This document shows, one piece after another, positions 1-53,001 of a stretch of 53,001 nt of DNA (position 1 is the first letter of the stretch; every line of letters begins with the position of its first letter). The notes under the pieces are model-generated. The model was not told the origin of the DNA and searched no databases. It worked only from the letters and a program-made list of their open reading frames with translations. Made by a program: the position numbers and the translations under genes. The DNA comes from Parcubacteria group bacterium M6-OD1-3 (GTDB lineage: Bacteria > Patescibacteriota > Minisyncoccia > Moranbacterales > UBA9337), in NCBI GenBank assembly GCA_003056165.1, contig LSNR01000009.1, forward strand, positions 1 through 53,001. Reading direction: 5' to 3'.

Positions 1-852
1 CAAGGTGTGAAGCGAGTGGTGTTGGCGCGAGAGGTAACTTTGGCGGAAATTCAAGAAATTCATCGGCGAGTGCCGGAAGTGGAATTGGAATATTTTGTGC
101 ACGGAGCAATGTGTATGAGTTATTCAGGGCGATGTATTTTGAGTAAATGGATGAGTGGGCGAAGTGCTAATTTGGGAGATTGCTCGCAACCTTGTCGGTG
201 GGCATATAAAAAAGCAGGAAGTAAAAAATGCAAAGCGGAAAGTAAAGAAATGACGGTAGTTGATCATCAGGGGGAATTTGAAATGGATTTGGAGGAAGAT
301 GATAATGGAACTTATTTTTTTAACAGTAAAGACTTGAATCTGTTGGCGTATTTGCAGGATTTGATTTCAGCTGGCGTGACATCATTTAAGATTGAAGGTC
401 GCAATAAAAGTGTGTATTATTTGGCTACCGTAATTCGCGCTTATCGGAAAGTTTTGGATAATTTGAAAGATAAAAAAATATTGCAAACGGAATTGGATAA
501 TTTAAGCGACTTAGTTCATCGTGGTTATACTGCCGGTTTTTTATTAGGAAAAGAGCCGGAACATAATCTTAAAAATACGCATAATGAAAGTGAATATGAA
601 TTTGTGGGGGAAATTTTAAAAAGTGATAAAGAAAATTTGATTAAGATTAAAGTGCACAACGCTATTTATGCTGATGATGAAATTGAAATTATAGATACAA
701 AAGGAAATCATCCAATAAAAATTTTCAAAGTTTACAACGAAGAAATGAATGAGGAAAAATCAGCGCACGGCGGACATAAAGAGTTTTATTATCTAGAAAT
801 TAATAAGAAAAATATTGAGCCAATGCCATTATTAAGAAAAAGAGTGAAATAA
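1..852 (+). CDS. Peptidase U32 family protein (YegQ/TrhP-like), 5' truncated by the window edge
   Basis: Frame is open from base 1 (QGVKRVVLAREVTLAEI...); U32 signature-like ELEYFVHGAMCMSYSGRCILSKWMSGRSANLGDCSQPCRW; FKIEGRNKSVYY. Confidence 0.88.
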   Translation, partial: QGVKRVVLAREVTLAEIQEIHRRVPEVELEYFVHGAMCMSYSGRCILSKWMSGRSANLGDCSQPCRWAYKKAGSKKCKAESKEMTVVDHQGEFEMDLEEDDNGTYFFNSKDLNLLAYLQDLISAGVTSFKIEGRNKSVYYLATVIRAYRKVLDNLKDKKILQTELDNLSDLVHRGYTAGFLLGKEPEHNLKNTHNESEYEFVGEILKSDKENLIKIKVHNAIYADDEIEIIDTKGNHPIKIFKVYNEEMNEEKSAHGGHKEFYYLEINKKNIEPMPLLRKRVK

Positions 853-869
853 TATGAAAATAGTAAGAT

Positions 870-1493
870 ATGAAAACGATAAAAATTGATTTGAAAAATT
901 ATACGAAAAAGGAAATTCAGTTTATTGCTGATGAAATTTTAAAAGAGCGTGTCGTTGTTTTGCCAACAGATACTGTTTACGGTTTGCATTGCTTGGCTAC
1001 AAACGAAAAAGCAATTGCCAAAATTTACCATATTAAAAAACGAAAAGCCTCTCAACAAAAACACATAATATTATTAGTTAAAAGTTTTTGCATGATTAGA
1101 AAGTATTGTTTTTTGGGAAAAAGACAATATAATTATTTAAAAAAAGTATGGAGTGGGCGACGAGCAACGACGGTTATTCTAAAGGGGCGTCCTAGCGTTA
1201 CGTTAAAAAATATTTTTTTGCGAGAAATTGTTAGTGAAGATGATGGTATAGCGGTTCGTTTGCCAAATAATAAATTTTTATTAGATTTAATTAAGGAAAT
1301 CAATGAGCCAATTGCTTCGACTAGTTTAAATATTACAGGAGAAAAAGAATTGAAAAATATTGACAAGATAGAAACATATTTTAAAGAGCAAAAACCGGAT
1401 TTAGTGGTTGACACGGGCAGGTTGTCTATCAGAAAACCTTCTCGTCTGGAGGACATTAGAAATATGAATGACATTAAAATTTATAGAAAATAA
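870..1493 (+). CDS. tsaC: Sua5/YciO/YrdC family L-threonylcarbamoyladenylate synthase
   Basis: VVVLPTDTVYGLHC, KIYHIKKRKA, PIASTSLNITGE motifs. Confidence 0.85.
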   Translation: MKTIKIDLKNYTKKEIQFIADEILKERVVVLPTDTVYGLHCLATNEKAIAKIYHIKKRKASQQKHIILLVKSFCMIRKYCFLGKRQYNYLKKVWSGRRATTVILKGRPSVTLKNIFLREIVSEDDGIAVRLPNNKFLLDLIKEINEPIASTSLNITGEKELKNIDKIETYFKEQKPDLVVDTGRLSIRKPSRLEDIRNMNDIKIYRK

Positions 1494-1617
1494 ATGCAAG
1501 TTGAAAATATTAATAATTTGCTAGAAAAAATAAAATTGTATTTATTGTATTGTATAAAAGCAATCTTGTGATAAACTAAAGAAGTGATAATAATTATTTG
1601 GAATAAATTGCAATACT

Positions 1618-3018
1618 ATGAACAAGGAAAAAAATAGTGAAAATAAGATGGAGAAAATTGTCGGTTGGGCAAAGAGAAGGGGTTTTGTGTTTCCGTCCAG
1701 TGAAATTTACGGTGGTTTCGGTGCTATTTATGATTTCGGTCCTTATGGCGTGGAATTAGCGAAAAATATCAAGGAAAGCTGGTGGAAAGCGATGGTACAG
1801 GAAAATGAAAATGTAGTCGGATTGGACAGTAGTATTTTTATGCATCCAAAAGTTTGGGAAGCTTCTGGACATGTTGGCGGTTTTAGCGACCCGTTAGCGG
1901 AATGCAAACAATGCCACAGTCGGTCAAGAGTGGATCATCTCTTGGAAGACATCGGTGTTTTTGCTGATGAAAAAATGAGTGATGAGGAAATTAATAGGTT
2001 ACTTGATGAAAATAGGGATAAAATCAAATGTCCAAAATGTGGAACGAAAGGTAAATTTTCCAAAGCGAAAAGTTTTAATCTTTTGGTTAAATCAAATTTG
2101 GGAAATTTTACTGGTGATTGGGAAAAAGACCCGGTTTATTTACGCGGTGAAACTTGTCAGGGAATTTATATCAATTTTAAAAACGTTTTGGATTCTACGC
2201 GACAAAAAATTCCATTTGGTATTGCACAAATTGGTAAAGCTTTTCGTAATGAGATTACTGCTCGTCAGTTTATTTTCCGCAAACGAGAATTTGAACAAAT
2301 GGAATTTCAGTATTTTGTTCATCCGGATGAAGCGATGAAAAGTTATGAGGAGTGGCGAGAACGGCGTTGGCAATATTATTTAGATTTGGGAATTAAGGAA
2401 GAAAATCTAAAATGGCACAAACACGAGAATTTGGTTTTTTATGCTAAAGCAGCTTGGGATATTGATTATAACTTTCCTTTTGGTTTTACTGAAATGGAAG
2501 GTATTCATTATCGCACTGATTATGATTTAACTCAGCATAGTAAATTTTCTGGCAAAGATTTATCTTATCGTGATCCGCAAACTAACGAAAAATATATTCC
2601 ACATATTGTAGAAGCATCAGTTGGTGTAGATAGAACTTTTTTGGCGGTGATTACGGATGCTTATAATGAGGAAAAATTAGAAGATGGAAATGAGCGAGTA
2701 GTGATGAAATTTCCTAAGAAACTGGCGCCAATTAAAGTGGCAATTTTCCCTTTACTAAAAAACAAACCTGAGTTGGTGGCGAAGGCGCGGGAAATTTATG
2801 ATAGTTTAAAATCGCAATATATGTGCGAATTTGATGATAATGGAAATATTGGAAAGCGTTATCGTCGGCAAGACGAAATTGGAACGCCATATTGCGTGAC
2901 GGTTGATTTTGATAGTTTAGAAGATAATACGATCACTGTCCGAGATAGAGATACGATGAAACAAGAGAGAATTAAGATGAATGATTTAAAGAAGTTTTTA
3001 GAAGAAAAGTTGAAATAA
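1618..3018 (+). CDS. glyS: Glycyl-tRNA synthetase, class II (alpha2 type)
   Basis: RRGFVFPSSEIYGGFGAIYDFGPYGVELAKN, GKAFRNEITARQFIFRKREFEQMEFQYF, EASVGVDRTFLAV. Confidence 0.95.
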   Translation: MNKEKNSENKMEKIVGWAKRRGFVFPSSEIYGGFGAIYDFGPYGVELAKNIKESWWKAMVQENENVVGLDSSIFMHPKVWEASGHVGGFSDPLAECKQCHSRSRVDHLLEDIGVFADEKMSDEEINRLLDENRDKIKCPKCGTKGKFSKAKSFNLLVKSNLGNFTGDWEKDPVYLRGETCQGIYINFKNVLDSTRQKIPFGIAQIGKAFRNEITARQFIFRKREFEQMEFQYFVHPDEAMKSYEEWRERRWQYYLDLGIKEENLKWHKHENLVFYAKAAWDIDYNFPFGFTEMEGIHYRTDYDLTQHSKFSGKDLSYRDPQTNEKYIPHIVEASVGVDRTFLAVITDAYNEEKLEDGNERVVMKFPKKLAPIKVAIFPLLKNKPELVAKAREIYDSLKSQYMCEFDDNGNIGKRYRRQDEIGTPYCVTVDFDSLEDNTITVRDRDTMKQERIKMNDLKKFLEEKLK

Positions 3019-3026
3019 TTTTTTAA

Positions 3027-3986
3027 ATGAAAAATGATATGAATTTACAACAAATATATGAGCTGGCAATTGAACTTGGAATAAAAAATGATTTGCGACC
3101 AAGGAAAGATATTGAGAAAAAAATGCTACGAATTGGAAAGGAATATCAAAAATTGAACAAAAAAGAAAAGCAAATCTTTGATAAAGAGAGGTTAACAAAT
3201 CCATATATGGACTCTACTATTCATTTTGATTCCGGTAAAAAAATCAAAAAAATAATGACGGGTATTGATATTGACGCAGGAGAATTACTTATTGCAAAAA
3301 AGTTTGGAGTTGACGCTGTTATCGCTCACCATCCGGTTGGAAAGGGATTATCATATCTTGACGATGTGATGGAGCTACAAGCTGATGTTTTAGCGCAATA
3401 TGGCGTTCCGATTAATATTGCAGAGGGTTTAATGAAAGTACGAATTGGTGAAGTTTCGCGAAGTATTAATCCTGTCAATCATTTTAAGTCTTCGATGGCT
3501 GCTAAAAATTTGGGAATAAGTTTTATGAATGTACATACACCAGCTGATAATCTGGTTGCAACTTTTTTGAAAAAAATAATAGAAAATAAAAAGCCCGAAT
3601 ATGTTGATGAGGTATTGACCCTTTTAAAAGAAGTTCCCGAATACGAAAACGCTACCAAACAAAAATTGGGACCAACTCTATTTGCAGGAGACAAAAACAG
3701 TCGAACTGGAAAAATTGCGATTACGGAGATTACTGGGGGAACAGAAGGTTCTCCAAAAATTTACGAAAAAATGGCCAGTGCTGGAATTGGAACTGTAATC
3801 GCTATGCATCAAAGTGAAAAACATCGCAAGGCGGCGGAAAAGGCGCATATTAATGTTGTTATTGCCGGTCATATTTCATCTGATTCAATTGGAATGAATT
3901 TGTTTTTGGATCAGTTAGAAAAAAAAGGTATTGAGATTGTTCCATGTTCTGGATTGATTAGATATTCAAGAATTAAAAAATTGTAG
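3027..3986 (+). CDS. NIF3-like dinuclear metal-center family protein
   Basis: DAVIAHHPVGKG, INVVIAGHISSDSIGMN; full-length NIF3-like ORF. Confidence 0.75.
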   Translation: MKNDMNLQQIYELAIELGIKNDLRPRKDIEKKMLRIGKEYQKLNKKEKQIFDKERLTNPYMDSTIHFDSGKKIKKIMTGIDIDAGELLIAKKFGVDAVIAHHPVGKGLSYLDDVMELQADVLAQYGVPINIAEGLMKVRIGEVSRSINPVNHFKSSMAAKNLGISFMNVHTPADNLVATFLKKIIENKKPEYVDEVLTLLKEVPEYENATKQKLGPTLFAGDKNSRTGKIAITEITGGTEGSPKIYEKMASAGIGTVIAMHQSEKHRKAAEKAHINVVIAGHISSDSIGMNLFLDQLEKKGIEIVPCSGLIRYSRIKKL

Positions 3987-3990
3987 ACTA

Positions 3991-4166
3991 TAGACATCCC
4001 ATTCTAAAATCAGACTGATAATCCATAAAGATTGCGTTTTGTTTGTTTTTCATAAAAAAATTCCTCTTTGTAGCTAAGTCTACACTTGCGGTTTTTTCTT
4101 ATTCAAAACCTCATAATACATCAATTTTTATTAAATTCTAAATCCGATTTTAGAATGGGATGTCTA
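3991..4166. mobile_element. MITE-like element with 21-bp perfect terminal inverted repeats and TA target duplication
   Basis: TAGACATCCCATTCTAAAATC at 3991-4011 and its exact reverse complement GATTTTAGAATGGGATGTCTA at 4146-4166; flanking TA at 3989-3990 and 4167-4168; no ORF inside. Confidence 0.65.
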
Positions 4167-4215
4167 TATATTTAAAGCAAACAAAATTAAACTTCGTTAT
4201 TAAAATTTTTAAAAA

Positions 4216-5040
4216 ATGGGTAAATATGTTTTTTTTAATGGAAAAATAATCTTAGAAAAGAATGTTAAAATTAGTTTTAATGATCTTGGTTTTGCGCGAG
4301 GTTATGGAGTTTTTGATGCAATGCGGACAATTAATGGAAAACCGTTTTTAATAAAAGAGCATTACGAGCGATTGCAAAATTCTGCTAAAGAATTAAATTT
4401 ATTTCTAAAAATTTCTTTAACAGAATTTGAAAAAATAATAAATAAACTTCTTTTGCGAAATAAAATAAAAAATGAAATTGCAATTAAAACTATTTTGACC
4501 GGCGGAAAATCTTCCAACGGTTTGCGAATGGATGGAGAGCCAACATTGCTGATTACCATTAATGATTTAAATAAGGTTACCCCAAAAAAAGAATTATATA
4601 AAAAAGGCGCAAAAATTATTTTAGTGGAATTTCAAAGGTATTTGCCAGAAGCTAAAACGCTAAATTATATTGTTGCTATTCAAAATCAACGGAAGAAAGA
4701 AAAGTCCGGAGCGACTGAAATTGTTTATTATAATAAAGGCTATTTATTAGAGGGTTCAACCAGCAATATTTTTATTGTTAAGAATGATAAGATAATTACA
4801 CCGGACAAAAATATTTTATTGGGGACAACTAGAAATTTATTGATACAACTTTTGAGGAAGAAAAATCGAAAAATTGAAGCGAGGGATGTGAAATTAAAAG
4901 AGATATTTGAAGCCGATGAAGTTTTTTTGACAGGAACATTTAAAAATATTTTGCCCATAGTGAGAATGGATGACAAAATAATTGGCGATGGCAAGGTCGG
5001 GGAGGTAACTGCAAAAATAATGAAGCTAATTGAAGGATAA
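4216..5040 (+). CDS. Class IV aminotransferase (branched-chain/D-amino acid aminotransferase or ADC lyase-like)
   Basis: ISFNDLGFARGYGVFDAMRTINGKPFLIKEHYERL; YLLEGSTSNIFIVKNDKIITP; PLP fold type IV motifs. Confidence 0.85.
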   Translation: MGKYVFFNGKIILEKNVKISFNDLGFARGYGVFDAMRTINGKPFLIKEHYERLQNSAKELNLFLKISLTEFEKIINKLLLRNKIKNEIAIKTILTGGKSSNGLRMDGEPTLLITINDLNKVTPKKELYKKGAKIILVEFQRYLPEAKTLNYIVAIQNQRKKEKSGATEIVYYNKGYLLEGSTSNIFIVKNDKIITPDKNILLGTTRNLLIQLLRKKNRKIEARDVKLKEIFEADEVFLTGTFKNILPIVRMDDKIIGDGKVGEVTAKIMKLIEG

Positions 5041-5106
5041 AAATGTCAAATTTTTGCAGTGGATAAAAGTATGTTAGTTACATATGATAATGTCATATCA
5101 TCCGTC

Positions 5107-5233
5107 AAATAGAAATGTCATAGTTGCTGAAATATGCTAGTGTTTAGTATTAATTAAATTAATACTAAACACAATATAGAAAAACTAATAGTAATGACAA
5201 TTAAAGAAATTAGAAGGTATGACATTTCTAAAT
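5107..5233. repeat. Nested inverted repeat with inner 33-bp palindrome and clustered TGACAT/ATGTCA motifs
   Basis: GTGTTTAGTATTAATT-A-AATTAATACTAAACAC (5140-5172) nested inside AGAAATGTCATA (5111-5122) / TATGACATTTCT (5218-5229). Confidence 0.7.
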
Positions 5234-5376
5234 GTAATTGACATTGACATATAGATGTTGACATATTTTGAATATTAGGATAAACTCTTAAAAGAGATTT
5301 CATTTGACGAATTTAATAGTATTAATTATTTAGGCGCCAATCAGCTTAGGCGCGGTTTAGTTTATTTTTTATTTTT

Positions 5377-5811
5377 ATGTTAGTAATACGATTTGCAAGA
5401 ACAGGAAGAAAAAACAAAGCGCAATTTAGAATTGTGGTTCAAGAACATACAGCTACACCAACTGGAAGAAATGTTGAGATTGTTGGTAATTGGAATCCTC
5501 ATCAAAAAGAAGGGGCATTCAAAAAAGAGCGAATTGAGTATTGGTTAAGTCAGGGCGCTAAAGCTTCCGATTCAGTTCATAACCTTTTAGTTTCTCAAAA
5601 AGTTATTAATGACAAAAAACGAGCTGTTAAATTTAGTAAAAAGAAATCCGGTGAAGATGAAGAGAGTAAGGATGCTGAAAAAAGTGGAGAAGAAATTAAA
5701 GAAACAGAAACTGTAAAGGAAGGAAAGGAAGAGGCTAAGGTTGAGGAAGAAAAGAAAGAGGATGACAAGGCTGAGAAAAAAGAGGAAGACGACAAAAATA
5801 AAAAAGCGTAA
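5377..5811 (+). CDS. rpsP: 30S ribosomal protein S16 with long K/E-rich C-terminal tail
   Basis: MLVIRFARTGRKNKAQFRIVVQEHTATPTGRNVEIVGNWNPHQ. Confidence 0.93.
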   Translation: MLVIRFARTGRKNKAQFRIVVQEHTATPTGRNVEIVGNWNPHQKEGAFKKERIEYWLSQGAKASDSVHNLLVSQKVINDKKRAVKFSKKKSGEDEESKDAEKSGEEIKETETVKEGKEEAKVEEEKKEDDKAEKKEEDDKNKKA

Positions 5812-5822
5812 TAGTTTAAGAA

Positions 5823-5850
5823 TTGACAAAATTTTTAATTGAGTTAGAAT
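5823..5850 (+). promoter_or_regulatory. Sigma70-like promoter for rplJ-rplL
   Basis: TTGACA (5823-5828), 16-bp spacer, TAGAAT (5845-5850). Confidence 0.6.
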
Positions 5851-5859
5851 AAATTAAGT

Positions 5860-5976
5860 TAGAAATTCGCAGACAGTAGGCAATCATAAGACCTGCCGAG
5901 AATTTCCCCTGAAAGCAATTTCTTGGAATTGACTTTAGGTGGTTCAAAAGTCTGCGAAAAAGCAGATTTTTTTTAT
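5860..5976 (+). promoter_or_regulatory. Ribosomal protein L10 mRNA leader with terminal hairpin/T-tract
   Basis: CGCAGAC (5868-5874) pairs with GTCTGCG (5950-5956); AGACAGTAGGC...AAGACCTGCCGAG is the expected L10-leader core; TCTGCGAAAAAGCAGATTTTTTTT follows; directly upstream of rplJ. Confidence 0.85.
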
Positions 5977-6022
5977 TTAAAAAAAATAAAAATAGTTTAT
6001 CAAAAATTAATTTTTTACAATT

Positions 6023-6541
6023 ATGTTAACAAGAGAGAAAAAGGAAGAAATAGTTAAAAGATTAACCGAGGAATTAAAAGAATCCAAAGCGGTTGTCTTT
6101 ACTGATTATAGAGGAATTAAAGCAAACGATATTAATAAGCTCAAGAAAGAGCTTAAAAACAGTGGGACAAATTTACAGGTTATTAAAAAAAATCTTATAG
6201 AATTGTCTTTGAGAAATGCCAAATTGGATGTAAGTGTTCGTGAAATGGATGGTCAAATATCAATTATAGTTTCCAAAGAAGATGAGGTTGCTCCAGCAAA
6301 AATTCTGACAAACTTTGCCAAGGAAAATGAAAATTTGAAAATTTTGGGAGGGATACTCGGTAAAGAAGAGATGAGTGTGAAGGAAGTTGAATCGTTGGCT
6401 AAATTATTGAGTAAAGAAGAATTAAGGGCAAAGATTGTTGGAAGTTTAAAGTCCCCAATCACTGGATTTGTAAATGTGCTATCTGGGAATTTGCGTGGTT
6501 TAGTGAATGTGATTAAGGCAATCGAAGATAAAAAAGCGTAA
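6023..6541 (+). CDS. rplJ: 50S ribosomal protein L10
   Basis: MLTREKKEEIVKRLTEELKESKAVVFTDYRGIKANDINKLKKELKNSG. Confidence 0.93.
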   Translation: MLTREKKEEIVKRLTEELKESKAVVFTDYRGIKANDINKLKKELKNSGTNLQVIKKNLIELSLRNAKLDVSVREMDGQISIIVSKEDEVAPAKILTNFAKENENLKILGGILGKEEMSVKEVESLAKLLSKEELRAKIVGSLKSPITGFVNVLSGNLRGLVNVIKAIEDKKA

Positions 6542-6652
6542 ATGTTTTTTAATAAAATAATAATTTAAAAAGTTTTAATTTATTTTTAGTTAATAATTCT
6601 CAACCTTAACTATTTTATGGAATGCGAATTGTCAGCTAAAAGACTAAATGAT

Positions 6653-7087
6653 ATGACTGAAGAAAAAAAGCCTACTGAGGCAAAAGAAGAGAAAGAAGTT
6701 GAAGTTCCTGCAAAGTTTAAAAAGCTTGTTGAAGAAATCGAAAAAATGAGCGTTTTGGAACTTTCTGAGTTGGTAAAAATTTTGGAGGATAAATTTGGTG
6801 TTAGTGCTGCTGCTCCAATGATGATGGGAGCAATGCCGGGAGCTGGTGGAGCAGAAGAAGCTGAAGCGGAAGAAAAAAGTGAATATGATGTAGAACTTGT
6901 TTCTGCTGGAGATAAAAAGATAAACGCAATTAAAGCGGTGCGTGAAATTACCGGATTGGGATTAAAAGAATCTAAAGATTTGGTTGATGGAGCACCTAAG
7001 GTTATCAAGGAAAAAGTTGCTAAAGAAGAGGCTGAAGAAATGAAAAAGAAATTGGAAGAAGCTGGAGCAACAGCTGAACTTAAATAA
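6653..7087 (+). CDS. rplL: 50S ribosomal protein L7/L12 (ORF open from 6617; likely start 6653)
   Basis: [22 protein letters not shown]...[50 protein letters not shown]. Confidence 0.95.
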
Positions 7088-7125
7088 TTTTTGAAAATTG
7101 TTTAAAAGTTAGAGCAAACCATTTA

Positions 7126-7158
7126 AAAAAACATCCGCCGAAAGGTAGATGTTTTTTT
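7126..7158 (+). terminator. Rho-independent terminator after rplL
   Basis: ACATCCGCCGAAAGGTAGATGTTTTTTT. Confidence 0.65.
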
Positions 7159-7171
7159 GGAACTTATTTTG

Positions 7172-7243
7172 TTGGGCCGGCAGGATTCGAACCTGCGCAT
7201 GACGGGATCAAAACCCGCTGCCTTACCGCTTGGCTACGGCCCA
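7172..7243 (-). tRNA. tRNA-Gln (anticodon UUG)
   Basis: Reverse strand TGGGCCGTAGCCAAGCGGTAAGGCAGCGGGTTTTGATCCCGTCATGCGCAGGTTCGAATCCTGCCGGCCCA; anticodon loop TTTTGAT. Confidence 0.93.
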
Positions 7244-7500
7244 ATGTAATTTTTTAATGAAATTGCCAATCTTTTTCGTAAATCCTTTTTACCGTCACTA
7301 CTTTTCAAAAATAATTCTCTTTTTATAGCTTCGGTTTTGTGCGTATATGCTTCATAGCATAATAATTCAAAAGGACGCCTGTGTTTAATTGATTTAGTTT
7401 TTCCTTGGGAGTGCTCTGATAATCGTCGCTTTAAATCACTTGTATATCCGATGTAAAACTTTTTATCCTTCTTACTGATTAAAATATAAACATAGAACAT
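7234..7500 (-). CDS. GIY-YIG nuclease family protein (UPF0213-like)
   Basis: MFYVYILISKKDKKFYIGYTSDLKRRLSEHSQGKTKSIKHRRPFELLCYEAY; stop codon lies inside tRNA-Gln(UUG). Confidence 0.88.
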   Translation of the reverse strand: MFYVYILISKKDKKFYIGYTSDLKRRLSEHSQGKTKSIKHRRPFELLCYEAYTHKTEAIKRELFLKSSDGKKDLRKRLAISLKNYIGP

Positions 7501-7527
7501 AACTTTTTAAAATAAATATCATTTTTG

Positions 7528-7598
7528 TTGGGTCGGAGGGATTCGGACCCCCGATGCTAGGACCAGAACCTAGTGCCTTACCGCTTGGCTACGACCCA
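7528..7598 (-). tRNA. tRNA-Gln (anticodon CUG)
   Basis: Reverse strand TGGGTCGTAGCCAAGCGGTAAGGCACTAGGTTCTGGTCCTAGCATCGGGGGTCCGAATCCCTCCGACCCA; anticodon loop TTCTGGT. Confidence 0.92.
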
Positions 7599-7660
7599 AA
7601 ACATTTTTTATTTGTTGGCTCATTGGGTTAAAACTTTCCACTCATTATTATTTTTCTTCA

Positions 7661-7767
7661 TTGAACTGACAGGATTCGTCCGGCATCCGCCGGACGCCCC
7701 GCGTATGCAGGGCGGACCCCCGATGCTAGGACCAGAACCTAGTGCCTTACCGCTTGGCTACGACCCA
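7661..7767 (-). pseudogene. tRNA-Gln(CUG) copy interrupted in the T-arm by a GC-rich palindromic insert and with a diverged 3' acceptor strand
   Basis: 7713-7767 is identical to the 5' 55 nt of tRNA-Gln(CUG); a ~36-bp insert follows (7679-7714), then a diverged TGAACTGACAGGATTCG 3' portion. Confidence 0.75.
7679..7714. repeat. GC-rich double-hairpin element inserted in tRNA copy
   Basis: CGTCCGGC-ATCC-GCCGGACG followed by GCCC-CGCGTATGCA-GGGC in an otherwise AT-rich region. Confidence 0.65.
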
Positions 7768-7804
7768 GATTTTCTAATGATATTTTATATTTATGAAATT
7801 GTTT

Positions 7805-9625
7805 TTAGCTTTCAACAACTTTTCCGCCCATTAAATTTAGAGCATCGCTTAATAATGAGTTTTGACTTGATTCTTTTTCGGTGGAAGCATTATCGGATGT
7901 TTCTTGTGAAGCGGTTTCTTCTGGTAAAATGGTTTTCAATTTTAAACCCACTTCCTCTGCTGTTACTGCTTTAATATTAAAACCTAACCCTGTGATTTTA
8001 TTAGAAATATCTTTAATTGTCAACCTATTTTCCGGTTTATTTATAAGCTCTTTGTGAAAAGCACGAAGAACAGCTATATCTACAGTTTGGGGAGATTTAC
8101 TTTGAATTGGTTTGGAATTTGTGAGCATCATTGAAAGAGAAAAATTTTCTTGTCCTATTTCTGTAATAATTTCTTTCCATTTTTCTTCAACTTTATAAAC
8201 ATTAATTGCCGGTTTAGTTTCTTTCTTCTCGTTTTTTTTGAGTATTTTTGCATCAGTAGCTAGAGATTTTTTTGGTACAGTATTTAGCTTTTTATTTTTG
8301 CGAGATGCTTCTTTTTCTGTTTTAATATTTTTTTTCGCAGGTTTAATTTCTTTGTTTTCTGAAACAGAATGACTATTTTTAGTTGGAACGGTTTCTTTTT
8401 TCGACAATTTTTTTTCGACATTTTTTTTATTGGGATTTTCAGACTGATTATTGGTAATATTATTGGTGTTGTTGGAAATACTATCAACACTATTTTTTTT
8501 ATCCATTAGAGTTGAAGTTAGTTTTACAATGACCGTTTCTAGTGGGAGTTGGGGGATAAAAGATGTTTTAATTTCCGGAATAGTTTTTAAAACTTCATCA
8601 ATACATAAAATAATAAAGTTGATGGAAACCAGTTGAGAAAATTTATTCAGGGTTTCTTGTTGTTCAACAGTTAACTCTGGGAACATTTTATTTTTAGTTT
8701 CGGAGCTTATGTTGGTAATCATAATTTTTCGCAAATATTCTAACCAATTTTTTACAAAAAATTCTAAATTAAAACCATCTTTATAAATTTTATTAATAAA
8801 CAGAAGTGCTTCACTCGGATTATTGTTAAAAATCAATTCAGTTAATTTTTCTACAAATTGATTTTCTGTGATACCAAATAGTGCTTTAACTTTTTTAGAG
8901 TTTATATTTTTACCTTCTAAAGAAATTACTTGTTCAAGTAATGATTCCGCATCTCGCATGCCTCCTTCGGCTATAGTAGCGATAATTTTCAGTGTGTCAT
9001 TATCTATTTTTATTTTTTCAGCAGAGACTATTTTTGATAATTTATTGACTATTTCATTTATACTAAATTTATTAAAATCAAATTTCTGACAACGAGAAAT
9101 TATTGTCTCTGGAACCTTGTGGATTTCTGTAGTGGCTAAGATAAAAATAATATGTTCCGGTGGTTCTTCTAAAATTTTAAGAAGAGCGTTGAAAGCTCCT
9201 TGTGAAAGCATATGAACTTCGTCGATAATATAGACTTTGAACTTTCCTTGAAGAGGAGGAAGTTGAGCGGTCTCTTTCAAATCTCTAATATTGTCCACAC
9301 CCGTATTGGAAGCGGCGTCAATTTCGATAATGTCAGTAAATTTATTTTTTTGAAATGATTGGCAATTTTTGCATTTTAAGCAGGGTTCAAAAAAATCTGT
9401 TTTTTTAGACGCTGACTTGTCAGCGGAAATGCAATTAACAGTTTTGGCAAATATTCTTGCCAAGGTTGTTTTGCCAGTTCCTCGCGGTCCAGTAAGGAGG
9501 TAAGCATGCCCGATGCGATTATTGGAGATAGAATTGGAAAGAGTTTTCACAATATGTTGTTGACCGACAATTTCGGAAAATTTTAGCGGACGATATTTGC
9601 GATATAAGGTTGAAGACATAATCAA
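7805..9625 (-). CDS. dnaX: DNA polymerase III subunits gamma/tau
   Basis: MSSTLYRKYRPLKFSEIVGQQHIVKTLSNSISNNRIGHAYLLTGPRGTGKTTLARIFAK; zinc Cys motif CLKCKNCQ; EVHMLSQGAFNALLKILEEPPEH. Confidence 0.95.
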   Translation of the reverse strand: MIMSSTLYRKYRPLKFSEIVGQQHIVKTLSNSISNNRIGHAYLLTGPRGTGKTTLARIFAKTVNCISADKSASKKTDFFEPCLKCKNCQSFQKNKFTDIIEIDAASNTGVDNIRDLKETAQLPPLQGKFKVYIIDEVHMLSQGAFNALLKILEEPPEHIIFILATTEIHKVPETIISRCQKFDFNKFSINEIVNKLSKIVSAEKIKIDNDTLKIIATIAEGGMRDAESLLEQVISLEGKNINSKKVKALFGITENQFVEKLTELIFNNNPSEALLFINKIYKDGFNLEFFVKNWLEYLRKIMITNISSETKNKMFPELTVEQQETLNKFSQLVSINFIILCIDEVLKTIPEIKTSFIPQLPLETVIVKLTSTLMDKKNSVDSISNNTNNITNNQSENPNKKNVEKKLSKKETVPTKNSHSVSENKEIKPAKKNIKTEKEASRKNKKLNTVPKKSLATDAKILKKNEKKETKPAINVYKVEEKWKEIITEIGQENFSLSMMLTNSKPIQSKSPQTVDIAVLRAFHKELINKPENRLTIKDISNKITGLGFNIKAVTAEEVGLKLKTILPEETASQETSDNASTEKESSQNSLLSDALNLMGGKVVES

Positions 9626-9810
9626 ATCAAAATTATTTTTTAGAATAAATTTATATAACAGTATTCTAACACATTTGATTAAAATATTAAAATTGATAAT
9701 AGATGATGATTCTTATTAGCGGATTATAGCAACTTTTTCATTGACTTTTACAATAGACGGTATATAATAATTATTTGTAGAGGGTAATAATTTTATAACT
9801 TTATTTTAAA

Positions 9811-11232
9811 ATGAATTTAAAAAAATTAAAGAAAACAAAGATTGTAGCGACCATTGGTCCTGCTACAGAAAGTAAAGCTCAACTGTTAAAGTTAATAAAA
9901 GCTGGTATGAATGTAGCTCGACTTAACTTTTCGCATGGTGATTTTGAGGAGCATGGAGCAAGAGTTGATAAAATTAGAGAAATTGAAAAAGAATATGGAT
10001 CCCAAACTGCAATTCTACAAGATCTTGGAGGAGTTAAGATAAGGATAGGTGATTTTGTAGATGGGCAAATTACTTTGAAACGAGGTCAAGAATTCATATT
10101 AACTACTAAAAAAATAAATGGAGATGAAAATAAGGTTTATATAAATTATAAAAAACTTCCTCAAGAAATTGAAGTAGGACAAGTTATTTTAATTGATGAT
10201 GGAACAAAGGAATTAAAGGCAATTAGAATAAGCGGGGATGAAATTGTAACGAAGGTTATAAATGGCGGAATGATTCGTTCTCGACGAGGAGTAAACATTC
10301 CCAACGCTCGCTTGAGTGTTAGTGCTTTAACAGCAAAAGATAAAAGCGATTTGAAATTTGGCATAGAAAGAGATGTTGATTTCGTGGCTATTTCTTTTGT
10401 TCGAAAAGCTGATGATATTATACAGTTAAAGAAAATATTAAATAAGAGTGAATCAAAGGCTCAAGTTGTTGCTAAAATTGAAACTCCAGAGGCTATTGAA
10501 AATATTGACGAAATAATTTCTGCTACTGATGTAATAATGATTGCCCGAGGTGATTTGGCGGTGGAAGTTCCAGCACAAGAAGTTCCTCATTTGCAGAAAA
10601 TGATGATTAAAAAGTGTCAAATAAAAGGTAAGCCGGTAATTGTAGCTACTCAGATGATGGAATCGATGATAAAAAATCCAGTACCAACAAGAGCTGAAGT
10701 GGCTGATGTAGCCAATGCCATTTTAGATGGAACAGATGCTGTTATGTTAAGTGCGGAAACAACAGTGGGTGATTTCCCTATTGAAGCTGTAGAAATGATG
10801 TCAAATATTGCTTTGAGAACGGAAGAAGAAATTAAATACAAAATTGTAAATGATAATGAAAAATATACAAAGGCAACAGTTAATGCTGTTTCAAGAAGTG
10901 TGATACAGACTGCCCTTGATGTAGAAGCTAAGTATATCGTAGCTTTGACAGAGTCTGGGTTTACTGCTCGAAAGATTTCTAGATATCGTCCGGCACAAAT
11001 GATTATCACTTTAACACCAGACAAAAAAGTTTTGAAACAGTTAAACTTGTCATATGGTTGTTATCCGGAAAGTATTGATGGTTTTAAAACCGTTACGGAA
11101 ACTGTAGCCGAAACTAAGAAGATTTTAGCTAAAGAAAAATTAGTTAAAAAAGGGGATAAGATTGTAATCGTAGCAGGTATTCCTTTTGGGAAAGCAGGAA
11201 CAACTAATTTAATGGTAGTAGAAGAAATTTAA
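9811..11232 (+). CDS. pyk: Pyruvate kinase
   Basis: KKTKIVATIGPATES, GMNVARLNFSHGD, MIARGDLAVEVP, GKPVIVATQMMESM, PTRAEVADVANAILDGTDAVMLSAETTVGDFP. Confidence 0.96.
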   Translation: MNLKKLKKTKIVATIGPATESKAQLLKLIKAGMNVARLNFSHGDFEEHGARVDKIREIEKEYGSQTAILQDLGGVKIRIGDFVDGQITLKRGQEFILTTKKINGDENKVYINYKKLPQEIEVGQVILIDDGTKELKAIRISGDEIVTKVINGGMIRSRRGVNIPNARLSVSALTAKDKSDLKFGIERDVDFVAISFVRKADDIIQLKKILNKSESKAQVVAKIETPEAIENIDEIISATDVIMIARGDLAVEVPAQEVPHLQKMMIKKCQIKGKPVIVATQMMESMIKNPVPTRAEVADVANAILDGTDAVMLSAETTVGDFPIEAVEMMSNIALRTEEEIKYKIVNDNEKYTKATVNAVSRSVIQTALDVEAKYIVALTESGFTARKISRYRPAQMIITLTPDKKVLKQLNLSYGCYPESIDGFKTVTETVAETKKILAKEKLVKKGDKIVIVAGIPFGKAGTTNLMVVEEI

Positions 11233-11279
11233 TTTTAATAGTCTTAACTATCGAAGAGACATTCGAAAAAGATAAAACA

Positions 11280-11328
11280 AAAACTACAGAGTTTCCTCCA
11301 ATGGCGGATAAAAACTCTGTAGTTTTTA
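11280..11328. terminator. Bidirectional terminator, copy 1 of a repeated cassette
   Basis: AAAACTACAGAGTTTCCTCCAATGGCGGATAAAAACTCTGTAGTTTTT between convergent pyk and GtrA genes; second copy near 25157. Confidence 0.75.
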
Positions 11329-11349
11329 AATTGAAGAATTTTTTTAAAA

Positions 11350-11799
11350 TTATTTTTTGAAAACCCAAAGTTTGTAGCCGATAAAGTTCCAAAATAATCC
11401 AATGGCTGTTCCTGTTAAAGCTCCTAGGTTTACCCACATTTGATCGGTAAGGATGGATAGATGTAAAATATCATTGATAGGCACTTTCAGATAAGTAATT
11501 GTTAATGTTGCTACTGAAACATTAATTAACATTCCAATAATGCTGACAAATAAAAATTGAGAAAACTTTTTCCCTTCATCTTCGTTTGATTTATCTTGAA
11601 ATGCCCAATATTTATTGAAAAAATAACTGAAAGTTACCGCTACTAAAAAAGATAGTCCCTTTTGAATGGCGTATCCAGAGCCCTCTTTGATTCCGGTCAT
11701 TAATGTTTCTGCATTGAGAATAACCAAATCTACACCCGTATTCATTACTCCGATTAACGCAAATTTTATAAATTGTTTTATTGTTTTTTTTATTTCCAT
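11350..11799 (-). CDS. GtrA family membrane protein
   Basis: IKKTIKQFIKFALIGVMNTGVDLVILNAE; 4 hydrophobic segments; FWNFIGYKLWVFKK C-terminus. Confidence 0.85.
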   Translation of the reverse strand: MEIKKTIKQFIKFALIGVMNTGVDLVILNAETLMTGIKEGSGYAIQKGLSFLVAVTFSYFFNKYWAFQDKSNEDEGKKFSQFLFVSIIGMLINVSVATLTITYLKVPINDILHLSILTDQMWVNLGALTGTAIGLFWNFIGYKLWVFKK

Positions 11800-11819
11800 T
11801 TTTTAAATATAGGTTAATG

Positions 11820-12572
11820 TTAATTAGTTGTTTTAACTTTTTCTTCTTGAATTTCTTTTTTAATTTCTTCTATATCTGACATCCAATCGTCCAATGAAGG
11901 TGTGTTCTCAACTTTCTCTTGTTTTTCTGCTTCACTATGTTCTTTTGAATATTTTTTATCATCTGTATGTTCATTTTTAATTTTTTTTAAATCAATAGCA
12001 TTCTCTTTATCGACAAGTCCGGTGCTAGGGCCTGCATCACTATCAATTTTTTGTAAAACATTTTCAACTGCCGCCCAAACACTTTGTTCACCTGCAGGAA
12101 TACTAATGACAACTTCATCTCCCGGTTCGATTTTGAAATAGGTAATGGAAGCTAAAAGTATTTTATAAGGATTTCCCTCAGCAATAACAAAATAATTTCC
12201 CGATTCATCTTGTCCGGCGATGCCGATTAAATTTTTTCTTTCAATCGGTCCAACTTGTTTATATAAAAAATGTCCATTATCAATAATGAGCTTTAGCATA
12301 TCGCCTTCCACTAGTTTTGATTTCGAAGCATAATTTGCCGGAACAGGGTATTGTTTGCCGTCATTTCCAATCATTATTTGTCCATCGAAAGTTCCGTAAA
12401 TCGCTCCCTCATCATCGTCATCTGACTTCCTTTTTCTGCCAACTCGCTTTTTCCCTTCCAATTGCAAAAGCATTGCCTTGGCGCTTTGAATGGTTTTTTC
12501 TGCCGATGTAATAGTTTGTCTTAAAGATTCTATTGAAATTTTATTTTTTTCGTCGCCTGTTTTGTGAGTCAT
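11820..12572 (-). CDS. Hypothetical protein: N-terminal helical segment, basic GKKRVGRKRK patch, predicted beta-rich middle, acidic/charged tail
   Basis: Long clean ORF; no family recognised with confidence. Confidence 0.7.
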   Translation of the reverse strand: MTHKTGDEKNKISIESLRQTITSAEKTIQSAKAMLLQLEGKKRVGRKRKSDDDDEGAIYGTFDGQIMIGNDGKQYPVPANYASKSKLVEGDMLKLIIDNGHFLYKQVGPIERKNLIGIAGQDESGNYFVIAEGNPYKILLASITYFKIEPGDEVVISIPAGEQSVWAAVENVLQKIDSDAGPSTGLVDKENAIDLKKIKNEHTDDKKYSKEHSEAEKQEKVENTPSLDDWMSDIEEIKKEIQEEKVKTTN

Positions 12573-12677
12573 TTTATTTTTATTATATTTTTATATTTTT
12601 GTTAGATAGGTTTTCCGAAGAAAACTACTCAGTGAAATTATATAACATTATTAAAACATTGACAAGTTTTTATTTAT

Positions 12678-13697
12678 ATGCTATCCTTTACAGTTAAATA
12701 TAAAAAAGTGATTTATAAAAGGTATATGAATAATAGAAATTATATAGTGAAAAAAATTAACACATACTTTTTTTTGATGACACTGGCCCTGTCAATCAGT
12801 GTTTATTTATGGGCATTGGATAGTAGCGCTACATATACATCGAAAATAGATATAATGTTATCTCCAAAAAACATTAAAACCTCGGTTTACTTAGATAAAG
12901 CAAAAGAAAATCTAGTTTCTATTTTTAGGGAAAATATCAATATTAACGATAGTGTAACTGCAATTACAAATAAAAATAACAGTCTAATTAGACTTGAAGT
13001 TAACAATGAAAATAAGCAATTGGCATTGGATTTATCGCAAGAAAATTTGGAAAAATTTATAGGGTTTACTAGTAAATATTATGATATCAGAAACGATTTA
13101 GAAGTGGAAATCGTAAACCGTTCTATCGTAAAAAATAGGAGAAGTTTTCTCTATCTTGTTACAATCAGTGTTATAAGTGGATTGGTTCTATCATTTATGA
13201 TACAAATTTTTTTAGATGTCGCAGATAAGCTTATAGCAAAACCTAAGAAAAGGACAAGAAAAAAAGAACAAAACACAATTGGCAAGGTTCAAGTAAATTT
13301 GAAAAATATATTAAGTTTTAATAAGGAAAAAATAAGGCGATTATCGGAAGACAATTTGGATGAAGAAAAACTTCCAGAAGAAATTCAAGAAAAAGAAATA
13401 GTTGTTAATAATAAAGAAGCTAATAAAGGTACTGGTGAAGAAAATGAGAGTACAGATGAGAAAATGAACACTTTACTGAAGAATAGAGTGGTAACATTCA
13501 AAAGGTCTTCTTCTCCGGCAAATTTACCGACCGCTCTTTCTTCCGAGAATGATAATATTGAAAAAAATAATTCCAGCGGTTTTAAGATTGAAAAAACCGA
13601 AATAAAAAATGGTGAAGAAAGCGACATAAATTTATCGCAAGAACCGACAGAGGAAGATTTCAAAAAAAGATTAAATCAACTACTGGGCAATAAATAG
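12678..13697 (+). CDS. Hypothetical membrane protein with two TM segments (Wzz/chain-length-determinant-like topology) and a charged cytoplasmic tail
   Basis: TM INTYFFLMTLALSISVYLWAL, extracytoplasmic SSATYTSKIDIMLSP..., TM RSFLYLVTISVISGLVLSFMIQIFLDVADKL. Confidence 0.6.
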   Translation: MLSFTVKYKKVIYKRYMNNRNYIVKKINTYFFLMTLALSISVYLWALDSSATYTSKIDIMLSPKNIKTSVYLDKAKENLVSIFRENININDSVTAITNKNNSLIRLEVNNENKQLALDLSQENLEKFIGFTSKYYDIRNDLEVEIVNRSIVKNRRSFLYLVTISVISGLVLSFMIQIFLDVADKLIAKPKKRTRKKEQNTIGKVQVNLKNILSFNKEKIRRLSEDNLDEEKLPEEIQEKEIVVNNKEANKGTGEENESTDEKMNTLLKNRVVTFKRSSSPANLPTALSSENDNIEKNNSSGFKIEKTEIKNGEESDINLSQEPTEEDFKKRLNQLLGNK

Positions 13698-13712
13698 TTT
13701 TGAAAATATTTT

Positions 13713-13738
13713 AAAACACCGAGATGTCGGTGTTTTTT
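13713..13738. terminator. Bidirectional Rho-independent terminator
   Basis: AAAACACCGAGATGTCGGTGTTTTTT between convergent ORFs. Confidence 0.8.
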
Positions 13739-14813
13739 ATTTGCTTAATAATGCTTGTTTAATATTTTCTTCTTTTAGACTATCGATAATATTGTTCAAG
13801 TTTCCAGCTAAGATATTTTCCAAACCACTCCAAGATTTTTTTATTCTATGATCGGTGATACGGTCTTGAGGAAAATTATAAGTTCTGATTTTTTCACTTC
13901 GATCGCCGGTACCGATTTGACTTAGTCTGGCATCACCCAATTCTTTCATTTTTTTCTCTTCTTCCACTTGTGCTAAACGAGAACGCAAAACTTTCATAGC
14001 TTTGTCTTTGTTCTTGTGTTGAGATTTTTCATCTTGACAAGAAGCAACAACACCAGTGGGAATATGCGTAATACGAACAGCACTCATTGTAGTATTAACA
14101 CTTTGTCCGCCGGGACCGGAAGAGGCAAAAGTATCAACGCGCAAATCTTTAGGATTTATTTTAATATCAATTTCTTCTGCCTCGGGAAGAACTGCGACGG
14201 TGGCAGTGGAAGTGTGAATGCGTCCGGATTTTTCAGTTTCTGGAATTCTTTGAACACGATGAACGCCAGATTCATATTTCATTTGTCCAAAAACTGACTT
14301 CTCGCCAGAAGATTGAGAAATTTCAAAAATAACTTCCTTATAACCGCCGATGCCGGTGGCGTGAGAATTCAAAAGAGATAATCCCCAACCGTTATTTTCA
14401 GCATATTTTGAATACATTCTAAACAGGTCGCCAGCAAAAAGTGCTGACTCATCACCTCCGGCTCCGGCACGAATTTCCACTATAATATCTTTTGTGTCAT
14501 TGGGGTCTTTTGGCGTAAATTCTATCTCCAATTTTTTATCTAGAATTTCTTTTTCTTTAGAAAGTTCAATATTTTCTTCCATTGCCAGTTCCTTTAAATC
14601 CGAGTCACTATTAGAATTTATAATCTCGGCATTTTCTATCATTTCACTCTCAGTGCGTTCTAATTTGGTTATTGTTTCCATAATCTCTTCTAGTTCGGAC
14701 TGTCTTTTGCCCAAAGTTGCCAATTTTGAAGAATTGGAAAGAATTTCAGGAGAATTTAGATCTCCTTGAATTTGTTGGTATTCTTTTTTAATTTTTTCAA
14801 TTTGAGTTTTCAT
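13737..14813 (-). CDS. prfA: Peptide chain release factor 1
   Basis: [61 protein letters not shown]. Confidence 0.95.
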
Positions 14814-14977
14814 AATATCAATAGTTTATCCTTATTAAACAGTTAAGTCAATTTTTTCAGAGGTTAAAAACTTAATATTTATTTTTTAAAGTTGGAACAA
14901 TTTGAAATTAAATTTATTTGAAAAAAAGAAAGAAATAGAGTACTATCAGTATATTAAGCTATGTAAAAAATTTAGAT

Positions 14978-17900
14978 ATGAAAAAATATAATCACGAAAA
15001 AATAGAAAAAAAGTGGCAGAAAGAATGGAAGAAGAATAAACTTTATCAAACAAAGAATGAGACAGATAAACCGAAATATTATATTTTAGATATGTTTCCT
15101 TATCCGTCAGGAGCAGGGCTTCATGTTGGGCATCCTAAAGGATATATTGCTACAGATATTCTGGCGCGACAAAAAATGTTGCAAGGCTATAATGTCTTGC
15201 ATCCAATGGGGTGGGATGCTTTTGGTTTGCCGGCGGAGAATTTTGCAATTAAAAATAAAGTTCATCCGCGAGAAATGAATGAAAAAAATATTGCTACTTT
15301 CAAGAGTCAGCTTGAAAAAATAGGTTTTACTTATGATTGGGATAGAGAAATAAACACAACTGATCCAGAATACTACAAATGGACACAGTGGACATTTTTG
15401 CAAATGTTTAAAAAAGGTTTAGCATACGAATCTTATGAGCCAATAAATTGGTGTCCAAAATGTCAAACAGGACTTGCTAATGAGGATCTAGAAAATGGAA
15501 AATGCGAAAGATGTGATAGTGAAATAGAACAAAAACCAATGCGACAATGGGTTTTAAAAATTACAGATTATGCTGAACGAATGCTCAAAGATTTAGATAA
15601 ATTACAAAATTGGCCAGAATCAATAAAAGAAATGCAAAAAAATTGGATAGGCAAATCAGAGGGAGCGAAAATTAAATTTCCAATTAAAGAAGAGAAATTA
15701 CGAACAGAGGTCGTTCCTCGAGGAGGAGTGAAGCGAAGCAAAACGACGGAAGAGGTGCGACCTCGGGAAGTAATTTCTGAAATAGAAGTATTTACAACTC
15801 GTCCTGATACTTTATTCGGAGCGACTTATTTGGTATTGGCACCGGAGCACGAGCTGGTTGAGAAGATTTTAAGTGAAGCACGGGAAGAGGTCGTTCCTCG
15901 AGGAGGAGGAATTGGTAGCGAAGCGGACAATTCCGACGGAAGAGGTGCGACCTCTGGAAGTGTGGAACGAATTAACATTTCTAACTACAAAGAGGTAAAA
16001 AAATATGTTGAACAAACAAAAAACAAAACAGAAATGGAGCGAATGGAAAACAAAGAAAAAACAGGTGTAGAATTAAAAGGTGTTAAGGCGATAAATCCAG
16101 CAAATCAAGAGGAAATACCAGTTTATATTGCTGATTATGTCTTAGCTGATTATGGAACTGGAGCAATTATGGCAGTACCAGCTCACGATGAACGAGATTT
16201 TGAATTTGCTCAGAAAATGGGAATTAAAATTAAGCAAGTAATTGCGCCGGATGATTATAACCAAGAAACGAATGACAGAAAGCAATTAAATGTGATTTTG
16301 ATGCATGGATGGGGTGGACATGGAAAAATGGGATGGTTTAAAGAGGTGAAAAAGTTTCTGACAAATAAAAATATTGATGTCATCGCTCCGGATTTTCCAA
16401 ATACGGATAGTCCAAAATATCAAGAATGGAGAGATTTTTTTAAGAAAAATATACAACCAAAAATTAACGATCAAACTGTTTTTATTGGACATTCTTTGGC
16501 TCCAAGTTTTTTAATGCATTACATAACGGAAGAAAATTTGCAGCTTCAGCAAGCTATTTTTGTAGCTCCGGTGTTACATAATAGAATCTCAGAATTGAAT
16601 AATTTTTTTGAAAAAGATTTTAATTGGAGTAAAATTAAAAAATTAATTAAAAAAGTTATTGTATTAGGCTCTGACGATGATCTGTATATTACTTTAAATG
16701 ATTTTCAAGAATTGTCAGAAAAATTGTCTGCGAAATTTATTTTACATAAAAATAGAGGACATTTTTCACAGAATGAGAATAGTAATCCCGAGATTATTAA
16801 ATTGTTGGAAGAAATTTTAGACAGTCAAAATTCAAACATTCAATCAAAATTCAAAATTCAAAATTCAAAATTATATACAGGTGTCGGCATTCTCATCAAC
16901 TCCGAACAGTTTGACGGTATGAACAGCGAAGAAGCAAAGAAAGCGATTACGAAATTTGTGGGCGGGGAGATGACAGTAAACTACAAATTAAAAGATTGGG
17001 TTTTCTCTCGACAGCGATATTGGGGTGAACCAATCCCAATTATTCATTGTGATAAATGTGGAGTGGTGCCAGTACCAGAAGAAGAATTACCAGTGAAACT
17101 TCCTGATGTAGAAAATTATGAGCCAACTGGAACAGGCGAATCGCCATTGGCTAATATTGATGAATGGGTAAATACAAAATGTCCAAAATGTGGTGGCGAG
17201 GCGAAAAGAGAAACTAATACAATGCCACAATGGGCTGGGTCTAGTTGGTATTATTTAAGATATATTGATCCAAAAAATAATAAAGCATTAGTGGATAAAA
17301 AGAAAGAAAAATATTGGTCACCAGTAGATTTTTATATTGGTGGAGCGGAACATGCAACGCGTCATTTAATCTACGCTCGTTTTTGGCATAAGTTTTTATT
17401 TGATATCGGAGTAGTTAATTATGAGGAGCCGTTTACGCGTTTACAAAATGTTGGATTAATTATGGCTGAAGACGGGCGAAAAATGTCTAAGCGTTGGGGA
17501 AATGTGATTAACCCAGATGATATTGTTGATGAATTTGGTGCTGATGCTATGCGAGTTTATGAGATGTTTATGGGACCATTTGCACAAAGTGTGGCATGGA
17601 ACACAAAAGGGTTGATTGGTGCTAGGAGATTTCTAGAAAAAGTTTGGCGATTGTTTCAAGAAAAAGAATTAGTTGAATGTGGCGGAGGACGATGCGGTGA
17701 TGTTCCAAAAGAAATTCCTCCGTTATTTCATAAGACTATTAAAAAAGTAACAGAAGATATTGAAAGTATGAATTTTAATACAGCCATTTCACAAATGATG
17801 ATTTTTGTAAATGAGTGTATGAAACATGATATATTGCCAAAATCAGCGATGGAAAGATTTTTGATTTTATTAGCTCCTTTTGCTCCACATATTACTGAGG

Positions 17901-18256
17901 AGTTGTGGGCAGAACTTGGAGCGCGGGAAGAGGTCGTTCCTCGAGGAGGAGGAATTGGTAGCGAAGCGGACAATTCCGACGGAAGAGGTGCGACCTCGAG
18001 GAACGCGGAGTTTAGCTCTATTTTTCTTGAAGAATGGCCGAAATATAATCCAGACATGATAAAAGATGAAATGTTTGAAATGGTGGTACAAGTCAATGGT
18101 AAAGTTCGTGATAAAGTTCAAGTATCAGCAGATATTTCTGAAGAAGAAGCCAATGAAAAAGCGTTAGCGAGTGAAAAAGTACAAAAATATGTCGACGGAA
18201 AAGAAATCAAAAAGGTAATTTTCATCAAAGGACGATTGCTAAATTTGGTGATTTAA
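14978..18256 (+). CDS. leuS: Leucyl-tRNA synthetase with an internal alpha/beta hydrolase domain and three palindrome-derived peptide inserts
   Basis: [82 protein letters not shown]; the 1092-aa ORF is uninterrupted. Confidence 0.96.
   Translation: [1092 protein letters not shown]
15707..15764. repeat. GC-rich palindromic element in leuS, copy 1 (58 bp)
   Basis: GAGGTCGTTCCTCGAGGAGGA...CGACGGAAGAGGTGCGACCTC; shorter internal region than copies 2 and 3. Confidence 0.85.
15887..15954. repeat. GC-rich palindromic element in leuS, copy 2 (68 bp)
   Basis: GAGGTCGTTCCTCGAGGAGGAGGAATTGGTAGCGAAGCGGACAATTCCGACGGAAGAGGTGCGACCTC; inner GGAATTG/CAATTCC hairpin nested in a GAGGTCG...CGACCTC stem. Confidence 0.9.
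16286..16833 (+). other. RBBP9/YdeN-like alpha/beta hydrolase domain embedded in LeuRS
   Basis: [24 protein letters not shown]..., nucleophile elbow VFIGHSLAP, acid [12 protein letters not shown], His [11 protein letters not shown]. Confidence 0.85.
16825..16876. repeat. (C)AAAATT low-complexity tandem repeat at the 3' junction of the hydrolase insert
   Basis: CAAAATTCAAACATTCAATCAAAATTCAAAATTCAAAATTCAAAATTATAT, translated as [17 protein letters not shown]. Confidence 0.8.
17930..17997. repeat. GC-rich palindromic element in leuS, copy 3 (68 bp, identical to copy 2)
   Basis: Same 68-bp sequence as 15887-15954; encodes [24 protein letters not shown] again. Confidence 0.9.
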
Positions 18257-18293
18257 TTTTGATGGGGGGGTATTAAGAAGCAAAAATAATAAT

Positions 18294-18770
18294 ATGGGAA
18301 GTAAAAAAACAAAAGGAATAAAAAATGTTTTAGTTAAGGTATCCGGAGATGTTAAGAATAAACAGAAATTTAAAGATTTTGTAATAAAACTGGCAAAAAA
18401 AGCTTTTGTGGTAATTGTTGTGGGAGGAGGAACAGAAATTAGTGAAAAATTAACTGATGCAGGTTATAAAATTATATTTGATGATAAACACGGCAGAGTA
18501 ACTGAGACATGGGAAGAAAGAAAAATTGCACGGGAAGTTCTAGAAAAAAATGCAAAAAAAATGCAAGATGATTTTGTAGGAAAGGGAATAATAGTAACAC
18601 CCTCTATAATAGATATTGCCGGAGTAACTTGTCACATCAATGGAGATAATTATATTAAAGCTGCTTATCTCGGTTTCGACGAGCTTTATGTCTTTACTTT
18701 GAAAGACAGAAAAGATGCTAAAAAAGAAATTTTTAAAAATTATGAGAAAGTGAAAATAATAACTGTGTAA
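18294..18770 (+). CDS. Amino-acid-kinase-superfamily-like protein (short)
   Basis: NVLVKVSGDVKNKQKFKDFVIKLAKKAFVVIVVGGGTEISEKLTDAGYKIIFDDKHGRVT resembles the N-terminal part of AAK-fold kinases. Confidence 0.5.
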   Translation: MGSKKTKGIKNVLVKVSGDVKNKQKFKDFVIKLAKKAFVVIVVGGGTEISEKLTDAGYKIIFDDKHGRVTETWEERKIAREVLEKNAKKMQDDFVGKGIIVTPSIIDIAGVTCHINGDNYIKAAYLGFDELYVFTLKDRKDAKKEIFKNYEKVKIITV

Positions 18771-18807
18771 TAAAAAGATGAACAAAAAGCAACAATAATT
18801 AAAAAAA

Positions 18808-18894
18808 CGTCCTGACAATGAAATTCTTTTTTATCAAACTGATAATGGCGGGATTAATATTGAGGTAATGTTTGCGGAAGAAAATAAAAAATAG
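18808..18894 (+). pseudogene. Fragment resembling the N-terminus of RhuM-family proteins
   Basis: RPDNEILFYQTDNGGINIEVMFAEENKK*; an upstream in-frame TAA prevents an intact ORF. Confidence 0.4.
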
Positions 18895-18946
18895 ATTTTT
18901 GAAAAAAGTTTTTTAGCATTAAAATAATAAATAAATTTGTACAATC

Positions 18947-19291
18947 ATGGGATTTCAAACAGAATTTAATTGGGGGTTAAAACTTAAGCCTGAAAATGGT
19001 TTGTGCGAAAAAGAAATTATTGAAGGTAAAATATTTGATTTTACAAAAAATGAATATAGAGTTTATCAGGTAGATCAACCAATAGATTCAATCAATCGTG
19101 ACTGAATACCATTGGCTCGGATTATTATTATTGAAGTGCATCTACAGGATAAAAAAACCTTTGGTAAATATAAGGTAATGAAAGTTTATGGAGGAAAAGA
19201 AAAGAAATATTTAACAAAATATTGGCATGAAATTGTAGATTTAAAAAAAGGTAAAAAAATAAATAATTACCATGATATCAAGGTAACATAA
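18947..19291 (+). pseudogene. DUF2584-like protein gene interrupted by a single in-frame TGA (19103-19105)
   Basis: MGFQTEFNWGLKLKPENGLCEKEIIEGKIFDFTKNEYRVYQVDQPIDSINRD*IPLARIIIIEVHLQDKKTFGKYKVMKVYGGKEKKYLTKYWHEIVDLKKGKKINNYHDIKVT*. Confidence 0.7.
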
Positions 19292-19525
19292 AATGTTGTA
19301 TAAATTTTTTAAAATGCTTAAAGGAACTACTTCCAATCCCCAATTTTGTTTTGCAATCCTAATGCAGAATGTAATTATAGAAAAAATCCTATCAATACTC
19401 CGTATTTATGCGATTTTTTCAATAACATCTCGACTAAAATTTAAAAAATTTCATAGTTAACGAATAATCGTAATTTTTATTTGAGAACACGCTAATAGAA
19501 TAACAGTTATAAATAATTTCAAAAA

Positions 19526-19559
19526 GGCGTTGCTCAAACTATTAAGCTTGAACAACGCC
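19526..19559. terminator. Strong hairpin, probable terminator
   Basis: GGCGTTGCTCAA...TTGAACAACGCC (11/12 pairs) with A-run upstream (T-run on minus strand). Confidence 0.6.
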
Positions 19560-19560
19560 A

Positions 19561-19833
19561 TTATTTACAGAAAAAACAATTATACCTTTTTTGGCTTAAT
19601 TTTCTTCGGTTGATTTTTTTTGGTTGAGGTAATAATGGAGCTTGGTAGTAGTGTTGCGATAGCATAAATATAGATTTTTCAATCCTAATATTCACGACAT
19701 TCCTCGGCCCAAGCCCTAGCGTAAAAATACGCAATCTTTGATTTCGTGGGGTTAATATCCACATAGTTAGATATAATACAATTATACCAACCAAAATACC
19801 CGTTAAAAATATCTTATTGTTAGTTGTTTTCAT
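19561..19833 (-). CDS. Small hypothetical membrane protein
   Basis: N-terminal TM IFLTGILVGIIVLYLTMWIL; short ORF. Confidence 0.45.
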   Translation of the reverse strand: MKTTNNKIFLTGILVGIIVLYLTMWILTPRNQRLRIFTLGLGPRNVVNIRIEKSIFMLSQHYYQAPLLPQPKKINRRKLSQKRYNCFFCK

Positions 19834-20210
19834 AATTCATCTCTTTAGCTAGCTGTTGTCTTTTTAGCCGTTTTCTTTTAGTGTAAATTGCTGAAATTGA
19901 ACGATGTAAAATTTTGGCAATTCTTGTTGTGCTAAGATTGCTCAGAATAAGAGCTTCTTCCCAGGGATGATAGGGTTCTCTTTTGTTTCCCTTATCTTTA
20001 CTATGTTTTGCTATCCATTTTTTATAAACAGATATTGTGCGAACATGATTTTCCCTGTGCCATTTCCGTAGTCTCTTTGGATGTTTAAAATCTGAATCTA
20101 GCTGCTTGAACATTTTTGACCGTACAACCAATCTCAAAGGCTATTCTTTCGTCAGAGATTTTTTTCGTCAAAATTATCTCTCGGTACTTGTCGTATTTAT
20201 TAGTAGGCAT
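19820..20210 (-). pseudogene. Helix-turn-helix protein gene with a frameshift (or +1 frameshifting) at 20085-20090
   Basis: ATG at 20210 gives MPTNKYDKYREIILTKKISDERIAFEIGCTVKNVQAARFRF*; the +1 frame continues ...DFKHPKRLRKWHRENHVRTISVYKKW...WEEALILSNLSTTRIAKILHRSISAIYTKRKRLK. Confidence 0.55.
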
Positions 20211-20394
20211 TTCATATTCCTCACTTTATTTAAAGAAAATAACTAAATTTAAAGAACTATAATCAAAAAAACAAACCAGTCGATCACTATAACATAAATT
20301 TTAAAAAAGTCAAAAAATGTCGACAAAAAATTATTTTAATGCTATGTTTGAATGGTAAATAGACAAATATTTAAATTATAACTTTATAAATTCA

Positions 20395-21420
20395 ATGAAA
20401 AAAATTGTAACAATTGGAGGGGGAACAGGACAGTTTACTCTATTGTCAGGTTTGAAAAATTATCCATTGAATATTACAGCTATTGTTTCAATGGCTGACG
20501 ATGGTGGATCAACTGGTCGACTTAGGGATGAACTAGGAGTATTGCCACCAGGAGATATTAGACAATGTCTAGTGGCTCTCTCTGAATCCTCACAACTCTT
20601 GAGAGATTTAATGAATTATCGTTTTGAAAAAGGTGATTTAAAGGGGCACAATTTTGGAAACTTATTTTTGTCAGCTTTAGAAAAAATTAAAGGTAATTTT
20701 TCAGAAGGAGTTGAAGAAGCGTCAAAAATTTTAGATACAAAAGGTCGAGTTATTCCAGTTTCTGAACAGAAGATGAATCTTTGCATTAAGCTGAATAATG
20801 GGAAAATTTTGATTGGTGAAAAGCAACTTGATCATAATAAGGATGTACGAAAATATGGTATAGAAAAAATTTATCTAAAACCAACCGTTAAAATTTATAA
20901 AAAGGCTTTGCAGGCAATTAAAAATGCAGATTTGATTGTGATTGGTCCTGGTGATCATTACGGTTCAATTTTGCCAAATATTTTAGTTAAAGGTGTCCCC
21001 GAAGCTATTCAAAAATCAAAAGCCAAAGTTGTTTATAATTGTAATTTAACGAACAAAAAAGGTCAGACAGAGAAATTTGATCTGGATCAATATGTTGAAG
21101 AAATAAATAAATATATTGGCAATAATAGAATAGATTTTGTTATTTTTAGGCATCAGAAACCGCCAGAAGGACTTGTAGAGAAATATGAAAAGAGGGAAGG
21201 CAAAAAATCTATTGTGGAATTTAATATAGGTAAAAAACAAAAAAGGAGCTATAGGATTATTGAGGCCGAGGTGTTGCGTCGAGAAAGAGTGAATAAAAAC
21301 AGAAATGATTTAATTGCTAATACTAGGTCATTTATTCGTCACGATAGTAATAAATTAGCCAAAGTATTGATGGAGATTTTGGAATTAGATAATAAAAAAG
21401 CAATTAAAAAGATAATTTGA
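20395..21420 (+). CDS. yvcK: YvcK/CofD-like family protein (gluconeogenesis factor)
   Basis: KKIVTIGGGTGQFTLLSGLKNYPLNITAIVSMADDGGSTGRLRDELGVLPPGDIRQCLVALS. Confidence 0.93.
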   Translation: MKKIVTIGGGTGQFTLLSGLKNYPLNITAIVSMADDGGSTGRLRDELGVLPPGDIRQCLVALSESSQLLRDLMNYRFEKGDLKGHNFGNLFLSALEKIKGNFSEGVEEASKILDTKGRVIPVSEQKMNLCIKLNNGKILIGEKQLDHNKDVRKYGIEKIYLKPTVKIYKKALQAIKNADLIVIGPGDHYGSILPNILVKGVPEAIQKSKAKVVYNCNLTNKKGQTEKFDLDQYVEEINKYIGNNRIDFVIFRHQKPPEGLVEKYEKREGKKSIVEFNIGKKQKRSYRIIEAEVLRRERVNKNRNDLIANTRSFIRHDSNKLAKVLMEILELDNKKAIKKII

Positions 21421-21471
21421 TTTTTTTATTACTAAATATTTAAAAAAGCAAAATACTAATCATTTTAAATA

Positions 21472-21508
21472 TAAAAAAGGGAGGCGATCCACGATGTGGA
21501 TGCCTCCC
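21472..21508 (-). terminator. Rho-independent terminator (minus strand)
   Basis: GGGAGGCATCCACATCGTGGATCGCCTCCC followed by TTTTTT on the minus strand. Confidence 0.75.
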
Positions 21509-21519
21509 GAATAACCTTG

Positions 21520-21789
21520 TTATTCCGTCGGTTTAAACAACCGACAGAAAATTTTCCTTGGTACATGCCAAGTAATGTACCAAAGAAGATATAAACAAAA
21601 AATTATTGCTCCTATTCCAAACAGCGGAGCAAAAATCTCGCCAACTAAGTTGGCAATGGCGAAACATTTCGCTTTGCCAATTATCTCAATTGCTGTGTTG
21701 CCGAAAATGGCAACAATAACTAAAAAAAATACAGCAACTTTTATCTCATTCTTTTCTCTCATGCTATTCCTCTTCGTTGTGTCACTCAC
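21520..21789 (-). CDS. Small hypothetical membrane protein
   Basis: Two hydrophobic segments (KVAVFFLVIVAIFGNTAI; LFGIGAIIFCLYLLWYI); own terminator downstream; sequence dense in hairpins. Confidence 0.5.
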   Translation of the reverse strand: MSDTTKRNSMREKNEIKVAVFFLVIVAIFGNTAIEIIGKAKCFAIANLVGEIFAPLFGIGAIIFCLYLLWYITWHVPRKIFCRLFKPTE

Positions 21790-21817
21790 TATGGAGTGGC
21801 GATTTTTTGAAAAATTT

Positions 21818-21899
21818 ACTTATACCAAAAAAATGAATAAATGCTATACTATAGACATTAGCTGAAAATTGTAAAAATATTCACTTTTTTGGTATAAGT
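21818..21899. repeat. 22-bp near-perfect inverted repeat flanking a promoter-like region
   Basis: ACTTATACCAAAAAAATGAATA (21818-21839) / TATTCACTTTTTTGGTATAAGT (21878-21899), 21/22 complementary; extended -10 TGCTATACT between the arms. Confidence 0.75.
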
Positions 21900-21935
21900 A
21901 GTTTTAAAGAACTGTTTAAATATGGTAGCATAAAT

Positions 21936-23144
21936 ATGGAAAAAAGTCAAGAGGTCATAATTGATAAAAAAAATGGAACTTTTTCGAATAAAAATATTAA
22001 GGTCGCTTTAGTTCATGATTTTTTGGTCCAATATGGTGGAGCTGAAAAAGTTTTAGAGACTTTATGCGAAATGTTTCCGTCAGCGCCGATTTACACTCTA
22101 ATTTATGACAAAGAAAAACTAGGCGAGAAATTTGGCGACAGAGAAATTAAAACTTCTTTTTTACAAAAATTCCCGAAATTTATTTTACGTAAATATCGGC
22201 GATACTTGTTGCCTTTTATGCCGACAGCTCCAGAAACATTTGACCTGCGTGATTTTGATTTGGTTATCTCATCATCTGGAGCATGGAGTAAGGGAATTGT
22301 AACCAGATTAAATACAGTTCATATCGCTTACTTGCACTCGCCAATGAGATTTGTTTGGGACTATAATGAAAAATATTTGCAAGCTATCGGAAAAAAAATC
22401 GGATTTTGCAAGAGAATGTTTTTGAGCTATTTGCGTATTTGGGATTATGAAGCGACGCAACGACCAGATATTCTGATTGCCAATTCCAAATATACTCAAA
22501 AACGAATTGAAAAATATTATCGGCGAGAGAATGAGGTGATTTATCCGCCGGCCTTTATTGGAAGTGAAGCTGTTAATCATCCGAACATAGTTACAGGCGA
22601 TAACCCCGTAATTCAAAATTTAGAAAAAGATACAAACAATGAAAAATATTTTTTGGTAGTTTCTCGTTTATCGGCTTATAAAAAAGTTGATTTAGTTGTA
22701 GAGGCATTTAATAAATTAGAATTACCATTGATAGTTATTGGCGAAGGAGAACAGGAAAAATATTTAAGAAAAATCGCTAACAAAAACATAAAAATTCTAG
22801 GTTGGAAAAGTGAAAAAAAATTGCAGAAGTATTATCAAAATGCGCGTGCTTTTGTTTTTCCGACAGTCGATGACTTTGGAATTACAATGGTAGAAGCGAT
22901 GAGTTGGGGTATTCCTATTATTGCAATTAGAAAAGGTGGAGCAAAGGAAATTGTTAAAGAAGGAGTTAGTGGCGAATTTTTCGATGCACAAACAGTAGAG
23001 GTTCTTTCCGATGGAGTGCGAAGGTTTATAGAGAATGAAGAGACTTATAATAAAGATATCATAATAAGAGAAGCGGAAAAATTTTCCAAAGAAAAGTTCA
23101 AGGAAAAAGTTTGGGAAGTAATCAGAAATATAATAATAAATTAA
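21936..23144 (+). CDS. Glycosyltransferase family 4
   Basis: KVALVHDFLVQYGGAEKVLETLCEMFPSAPIYTLIYD; KYFLVVSRLSAYKKVDLVVEAFNKL; GITMVEAMSWGIPIIAIRKGGAKEIVKEGVSGEFF. Confidence 0.92.
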   Translation: MEKSQEVIIDKKNGTFSNKNIKVALVHDFLVQYGGAEKVLETLCEMFPSAPIYTLIYDKEKLGEKFGDREIKTSFLQKFPKFILRKYRRYLLPFMPTAPETFDLRDFDLVISSSGAWSKGIVTRLNTVHIAYLHSPMRFVWDYNEKYLQAIGKKIGFCKRMFLSYLRIWDYEATQRPDILIANSKYTQKRIEKYYRRENEVIYPPAFIGSEAVNHPNIVTGDNPVIQNLEKDTNNEKYFLVVSRLSAYKKVDLVVEAFNKLELPLIVIGEGEQEKYLRKIANKNIKILGWKSEKKLQKYYQNARAFVFPTVDDFGITMVEAMSWGIPIIAIRKGGAKEIVKEGVSGEFFDAQTVEVLSDGVRRFIENEETYNKDIIIREAEKFSKEKFKEKVWEVIRNIIIN

Positions 23145-23189
23145 TAATACGGTCAATTTAAGTATTTAACTGTGTGGTGATGGAAAATC

Positions 23190-23213
23190 TTGTGTATCTT
23201 TAAAGATACACAA
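23190..23213. repeat. 24-bp perfect palindrome, probable hairpin/terminator between genes
   Basis: TTGTGTATCTTTAAAGATACACAA. Confidence 0.7.
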
Positions 23214-23304
23214 ACAGTTTAATTATTCATGACAGAATGGTGCTAAGTTTTTTTTAAATTAAATTAAAAAACAAGAATGGTTTTTAATTTATGATGGATA
23301 CAAA

Positions 23305-24219
23305 ATGATTATTGGACACAAAAAACAAATTGAATTTTTAGAAAATATTTTGCAATCTGAAAATATTCCGCAAGCATATCTTTTTATCGGTCCGGAAAGT
23401 GTGGGTAAGTTTTTTATTGCTGAAATGTTTGCAAAAGCTTTGATTGACGGAGAAATAAATCTAAATAATGATTTGGAAGATGATAATACAAAGAAACAAA
23501 TTTTAGATTTGGAAATTTTACAACCGGAAATTATTGAAAAAAAAGGAGTTGTGAAAATAAAAAATATTAAAGTTGAAAGAGTTCGTGATGCACAAAAAAA
23601 TTTAGCACTTTTTCCAATGACTGGAAAATTTCGAATTTTAATTATTGATGATGCGCAAAAGCTAAACACCGCTTCCCAGAATACTTTATTGAAAACGCTA
23701 GAAGAACCGAATAAAACTTCCGTTATAATTTTAATTGTCAGTGAAGAGGAAAAAATATTGAGTACAATAAAGTCCAGATGTCGGCGAATAGATTTTAACT
23801 TGGTAGGATTGGATCAAATAAAAAATGGCTTATCTGGTAAAAAGGGTGAAAATGTTTTAAATAAAATTGCAATTTATTCGATGGGTCGTCCTGGTATGGC
23901 AAAACAACTTTTGCAGAATGACAATAAAATAATGGAACAAGATGATGTGATTAAAGAATTAAAAGAGATAGGTACAATGAATAATATCCAGAAATTCGAG
24001 TTGGCGGAAAACTATGCAAAAAATTTACCGAAGGCTTTGAAAAATATAGAACTCTGGATATGGTTTTTGCGAATTCAGGCTTATAAAAATTTAAAAGATG
24101 ATTCTAGATTAAAAATATATTATACAATAATAGACAAACTGGAAAATGTTTTACAAAAATTGAAAAAAACAGGAATAAACAGCCGTCTAGTATTGGAAAA
24201 TTTATTTTTAGAATTATGA
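23305..24219 (+). CDS. holB: DNA polymerase III delta' subunit
   Basis: MIIGHKKQIEFLENILQSENIPQAYLFIGPESVGKFFIAEMFAKAL; FRILIIDDAQKLNTASQNTLLKTLEEP. Confidence 0.85.
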   Translation: MIIGHKKQIEFLENILQSENIPQAYLFIGPESVGKFFIAEMFAKALIDGEINLNNDLEDDNTKKQILDLEILQPEIIEKKGVVKIKNIKVERVRDAQKNLALFPMTGKFRILIIDDAQKLNTASQNTLLKTLEEPNKTSVIILIVSEEEKILSTIKSRCRRIDFNLVGLDQIKNGLSGKKGENVLNKIAIYSMGRPGMAKQLLQNDNKIMEQDDVIKELKEIGTMNNIQKFELAENYAKNLPKALKNIELWIWFLRIQAYKNLKDDSRLKIYYTIIDKLENVLQKLKKTGINSRLVLENLFLEL

Positions 24220-25127
24220 AAAATAAAAAAAGAAAACATTGGGCTGAAGCTAAAAAGAAGAAAAGTAAATTTAGTAAAATAGCTTACGCCAAAATAGTAT
24301 ATAGTTTGTTGGCGATTGTTTTTGTCGGAGTAACGATTTATTCTTTTGTTTTTTCAAGTTTTTTAGAGGTTGAAAAGATATCTATTGTCGGATTAAAAAA
24401 AATATCATTGGATGAAGTTCAACAAGAAGTAGATAATTTAAAAGATGGAAAATATCTGGAATTAATTCCTAAAAATAATTTTTTGTTTTTGCGTTCGGGA
24501 AAAATAAAGCAAAAACTTAAAGATAAATTTAAACGAATAGATGAAATAGAAGTTGAAAAAAAATTTCCTAATCAAATTAAAATTAAAATAACGGAGCGAA
24601 ATACAATTTTAGTTTTATGTGCAGAAGGTAATTGTTATTTTGTAGATAAAAATGGTAATGCTTATGCGAAAGCTGATTTTAATTCTGCCGAAGTTAAACA
24701 AAATAATTTGATAAAATTAATTGATGAGAGTAATGAAAAAATTAAGGAAGGTGAAAATATTTTTTCAGAAAAGTTTGTAAAATTCATAACAAATGTTTCC
24801 AGTAAATTTAAAGAAAATTTAAACATTGACTTGCTTGATGAATACAGGACAAAATCTTGTGTGGCAGAAGAGATAATCGTTCAAACAAGTAGAGGTTGGG
24901 ATATTTATTTAAGCACTCGTTTTCCAATTGAAAAATCTATTCAAATGCTTAAAATTCTTTTCAACAGACAACTTACCTTAAAAGAAATTAATAATTTGGA
25001 ATATGTCGATCTTCGTTCGGAAAATAAAATTTTCTATAGGATGAAAGGTGATGCTGTAAAAGAAGAAAAAGAGATTGAGGCTATGAAGAAAAAAGAAGTT
25101 GAGCAAAGTAGCAAGGATAAAGAATGA
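24216..25127 (+). CDS. ftsQ: FtsQ/DivIB-like cell division protein (POTRA domain)
   Basis: One N-terminal TM, LEVEKISIVGLKKISLDEVQQEVDN..., KKFPNQIKIKITERNTILVLCAEGNCYFVDKNGNAY; 4-bp ATGA overlap with holB. Confidence 0.8.
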   Translation: MKNKKRKHWAEAKKKKSKFSKIAYAKIVYSLLAIVFVGVTIYSFVFSSFLEVEKISIVGLKKISLDEVQQEVDNLKDGKYLELIPKNNFLFLRSGKIKQKLKDKFKRIDEIEVEKKFPNQIKIKITERNTILVLCAEGNCYFVDKNGNAYAKADFNSAEVKQNNLIKLIDESNEKIKEGENIFSEKFVKFITNVSSKFKENLNIDLLDEYRTKSCVAEEIIVQTSRGWDIYLSTRFPIEKSIQMLKILFNRQLTLKEINNLEYVDLRSENKIFYRMKGDAVKEEKEIEAMKKKEVEQSSKDKE

Positions 25128-25146
25128 AAAATGCAAATGATTTTTT

Positions 25147-25212
25147 TTAAAAAAATATTAAAAACTACAGAGTTTTTCCAATAGTGGATAAAGTCTCTGT
25201 AGTTTTATTTTA
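25147..25212. terminator. Bidirectional terminator, copy 2 of the repeated cassette
   Basis: AAAAACTACAGAGTTTTTCCAATAGTGGATAAAGTCTCTGTAGTTTTA between convergent genes; near-identical to 11280-11328. Confidence 0.75.
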
Positions 25213-25243
25213 GTTGAACGCTACTGAGAAATAGAATTTAAAT

Positions 25244-27061
25244 TTATTGGATATGATAAATTAAGATTGATGTGCCAACTTGATAGGTTGGTTGATATTT
25301 CGTAACCCAACGCCAAGATTCATTATCCGGTTTGCGAGGTGTTCCATCTGGTTTAAGGCGAGTATCATAAACACTACCTTGTAAGAAATTAGTGGAAACA
25401 GCGTACCAGCCTTTTTCGATTGGTCGCTTGCTGTCCCACCATTGGATATATTTATCTCCCAAATAGTATTTCGGATTTCCGCCACCGAAATAATCTACTC
25501 GGACATCTTTTATTTCAGGATGTTTGTTTAAGAATATTTGCAATCTTTTCAAATCTTGTCCCCAATCAGTATTGGAATCGGTTACATAATGATAGCCATT
25601 TTTTGGTCCACCAGCAATTTCATTGAAATAAGAAAGATAATAAGGGTAATTTATTATTGGCTCAGCGATTAACCAAACCAATAATAATGTGAATAAATAT
25701 TTTGAAAAGCTAGATTTTCTTTTTGGAATAAACTTAAAGTAATCGTGAATTTTCTTTGCAACTAGAATGTAGGTAAACGGAAGAATTGGGAAGAGGTGAC
25801 GAAAGCCGATATTTAAATTTCCAGTGATGCTGAGGTAAGCATAGAGGATAATAAAGCCAAGTAGAGTATATTCAACAACATTCGATCTTAACCAGCGTAA
25901 GACATTATTAAAATTACGCTGACAAATTTTCTCTCCAGAGATTTTTATAGCGGAAAAAATTTGAAAAAGTGTAAATAATGAGGCAAAGAAAATTAAAATT
26001 AAGAAAGGCAAAGTTTCTTTAAAGGCAAAGACGGTTGGGAAATATGCAGGAAAAGCGTTGTCTGATACTTCACCCATAAAGTAGGCTCCATTTCCCCCAG
26101 CGACTCTTTTAAAGACCATCCCGACTCCAAGAATATATTCTGCCATTGGTCGTGAGATGTCGCTTTGATTTAATGCTAGCATTACTTTGCGAGTAATTTG
26201 ACTGTCAGGGTTAATATCATCAGCTTGAAAATAAAAGTCAACGGTTTTATGAAAATTTTCCGCAGGCATTTTATAAGTATTGGGAATATAATAAGCCCAG
26301 ACAATAACTAAAGAAAGAGTGAAAGCTATAACGCCTTTACTAAAATAATCAAACCAGACCTTCAATCTGTTTGTTCGTACTTTTTTAATAAGCGGATAAA
26401 AAATTAGAACCAATCCTAATATTGGGAAAGCTACAATTGAGGAAAATTTCGCTAACTGCAAAAGTCCCAAAAACAATCCGCCAATGAGGGCATTTTTCCA
26501 AGTTGGTTTTTTAATAAATTTTAAAAAATAATAAAAGGCAAAAGTGAAAAATGCTGCTATTCCTAAATCGGTTGTTACATAGTGATTGTGTCCAAGAATG
26601 TTTGGATCAAAAGAATAGAAAACAAATGCTAGAAGTCCGGCTAGTGTACCGGCTATTTCCTTGGTCCATTTAAAAATAAAAAGTCCAAACACGAGTGATA
26701 ATAAAATAATCGGAATCCTCGCCCAAAAAATTATTTTGTCCGGATTATTACCAGCTTCCCATAGTAAATGTCGACCAGCAGTCCATTGCCCGTTCACTTT
26801 TTCTGTCCAAAATTTTTGTGAAGTATCAAAATTTAAATTCATAAAAAGCAATGGAAAAGCGGCGAGATTTTTTATAAGAGGGGGATGCTCAGGATTTAAT
26901 CGCATATCATGCTGAGTAAGATAGGAATATCCAGCTGGGATATGTGCTACTTCATCAAAAGTAATAGCGTCGTTATTGGCATTGAGAATTGATACTCCTA
27001 GAAATATCACTGAAATAACGACGATGATTAATTGATACCTTTGTTTTAAAAATTTTTGCAT
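25244..27061 (-). CDS. Glycosyltransferase family 39-like multi-TM membrane protein
   Basis: ITFDEVAHIPAGYSYLTQHDMRLNPEHPPLIKNLAAFPLL, many TM segments, NTDWGQDLKRLQIFL. Confidence 0.8.
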   Translation of the reverse strand: MQKFLKQRYQLIIVVISVIFLGVSILNANNDAITFDEVAHIPAGYSYLTQHDMRLNPEHPPLIKNLAAFPLLFMNLNFDTSQKFWTEKVNGQWTAGRHLLWEAGNNPDKIIFWARIPIILLSLVFGLFIFKWTKEIAGTLAGLLAFVFYSFDPNILGHNHYVTTDLGIAAFFTFAFYYFLKFIKKPTWKNALIGGLFLGLLQLAKFSSIVAFPILGLVLIFYPLIKKVRTNRLKVWFDYFSKGVIAFTLSLVIVWAYYIPNTYKMPAENFHKTVDFYFQADDINPDSQITRKVMLALNQSDISRPMAEYILGVGMVFKRVAGGNGAYFMGEVSDNAFPAYFPTVFAFKETLPFLILIFFASLFTLFQIFSAIKISGEKICQRNFNNVLRWLRSNVVEYTLLGFIILYAYLSITGNLNIGFRHLFPILPFTYILVAKKIHDYFKFIPKRKSSFSKYLFTLLLVWLIAEPIINYPYYLSYFNEIAGGPKNGYHYVTDSNTDWGQDLKRLQIFLNKHPEIKDVRVDYFGGGNPKYYLGDKYIQWWDSKRPIEKGWYAVSTNFLQGSVYDTRLKPDGTPRKPDNESWRWVTKYQPTYQVGTSILIYHIQ

Positions 27062-27086
27062 ATTTTTATTATTAAGTTTTATTAGT

Positions 27087-28703
27087 TTATTTTTGAACTG
27101 TCCAAATAATTTGTTGTCGATTATTTATTTTTTTAGAAAATGCTCTAAGTTTTAAATTAGGATATAGGTTGATAAGTTTGTCTACAACCCAGCGCTGATT
27201 ATCGGTCATAATAAAAATATAATTGCGGTCATACTTACTTGGCAATTTTCTTGTTATATAATCAAGTTGGTCTTGATGTACTCGATAGGTGTTAGGCATT
27301 TTATAATTAAATAACTTAATTGGGATTATTTGCATATTTCCAGCAATGACAATCTTCTTTTTATTATTTGGTAAAGTTTCTAAATAATTTGAAATGCTCA
27401 TCAAATTTGCCTCAAAAGACTCTGCTTGCTTGGGATTATTTGCCCAGAAATAATGATACTTAATTACATTACCAACGCTGATAATTACTAAAGAAATAAT
27501 AATCAAAGATATAACACTTAATTTAAAATTGCGTTTATTTTTTGTTGTGTCCATTTTTCCAAAAATCCAAAGAAAAGGGATTGTTGCAATTATGTAAGTA
27601 GCTGGCAGGGTGCCGATGGCTCGTAGGGCGTGAGGTAATCCTTCAGCACTTAAAAATTCGGGAGATAACATTCCAAAAAACCAAGCCAAAAGAAAACTAT
27701 AGACATAAAATTTTCGGTCACGAATATTATTTTTAAATCGTAAAAATAATAAATGAAACCACTTAGAAATCAGATAAATCAATCCGATTAAAAATGAAAT
27801 TCCTAAAATTGGATTAAGTATTGGATAGGGCGGATAATTATGTCGCCAATTCTGGTCTCCCCAGAAAGTATATTGAACCAAACTCAATCCCAAACTTTTC
27901 CCAGCAGTTTTTAAAAGATGGCCATGATTCATTGCTGGAGAAAAAATGGAAATTTCTCCAGAACGAGAATTTAGATATGCTGGGTGATGATAAAAAGTTA
28001 AAAGCATTGGCGACATAGAAGCTATAGAGAATATTATAAAAATCAATGCAGGGAACCAATAGTCACGCAGAAAATTCTTCTTCGTTATCCAAAGAGCAAC
28101 AAATAAAATTAGTAAAATTGCCGGAGCGATGCGGAAAGCGATGTATGTGTGCAATCCAATTCCAAAAACAAATCCGGCGAGGGCAAAATATAGGTATTGC
28201 TTTAAGCGTTCTAATTTGAAAGCTTTATTGTTTCTAATACCGTGGAATAAAAAATAAAAAGAAAAAGTTAAAATAGCGGGAAGCATAATGGCACGAAAAG
28301 CAATGCGAGAAAAATTTATTGACCAAAAAGAAAAAGCGACAAAAAATGCGGTGAGTAAACCGGCGCGACGACTGCGAAAGAGTTCTTTGCTAAGCAAATA
28401 ACTTCCCCAAACAGTTAAAAATCCAAAAATAATGGAAGGGAATTTCAATCCCAAAATCGTTATGCCAAAAAAGTGGTAAGAGAGAGCGATTAAATTCATA
28501 AACAATCCTTCGCGACCATTGTTATCAGTATAAAACCACCTGTAATCACCAGAATAAAAAGTTTTTAAAGCATCTATCCCATTAACCGCTTCATCTGGAT
28601 AAATTCCACTTGGGGCACCCTCAATATTATAAATACGAACAGCTAGAGCAAGAACTAAAATTAAAATTAATGTTAATGTTGGGATTATTTTTTTTATTTT
28701 CAT
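27087..28703 (-). CDS. Glycosyltransferase family 39-like multi-TM membrane protein (likely start MKIKK; ORF open to 28727)
   Basis: RIYNIEGAPSGIYPDEAVNGIDALKTFYSGDYRWFYTDNNGREGLFMNLIALS plus many TM segments. Confidence 0.8.
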   Translation of the reverse strand: MKIKKIIPTLTLILILVLALAVRIYNIEGAPSGIYPDEAVNGIDALKTFYSGDYRWFYTDNNGREGLFMNLIALSYHFFGITILGLKFPSIIFGFLTVWGSYLLSKELFRSRRAGLLTAFFVAFSFWSINFSRIAFRAIMLPAILTFSFYFLFHGIRNNKAFKLERLKQYLYFALAGFVFGIGLHTYIAFRIAPAILLILFVALWITKKNFLRDYWFPALIFIIFSIASMSPMLLTFYHHPAYLNSRSGEISIFSPAMNHGHLLKTAGKSLGLSLVQYTFWGDQNWRHNYPPYPILNPILGISFLIGLIYLISKWFHLLFLRFKNNIRDRKFYVYSFLLAWFFGMLSPEFLSAEGLPHALRAIGTLPATYIIATIPFLWIFGKMDTTKNKRNFKLSVISLIIISLVIISVGNVIKYHYFWANNPKQAESFEANLMSISNYLETLPNNKKKIVIAGNMQIIPIKLFNYKMPNTYRVHQDQLDYITRKLPSKYDRNYIFIMTDNQRWVVDKLINLYPNLKLRAFSKKINNRQQIIWTVQK

Positions 28704-28857
28704 AGATTGTTTGGTTCGCTCCGCCAACCGGCGAATGGCGAATTAATTTTTTTATATTTATTTTCTATACTAATAGTATAACACTTTTTGTTAATTCGAT
28801 AAAGTTATGGTATAATTTAAAAAGTTGGAAGTAATCTTTTTTAAACAATTTTTTGCT

Positions 28858-31800
28858 ATGAGTGAAAAAGGGGTAAAAAATAATGAAGATCAGTCGATTG
28901 TTAAAGATGTAGAATTATCGGAAAGTGTAGATGAAAAAATAAAAGAACGAGTAAATAATTTTGTAGAAAAAGTATTTTTAAAAAATAAAAAGTTTTTGAC
29001 TACAGCAAAAAAAGGTTATAGAAAACATGCAGAAGAAAAAGTTCAAGAAAGTTTAGATGTTCTTCACAAAAAAATTCTGGAAGAAGTAATTTCTGGCGAA
29101 TATGATTTAGATAATTTGAATCAAGATAAGTTAAAAGAGCTTGCTGTAAATGTTGCGGAAAATGTTAGCAGAAGTGGTGAAATTACTATTTCAAAAGGAT
29201 TTAAAAAGGCTGTCCGGATGACCTGTAATTATGGCAATGGAAAAACACCAAAAGAAATAATTGTTGATTTGGAAGAATCTGAAATATCAGGAAAGTCTAC
29301 TGGAAATGTAGAACAAAAAGGTGTAAAAACCGAGGAGATTGAATTGGCTAAAAAAAGGAAAGCTTCGGCTGAAAAAAGAAAGAATTTTTTTGAAAAAAAA
29401 TTTGGAATAGATGAGAATTATACTTTAATATCAACGGACGAAAATGGACATGAAGCACCAACGGACAGTTTTACCTTGGTCGAATATATTGTTGGAGATA
29501 CCAAAGGAAAAGATAGAGTGAAAATTGACTGGCATAATGATGGTAAGAAAGAGGAAGTTCCCTATAAGGAATTCATTGCCTTGCTCAAAAAAGGGTTTAC
29601 GAAAGAGGAAATGTCAATATTATCAAAGGAAAAAGGGAATAATGACAAAAAGAATAAAAAAGATTCTGAAAAAAGAGAAATAAGTCTTAACGCTCTAGAA
29701 GATCTATTGGATAACTTTGAAAATAAAATTTCCGCGGAAAATTTTCAAGATTTAGGTGAAGAAATTAGAGCTAGTGCGCATCAAGCTTTTGATGATTTTT
29801 CTAGAAAATTAGAGGAAATAAAAAAATCTAAAAAGTCTGTTTCGGAAATTGATGAAGTTTTTACAGATTCAATAAAGGAAATAAGAAAATTGGATGAATT
29901 GGAAAAAAATTATTTTAATAAAAATAATAAAAATAAAACTAAAAAAAAGGTTGATTTGGAAGAGAAAGAAGAGGATGCAAAAGTAAGAGCGGATAAACAT
30001 CGGGATGAATATTTTAAAGAAATGGGTTGGGGTAAGAAGTCGTCGAATGAAAAAGTGGATGAAGAACTGGCGGGAGATTTGGAACTGGCGGATAAATTTG
30101 CGAAAGAATCCGATGATGAAAAACATTTTGTTGATCAAAAATTAGAAAGAAAATTAGAAGAAATTCTCAAAGATAATCCAGAGATTGAAAAGGAAGTCGT
30201 TAGAAAAACGCTTGATGCCGGAACAAGAGAAACTGCTTACGATAAAGCGGATTTAAAAGACAAAATTTTGATGTTGTTAGGAGAGCACTCAAACCAAGCT
30301 AGACAAAAATATCTTGAAAAAGATTATGATATGGATAGAAGATTGGGTGGAATGAAAAGATTTTTTGGTAAAACTTTTAAGATTGGAAATTTCGAAGAAG
30401 AAATAAATTCTTATAAAGAAAATTACGAAATTGCTAGAGAAAAATACAAGAATGCGATTTTGGAATTGGAAGGACTTGGCGATAGGGAAGAAGCGGAAAT
30501 TTTAGTGCGTGATTTTCAAATTTCCGAACAATTAAGGTGGCGAAATGATAGTTTAGATATTGCGATAGAAAATAATCCTATTTATGAAAATTCTAAGAAA
30601 TTTTTACTTGGAGCAGTGAATAAATATCGTGAAATGCGAAAATGGCCAGGCGATAAAATTTCCGAATTGTTTGGTCTTAAGGGTTTAAGTAAGGGAGTCG
30701 GAATTGTTTCTGGAATGTTAATTACAGGAAAAGCTTTAAAAGAAATTGGAATGGTTGGAAATCCGGCCTACAGAGTTTTTTCAGTGGCGGTTGCATCAGT
30801 TGGGTATAAACAACTTTTAGAAACTGTGACAGAGAAAAAAAGAATAAAAGGAAATGAAAAGAAGGTCAAAGAAGTCCTAAATACATTCGGAGCAGAGTTT
30901 GAAGCTGGAAAAAATATTGATGGGCTTAGTGCGTGGTTATCTGATAAAAATAAAAGTCTAGATAAAGATATCCAGGGCGAAAAATATTGGAAAAAGTGGC
31001 GAACGGTAATGTCTGGTGGCTTGGCAATGGGAACATTTTTTGGTGGCAGTTTATTAAGTGAAAAAATAATGGAACATTTTGGCGGAGGCATTCATCATAA
31101 TCAAATTGAAGTAGATGTGAATGATGAACATAGTTTAAAAGATACTGCTGTTAATAGTGGAAAGATAAAGGAAGAAGTGGAGAAATTTTTAGGTGATAAC
31201 AATATTAAGACAGAAAAAATTCTCAATCCTACGGTTTCACCAACTGAGCCAAATATTCCTGTTGAAAGTTTGGCTAATGATAAAATTATTGAAGAACCTT
31301 TTCCAATAAATTCTGGTAATGAAAATAATATTGAAGTAGACACTCAACAAATAGATAATAATAGAGTAATAAGTACTGGAAATGCTGAATTTCGTGGAGC
31401 TGTAGAAGTAAATAAGGCAGAAATTTCTGTAAATCAAGATGATTTACGTCGTCAAGATTTACCTAGTTCTGAAAATAGCGAAGTCAGTCAAAATAATGTT
31501 CCTGAAAAAACAATTGATATTACAAATCCCAACGTAGAGCAACATAGAAATATTACCGGTTCGGAAATGCAAATCGCCTATGGTTTGGGATTTACACCGA
31601 CGGAGTATTCTCGATTAAATGACATAACTCTGGTGCATATTAGCGATGCTAAAATTAGCGAATTATTGGAAAAAGTCGGTGGGTCAAATAGTATTAATTT
31701 AAATGAAACGACTGTTGGAGAATTTTTCAGACAACTTAATATTAATGATTTGCCAAAAAATATCCAACTTTCGGATATGACGGGAGAAAAATATATTGAA

Positions 31801-32082
31801 TATTTGGCGAATGTTATTAATAACGAAGCAATGGAATTAAAAAAGGAAATTGCCGTTGGAAATATTGGCAAATGGAATCAAATGAAAAATCATTTGGCAA
31901 TTGGAGAACTTGATGAAAATTTTGGTAAGTTTTACACTGAGATATCCAAAAAGCTGTCTTTATATGCTCGACCAACAGAAAGTGTGGAAAAATGGTTAAT
32001 GCGGGTGACTAGATTTTCATATGATCGAGGAATATTGGTTGAAGTGAAACAAAATTTGGAAAATATTGTTTCTAAAAAATAA
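28858..32082 (+). CDS. Large hypothetical charged/coiled-coil protein with central hydrophobic segments (ORF open from 28825)
   Basis: Long K/E-rich ORF; hydrophobic GVGIVSGMLITGKALKEIGMV and MSGGLAMGTFFGGSLLSEKIM; same strand and close upstream of the VirD4-like gene. Confidence 0.75.
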   Translation: MSEKGVKNNEDQSIVKDVELSESVDEKIKERVNNFVEKVFLKNKKFLTTAKKGYRKHAEEKVQESLDVLHKKILEEVISGEYDLDNLNQDKLKELAVNVAENVSRSGEITISKGFKKAVRMTCNYGNGKTPKEIIVDLEESEISGKSTGNVEQKGVKTEEIELAKKRKASAEKRKNFFEKKFGIDENYTLISTDENGHEAPTDSFTLVEYIVGDTKGKDRVKIDWHNDGKKEEVPYKEFIALLKKGFTKEEMSILSKEKGNNDKKNKKDSEKREISLNALEDLLDNFENKISAENFQDLGEEIRASAHQAFDDFSRKLEEIKKSKKSVSEIDEVFTDSIKEIRKLDELEKNYFNKNNKNKTKKKVDLEEKEEDAKVRADKHRDEYFKEMGWGKKSSNEKVDEELAGDLELADKFAKESDDEKHFVDQKLERKLEEILKDNPEIEKEVVRKTLDAGTRETAYDKADLKDKILMLLGEHSNQARQKYLEKDYDMDRRLGGMKRFFGKTFKIGNFEEEINSYKENYEIAREKYKNAILELEGLGDREEAEILVRDFQISEQLRWRNDSLDIAIENNPIYENSKKFLLGAVNKYREMRKWPGDKISELFGLKGLSKGVGIVSGMLITGKALKEIGMVGNPAYRVFSVAVASVGYKQLLETVTEKKRIKGNEKKVKEVLNTFGAEFEAGKNIDGLSAWLSDKNKSLDKDIQGEKYWKKWRTVMSGGLAMGTFFGGSLLSEKIMEHFGGGIHHNQIEVDVNDEHSLKDTAVNSGKIKEEVEKFLGDNNIKTEKILNPTVSPTEPNIPVESLANDKIIEEPFPINSGNENNIEVDTQQIDNNRVISTGNAEFRGAVEVNKAEISVNQDDLRRQDLPSSENSEVSQNNVPEKTIDITNPNVEQHRNITGSEMQIAYGLGFTPTEYSRLNDITLVHISDAKISELLEKVGGSNSINLNETTVGEFFRQLNINDLPKNIQLSDMTGEKYIEYLANVINNEAMELKKEIAVGNIGKWNQMKNHLAIGELDENFGKFYTEISKKLSLYARPTESVEKWLMRVTRFSYDRGILVEVKQNLENIVSKK

Positions 32083-32112
32083 AAATTAAATTAACTTATC
32101 AAAATAAATATT

Positions 32113-32415
32113 ATGAATAAAAAACAAGATAAAAATACGATGAAAATAATTGAAGAGTTGGGATTGGAAAAACTATCAAAAAAAAGACAGGATGAAATTT
32201 TGGCAAAAATAGGTGAATTAATTTTAAAGAAAATTTTTGTTGAAGTTGTTGAGAAATTGGATGAAAATGACAAAAGGGAGTTTGAAAAAATATTGGCTGA
32301 AGAGAAAAGCGCTGATGAAATTATGGAATTTTTGAGTACAAAAATTGAAAACTATGATAAAATGGTAGAAGAAATAGTTATTAAATTGAAAGAAGATTTG
32401 AAAGGAAGTTTGTAA
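32113..32415 (+). CDS. Small hypothetical charged protein
   Basis: Helical 100-aa ORF; LEKLSKKRQDEILAKIGELILKKIFVEVVEKLDENDKREFEKIL. Confidence 0.65.
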   Translation: MNKKQDKNTMKIIEELGLEKLSKKRQDEILAKIGELILKKIFVEVVEKLDENDKREFEKILAEEKSADEIMEFLSTKIENYDKMVEEIVIKLKEDLKGSL

Positions 32416-32435
32416 TTTTTTTTAAGTATAAAATT

Positions 32436-32903
32436 ATGTCTGATGAAAAAAATATCGGTTCTCAAAAGGTAGCTGAAGAAGGATTAGAACCAATTGATAA
32501 AAAAGATTTGAATTTAGCGGGGAAATTTGGTCATATCGAAAAAAGTGATATTCAAAAAGCTGAAAAGGATAGTCAAGAAGAAGTGAAAACTGTTGAAAAT
32601 AGAGAAATTGCCAGTGAGATGATAAGCGCTGAAAAGGACTCTGTTTATCAGAAAATATTGTCGAAAGTTAAACAAAAAAATGGTGCTAAAAAAATTGATG
32701 AAAATGAAATATTTTCTGATGCGGAAAAGGCGTCATTGCAAAAAACTGCAGAAACCAGAATTCAAATTTTAGTTGATTTGGCAAAAGAAAAAGGTGTGGT
32801 TCATTCAATAAAAGTTGCACGACACTTAGATAGTAATTATGTTTTAGATTGTTTGCATGACAAATTATTAGAAGAACGATTAACAGAAGAGGGTTTGATT
32901 TAA
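32436..32903 (+). CDS. Hypothetical charged protein
   Basis: ORF in tight cluster; ends RIQILVDLAKEKGVVHSIKVARHLDSNYVLDCLHDKLLEERLTEEGLI. Confidence 0.65.
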   Translation: MSDEKNIGSQKVAEEGLEPIDKKDLNLAGKFGHIEKSDIQKAEKDSQEEVKTVENREIASEMISAEKDSVYQKILSKVKQKNGAKKIDENEIFSDAEKASLQKTAETRIQILVDLAKEKGVVHSIKVARHLDSNYVLDCLHDKLLEERLTEEGLI

Positions 32904-32920
32904 TTTGAAAAGTTTAAAAA

Positions 32921-35404
32921 ATGGAAATTATTTTAGGAATATTGATAATATTTTTCGGGACTGTCTCTCTATTGAGTGGAGCTTTTTTGGTAGTGCGTAG
33001 TTTTTTAAAATTTCGGGCGCAGATAAATTATTCTATGAATATGGACCTAGAGGTTATTCGCGTAACGAAAATAAACAAAGATGATGCAATGAAAGGTTCT
33101 GGGGAGAAGGAAGGATGGAAAGAAGAGATTGGAGCGATGGAACAACTGTTAACAACATTAGCTAAATTAAAACGAAATTCATCGTGGCTAATGAAATTAC
33201 TCTACGAAGCACCATATATTTCTTTTGAGATTGCCAATCCATCTAATAGTGAAGAAATTTTCTTTTTTATAGCGGTTGCCAAGAAATTTAGAGAAAGTGT
33301 CGAAAAACAAGTTCATAGTTTTTTCCCAAATGCTTCTATCGAAAAAGTTTCTGATTATACTATTTTTTCTCCAAAAAGCTTTACGGCATCAGCTGTTTTA
33401 GAATTAAAGAATGAATATGCCTTACCCCTAAAAACGTATGAGAATATGAAAGTTGATCCGTTAAATGAAATTTCTAACTCATTAAGTAAATTTAAAACGG
33501 AGGAAGAAGGAGCATCAATTCAATTGGTTATTGTGCCAGCTAAAGATGGTTGGAGAAAAATGGGTCAAACAATTGCTCATAAAATGCAACAAGGGAAACA
33601 GTTGAAAGATGTTCATTCAAATTCTTTAATGAAAAAAATTGGTGGTGAAGTTGGTAGCGGTGTTGGTGATGTGGTCAGTATATTGGCTGGAACAGAAAAA
33701 AAGAAAACAGAAAATTATAGTTTTGATAATAGTAGTACGATACAATTAACTCCGGAAGAACAAGAATTGGTAAAATCCATTGAAAATAAAACTAATAAAA
33801 CAGGTTTTTATACCAATATTAGATTGTTAGCCTCGGCGGATACACAGGAACGAGCGGATGAAATTCTGTCACAAATGGAGAATGCTTTTTCTCAATTTGA
33901 AAATCCAGGAGTAAATTATTTTCAAATTAAAAAAAGAATTAAAAGTAAAGATATTTCCTTTAATTATATTTTTAGAAGTTTTGAAAAAAATAATTCCATA
34001 ATTTTAAATACGGAGGAACTAGCTAGTATTTTTCATTTTCCAATTTCAACGACGGAAACACCCAAAATAAAATGGTTAAAATCAGGTTCGGCTCCACCAC
34101 CAATAAATATTCCGGAAAAAGGAATTTTATTGGGTTACAATGATTATCGTGGAACGAATACTAAAATAAGAATTTCTGATGCAGATAGGCGAAGACATCT
34201 TTATGCAATTGGACAGACTGGAACCGGTAAATCCACTTTTTTGCAGGAAATGGCAAAACAAGATATTCGTGCCGGTAAAGGTGTTTGTTTTGTTGATCCT
34301 CATGGTGATGCTATTGAAGATATTTTGACAGCTGTTCCAAAAGAGAGAGCGGAAGATGTAATTATTTTTGACCCCTCGGATACGAAGAGACCTTTGGGGC
34401 TTAATATGTTAGAATGTGATAAGCCAGAAGAAAAAAGTTTTGTAATTAATGAGATGATTAGTATTTTCGATAAGTTATATGATCTTAAGCAAACTGGTGG
34501 GCCAATGTTTGAGCAATATGCTAGAAATGCAATGCTTTTGATTATGGAGCATCCCGAATCAGGTTCAACACTAATGGAAATTCCAAAGGTTTTGGCGGAT
34601 GAAGAATTTAGAAAAATGAAATTGGAGCATTGTAACAATCCAGTTGTGCGAGATTTTTGGATTAAAGAAGCTGAAAAGGCTGGTGGAGAAGCAGCTTTAG
34701 CAAATATGGTGCCGTATATTACTTCTAAGCTGACAACTTTTATTTCCAACGATATGATGCGTCCAATAATTGCTCAGCAAAAAAGTGCTTTGAATTTTCG
34801 AAAGATTATGGATGAGAAAAAAATATTACTCATTAATTTGTCTAAGGGAAAGATTGGTGAAATCAATAGTCATCTTTTGGGAATGGTGATAATAGGGAAA
34901 ATCCTAATGGCAGCTTTGGCACGGGTTGATACCCCAGAAAAAGAGCGTGAAGATTATTATTTATATATTGATGAGTTTCAGAATGTGACAACGGATTCAA
35001 TTTCACAAATCCTTTCCGAAGCGAGAAAATATAAATTAAATTTAATTATTGCACATCAATTTATTGGTCAATTAAGTGAAGAAATTTCTAAGGCGGTATT
35101 TGGAAATGTTGGGTCAATGTGTTCTTTCAGGGTAGGTCCGGAAGATGCGGAATTTTTAGAAAAACAATTTGAGCCAATTTTTACTGCTAATGATTTGGTT
35201 AATGTGGATAATTACAATGGATTTGCTCGATTATTGATGAATAACGAAACAGTGAAGCCATTTAACTTAAAAACTTATCCACCGAGCGATGGTGATCCGG
35301 AGATAGTTAAATATCTAAAAGAAATTTCTCGTTTGAAATATGGTCGTGATGCAGACTTAGTTAACAAGGAAATTATGGAACGAGCAAAATTTAAAAGTTT
35401 ATAA
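32921..35404 (+). CDS. VirD4/TraG-like type IV secretion coupling ATPase with N-terminal TM
   Basis: LYAIGQTGTGKSTFLQEMAKQDIRAGKGVCFVDPHGDAIEDIL (Walker A), YYLYIDEFQNVTTDSISQILSEARKYKLNLIIAHQFIGQL (Walker B and sensor region). Confidence 0.9.
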   Translation: MEIILGILIIFFGTVSLLSGAFLVVRSFLKFRAQINYSMNMDLEVIRVTKINKDDAMKGSGEKEGWKEEIGAMEQLLTTLAKLKRNSSWLMKLLYEAPYISFEIANPSNSEEIFFFIAVAKKFRESVEKQVHSFFPNASIEKVSDYTIFSPKSFTASAVLELKNEYALPLKTYENMKVDPLNEISNSLSKFKTEEEGASIQLVIVPAKDGWRKMGQTIAHKMQQGKQLKDVHSNSLMKKIGGEVGSGVGDVVSILAGTEKKKTENYSFDNSSTIQLTPEEQELVKSIENKTNKTGFYTNIRLLASADTQERADEILSQMENAFSQFENPGVNYFQIKKRIKSKDISFNYIFRSFEKNNSIILNTEELASIFHFPISTTETPKIKWLKSGSAPPPINIPEKGILLGYNDYRGTNTKIRISDADRRRHLYAIGQTGTGKSTFLQEMAKQDIRAGKGVCFVDPHGDAIEDILTAVPKERAEDVIIFDPSDTKRPLGLNMLECDKPEEKSFVINEMISIFDKLYDLKQTGGPMFEQYARNAMLLIMEHPESGSTLMEIPKVLADEEFRKMKLEHCNNPVVRDFWIKEAEKAGGEAALANMVPYITSKLTTFISNDMMRPIIAQQKSALNFRKIMDEKKILLINLSKGKIGEINSHLLGMVIIGKILMAALARVDTPEKEREDYYLYIDEFQNVTTDSISQILSEARKYKLNLIIAHQFIGQLSEEISKAVFGNVGSMCSFRVGPEDAEFLEKQFEPIFTANDLVNVDNYNGFARLLMNNETVKPFNLKTYPPSDGDPEIVKYLKEISRLKYGRDADLVNKEIMERAKFKSL

Positions 35405-35439
35405 TCCAATCTGCCAGTTGGCGGACTAAAAATAATTAT

Positions 35440-36015
35440 ATGAATAAAATAATTTTTGGAATAATAATTTACAGTGTAATAATCGTTGGAGTAAGTCACT
35501 TAGCTTTGGCTCAATATACTCCAATGGAAGCAATCCCGGGAAGTGGTGGTGTGGAAAATATTTCTACTTTCCCATCTTATATTCAAGCAATCTATAAATT
35601 TGCAATTTGGTCAGTGGGAATTGCTGCTTTATTAATGATTTCTATCGGAGGATTTATGTATTTTATGTCGGCGGGAAATACTTCCAAAATGGATAGTGCT
35701 AAGAATGTTATCGGGGATGCGCTATTTGGTTTAATTGCTATTATGGTAGCTTCACTTATTTTGTATAAAATAAATCCGGATTTGATAAATATCAATTTGA
35801 ACAGTTTTCAAGGTGCGGGTCAAAATAATCCACAAAGAACTATGGGAGTTCAAAACAATATAAATCCCGGTGGCGGGTCATTTGGTGGCAATGGAGCTTC
35901 TGGAAATTGGGATAATCAGAATACAGCAAATAACAATGATAATCAACAGACTGGCAGTGATGGATTAATTAGAGATGCGGATGGAAATATTTTAGAACCT
36001 CAACCAATTCAATAG
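35440..36015 (+). CDS. VirB2/TrbC-like pilin-family membrane protein with G/N-rich tail
   Basis: Signal-like N-terminus; two TMs IYKFAIWSVGIAALLMISIGGFMYFMSAGN and NVIGDALFGLIAIMVASLILYKINP. Confidence 0.75.
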   Translation: MNKIIFGIIIYSVIIVGVSHLALAQYTPMEAIPGSGGVENISTFPSYIQAIYKFAIWSVGIAALLMISIGGFMYFMSAGNTSKMDSAKNVIGDALFGLIAIMVASLILYKINPDLININLNSFQGAGQNNPQRTMGVQNNINPGGGSFGGNGASGNWDNQNTANNNDNQQTGSDGLIRDADGNILEPQPIQ

Positions 36016-36036
36016 AGATTTAACAATAAATAAATT

Positions 36037-37062
36037 ATGAATGAAATAATTTGTATTGGGTCATCGTCAAAAGATATTTTTTTCCCAGTTGAAGGTGGGG
36101 TGCTTTTTGATACACCAGAAGATTTGACTTCACAGAAAAAAATGGCCTTTGAATTGGGAGCTAAATTTCAAGCTAAGGAAATTTTTGAAACACCGGGAGG
36201 ATGTTCTGCTAATGTTGCACAAGGCTTAGCTAGGTTAGGCGTGAAAGTTGCTTGCTATACAAAAATTGGAAAAGATACTACCGGAAAATGGATTAAGAAT
36301 GAACTCAAAAAAGAAGGCGTGGATATTAAATTGGTTCAGATTGATAAAAAATGTAAAAGTGATTTGTCGGCAATAATCGTAGATAAAAAGAGTAAAGAAC
36401 ATCTAGTATTCTTTAATAGAGATGCTAATCAAAAACTGGATTTGAATGTTAAAAAATTAGTCAGAACAAAAAGAATTTTTATTAGCGCACTTAATGGTGA
36501 TTGGGAAAAACATTTTGATGATATTTTGGCAGTTTCGCAAAAAAATAATATTAAGATAATTTTTAATCCCGGACAGAGAAATATTCAAGATAATCCGCGG
36601 AAAATTATTGAGATGATAGAAAATTCTGAAATTTTAGTTTTAAATAAAGATGAGGCGATAGAAATTTTAAAGAATACTATTCCAGAAATGGATAGTGAGA
36701 TTAAAAAATTAAATGATGAAAAATATTTAATTAAAAAATTGAAAAAATATGGTCCAAAAATAGTAGTATTGACCGATGGTAAAAACGGTGGGTGGGTTTT
36801 TAAAAAAGAAAGTATTTTATTTATTAAGCCAGAGATTTCTAATGATGAAATTGTGGACACATTAGGTGCTGGTGATGCATTTTCCAGCGGTTTCTTGGCG
36901 GGAATTATCAGTAATGAAAGTATTGAAAATTCTTTGCGTTGGGGTGTGGCAAATAGCTTGAGTGTTATAAAACATTATGGAGCCAAAGAAGGTTTACTGA
37001 AGAAAAATAAAATTGAAAATAAAATTGAAAATATAAAAATAACAGAACTTAACATTTTTTAA
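36037..37062 (+). CDS. PfkB-family carbohydrate kinase
   Basis: EIICIGSSSKDIFFP, GGCSANVAQGLARLGVKVACYTKIGKD, EIVDTLGAGDAFSSGFLAGI. Confidence 0.9.
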   Translation: MNEIICIGSSSKDIFFPVEGGVLFDTPEDLTSQKKMAFELGAKFQAKEIFETPGGCSANVAQGLARLGVKVACYTKIGKDTTGKWIKNELKKEGVDIKLVQIDKKCKSDLSAIIVDKKSKEHLVFFNRDANQKLDLNVKKLVRTKRIFISALNGDWEKHFDDILAVSQKNNIKIIFNPGQRNIQDNPRKIIEMIENSEILVLNKDEAIEILKNTIPEMDSEIKKLNDEKYLIKKLKKYGPKIVVLTDGKNGGWVFKKESILFIKPEISNDEIVDTLGAGDAFSSGFLAGIISNESIENSLRWGVANSLSVIKHYGAKEGLLKKNKIENKIENIKITELNIF

Positions 37063-37087
37063 GTTTCAAGGCTTAAACAAAGAAATT

Positions 37088-38356
37088 ATGACTTTTATTT
37101 CTAAAATTTTTTCTGGCAGAAGAAGATTAAAATTAATCTTGGCTTTAGATATTGGAACAGAAGTTATTAAAGCCTTAGTGGTTAAAATTGATAATGAAAA
37201 TAAAAAAGGAGTAGTAATCGGCTCAGGGAAAGTTAAACAACAATTTGGCAATATGCAGAGTGGAGCAGTCTCTGATATTTCTGGAGTGGTTAAAGTCGCT
37301 AGAGAAGCGATTGATATCGCTAAGAAGAAATCTGGTGTCAAAAAAATAAAATATGCGATCGTGGGAATTGCTGGTGAATTAGTTAAAGGAACGACCACAA
37401 CTGTTCATTATGAAAGAGTTGATTCTGAGGTAAAAATCGGAATGTCGGAACTTAAAGATATTATTCAAAAAGTTCAACAAAAAGCCTATGAAAGAATTCA
37501 AAAACAGATTGCGTGGGAAACCAATCAAACAAATATTGATATCAAGCTTATTAACGCCGCCATTTCAGATGTTCGTATCGACGGATATCGAATAACTAAT
37601 CCGTTAGGATTTCAGGGACATAATGTCTCTATTAGTGTTTTTAATGCTTATGCTCCGACAATTCATTTAGGAGCAATTGAAACTATCGTCAATGAACTAG
37701 GAATTGGTTTAGTCAATATCGCTGCGGAGCCTTACGCGGTGGCACGCTTAGTAGATTTTGAAGGAGATTTAAATTTTAATGCTATCTTTATAGATGTTGG
37801 TGGCGGAACTACGGATATTGCTGTTGTTCGCAACGGTGGATTAGAAGGAACTAAGATGTTTGCTTTAGGTGGCAGAGCTTTTACCAAAAGATTATCACAG
37901 GAGTTAGGAGTTGATTTGGACAAAGCAGAACAAATCAAAATAGGTTATTCTTTAGGAAAATTAAATAAAGTGGATAGTCAAAAAGTGGAAAAACTCTTTG
38001 AAGAAGATTGTCGCATTTGGTTAGGTGGAATATCGTTGGCATTATCGGAATTTTCTCAAAATGATTTATTGCCAACTAAGATTTTGATGTGTGGTGGTGG
38101 TTCTGGTTTACCAGGAATTAAAAAAGCATTGTTAACGCAAGAGTGGGTAGATGAATTATCTTTTGTTCAACAACCGAAAGTAGTTTTCTTACAACCGAAA
38201 GATGCGATACACATTGTTGACAAAACTGGCGAGTTAACCAGTACGCAGGATGTTACGCCAATAGGCTTAGCAAGTTTAATATTGGAACTTGTCAATGAAG
38301 AAAAAGTTCTCGCAACAATTCTAAAAAGAGCAATGAGCAAGGTTGAGTATAAATAA
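37088..38356 (+). CDS. ftsA: FtsA/PilM-like actin-fold ATPase
   Basis: LILALDIGTEVIKALVVKI, FIDVGGGTTDIAVVRNGGLEGTKMFALGGRAFTKRLSQELGVDLDKAEQIK. Confidence 0.8.
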   Translation: MTFISKIFSGRRRLKLILALDIGTEVIKALVVKIDNENKKGVVIGSGKVKQQFGNMQSGAVSDISGVVKVAREAIDIAKKKSGVKKIKYAIVGIAGELVKGTTTTVHYERVDSEVKIGMSELKDIIQKVQQKAYERIQKQIAWETNQTNIDIKLINAAISDVRIDGYRITNPLGFQGHNVSISVFNAYAPTIHLGAIETIVNELGIGLVNIAAEPYAVARLVDFEGDLNFNAIFIDVGGGTTDIAVVRNGGLEGTKMFALGGRAFTKRLSQELGVDLDKAEQIKIGYSLGKLNKVDSQKVEKLFEEDCRIWLGGISLALSEFSQNDLLPTKILMCGGGSGLPGIKKALLTQEWVDELSFVQQPKVVFLQPKDAIHIVDKTGELTSTQDVTPIGLASLILELVNEEKVLATILKRAMSKVEYK

Positions 38357-38459
38357 ATTTGATATTGATAGTTAATATGATAAAATTTAGGTTGTAACGA
38401 GAACATTAGTTTTTGGAAATTAGAAAAAATAAGAGTTTAAAAATTTAAAAAATAAAAAT

Positions 38460-39464
38460 ATGATAAAAGTAGCGATTAACGGATTTGGTCGAATTGGTCG
38501 ACCTTCGTTCAAAATAATTTTAGAACAAGAAGATATGGAGGTCGTGGCAATAAACGATTTGTCCGCAACTGATAATTTAGCGTATTTATTAAAATATGAT
38601 ACGGCTTATGGCGTTTACGAAAAAGATGTTCAATCTGCAGAAAATAAATTGATTATTGATGGAAAAGAATTTCCAGTATTTTCTGAAAAAGATCCAAATA
38701 ATCTTCCTTGGGAAGAATTAGAGGTTGATGTTGTTTTGGAATGTACGGGATTTTTTACGACCAAAGAAGGTGCGGAAGGGCATTTAAAAGCTGGAGCTAA
38801 GAAAGTTATAATTTCCGCTCCAACTAAGGATGAGAATATTAAAACATTTGTAATGGGAGTTAATTCTGATGAAATAAGTCTTGAGGATAATATTATCTCC
38901 AATGCATCTTGTACAACAAATTGTCTGGCTCCAATGGCGAAAGTTTTAGAAGACAACTTTGGGATAGAAAATGCTTTGATGTCGACAATTCATAGCTATA
39001 CCTCAACACAATCTTTAGTAGATGGTGTTGGAAAAAAGGACAAAAGACGAGGGCGAGCGGCAGCACAAAATGTTATTCCAACTTCTACGGGAGCAGCAAT
39101 TGCAACAACTTTAGCTTTACCAAACTTAAAGGGAAAATTTGATGGAATGGCTTATCGAGTACCGACAGTTGTTGGTTCGGTTAGTGATTTAACTGCAGTT
39201 TTGAAAAAAGATGTCAGTGTAGAAGAAATAAATGATGTTTTTGAAAAAAATGCAAAAGAAGAAATGTCAAAAATTATGGAAGTGACAGATGTTCCTTTGG
39301 TATCTCACGATATTGTTGGCAATCCACATTCTGTCGTTTTCCAAAAAGATTTAACTAAAGTTGTTGGAGGAAATCTAGTAAAGATTGTCGGCTGGTATGA
39401 CAATGAGTGGGGATATAGTAATAGACTTGTAGATATGGCAAAAATATTAGTGGAGACAAAATAA
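38460..39464 (+). CDS. gap: Glyceraldehyde-3-phosphate dehydrogenase, type I
   Basis: IKVAINGFGRIGRPSFKII, ISNASCTTNCLAPMAKVLED, IVGWYDNEWGYSNRLVDM. Confidence 0.97.
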   Translation: MIKVAINGFGRIGRPSFKIILEQEDMEVVAINDLSATDNLAYLLKYDTAYGVYEKDVQSAENKLIIDGKEFPVFSEKDPNNLPWEELEVDVVLECTGFFTTKEGAEGHLKAGAKKVIISAPTKDENIKTFVMGVNSDEISLEDNIISNASCTTNCLAPMAKVLEDNFGIENALMSTIHSYTSTQSLVDGVGKKDKRRGRAAAQNVIPTSTGAAIATTLALPNLKGKFDGMAYRVPTVVGSVSDLTAVLKKDVSVEEINDVFEKNAKEEMSKIMEVTDVPLVSHDIVGNPHSVVFQKDLTKVVGGNLVKIVGWYDNEWGYSNRLVDMAKILVETK

Positions 39465-39491
39465 TATAAAGAAAATTAATGGTCAAAAAAT

Positions 39492-41066
39492 ATGTTTGAT
39501 ATTATTATCAAAAATGGAGTAATCATTGATGGAAGTGGTAAATCTATGTACAGAGGTGATGTCGGAATAAAGGATGATGAAATTTCAGAAATAGGAGAAT
39601 TAAATAATGACAAGGCGGAAATTGAAATTGATGCTGAGGGAAAATATGTTGCTCCCGGATTCATTGATGTTAATAATCACTCTGATACCAAATGGAGAAT
39701 TTTTGCCGACCCGAATTTGAGAAGTCTAATCCATCAGGGTATTACAACTATTATTGGTGGTAATTGTGGCTCGTCTTTAGCACCTCTGGATAATTTTGAA
39801 ATGATTAAAGCAATTCGTAAATGGTTGGATGTGACAAAAATAAATATCAACTGGGTAACAATGAAAGAATTTCTTAAAGAAGTTGAAAGAACCAGACTAG
39901 CGGTTAATTTCGGAACATTAGTTGGGCATAGTACGATGAGACGAGGAATTGTTGGAGATTCAATTGATAATATGGAAGACATAGAATTGCAAGAAATGAA
40001 AAGACTTATTCAAAAATCTTTAAAGGAGGGTGCTTTGGGTTTGTCGGTTGGTTTGGCTTATTCGCATGCCAAACTGGCGTCGCAAAAAGAATTGCAAGAG
40101 TTAGCAAAATTAATTGCTTCCAGAAAAAAAATATATACGGCACACATCAGAGATGAATCTGATTCAATTCTAGAATCACTTGATGAAATGATTGAAATAG
40201 CCAAAGAAACAAATGTTAAGCTTCAAATATCTCATTTAAAAATTATGGGAGAGAAAAACTGGTCTCTTATGGATGAGGCTTTGGCAAGAATTGATAAGGC
40301 AAAAAAGGAAGGTGTTGATATTGGGTTTGATGTTTATCCATATACAGCGACAGGGTCGGTGTTATATACATTTCTACCAAATTGGGTTTCACGAGGAGGA
40401 AGAAGAATTATGATAAGTAGATTGAAAGATGCTGACATTAGAAAAAAAATAATTAAAGAAATGAAAGCTGATAGTATTGATTATCAAAAAATTCTTGTTG
40501 CCGATTATCCACTCATTAACAGTACTGGTGTGCATAGGTCGGTTAGTGATATTGCTAAATCTCAAAATAAAGAAATTGAAGAAATTATTATTGATTTGCT
40601 AATAGCTAGCGATGGTCAAATTATTACAATTACAAAAATATTAAGTGAAGAAAATTTGAACAAAGCCATTAAGCATCCGTTAGCTATAATTTCGTCAAAT
40701 GGTTCTGGTTATGGAATTTCTCACAAAGGTAACGGTGAGTTGGTTCATCCGCGAGACTTCGGTTCTTTCCCTAAAATATTAAAACACTATGTTAAAAAAA
40801 TGAGAATACTGGAGTGGGAAGAGGCGATAAATAAAATGACTGGTAAGCCAGCGGAAAGATTTGGAATTAAAAAACGAGGAGTAATTAAAAAAGGAAATTT
40901 TGCCGATATTATAGTGATAGACCCAGAAACAATAGAAGATAAAGCAACAATTAATAAGCCATACCAATATGCAACTGGCATTGATTATGTTGTAGTAAAT
41001 GGGAAAGTTGCTGTTGAAAATGGTGAATATTTGGAAACAAGAAGTGGCGAAATTATTTCTTTTTAA
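39492..41066 (+). CDS. N-acyl-D-amino-acid deacylase-like amidohydrolase
   Basis: MFDIIIKNGVIIDGSGKSMYRGDVGIKDDEI, APGFIDVNNHSD, GITTIIGGNCGSSLAPL, RFGIKKRGVIKKGNFADIIVIDP. Confidence 0.85.
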   Translation: MFDIIIKNGVIIDGSGKSMYRGDVGIKDDEISEIGELNNDKAEIEIDAEGKYVAPGFIDVNNHSDTKWRIFADPNLRSLIHQGITTIIGGNCGSSLAPLDNFEMIKAIRKWLDVTKININWVTMKEFLKEVERTRLAVNFGTLVGHSTMRRGIVGDSIDNMEDIELQEMKRLIQKSLKEGALGLSVGLAYSHAKLASQKELQELAKLIASRKKIYTAHIRDESDSILESLDEMIEIAKETNVKLQISHLKIMGEKNWSLMDEALARIDKAKKEGVDIGFDVYPYTATGSVLYTFLPNWVSRGGRRIMISRLKDADIRKKIIKEMKADSIDYQKILVADYPLINSTGVHRSVSDIAKSQNKEIEEIIIDLLIASDGQIITITKILSEENLNKAIKHPLAIISSNGSGYGISHKGNGELVHPRDFGSFPKILKHYVKKMRILEWEEAINKMTGKPAERFGIKKRGVIKKGNFADIIVIDPETIEDKATINKPYQYATGIDYVVVNGKVAVENGEYLETRSGEIISF

Positions 41067-41287
41067 TAAAATTTTATAATTTTAAGGAGGATGTGAATTT
41101 CTAAACTATTTTTTTGTAGACATCAAACAAACTTGTCATCTCGGAAGGCACATTTGTTCTGGATTCCGGGTAATCGAAACTCTAAAACTCGCAAGCTCGT
41201 TAAGAGTTTCTGATTTCTGGAATGATAGGTAAAATAGACAAAAATTATAAGTAATATCAGGATTTTTTATAATTAATCACGAAAAAT

Positions 41288-42688
41288 ATGACTTTGAATT
41301 ATTTTAAGAACAAAAAAATAACAGTATTTGGTTTGGGTTTACTGGGCGGTGGTTTGGGCGTGGTTAAATTTTTGGCGAAGCACGGAGCAAAAAAAATTAT
41401 TATTACTGATATAAAAACTGAAAAACAGTTAAAAAAAACTGTAGAAAAATTGAAAGGTTTTAATAATATTGAATTAGTATTAGGTTATCATCGAATTGAA
41501 GATTTTACTAAAGTGGATATGGTTATAAAAAACCCTGGAATTTCTTGGGATAATAAATATATTAAACAAGCTTTGAATAAAAAAATTCCTGTTGAAATGG
41601 ATTCAAGTTTGTTTTTTAAACTTTGCAAAAATAAAATTATTGGCGTAACGGGAACAAAAGGGAAAACTACAATATCTTCAATGACTTTTGATATTTTAAA
41701 ATATGCCAAAAAAAATCCTGTAATGGTTGGAGTAGGGCAAGCATCGGTTTTAGATAAATTGGAAGTACTAAAAAAGAATTCTTTGGTTGTTTTTGAATTG
41801 TCTAGCTGGCGATTATCGGCATTAGGTCGAGCCAAGTTAAGTCCATCCGTTGCTGTTTTTAAAAATATTTTGCCGGACCATTTAAATTATTATAAAGGAA
41901 TGAAAGAGTATTTTAACGACAAAAAGAATATTTTTCAATATCAAAAGCCATCAGATTGGTTGATTGTTAATAGTGATGATGAAAAATTAAAAGAAATGTT
42001 GTTGACTGTTAAATCGCAGATTGTAGAATTTTCTCTTAAAGAACAACGACATGGAAGGTCTGTTTTCTGTAAAGATGGAGCTATTTATATAAATGATGGT
42101 ATTGATGTTAGAAAATTGGTAACTACAGATGAGCTTAAATTGTATTCCAATCATAGCATTGCTAATGTTTTGGCATCAATTGGCGTCGCTTTTGTTTGCG
42201 GTTTGAAGCTGGATGAAATAAAGAAAGCTGTAACAAAAATTAATTTGATAGCACATCGAATGGAATTTGTAGATAAGATAAATGACATTAAATACTATAA
42301 TGATAGCGCAGCGACTATTCCACAAGCGTCTATTGCAGCGATTGAATCTTTCAATAAGCCTGTAATTTTAATTGCCGGTGGGTCAGATAAGAATCTTGAT
42401 TTTTCTGAATTAGGAAGAGTCATTGCTAAGAAAGTAAAAGGGGTTGTTTTTTTGAAAGGAGAGGCCACTGAAAAATTGATTAAAGAAATTAAGAAAAATA
42501 TGCCCGAAAGAGAACATACAAAGTTTGAAATAAAAGACTCTATGCGAAAGGCAGTAGAAGAAGCAACTCGTTGTGCAGAAGCTGGTGATATTATTCTTCT
42601 TTCTCCAGGCTCGGCAAGTTTTGGTGTCTTTGCTAATGAATTTGACCGAGGCGATAGATTTAAAAATGCAGTTAAAAACTTTAAATAA
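41288..42688 (+). CDS. murD: UDP-N-acetylmuramoylalanine--D-glutamate ligase
   Basis: KKITVFGLGLLGGGLGVVKFL, IIGVTGTKGKTTISSM, YYNDSAATIPQASIAAIESFNKPVILIAGGSDKNLDF, LLSPGSASFGVFANEFDRGDRF. Confidence 0.93.
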   Translation: MTLNYFKNKKITVFGLGLLGGGLGVVKFLAKHGAKKIIITDIKTEKQLKKTVEKLKGFNNIELVLGYHRIEDFTKVDMVIKNPGISWDNKYIKQALNKKIPVEMDSSLFFKLCKNKIIGVTGTKGKTTISSMTFDILKYAKKNPVMVGVGQASVLDKLEVLKKNSLVVFELSSWRLSALGRAKLSPSVAVFKNILPDHLNYYKGMKEYFNDKKNIFQYQKPSDWLIVNSDDEKLKEMLLTVKSQIVEFSLKEQRHGRSVFCKDGAIYINDGIDVRKLVTTDELKLYSNHSIANVLASIGVAFVCGLKLDEIKKAVTKINLIAHRMEFVDKINDIKYYNDSAATIPQASIAAIESFNKPVILIAGGSDKNLDFSELGRVIAKKVKGVVFLKGEATEKLIKEIKKNMPEREHTKFEIKDSMRKAVEEATRCAEAGDIILLSPGSASFGVFANEFDRGDRFKNAVKNFK

Positions 42689-42742
42689 ATTTTTTGTTGA
42701 CATAATCAAACAAAATAAATATCTTTGAAAAAAATAAAAAAG

Positions 42743-42776
42743 GGGATAGCGAATTGAATATTCGTTATCCCTCTTT
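42743..42776. terminator. Bidirectional hairpin terminator between murD and the lipoprotein gene
   Basis: GGGATAGCGAATTGAATATTCGTTATCCCTCTTTT with A-run on the 5' side. Confidence 0.75.
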
Positions 42777-42816
42777 TGGTTGAGACCCGCTTTATCTTAT
42801 TGTTGGCGGGATTTTT

Positions 42817-43356
42817 TTATTGAAGTTGCCAACTACCGTTAGCATCTCTGCAGGCGGTAGTGTATGTCTTCTCTCGCCGACCATCGATGATGGCGACGAT
42901 TTCTGCTTTTCGACATACTTTTTCGGGTTGCCGATATCGCTGTTGCTGATATTGGCGACGCTGATATTGTTGCCGTCGATATTGGCGACGATGAGGTTGA
43001 GTTCTCTGGGGCGGTTGATGATAAGATCGCTCCGGAGTTACCCAATACTCATTATGAGTATCAGGGTTGACCCAAGCTTGGGTCAATCCTGATGCTCCTG
43101 TTTCATAGACATTGTTTAATTGTCGTCGGTCGAATTTGTCCATTTCGTTGCCGACGATATAGCCGAGCATAGTGCCGACGGCTATTCCAATGAGAGTGGC
43201 TTCGGTGTTATGACCGATCATCTGTCCGATGAGAGCCCCTCCCACAGCTCCGCCTGCAGTGGTCATTGTTGTTGACAGCCGTTGCATATCTGCACAGGCT
43301 GAAATGAAAAAGATACAGATTGCTATTGCCATAACACAAAAAAGTTTGCTTTTCAT
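42817..43356 (-). CDS. Glycine-zipper (17 kDa surface antigen / RT0821-Lpp0805-like) lipoprotein
   Basis: MKSKLFCVMAIAICIFFISAC lipobox; AGGAVGGALIGQMIGHNTEATLIGIAVGTMLGYIVGNEMD; WVNPDTHNEYWVTPERSY; CRKAEIVAIIDGRREKTYTTACRDANGSWQLQ; SD GGAGGTAAAGG upstream. Confidence 0.85.
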   Translation of the reverse strand: MKSKLFCVMAIAICIFFISACADMQRLSTTMTTAGGAVGGALIGQMIGHNTEATLIGIAVGTMLGYIVGNEMDKFDRRQLNNVYETGASGLTQAWVNPDTHNEYWVTPERSYHQPPQRTQPHRRQYRRQQYQRRQYQQQRYRQPEKVCRKAEIVAIIDGRREKTYTTACRDANGSWQLQ

Positions 43357-43508
43357 TTCCTTTACCTCCATTTTTTTGGCAAGCGAATTAGTTCGCCTGT
43401 CTTTTTTAAATATACTTTGAATCTAACTAATAAATAACTAAAAAGTTATCATATGAGTATAATAGATAAAGCTTAAAAAGTCAATAATTTTAGTAGCAAT
43501 AAATTTTG

Positions 43509-43542
43509 GTAACGTACCATGGTACGTTACTTGGTACGTTAC
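43509..43542. repeat. Palindrome plus third half-site (GGTACGTTAC)
   Basis: GTAACGTACCATGGTACGTTAC (22-bp perfect palindrome) followed by TTGGTACGTTAC. Confidence 0.75.
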
Positions 43543-44050
43543 TAAAAATTGAAAAAGCTTACGGAAAGTTGTGAAAATAAGAAGCGGATAAAAAATGGTT
43601 GTTAAAAAAAATAGGAAAGGATTGATAAATATGTATATAGCGCATATGTTGAAGTTAAGGTCAGCTAAGGGTGCTATTTTTTAGCACCTATTTTTTAAAA
43701 AATAGAATAATACTGAAAATTATCAATCGTTAGTAAAAAATGTGATAAAGTAAAAAACGGAAACAATTAATAAAAAAACAAAGACCACTGGCACAACACT
43801 TTCTATACAAGTAACTTCATTTTATGATATAATTTAAAATAAAACGAAAGAGGAAAAGTTAATTAACTTTAAAATTAAAACAATGAGAAACTCAAAGAAA
43901 AAGCATAAAATATGGCATACAACTGGACGGAAAGCTGTCTTATATAGAAGATTTGTCCATCTATAGGTGAGTTAAATATCTTTGATAAAAAAACCAATTT
44001 AGACAAAGGTAAAAAAATAAAAACACAAACCATAAAACATTAAATTTTTA

Positions 44051-44090
44051 AGGTAATCATTTTCCCACGGCCGTGGGAAAATGATTACCT
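44051..44090. repeat. 40-bp perfect palindrome with no spacer, abutting the tsaE ORF
   Basis: AGGTAATCATTTTCCCACGG|CCGTGGGAAAATGATTACCT. Confidence 0.9.
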
Positions 44091-44549
44091 ATGAATTGTT
44101 GGATGATGAAAAAAATAATAACAAAAAATGCGGAAGAGACTAAGAAATTGGGAATGGGAATTGCCGATAAATTTCAGGGTGGAGAAATTATTTGTTTGGA
44201 AGGTGATTTGGGTGCGGGAAAAACAACTTTTTCTCAAGGACTTTTGCAAGGATTGGGAGCAGAGGGTCCTTATACCAGCCCGACTTTTGTAGTGATGAAG
44301 GAATATAAAACCAAAAGTAGAAATATTTATCATATTGATGCTTACAGAATTAATAAAGAAGATGTTTTGGAACTAGGTTGGGAAGAATTGGTTGCGGATA
44401 AAAGTAATGTTATAATATTGGAGTGGCCGGAAAAAATAAAAAAAATAATTCCCGAAAATTCCCTATGGATAAAATTCCGGCATTTAGATAAAAACAAGAG
44501 AGAAATAATTTATAGACCTTTTGTAAATAAGATTTCAAAGAAAATTTAA
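44091..44549 (+). CDS. tsaE: tRNA threonylcarbamoyladenosine biosynthesis ATPase TsaE (start may be 44103/44106)
   Basis: GEIICLEGDLGAGKTTFSQGLLQGLGAEGPYTSPTFVVMKEY; IIILEWPEKI. Confidence 0.9.
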   Translation: MNCWMMKKIITKNAEETKKLGMGIADKFQGGEIICLEGDLGAGKTTFSQGLLQGLGAEGPYTSPTFVVMKEYKTKSRNIYHIDAYRINKEDVLELGWEELVADKSNVIILEWPEKIKKIIPENSLWIKFRHLDKNKREIIYRPFVNKISKKI

Positions 44550-44693
44550 GATATTTTTTTTAAAACGCAGTTAAGAAAACTTTTGCAATACTTTAGTATC
44601 GGGAAAGTTTATGAAACAAGTTTTGGGAAAAATAGATAAATTTTGGTGAAAAAATTAGTTTGAAAAAGGTCTAATAATAAATAATATAAAATT

Positions 44694-45407
44694 ATGAATA
44701 AAAAAAATTTAGTATTTTTGGACACGGAGACAACGGGAAATGATTTAGAAAAAGACCGCTTATGTCAAGTGTGTTATAAGATTGGCGATAAAATTGTAAC
44801 GAAAAATTTCAAGCCAGAAATTCCAATATCAATCAAAGCGATGAGTATAACACATATTACCAATAAAATGGTAGAGAATGAAGAGAAATTTGCGAATAGT
44901 CAAACCAAAAAAGATTTGGAAAAAACATTGGCGAATAATATCTTGGTGGCACACAATGCTAAATTTGATATCGCAATGCTTAGTTCGGATGGGGTGGCGG
45001 TGGAGCGAAATATTTGTACTTTGCGATTGGCGCGCTATTTGGATGAGCAACAAGAAATTCCGGAATATAATTTGCAATTTTTGCGATATTATTACGGAAT
45101 AGAAATTGATGTCAATCCGCACAGCGCAGAAGGTGATGTTTTAGTATTAGAGGCTATTTTTAAACATCTTTATGTTCAAGCAAAAGAGAAATTTGAGACT
45201 GAAGATGAAAATGAAATTATTGAAAAAATGATTAAAATTTCCGCGAACCCGTCATTGATTAGGCGATTTACTTTTGGCAAACATCAAGGTCGATTATTGA
45301 CGGATGTCGTGGCGGAAGACCGAGGTTATCTCGAATGGCTTTTGGCTCAAAAAGAAAAGGATGAAGACGAGGATTGGATTTACAGTTTGAGATATTATTT
45401 GGGATAA
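44694..45407 (+). CDS. DnaQ-like 3'-5' exonuclease with ExoX-type C-terminus
   Basis: NLVFLDTETTGNDLEKDRLCQVCYK, ILVAHNAKFDIAML, NPHSAEGDVLVLEAIF, FGKHQGRLLTDVVAEDRGYLEWLLAQ. Confidence 0.88.
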   Translation: MNKKNLVFLDTETTGNDLEKDRLCQVCYKIGDKIVTKNFKPEIPISIKAMSITHITNKMVENEEKFANSQTKKDLEKTLANNILVAHNAKFDIAMLSSDGVAVERNICTLRLARYLDEQQEIPEYNLQFLRYYYGIEIDVNPHSAEGDVLVLEAIFKHLYVQAKEKFETEDENEIIEKMIKISANPSLIRRFTFGKHQGRLLTDVVAEDRGYLEWLLAQKEKDEDEDWIYSLRYYLG

Positions 45408-45743
45408 GGTATATTCATAAAACCATTTAAAAAAGTTTCAAAGAATGATATTTTGATAATTGAATATAAAGGGGGTATCTTTAGATGAAATGATATAGGT
45501 TGAAATTCCTGTTCCGGAAGGTTCTGTGATTTTAATAACAGCTTTTGAGAAGTTTTTATGGGAAAATAATTTATCGAAAGAAATAAATTTAGAATTAAAA
45601 AAGTAAATCTTAATAAACTTCAAATTGTTAAAAAGCAATCAAAATATTATCTAGAAGATTTGTGGAAAAATTTAGTTTGGAAAATTCGGTGTATAGACGG
45701 TATTAATGTTTTGAGTTATGTGGGTTTAACAGAGTTTAACGTT

Positions 45744-46949
45744 ATGGATAATAAAAAGAAATTAAATGTGCCTCTTGCCGAGCGGATGCGACCAAATTCG
45801 TTGAAAGAATTTTTTGGACAAGAGGAACTGATTAGTGAAAATTCTTATTTGAAAAAAGTTATTGATACTGATAGCGTTTCTTCAATGATTTTTTGGGGAC
45901 CGCCCGGATCGGGAAAAACAACGCTGGCTTCAATAATTGCCAAGGAAACCAAGGCTGATTTTGTTGGAATAAGTGCTGTTAATAGTGGTGTTAAAAAATT
46001 GAAAGAAGTTGTTGAAATGGCAAAGGAAAACAAAAAAGAAAGACGACAAACAATTTTGTTCATAGATGAAATTCATCGCTGGAATAAAGCTCAGCAAGAT
46101 AGATTGTTGCCATATATTGAAAATGGGACACTAGTCCTAATCGGAGCGACAACGGAAAATCCCAGCTTTGAAGTAAATTCCGCCCTCCTGTCAAGAACGC
46201 GAGTTTTTGTTTTACATAAATTAAAAAAAGAAGATATTGAGAAGATAATAAAAAGAGCTTTGAATAGTAGAGAGAAAGGACTTGATAAAAATCAAATTAA
46301 AATAGATGATAAAACAATAAAAATTTTAGCGGAGATTTCCAATGGTGATGCTCGGATGGCGCTTAATGTTTTGGAAGCTTGCGCTAAGCAGGATAAAGTT
46401 ATTGATGTTGATTTGATAAAAAAAGTTTTGCAAAAAAGTACTTTGGTTTACGATAAAAATGGCGATGAACATTATAATATTATTTCAGCTTTGCATAAGT
46501 CTATGCGTGGAGGTGATGCAGATGCTTCTGTGTATTGGTTGGCAAGAATGTTGGAAGGTGGAGAGGATCCGATCTATATTGCCAGAAGACTTGTTCGGTT
46601 TGCTTCGGAAGATATTGGTTTGGCAAACAATACGGCATTACTTTTGGCTAACGCGACTTTTGACGCTTGTCAAAAATTAGGGATACCTGAATGCAATGTA
46701 CATTTGTCGCAGTGTGTAATTTACCTGGCTAAATCAACTAAAAGTATTGTTGCTTATAAGGCATATAATAGGGCGGTAGAAGATGTGAAAAAATTTGGAA
46801 ATTTGTCGGTGCCTTTACATATCAGAAATGCGTCAACATCTTTGATGAAAGAATTGAATTATGGAAAGGGATATAAATACACTCCAGAGGAAGATAGTAT
46901 CGCTCAAGAATATTTGCCGGAAAAACTAAAAGGCAAGAAATATGTCTAG
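45744..46949 (+). CDS. rarA: Replication-associated recombination protein A (RarA/MgsA AAA ATPase); ORF open from 45660
   Basis: [79 protein letters not shown]. Confidence 0.94.
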
Positions 46950-47040
46950 ATATGCTATTTGGTCGGTTGTGTTATTTTCAATAAATGATAAAATTTAAGG
47001 GTAGGATGTTCTATATCTAGAAATAATATAATCGACACAA

Positions 47041-47080
47041 TTAAGTGTATATTTAAATGGATATTTAAATATACACTTAA
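47041..47080. repeat. 18-bp-arm perfect inverted repeat with 4-nt spacer, upstream of the cysteine desulfurase gene
   Basis: TTAAGTGTATATTTAAAT-GGAT-ATTTAAATATACACTTAA. Confidence 0.85.
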
Positions 47081-47100
47081 ATCTAATCAGGAATAAAAAT

Positions 47101-48312
47101 ATGAAAATAGAAAAAATCAGAAAAGATTTTCCAATACTTAATGCAAGAGAAGGCGGAGAACCGATAATCTATTTCGATAATGCTTGTCAATCCTTACGAC
47201 CTCAGTCTGTTATTGAAGCGATGGATGATTATTATCGAAAATATTCAGCTTGCGAAGGGCGAAGTATCCATAAATTTGGAGAAAAAGTAACGAGAAAATG
47301 TGAAGAGTCAAGAAAAATTATAGCTAAATTTATTGGTGCCAAAAAAGAGGAGGAAATTATTTTTACTCGCAACACTACTGAAGGAATAAATTTAGTGGCA
47401 AAATCTTTAAAATTGCAAAAAGGAGATGTGATAATATTATCAGACAAAGAGCATAATTCAAATCTTATTCCTTGGCAAATTAAGTCCAAAGAGGAAAATA
47501 TTTCTTTGGTTATTTCGCCATCGCGGGAGGACAATACTTTTGATTTGGAAAAATTTAAATTATTGATGAATGAAAAAGTTAAATTGGTAAGTGTCGTGCA
47601 TACCTCCAATTTAGATGGAGTTTCTAATCCCATTAAGGAAATAATTGAGATTGCACATAACTATGGAGCTAAAGTTTTGGTGGATGGAGCACAATCCGCT
47701 TCGCATCAAAAAATAAATGTTGCCAAATTGGATGTTGATTTTATGGCATTTTCCGGACATAAAATGTTGGGACCGTCGGGAACGGGATTTTTGTATGGAA
47801 AATACGATTTGCTAAAAAAGTTAAATCCGTTTATAGTTGGAGGAGATACGGTGGAATATTCAACCTATGACAAGCATCAATTACTGTTACCACCGAAAAA
47901 ATTTGAAGCCGGTTTACAGGATTATGCGGGAATTATCGGTTTAGCGGAAGCGGTAAAATATTTACAGAAAATCGGTTTTAAAAAAATTGCCAAACAAGAA
48001 GCTGTTTTAAATAAATTTATTACGAAGGAAATAATAAATTTGCCGGGATTGAAAATTATCGGACCACAAGATTATAATAAACGGGGCGGGATAGTTTCTT
48101 TTTTTGTCGAAGAATTGGACACTCATCAAATTGCGGTGATGCTAGATTCCACTAATAATATAATGGTTCGTTCGGGACAATTCTGTGTACATTCTTGGTT
48201 CGCCAATCGTCAAATTAAAAATGCTGTGAGAGTTTCGTTAGCCTTTTACAACACTTTAGAAGAAGCTCAAATTTTTGTTGAAAATTTAAAAAAAATAATT
48301 AAATTAAATTAA
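47101..48312 (+). CDS. Cysteine desulfurase, SufS/CsdA-like (class V aminotransferase)
   Basis: IIYFDNACQSLRPQSVIEAMDDYYRKY, FTRNTTEGINLVAKSL, KVLVDGAQSASHQKINVAKLDVDFMAFSGHKMLGPSGTGFLYG, VRSGQFCVH. Confidence 0.9.
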   Translation: MKIEKIRKDFPILNAREGGEPIIYFDNACQSLRPQSVIEAMDDYYRKYSACEGRSIHKFGEKVTRKCEESRKIIAKFIGAKKEEEIIFTRNTTEGINLVAKSLKLQKGDVIILSDKEHNSNLIPWQIKSKEENISLVISPSREDNTFDLEKFKLLMNEKVKLVSVVHTSNLDGVSNPIKEIIEIAHNYGAKVLVDGAQSASHQKINVAKLDVDFMAFSGHKMLGPSGTGFLYGKYDLLKKLNPFIVGGDTVEYSTYDKHQLLLPPKKFEAGLQDYAGIIGLAEAVKYLQKIGFKKIAKQEAVLNKFITKEIINLPGLKIIGPQDYNKRGGIVSFFVEELDTHQIAVMLDSTNNIMVRSGQFCVHSWFANRQIKNAVRVSLAFYNTLEEAQIFVENLKKIIKLN

Positions 48313-48362
48313 GAATATTTTTTTGCGAATTTTTTTGTAGGAAGATATTTTATTTTTGTATT

Positions 48363-48761
48363 ATGTTTTGTGTTATTGCGTTAATCATATTTTCTATTTT
48401 AGGAATTTTTAGTGCTACTCATCGTCAGCTAGCTAAAGAGGCCTTTGATTGTGTTTTTAGGCGGATAACTTTACGACCGTGCAATACTGGTTTTGATAAA
48501 AAAATAAAAGGAAAAATTATTGGAAAACTTTTGAACAAATCTCCTAAGATTGCCAGTTTCATAAATCGTTTTTGGGAAATTATATCTTGGATTTTGGTGG
48601 TTATCTTTTTTACTTCTCTATTTTTCAGCGCCAGAAGTGCCTATTATTTAATAAAATACAAAACTTGTGACCCATCTGAGCCTCAAAATTGTATTTTTAC
48701 TCCAAACGGAGTTGATACTCCTCATAATGTTGATGATAAGTGCGAAGACGATAGTCATTAA
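48363..48761 (+). CDS. Hypothetical membrane protein with conserved-looking Cys residues
   Basis: MFCVIALIIFSILGIFSATHRQLAKEAFDCVFRRITLRPCNTGFDKK...ILVVIFFTSLFFSARSAYYLIKYKTCDPSEPQNC. Confidence 0.65.
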   Translation: MFCVIALIIFSILGIFSATHRQLAKEAFDCVFRRITLRPCNTGFDKKIKGKIIGKLLNKSPKIASFINRFWEIISWILVVIFFTSLFFSARSAYYLIKYKTCDPSEPQNCIFTPNGVDTPHNVDDKCEDDSH

Positions 48762-48823
48762 AATTTGCCAAAAATTAAGTTTTGTGGTAAGTTCTAAGTA
48801 AGGTTTAATAAGTTTATAAATGT

Positions 48824-48876
48824 GCACATTGGTTTTTGCAAAAAATTCTTGAGAATTTTGGTCGGAGCGAATGTGT
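48824..48876 (+). promoter_or_regulatory. Possible structured leader upstream of rpsO
   Basis: CACATT (48825-48830) / AATGTG (48870-48875) enclosing AAAATTC-TTGA-GAATTTT (48842-48859). Confidence 0.4.
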
Positions 48877-48888
48877 GGCATAAAGAAT

Positions 48889-49158
48889 ATGGCGTTGACA
48901 ACAAAGCAAAAAATAAGGGTGACAAAAAATGTTAAAAGGCATAATAACGATACGGGTTCTTCGGAATACCAAATTGCCCTGTTTACGGAAAAGATAAAAA
49001 AATTGACTAGTCATCTAAAAAAGAATGCAAAAGATTTTCATTCTAGAAGAGGATTATTGAAAATGGTTTCTAAAAGAAAAAAATTGATGGAGTATCTAAA
49101 AAGGACTGATGAGAAAAAATATAAGACAGTTATAAAAAAACTTAAATTAAAGGGATAG
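48889..49158 (+). CDS. rpsO: 30S ribosomal protein S15
   Basis: [74 protein letters not shown]. Confidence 0.96.
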
Positions 49159-49165
49159 AAGTATT

Positions 49166-49197
49166 AAAACGAATGTCTTAAAGTACATTCGTTTTAA
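49166..49197 (+). terminator. Hairpin terminator after rpsO
   Basis: AAAACGAATGT-CTTAAAGT-ACATTCGTTTT. Confidence 0.75.
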
Positions 49198-49206
49198 TTT
49201 AAAAAT

Positions 49207-49704
49207 ATGGCAAAAAATAAAGAACAAAGGATTGGCGTTTTAGTGGATGTACAAAATCTATATTATACAGCTAAAGTTTTATACAAGAAAAAGGTTAATT
49301 TTAAAAATATTTTGACCGAAGCGATTTCCGGAAGAAAATTTATTCGAGCAATTGCTTATGGTGTAAAAACAGAAGGGGGATTGGAAGAAAAATTTTTTGA
49401 TGTTTTAGGAAAGCAAGGTTTTGAAGTTAAAACTAAAGATTTACAAATTTTTGCCGGTGGGGCAAAGAAAGCGGATTGGGATGTGGGCATTGCGATAGAT
49501 GCTGTTAAAATGTCAAAGAGTTTAGATGTAATTGTTTTAGTTTCCGGAGACGGGGATTATATACCAATGATTGATTTTGTCCAAAATACTACAGGTTGTC
49601 GAATAGAAGTAATTGCCTTTCAACGATCAACTAGTGCAAAATTAATTGAATCTGCGGATGAGTTCACAGATTTGTCAGAAAATACAAGAAAGTTTTTGAT
49701 GTAG
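49207..49704 (+). CDS. NYN domain / LabA-like (DUF88) protein
   Basis: RIGVLVDVQNLYYTAKVLY, DVIVLVSGDGDYIPMIDFVQNTTGCRIEVIAF. Confidence 0.88.
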   Translation: MAKNKEQRIGVLVDVQNLYYTAKVLYKKKVNFKNILTEAISGRKFIRAIAYGVKTEGGLEEKFFDVLGKQGFEVKTKDLQIFAGGAKKADWDVGIAIDAVKMSKSLDVIVLVSGDGDYIPMIDFVQNTTGCRIEVIAFQRSTSAKLIESADEFTDLSENTRKFLM

Positions 49705-49767
49705 TCTATGATAAACAAAACAAAAATCAGAAATGAAGAAGAAATACTTGTTTGGTAAATAAATATA

Positions 49768-49797
49768 AAACCGCTTTAACAAAGCGGTTTTTTCTTT
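49768..49797 (+). terminator. Rho-independent terminator
   Basis: AAACCGCTTTAACAAAGCGGTTTTTTCTTTT. Confidence 0.85.
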
Positions 49798-49799
49798 TG

Positions 49800-49881
49800 T
49801 GCCTTGGGAGAGACTCGAACTCTCAAGGGCAAGCCCACTAGTTCCTAAGACTAGCGTGTATACCAATTCCACCACCAAGGC
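49800..49881 (-). tRNA. tRNA-Leu (anticodon UAG)
   Basis: Reverse strand GCCTTGGTGGTGGAATTGGTATACACGCTAGTCTTAGGAACTAGTGGGCTTGCCCTTGAGAGTTCGAGTCTCTCCCAAGGC; type II variable arm; anticodon loop CTTAGGA. Confidence 0.93.
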
Positions 49882-49999
49882 GATAAATTAAAACAAACTA
49901 ATACTATAACACTTTCTTGAAAAAATCAATAAGTTGTATTCTAACTTCAACAATTAATTGCAATACTCTGAATAGTTTTTAGTTTTAGATAGTTATATA

Positions 50000-50293
50000 C
50001 TATTGAATAATAGATATAATTCTTTGAACTTCACTTTTTAAAGCATCGCTATCTTCATATTCGCCATGATGACGAGTAGTTTTTCCATAAGTTTCCCTTT
50101 TTTGATCAAGGTGAATATTTATTAAAAGATTAAAATCTTTCACGCGTGCATAAATATGAAAGCGAGGATAGCCAGCTTGAGCGAGTGGACGGATAAAACT
50201 CATTTCATCTCCAGCATGGCGTTGAAAAATATAACCAGCGCTTTGTAATAAGCTAATAGGATTTTCTTTAATGTGTTCTATTTTAATTTGCAT
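50000..50293 (-). CDS. Conserved-looking small hypothetical protein
   Basis: MQIKIEHIKENPISLLQSAGYIFQRHAGDEMSFIRPLAQAGYPRFHIYARVKDFNLLINIHLDQKRETYGKTTRHHGEYEDS; balanced composition. Confidence 0.65.
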   Translation of the reverse strand: MQIKIEHIKENPISLLQSAGYIFQRHAGDEMSFIRPLAQAGYPRFHIYARVKDFNLLINIHLDQKRETYGKTTRHHGEYEDSDALKSEVQRIISIIQ

Positions 50294-50494
50294 AGAGGTT
50301 TCTGTTTGATATTTATAATTTATTGTTAATTTAATGTTAGCTTAGCATTGACGAGTTATTTTATCAATAAGATAGAATTTGTGAAGATAATATGGAACTA
50401 AATATAATAATAAAAAATGTGCAAGAAAAGACTGGAAAACAATTTTTGAACAAATCAAACATTGACCCATTGATAATAAAAGTATTATGAAGAA

Positions 50495-50543
50495 ATTTTT
50501 AAGCTACTTTGCGAGGACAGTCCTCGCAAAGTAGCTTAAAAAT
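50495..50543. repeat. 49-bp nearly perfect palindrome (24-bp arms, 1-nt spacer)
   Basis: ATTTTTAAGCTACTTTGCGAGGAC-A-GTCCTCGCAAAGTAGCTTAAAAAT. Confidence 0.9.
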
Positions 50544-50830
50544 GTCATAATTAAATCAAATCAAATCAAATTAAAGAAAAAAAGTAAGAAATCTTAATAA
50601 CTGAAATCTATTAAATTATTTATTACTTAATTTATTACTTACCTAGTTTAATATTTTTTTGAAGTGTTGCAATTAATTGTTGAGGTTAGGGAAAGATGGG
50701 TTGACGATTTAGCAGATATGTGATATTTTTAAGTGGAAATATTAGATTGTTTATTCAAGAATAATATCTTAAATAATTTGATTTATTTTCATTTTAATAA
50801 TACCATTTTAAATTAAAAAATTATCGCTTG

Positions 50831-50867
50831 AAAAGGACTACCTGAACAAGCCAGAGTCCTTTTTTGT
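50831..50867 (+). terminator. Terminator/attenuator-like hairpin immediately upstream of the flippase gene
   Basis: AAAAGGACT-ACCTGAACAAGCCAG-AGTCCTTTTTTG, about 9 nt before ATG 50877. Confidence 0.7.
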
Positions 50868-50876
50868 TTGGTATAG

Positions 50877-52127
50877 ATGATTAAAAGAATATTACAAGAC
50901 AAGTTTATTAAAGACAATGCCATCCTTTTTGTCGGTTCAATGGTTGTGGCAGTTTTAAATTATCTGTATCATCCTATTTTAAGTAGGATGATGACTGTGG
51001 ATGATTTTGGAGAAGTGCAAGCTTTGATTGCTATTTTTCTGCAAATAAGTGTTATTTTGGGAATTTTTGGAAATATTGTTGTTAATCTTACTGCCAATAA
51101 TAACAATAAATCTAAAAATTTAGCAATCATTAATCAGCTTTATAAAATTGCTTTAATTGGTAGTTTTATTATAACATCAGGAATTATCATCCTCACTCCT
51201 TTTTTAAAACATTTTCTAAACTTTCATTCTATTTTTTCCTTTTGGGTGTTAGCTATTTCTTTACCTCTTAGTATTTCCTTAACTTTTCGTAAGTTTTTCT
51301 TGCAAGGAAAAAAAGAATTTACCAAAGTCTCTGCTATTAGTATTTTTTATGCCGGTGGACGACTGGTAATTGCTATTTTTCTTGTTTGGTTAGGTTGGGC
51401 AACTTTTGGAGCAATTAGTGCTATTACCTTAGCAACACTTTTTTCGTTATTTTATACTTATAAAATTACTCGCAAAAAACTAAAATTATCATTAAAACAA
51501 CCGGTTGTTTTCAATAAAGCTCTTAAAGAAGAATTTAAATACGGTGGTTTAATTTTAGCAACAACAGGCTTTATTACTTTTCTCTATACTGCTGATATGG
51601 TTTTTGTAAAACATTATTTCCCACCGGACTTGGCGGGATTTTATGGGGGAATTACCACTATTGCTCGCATCGTTTTCTTTATAACTGGTTCAGTAGTGGC
51701 TGTTTTGATTGCTTCAGTAAAGATTAAGGAAAGTTTCAGGAAAAATGCCAAAATATTATTAAAAGGATTGATTATAATAACCTTGATTGGCGCTACTGCT
51801 ACTGGTGTTTTTGTTTTATTCCCAGCTTTGGTTATTAAGTTGATGATTGGTAGTCGCTATGTGGAATATGCTTATCTTTTGCCAAAAATGGCAATGTTAT
51901 TATTTCTAGTTAGTTTAACGAACTTGTTGATGATGTTTTTCTTAGCTTTGCGAAAATATTTTGTAATTTGGATTTCCATATTCGGAGTAACTATTATTAC
52001 TATGATGTCCATATTAAATCACACTGCTCTTATGAATATAGTAAATAATTTTTTAATTGGAGCAAGTATAACAATTGCCTTATTGGTATATCAATTTATA
52101 AAATTTAATAAATCTAAAAATTTATAA
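50877..52127 (+). CDS. Polysaccharide flippase/oligosaccharide transporter (MOP superfamily)
   Basis: FVGSMVVAVLNYLYHPILSRMMTVDDFGEVQALIAIF and multiple TM segments. Confidence 0.85.
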   Translation: MIKRILQDKFIKDNAILFVGSMVVAVLNYLYHPILSRMMTVDDFGEVQALIAIFLQISVILGIFGNIVVNLTANNNNKSKNLAIINQLYKIALIGSFIITSGIIILTPFLKHFLNFHSIFSFWVLAISLPLSISLTFRKFFLQGKKEFTKVSAISIFYAGGRLVIAIFLVWLGWATFGAISAITLATLFSLFYTYKITRKKLKLSLKQPVVFNKALKEEFKYGGLILATTGFITFLYTADMVFVKHYFPPDLAGFYGGITTIARIVFFITGSVVAVLIASVKIKESFRKNAKILLKGLIIITLIGATATGVFVLFPALVIKLMIGSRYVEYAYLLPKMAMLLFLVSLTNLLMMFFLALRKYFVIWISIFGVTIITMMSILNHTALMNIVNNFLIGASITIALLVYQFIKFNKSKNL

Positions 52128-52149
52128 ATTTTTAATTTAAATTTAAAAT

Positions 52150-52941
52150 ATGAAAAAAATTTCAATCATTATTCCATCATATAACGAAGAAAAAAATATC
52201 CCTCTGATTTATACGGCTATTTGCGTTGAGTGGAAAAAAAGTTTAGTGGATAAATATGATTTTGAAATTATTTTTGTAGATGATGGCAGTCAAGATAATT
52301 CAGTCCAAGAGATTGAAAAATTGGTAGAAAAAGATGAGAGGGTGAAACTGTTGGAATTTTCCCGAAATTTTGGTAAGGAAATAGCCACAACTGCCGGAAT
52401 AAATCATTGTCAGGGCGACGCCTGCATTATGATGGATGCTGATTTACAACATCCTGTAAATCTTTTGCCAGAGTTCATTCATCGTTGGGAAAAAGAAAAA
52501 GTGGAAGTTTTAATTGGTGTGCGGAAAAATAGTAAAAGCGATAGTTTTATTAAAAGATTTGGTGGAAGAATTTTTTATAAGATAATGAGAATGATTTCCG
52601 AAGTGCCGATTGTGCCACAGGCAACAGATTATCGTTTACTGGATAGAGAAGTGATCGATGCTTTTAATAAAATGACGGAAAGAAATAGGATTACACGAGG
52701 TTTGATTGATTGGCTTGGTTTTAAAAGAAGATTATTATACTTTGAAGCGGATGAGCGGGCGGAAGGCGAAGCTAGTTACAGCACTTTCAAGCTCTTCAAG
52801 TTGGCAATCACCAGTATGATTTCTTTGAGTTTATTTCCTTTAAGGGTCGCCAGTTATTTGGGATTGGGAATTATTTTTGTATCGGGAATTTTAGGAATAA
52901 TTATGTTTTTAGATAGATATTTTTTTGATTGGAATTTTTAA
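52150..52941 (+). CDS. Glycosyltransferase family 2 (DPM1/GtrB-like); C-terminal TM appears frameshifted
   Basis: KKISIIIPSYNEEKNIPLIYTAI, IIFVDDGSQDNSVQEIEKLV, DACIMMDADLQHPVNLLPEFI; ends FLDRYFFDWNF* with +1 frame continuation NFSGTAILADIILFLIVCT. Confidence 0.88.
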   Translation: MKKISIIIPSYNEEKNIPLIYTAICVEWKKSLVDKYDFEIIFVDDGSQDNSVQEIEKLVEKDERVKLLEFSRNFGKEIATTAGINHCQGDACIMMDADLQHPVNLLPEFIHRWEKEKVEVLIGVRKNSKSDSFIKRFGGRIFYKIMRMISEVPIVPQATDYRLLDREVIDAFNKMTERNRITRGLIDWLGFKRRLLYFEADERAEGEASYSTFKLFKLAITSMISLSLFPLRVASYLGLGIIFVSGILGIIMFLDRYFFDWNF

Positions 52942-53001
52942 TTTTTCCGGCACGGCAATTTTAGCGGATATTATTTTATTTTTAATAGTGTGTACGTAGT
53001 C

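What the first reader, a model, noticed from the sequence alone, without database searches (positions are those of the whole stretch)
42817..43372. Proteobacteria-like glycine-zipper lipoprotein in a CPR-like genome
The minus-strand gene encodes a lipoprotein with lipobox FISAC, a glycine-zipper 2TM segment and a C-terminal CRKAEIV...YTTACRDANGSW motif typical of RT0821/Lpp0805-like surface proteins of Gram-negative bacteria. It has clearly higher GC than its neighbours. It also has a strong SD (GGAGGTAAAGG), rare elsewhere in the window, and its own terminator. This suggests recent acquisition, possibly from a host or neighbour. Its role in a cell presumed to lack a classical outer membrane would be interesting.
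Basis: partly seen in the sequence, partly recalled or inferred. Interest (0 to 1): 0.68.

Follow-up and report, generated by a model that had tools for sequence, protein, structure and literature searches.

The report
Captured Gram-negative lipoprotein in CPR genome
A tiny-genome bacterium that lacks an outer membrane carries an intact surface-lipoprotein gene taken long ago from sulfate-reducer-type Gram-negative bacteria (Desulfobulbales), and it seems to be one of a recurring set of captured exported-protein genes in its group, which could point to the neighbours or hosts these cells live on.

Summary
The gene is real. The ORF is 42817-43371(-), with its likely start at 43356. It encodes a 179-aa lipoprotein with a lipobox, a glycine zipper and a C-terminal CRxAEI...YTTACRD domain. 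GC is 0.475 against 0.32 for the genome. All 34 named relatives found are Desulfobulbaceae/Desulfobacterota-type. The family occurs in 204/258 Desulfobulbales genomes but full-length in only 3/131 genomes of the window's own order. The gene falls inside a Desulfobulbaceae clade (98/96 support). It is not a chimera: both neighbours are native, and a 22-bp intergenic palindrome found in ten copies across the genome lies 138 bp upstream of the ORF. The transfer is not recent (best identity about 65%). Donor-invariant residues are 95% kept, so function has probably been maintained. The genome has LspA and an Lgt motif but no Omp85, so the protein should end up on the single membrane.

More broadly, high-GC genes in this genome are enriched for GGAGG Shine-Dalgarno sites (12/18 vs 32/615, p=4e-11) and signal peptides (p=0.001). 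The region upstream of tsaE holds different high-GC exported genes in 13/75 relatives, against 0/77 murD flanks. Transfer is near certain; retention as an envelope protein is likely; its exact role and donor-as-host are inference.

The parts
42817..43356 (-). lipoprotein CDS, 179 aa, likely start ATG at 43356 (first ATG of the ORF at 43371)
   Evidence: alignment start with relatives
43294..43356 (-). signal peptide with lipobox ISA-C (Cys21)
   Evidence: Cys21 invariant in the 24- and 26-sequence alignments
43141..43263 (-). glycine zipper 2TM segment (aa 32-72), PF05433
   Evidence: E 4.1e-9
42921..43007 (-). Q/R/Y-rich insertion of about 27 aa, absent from aligned relatives, built partly of 15-bp repeats (42945-42994)
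   Evidence: alignment; tandem repeat
42817..42921 (-). C-terminal CRKAEI...YTTACRDANGSWQLQ domain (17kDa_Anti_2-like), predicted beta strands
43365..43369 (-). Shine-Dalgarno GGAGG
   Evidence: rarity
43380..43399 (-). short hairpin in the 5' leader (AGGCGAA-CTAA-TTCGCTT)
   Evidence: fold
43456..43484 (-). sigma70-like promoter TTGACT-17-TATACT (10/12)
   Evidence: not unusually strong for this genome
42742..42772 (-). terminator-like hairpin, followed by a T-rich run; a smaller hairpin at 42786-42810
43509..43530 (.). 22-bp palindrome GTAACGTACCATGGTACGTTAC, a genome-specific intergenic repeat (10 copies on 6 contigs)
41288..42688 (+). native neighbour murD
   Evidence: TIGR01087; 54-69% identical in same-family relatives
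44091..44549 (+). native neighbour tsaE
   Evidence: PF02367; best relatives 58-61% identical

Best explanation
The gene is a horizontally acquired Desulfobulbales surface lipoprotein, now a resident single-gene unit of a Patescibacteria-type genome between murD and tsaE. SHOWN: origin inside Desulfobulbaceae, native flanks, intact ORF, kept invariant residues, lipid-processing enzymes present, no Omp85. INFERRED: it is transcribed from its own promoter and translated from its strong SD, exported by Sec, and lipidated and cut by Lgt/LspA. With no outer membrane to go to, it stays anchored in the outer leaflet of the single membrane. The glycine zipper packs into that membrane and oligomerises, and the cysteine-containing beta domain faces outward as a structural or protective envelope component. 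I put transfer at about 0.95, retained function about 0.75, and the membrane-anchored structural role about 0.45.
For: Origin: 34/34 named hits are Desulfobulbaceae/Desulfobacterota-type records; 204/258 Desulfobulbales genomes carry it, against 3/131 full-length in its own order, 0/9 others in its own family, and no further full-length copy in a 384-genome class sample. Tree: all three CPR copies lie inside a 35-row clade (98/96) whose other 32 rows are Desulfobulbales-side sequences. Integration: flanking genes native, genome-specific palindrome 138 bp upstream of the ORF. Constraint: 42/44 donor-invariant columns kept against 6/29 of the most variable. Machinery: LspA E 3.7e-22, Lgt motif GRIGNFLNGELYG, no Omp85 while 7 control genomes ring.
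Against: No expression data. Part of the 0.67-per-site divergence may predate transfer, so the kept columns may partly reflect selection in an unsampled donor. Only one genome of this genus is held, so retention over time within it cannot be seen. The glycine zipper is poorly modelled (pLDDT 40-55) and the fold search gave nothing significant. LolA/LolCDE were not searched.
Confidence: 0.6

Rival explanations
1. Host-directed surface protein: the cell lives on a Desulfobulbales host and displays a host-type lipoprotein at the contact face, for adhesion, mimicry, or exclusion of or protection from contact attack.
For: Exact donor group identified; high-GC genes enriched for signal peptides; other exported outliers include M23 and CHAP peptidoglycan-hydrolase domains.
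Against: No co-occurrence or microscopy. Two other exported outliers tested are not from Desulfobulbales (0/10 genomes; 0/194), so there is no single-donor pattern.
Confidence: 0.2
2. Neutral passenger: DNA picked up from the environment and not yet lost, with no function.
For: Patchy presence; individual-gene transfers into Patescibacteria are common (PMC12455944).
Against: Intact ORF with promoter, SD and terminator; substitutions concentrated in variable columns; at least two further CPR genomes keep full-length copies.
Confidence: 0.17
3. Assembly chimera or binning contamination.
For: The genome is a 26-contig draft; GC jumps at the gene.
Against: Native genes on both sides within one 53-kb contig, genome-specific palindrome 138 bp upstream, no donor-like flanks, and the same class of insertions in independent assemblies.
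Confidence: 0.02
4. Contact-dependent glycine-zipper toxin (Cdz-like bacteriocin).
For: Surface glycine-zipper proteins can kill on contact (PMC5380434).
Against: Has a lipobox and not a bacteriocin leader; no type I secretion genes beside it; the family is near universal in Desulfobulbales.
Confidence: 0.01

Closest known systems
Desulfobulbales glycine-zipper lipoprotein family (unnamed; PF05433 + PF16998)
   Same: Full-length homology, 51-65% identity, invariant Cys21, zipper and CR...TACR motif
   Different: Sits in a genome without Omp85; about 27-aa Q/R-rich insertion; lower GC than most donor contigs
Rickettsia 17-kDa antigen / RT0821-Lpp0805 surface lipoproteins
   Same: Lipoprotein plus 2TM glycine zipper plus C-terminal 17kDa_Anti_2-like domain
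   Different: Outer-membrane proteins of diderms (established knowledge); the window copy does not itself score to PF16998
SlyB/OsmB-type glycine-zipper lipoproteins of enterobacteria
   Same: Lipid anchor plus zipper; PRK10540 (OsmB) matches weakly, E 0.00039
   Different: Below the curated cut-off; no structural match; working likeness only, SlyB recalled from memory
Single-gene transfers into Patescibacteria (PMC12455944)
   Same: Isolated genes acquired from other phyla; that survey lists one event from Desulfobacterota
   Different: That text does not mention lipoproteins, nor did I see a signature of strong-SD exported genes described

Membership tests
Desulfobulbales glycine-zipper lipoprotein family | Full-length homology and placement inside the family tree | tested here: met
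   profile E 1.7e-68; inside a 98/96 clade
Rickettsia 17-kDa antigen type (PF05433) | Glycine zipper 2TM domain over the curated cut-off | tested here: met
   36.6 bits against 24.2
RT0821/Lpp0805 type (PF16998) | 17kDa_Anti_2 domain | tested here: inconclusive
   21 of 24 family members match, best 4.9e-7; the window copy does not at E<=10
Bacterial lipoprotein | Signal peptide, lipobox with conserved Cys, and processing enzymes in the genome | tested here: met
Outer-membrane lipoprotein | Outer membrane and its assembly machinery in the cell | tested here: not met
   no Omp85 in the own genome; Lol genes not searched
SlyB-type zipper lipoprotein | Oligomeric zipper ring in the membrane | not testable with these tools
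   zipper region of the model below pLDDT 60; no significant fold match
Cdz glycine-zipper bacteriocin | Small leader-peptide bacteriocin beside type I secretion genes | tested here: not met
   lipobox; neighbours are murD and tsaE
TraT surface-exclusion lipoprotein | PF05818 match | tested here: not met
   23 of 24 members match at E<=10 (best 3.3e-4), but not the window copy

The most novel reading that the evidence does not exclude
Members of this patescibacterial order repeatedly capture exported and lipoprotein genes from diderm neighbours or hosts as strong-SD single-gene units at tolerant sites such as the region upstream of tsaE. Together these would form a swappable, foreign-derived surface coat that records, and perhaps sets, which bacteria each lineage lives on.
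Probability: 0.22. Interest if true: 0.82.

Novelty: new variant of a known kind. Interest (0 to 1): 0.57.

Why it matters
Few hosts of patescibacteria are known. A surface gene traceable to one donor order is a concrete, testable host or neighbour lead. The genome-wide signature (high GC, GGAGG SD, signal peptide) gives a simple way to list captured surface genes in other small genomes and ask how cells without an outer membrane use outer-membrane lipoproteins.

Tried and rejected
Chimera: rejected (native flanks, genome repeat upstream, no donor flanks). Single versus several transfers among the three CPR copies: unresolved; they are never one clade in 200 bootstraps, but the AU test does not reject it (p 0.39). 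Special promoter strength: rejected, score 10 is reached or passed by 66/301 native leader genes. One donor for all foreign genes: not supported. Fold and PDB sequence searches: nothing significant. Rfam: nothing near gathering. Empty site: none found, since relatives have other genes after murD and other genes before tsaE, so the murD-tsaE junction is itself a rearrangement.

Full report
WHAT IS THERE. The minus-strand ORF 42817-43371 is a genuine gene. The SD GGAGG overlaps the first ATG, so translation most likely starts at 43356, giving 179 aa. It has a lipobox with Cys21, a glycine zipper (PF05433, 36.6 bits against a cut-off of 24.2) and a C-terminal domain of the 17kDa_Anti_2 type, seen in 21 of 24 family members though not in this copy. 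GC is 0.475 and GC3 0.42, against ORF means of 0.32 and 0.25 over almost the whole genome (812,713 of 817,765 bases read). A promoter-like site, leader hairpin, SD and terminator-like hairpin make it a self-contained unit, but the promoter score is ordinary for this genome.

WHERE IT CAME FROM. A scan of 84,980 species genomes with six peptide patterns gave 34 relatives, all Desulfobulbaceae or Desulfobacterota-type records (a few carry loose labels such as Deltaproteobacteria, Proteobacteria or 'bacterium'). In Desulfobulbales 204 of 258 genomes have it. In the window's order 3 of 131 have a full-length copy: G000, G034 and G039, in different gene contexts. None of the nine other same-family genomes has it, and a class-wide sample of 384 genomes adds only zipper-level matches. 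The maximum-likelihood tree puts all three inside a 35-row clade (98/96) whose other rows are Desulfobulbales-side sequences. One or several entries into CPR genomes cannot be decided (AU p 0.39). The nearest relative is 65% identical over 147 columns, so the transfer is not recent or the true donor is unsampled.

IS IT REALLY IN THIS GENOME. The neighbours are native: murD is 54-69% identical in same-family relatives and tsaE 58-61% in its best relatives. A 22-bp palindrome, GTAACGTACCATGGTACGTTAC, ends 138 bp before the ORF and recurs ten times on six contigs, never inside a long ORF. Similarity to donors stops within the coding region. Relatives have other genes after murD and before tsaE, so this junction arose by rearrangement and no empty site is available.

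IS IT KEPT. Of 44 columns at least 98% conserved in donors, 42 are the same here, against 6 of 29 in the least conserved class; the G039 and G034 copies behave alike. That fits purifying selection, with the caveat that some divergence may predate transfer. A Q/R-rich insertion of about 27 aa with 15-bp repeats is private to this copy.

HOW IT MOST LIKELY WORKS. The genome has LspA (E 3.7e-22) and an Lgt signature but no Omp85 family member. So the protein can be lipidated and cut, but has no outer membrane to travel to. I infer that it stays on the outer leaflet of the single membrane, with the zipper packed in the bilayer and the beta domain outside, as an envelope component. The structure model is confident only for roughly residues 71-112 and 145-179 and has no significant fold match, so the biochemical role stays open. 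A host-facing role is the main rival.

THE WIDER PATTERN (found here, exploratory). Among ORFs of at least 120 aa, those with GC of 0.40 or more carry GGAGG SDs in 12/18 cases against 32/615 (p=4e-11) and signal peptides in 7/18 against 58/615 (p=0.001). They include an exported protein between thrS and recA, a lipoprotein beside gyrA, a phage-family lipoprotein between miaB and miaA, and an M23 peptidase. Some high-GC ORFs are native core genes (for example alaS), and two exported ones are not from Desulfobulbales as far as tested. Upstream of tsaE, 13 of 75 relatives hold a small exported gene at least 0.05 richer in GC than the locus, often zipper-like and usually with a strong SD. None occurs within 1.5 kb in 77 murD flanks (p=6e-5), and 5/76 downstream of tsaE (p=0.048). 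The test was chosen after seeing examples, and murD lies in a conserved block, so this may mark an insertion-tolerant boundary and not a specific hotspot. The signal-peptide and start calls are home-made heuristics. In G023, G067 and G034 an OmpA-type zipper lipoprotein lies just upstream of secA, suggesting that such captures can be inherited.

LIMITS. Search tools hide the names of the own genome and its relatives, so 'Patescibacteria' rests on size (0.82 Mb at 94% completeness), relatives of 0.6-1.4 Mb and lack of Omp85. Literature search covered open papers only; none found describes this.

Noticed in passing
L205-L284 and window 42817-44090: Region upstream of tsaE carries different high-GC exported or zipper genes in 13/75 relatives against 0/77 murD flanks; post hoc test.
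   Followed up: partly
L137:8243-8662 (own genome C23:27743-28162): Single phage-family lipoprotein gene (PF25682 / phrog_478, annotated as recombination directionality factor) between miaB and miaA, GC 0.48, strong SD.
   Followed up: partly
window 43509-43530; 10 copies on 6 contigs: Genome-specific intergenic palindrome GTAACGTACCATGGTACGTTAC with partial extra units.
   Followed up: partly
window 44051-44090: Long perfect inverted repeat ends right before the tsaE ATG; the motif recurs on C10 and C26, and C26:1795-2110 is a partial copy of the tsaE 5' region.
   Followed up: no
L071:3940-4599, L070:3260-3997, L072:10167-10841: OmpA-type glycine-zipper lipoprotein followed by small exported genes just upstream of secA in three genomes of one CPR family.
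   Followed up: partly
L108:383-2260 (own genome C19): Methyl-accepting chemotaxis protein, GC 0.53, at the very end of a contig; odd for this genome, possibly a chimeric end.
   Followed up: no
L120:3307-4215 (own genome C14:22807-23715): High-GC exported protein between thrS and recA, followed by a mini-lipoprotein reading frame of about 44 aa; absent from 194 Desulfobulbales genomes.
   Followed up: partly
L093:975-2414 and L117:2138-4135: Exported M23 peptidase and CHAP-domain proteins with raised GC: candidate peptidoglycan hydrolases.
   Followed up: no
L067:7880-8027 and window 42742-42810: The G039 and window copies both end in two successive hairpins before a T-run, which may be a shared cassette end.
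   Followed up: no
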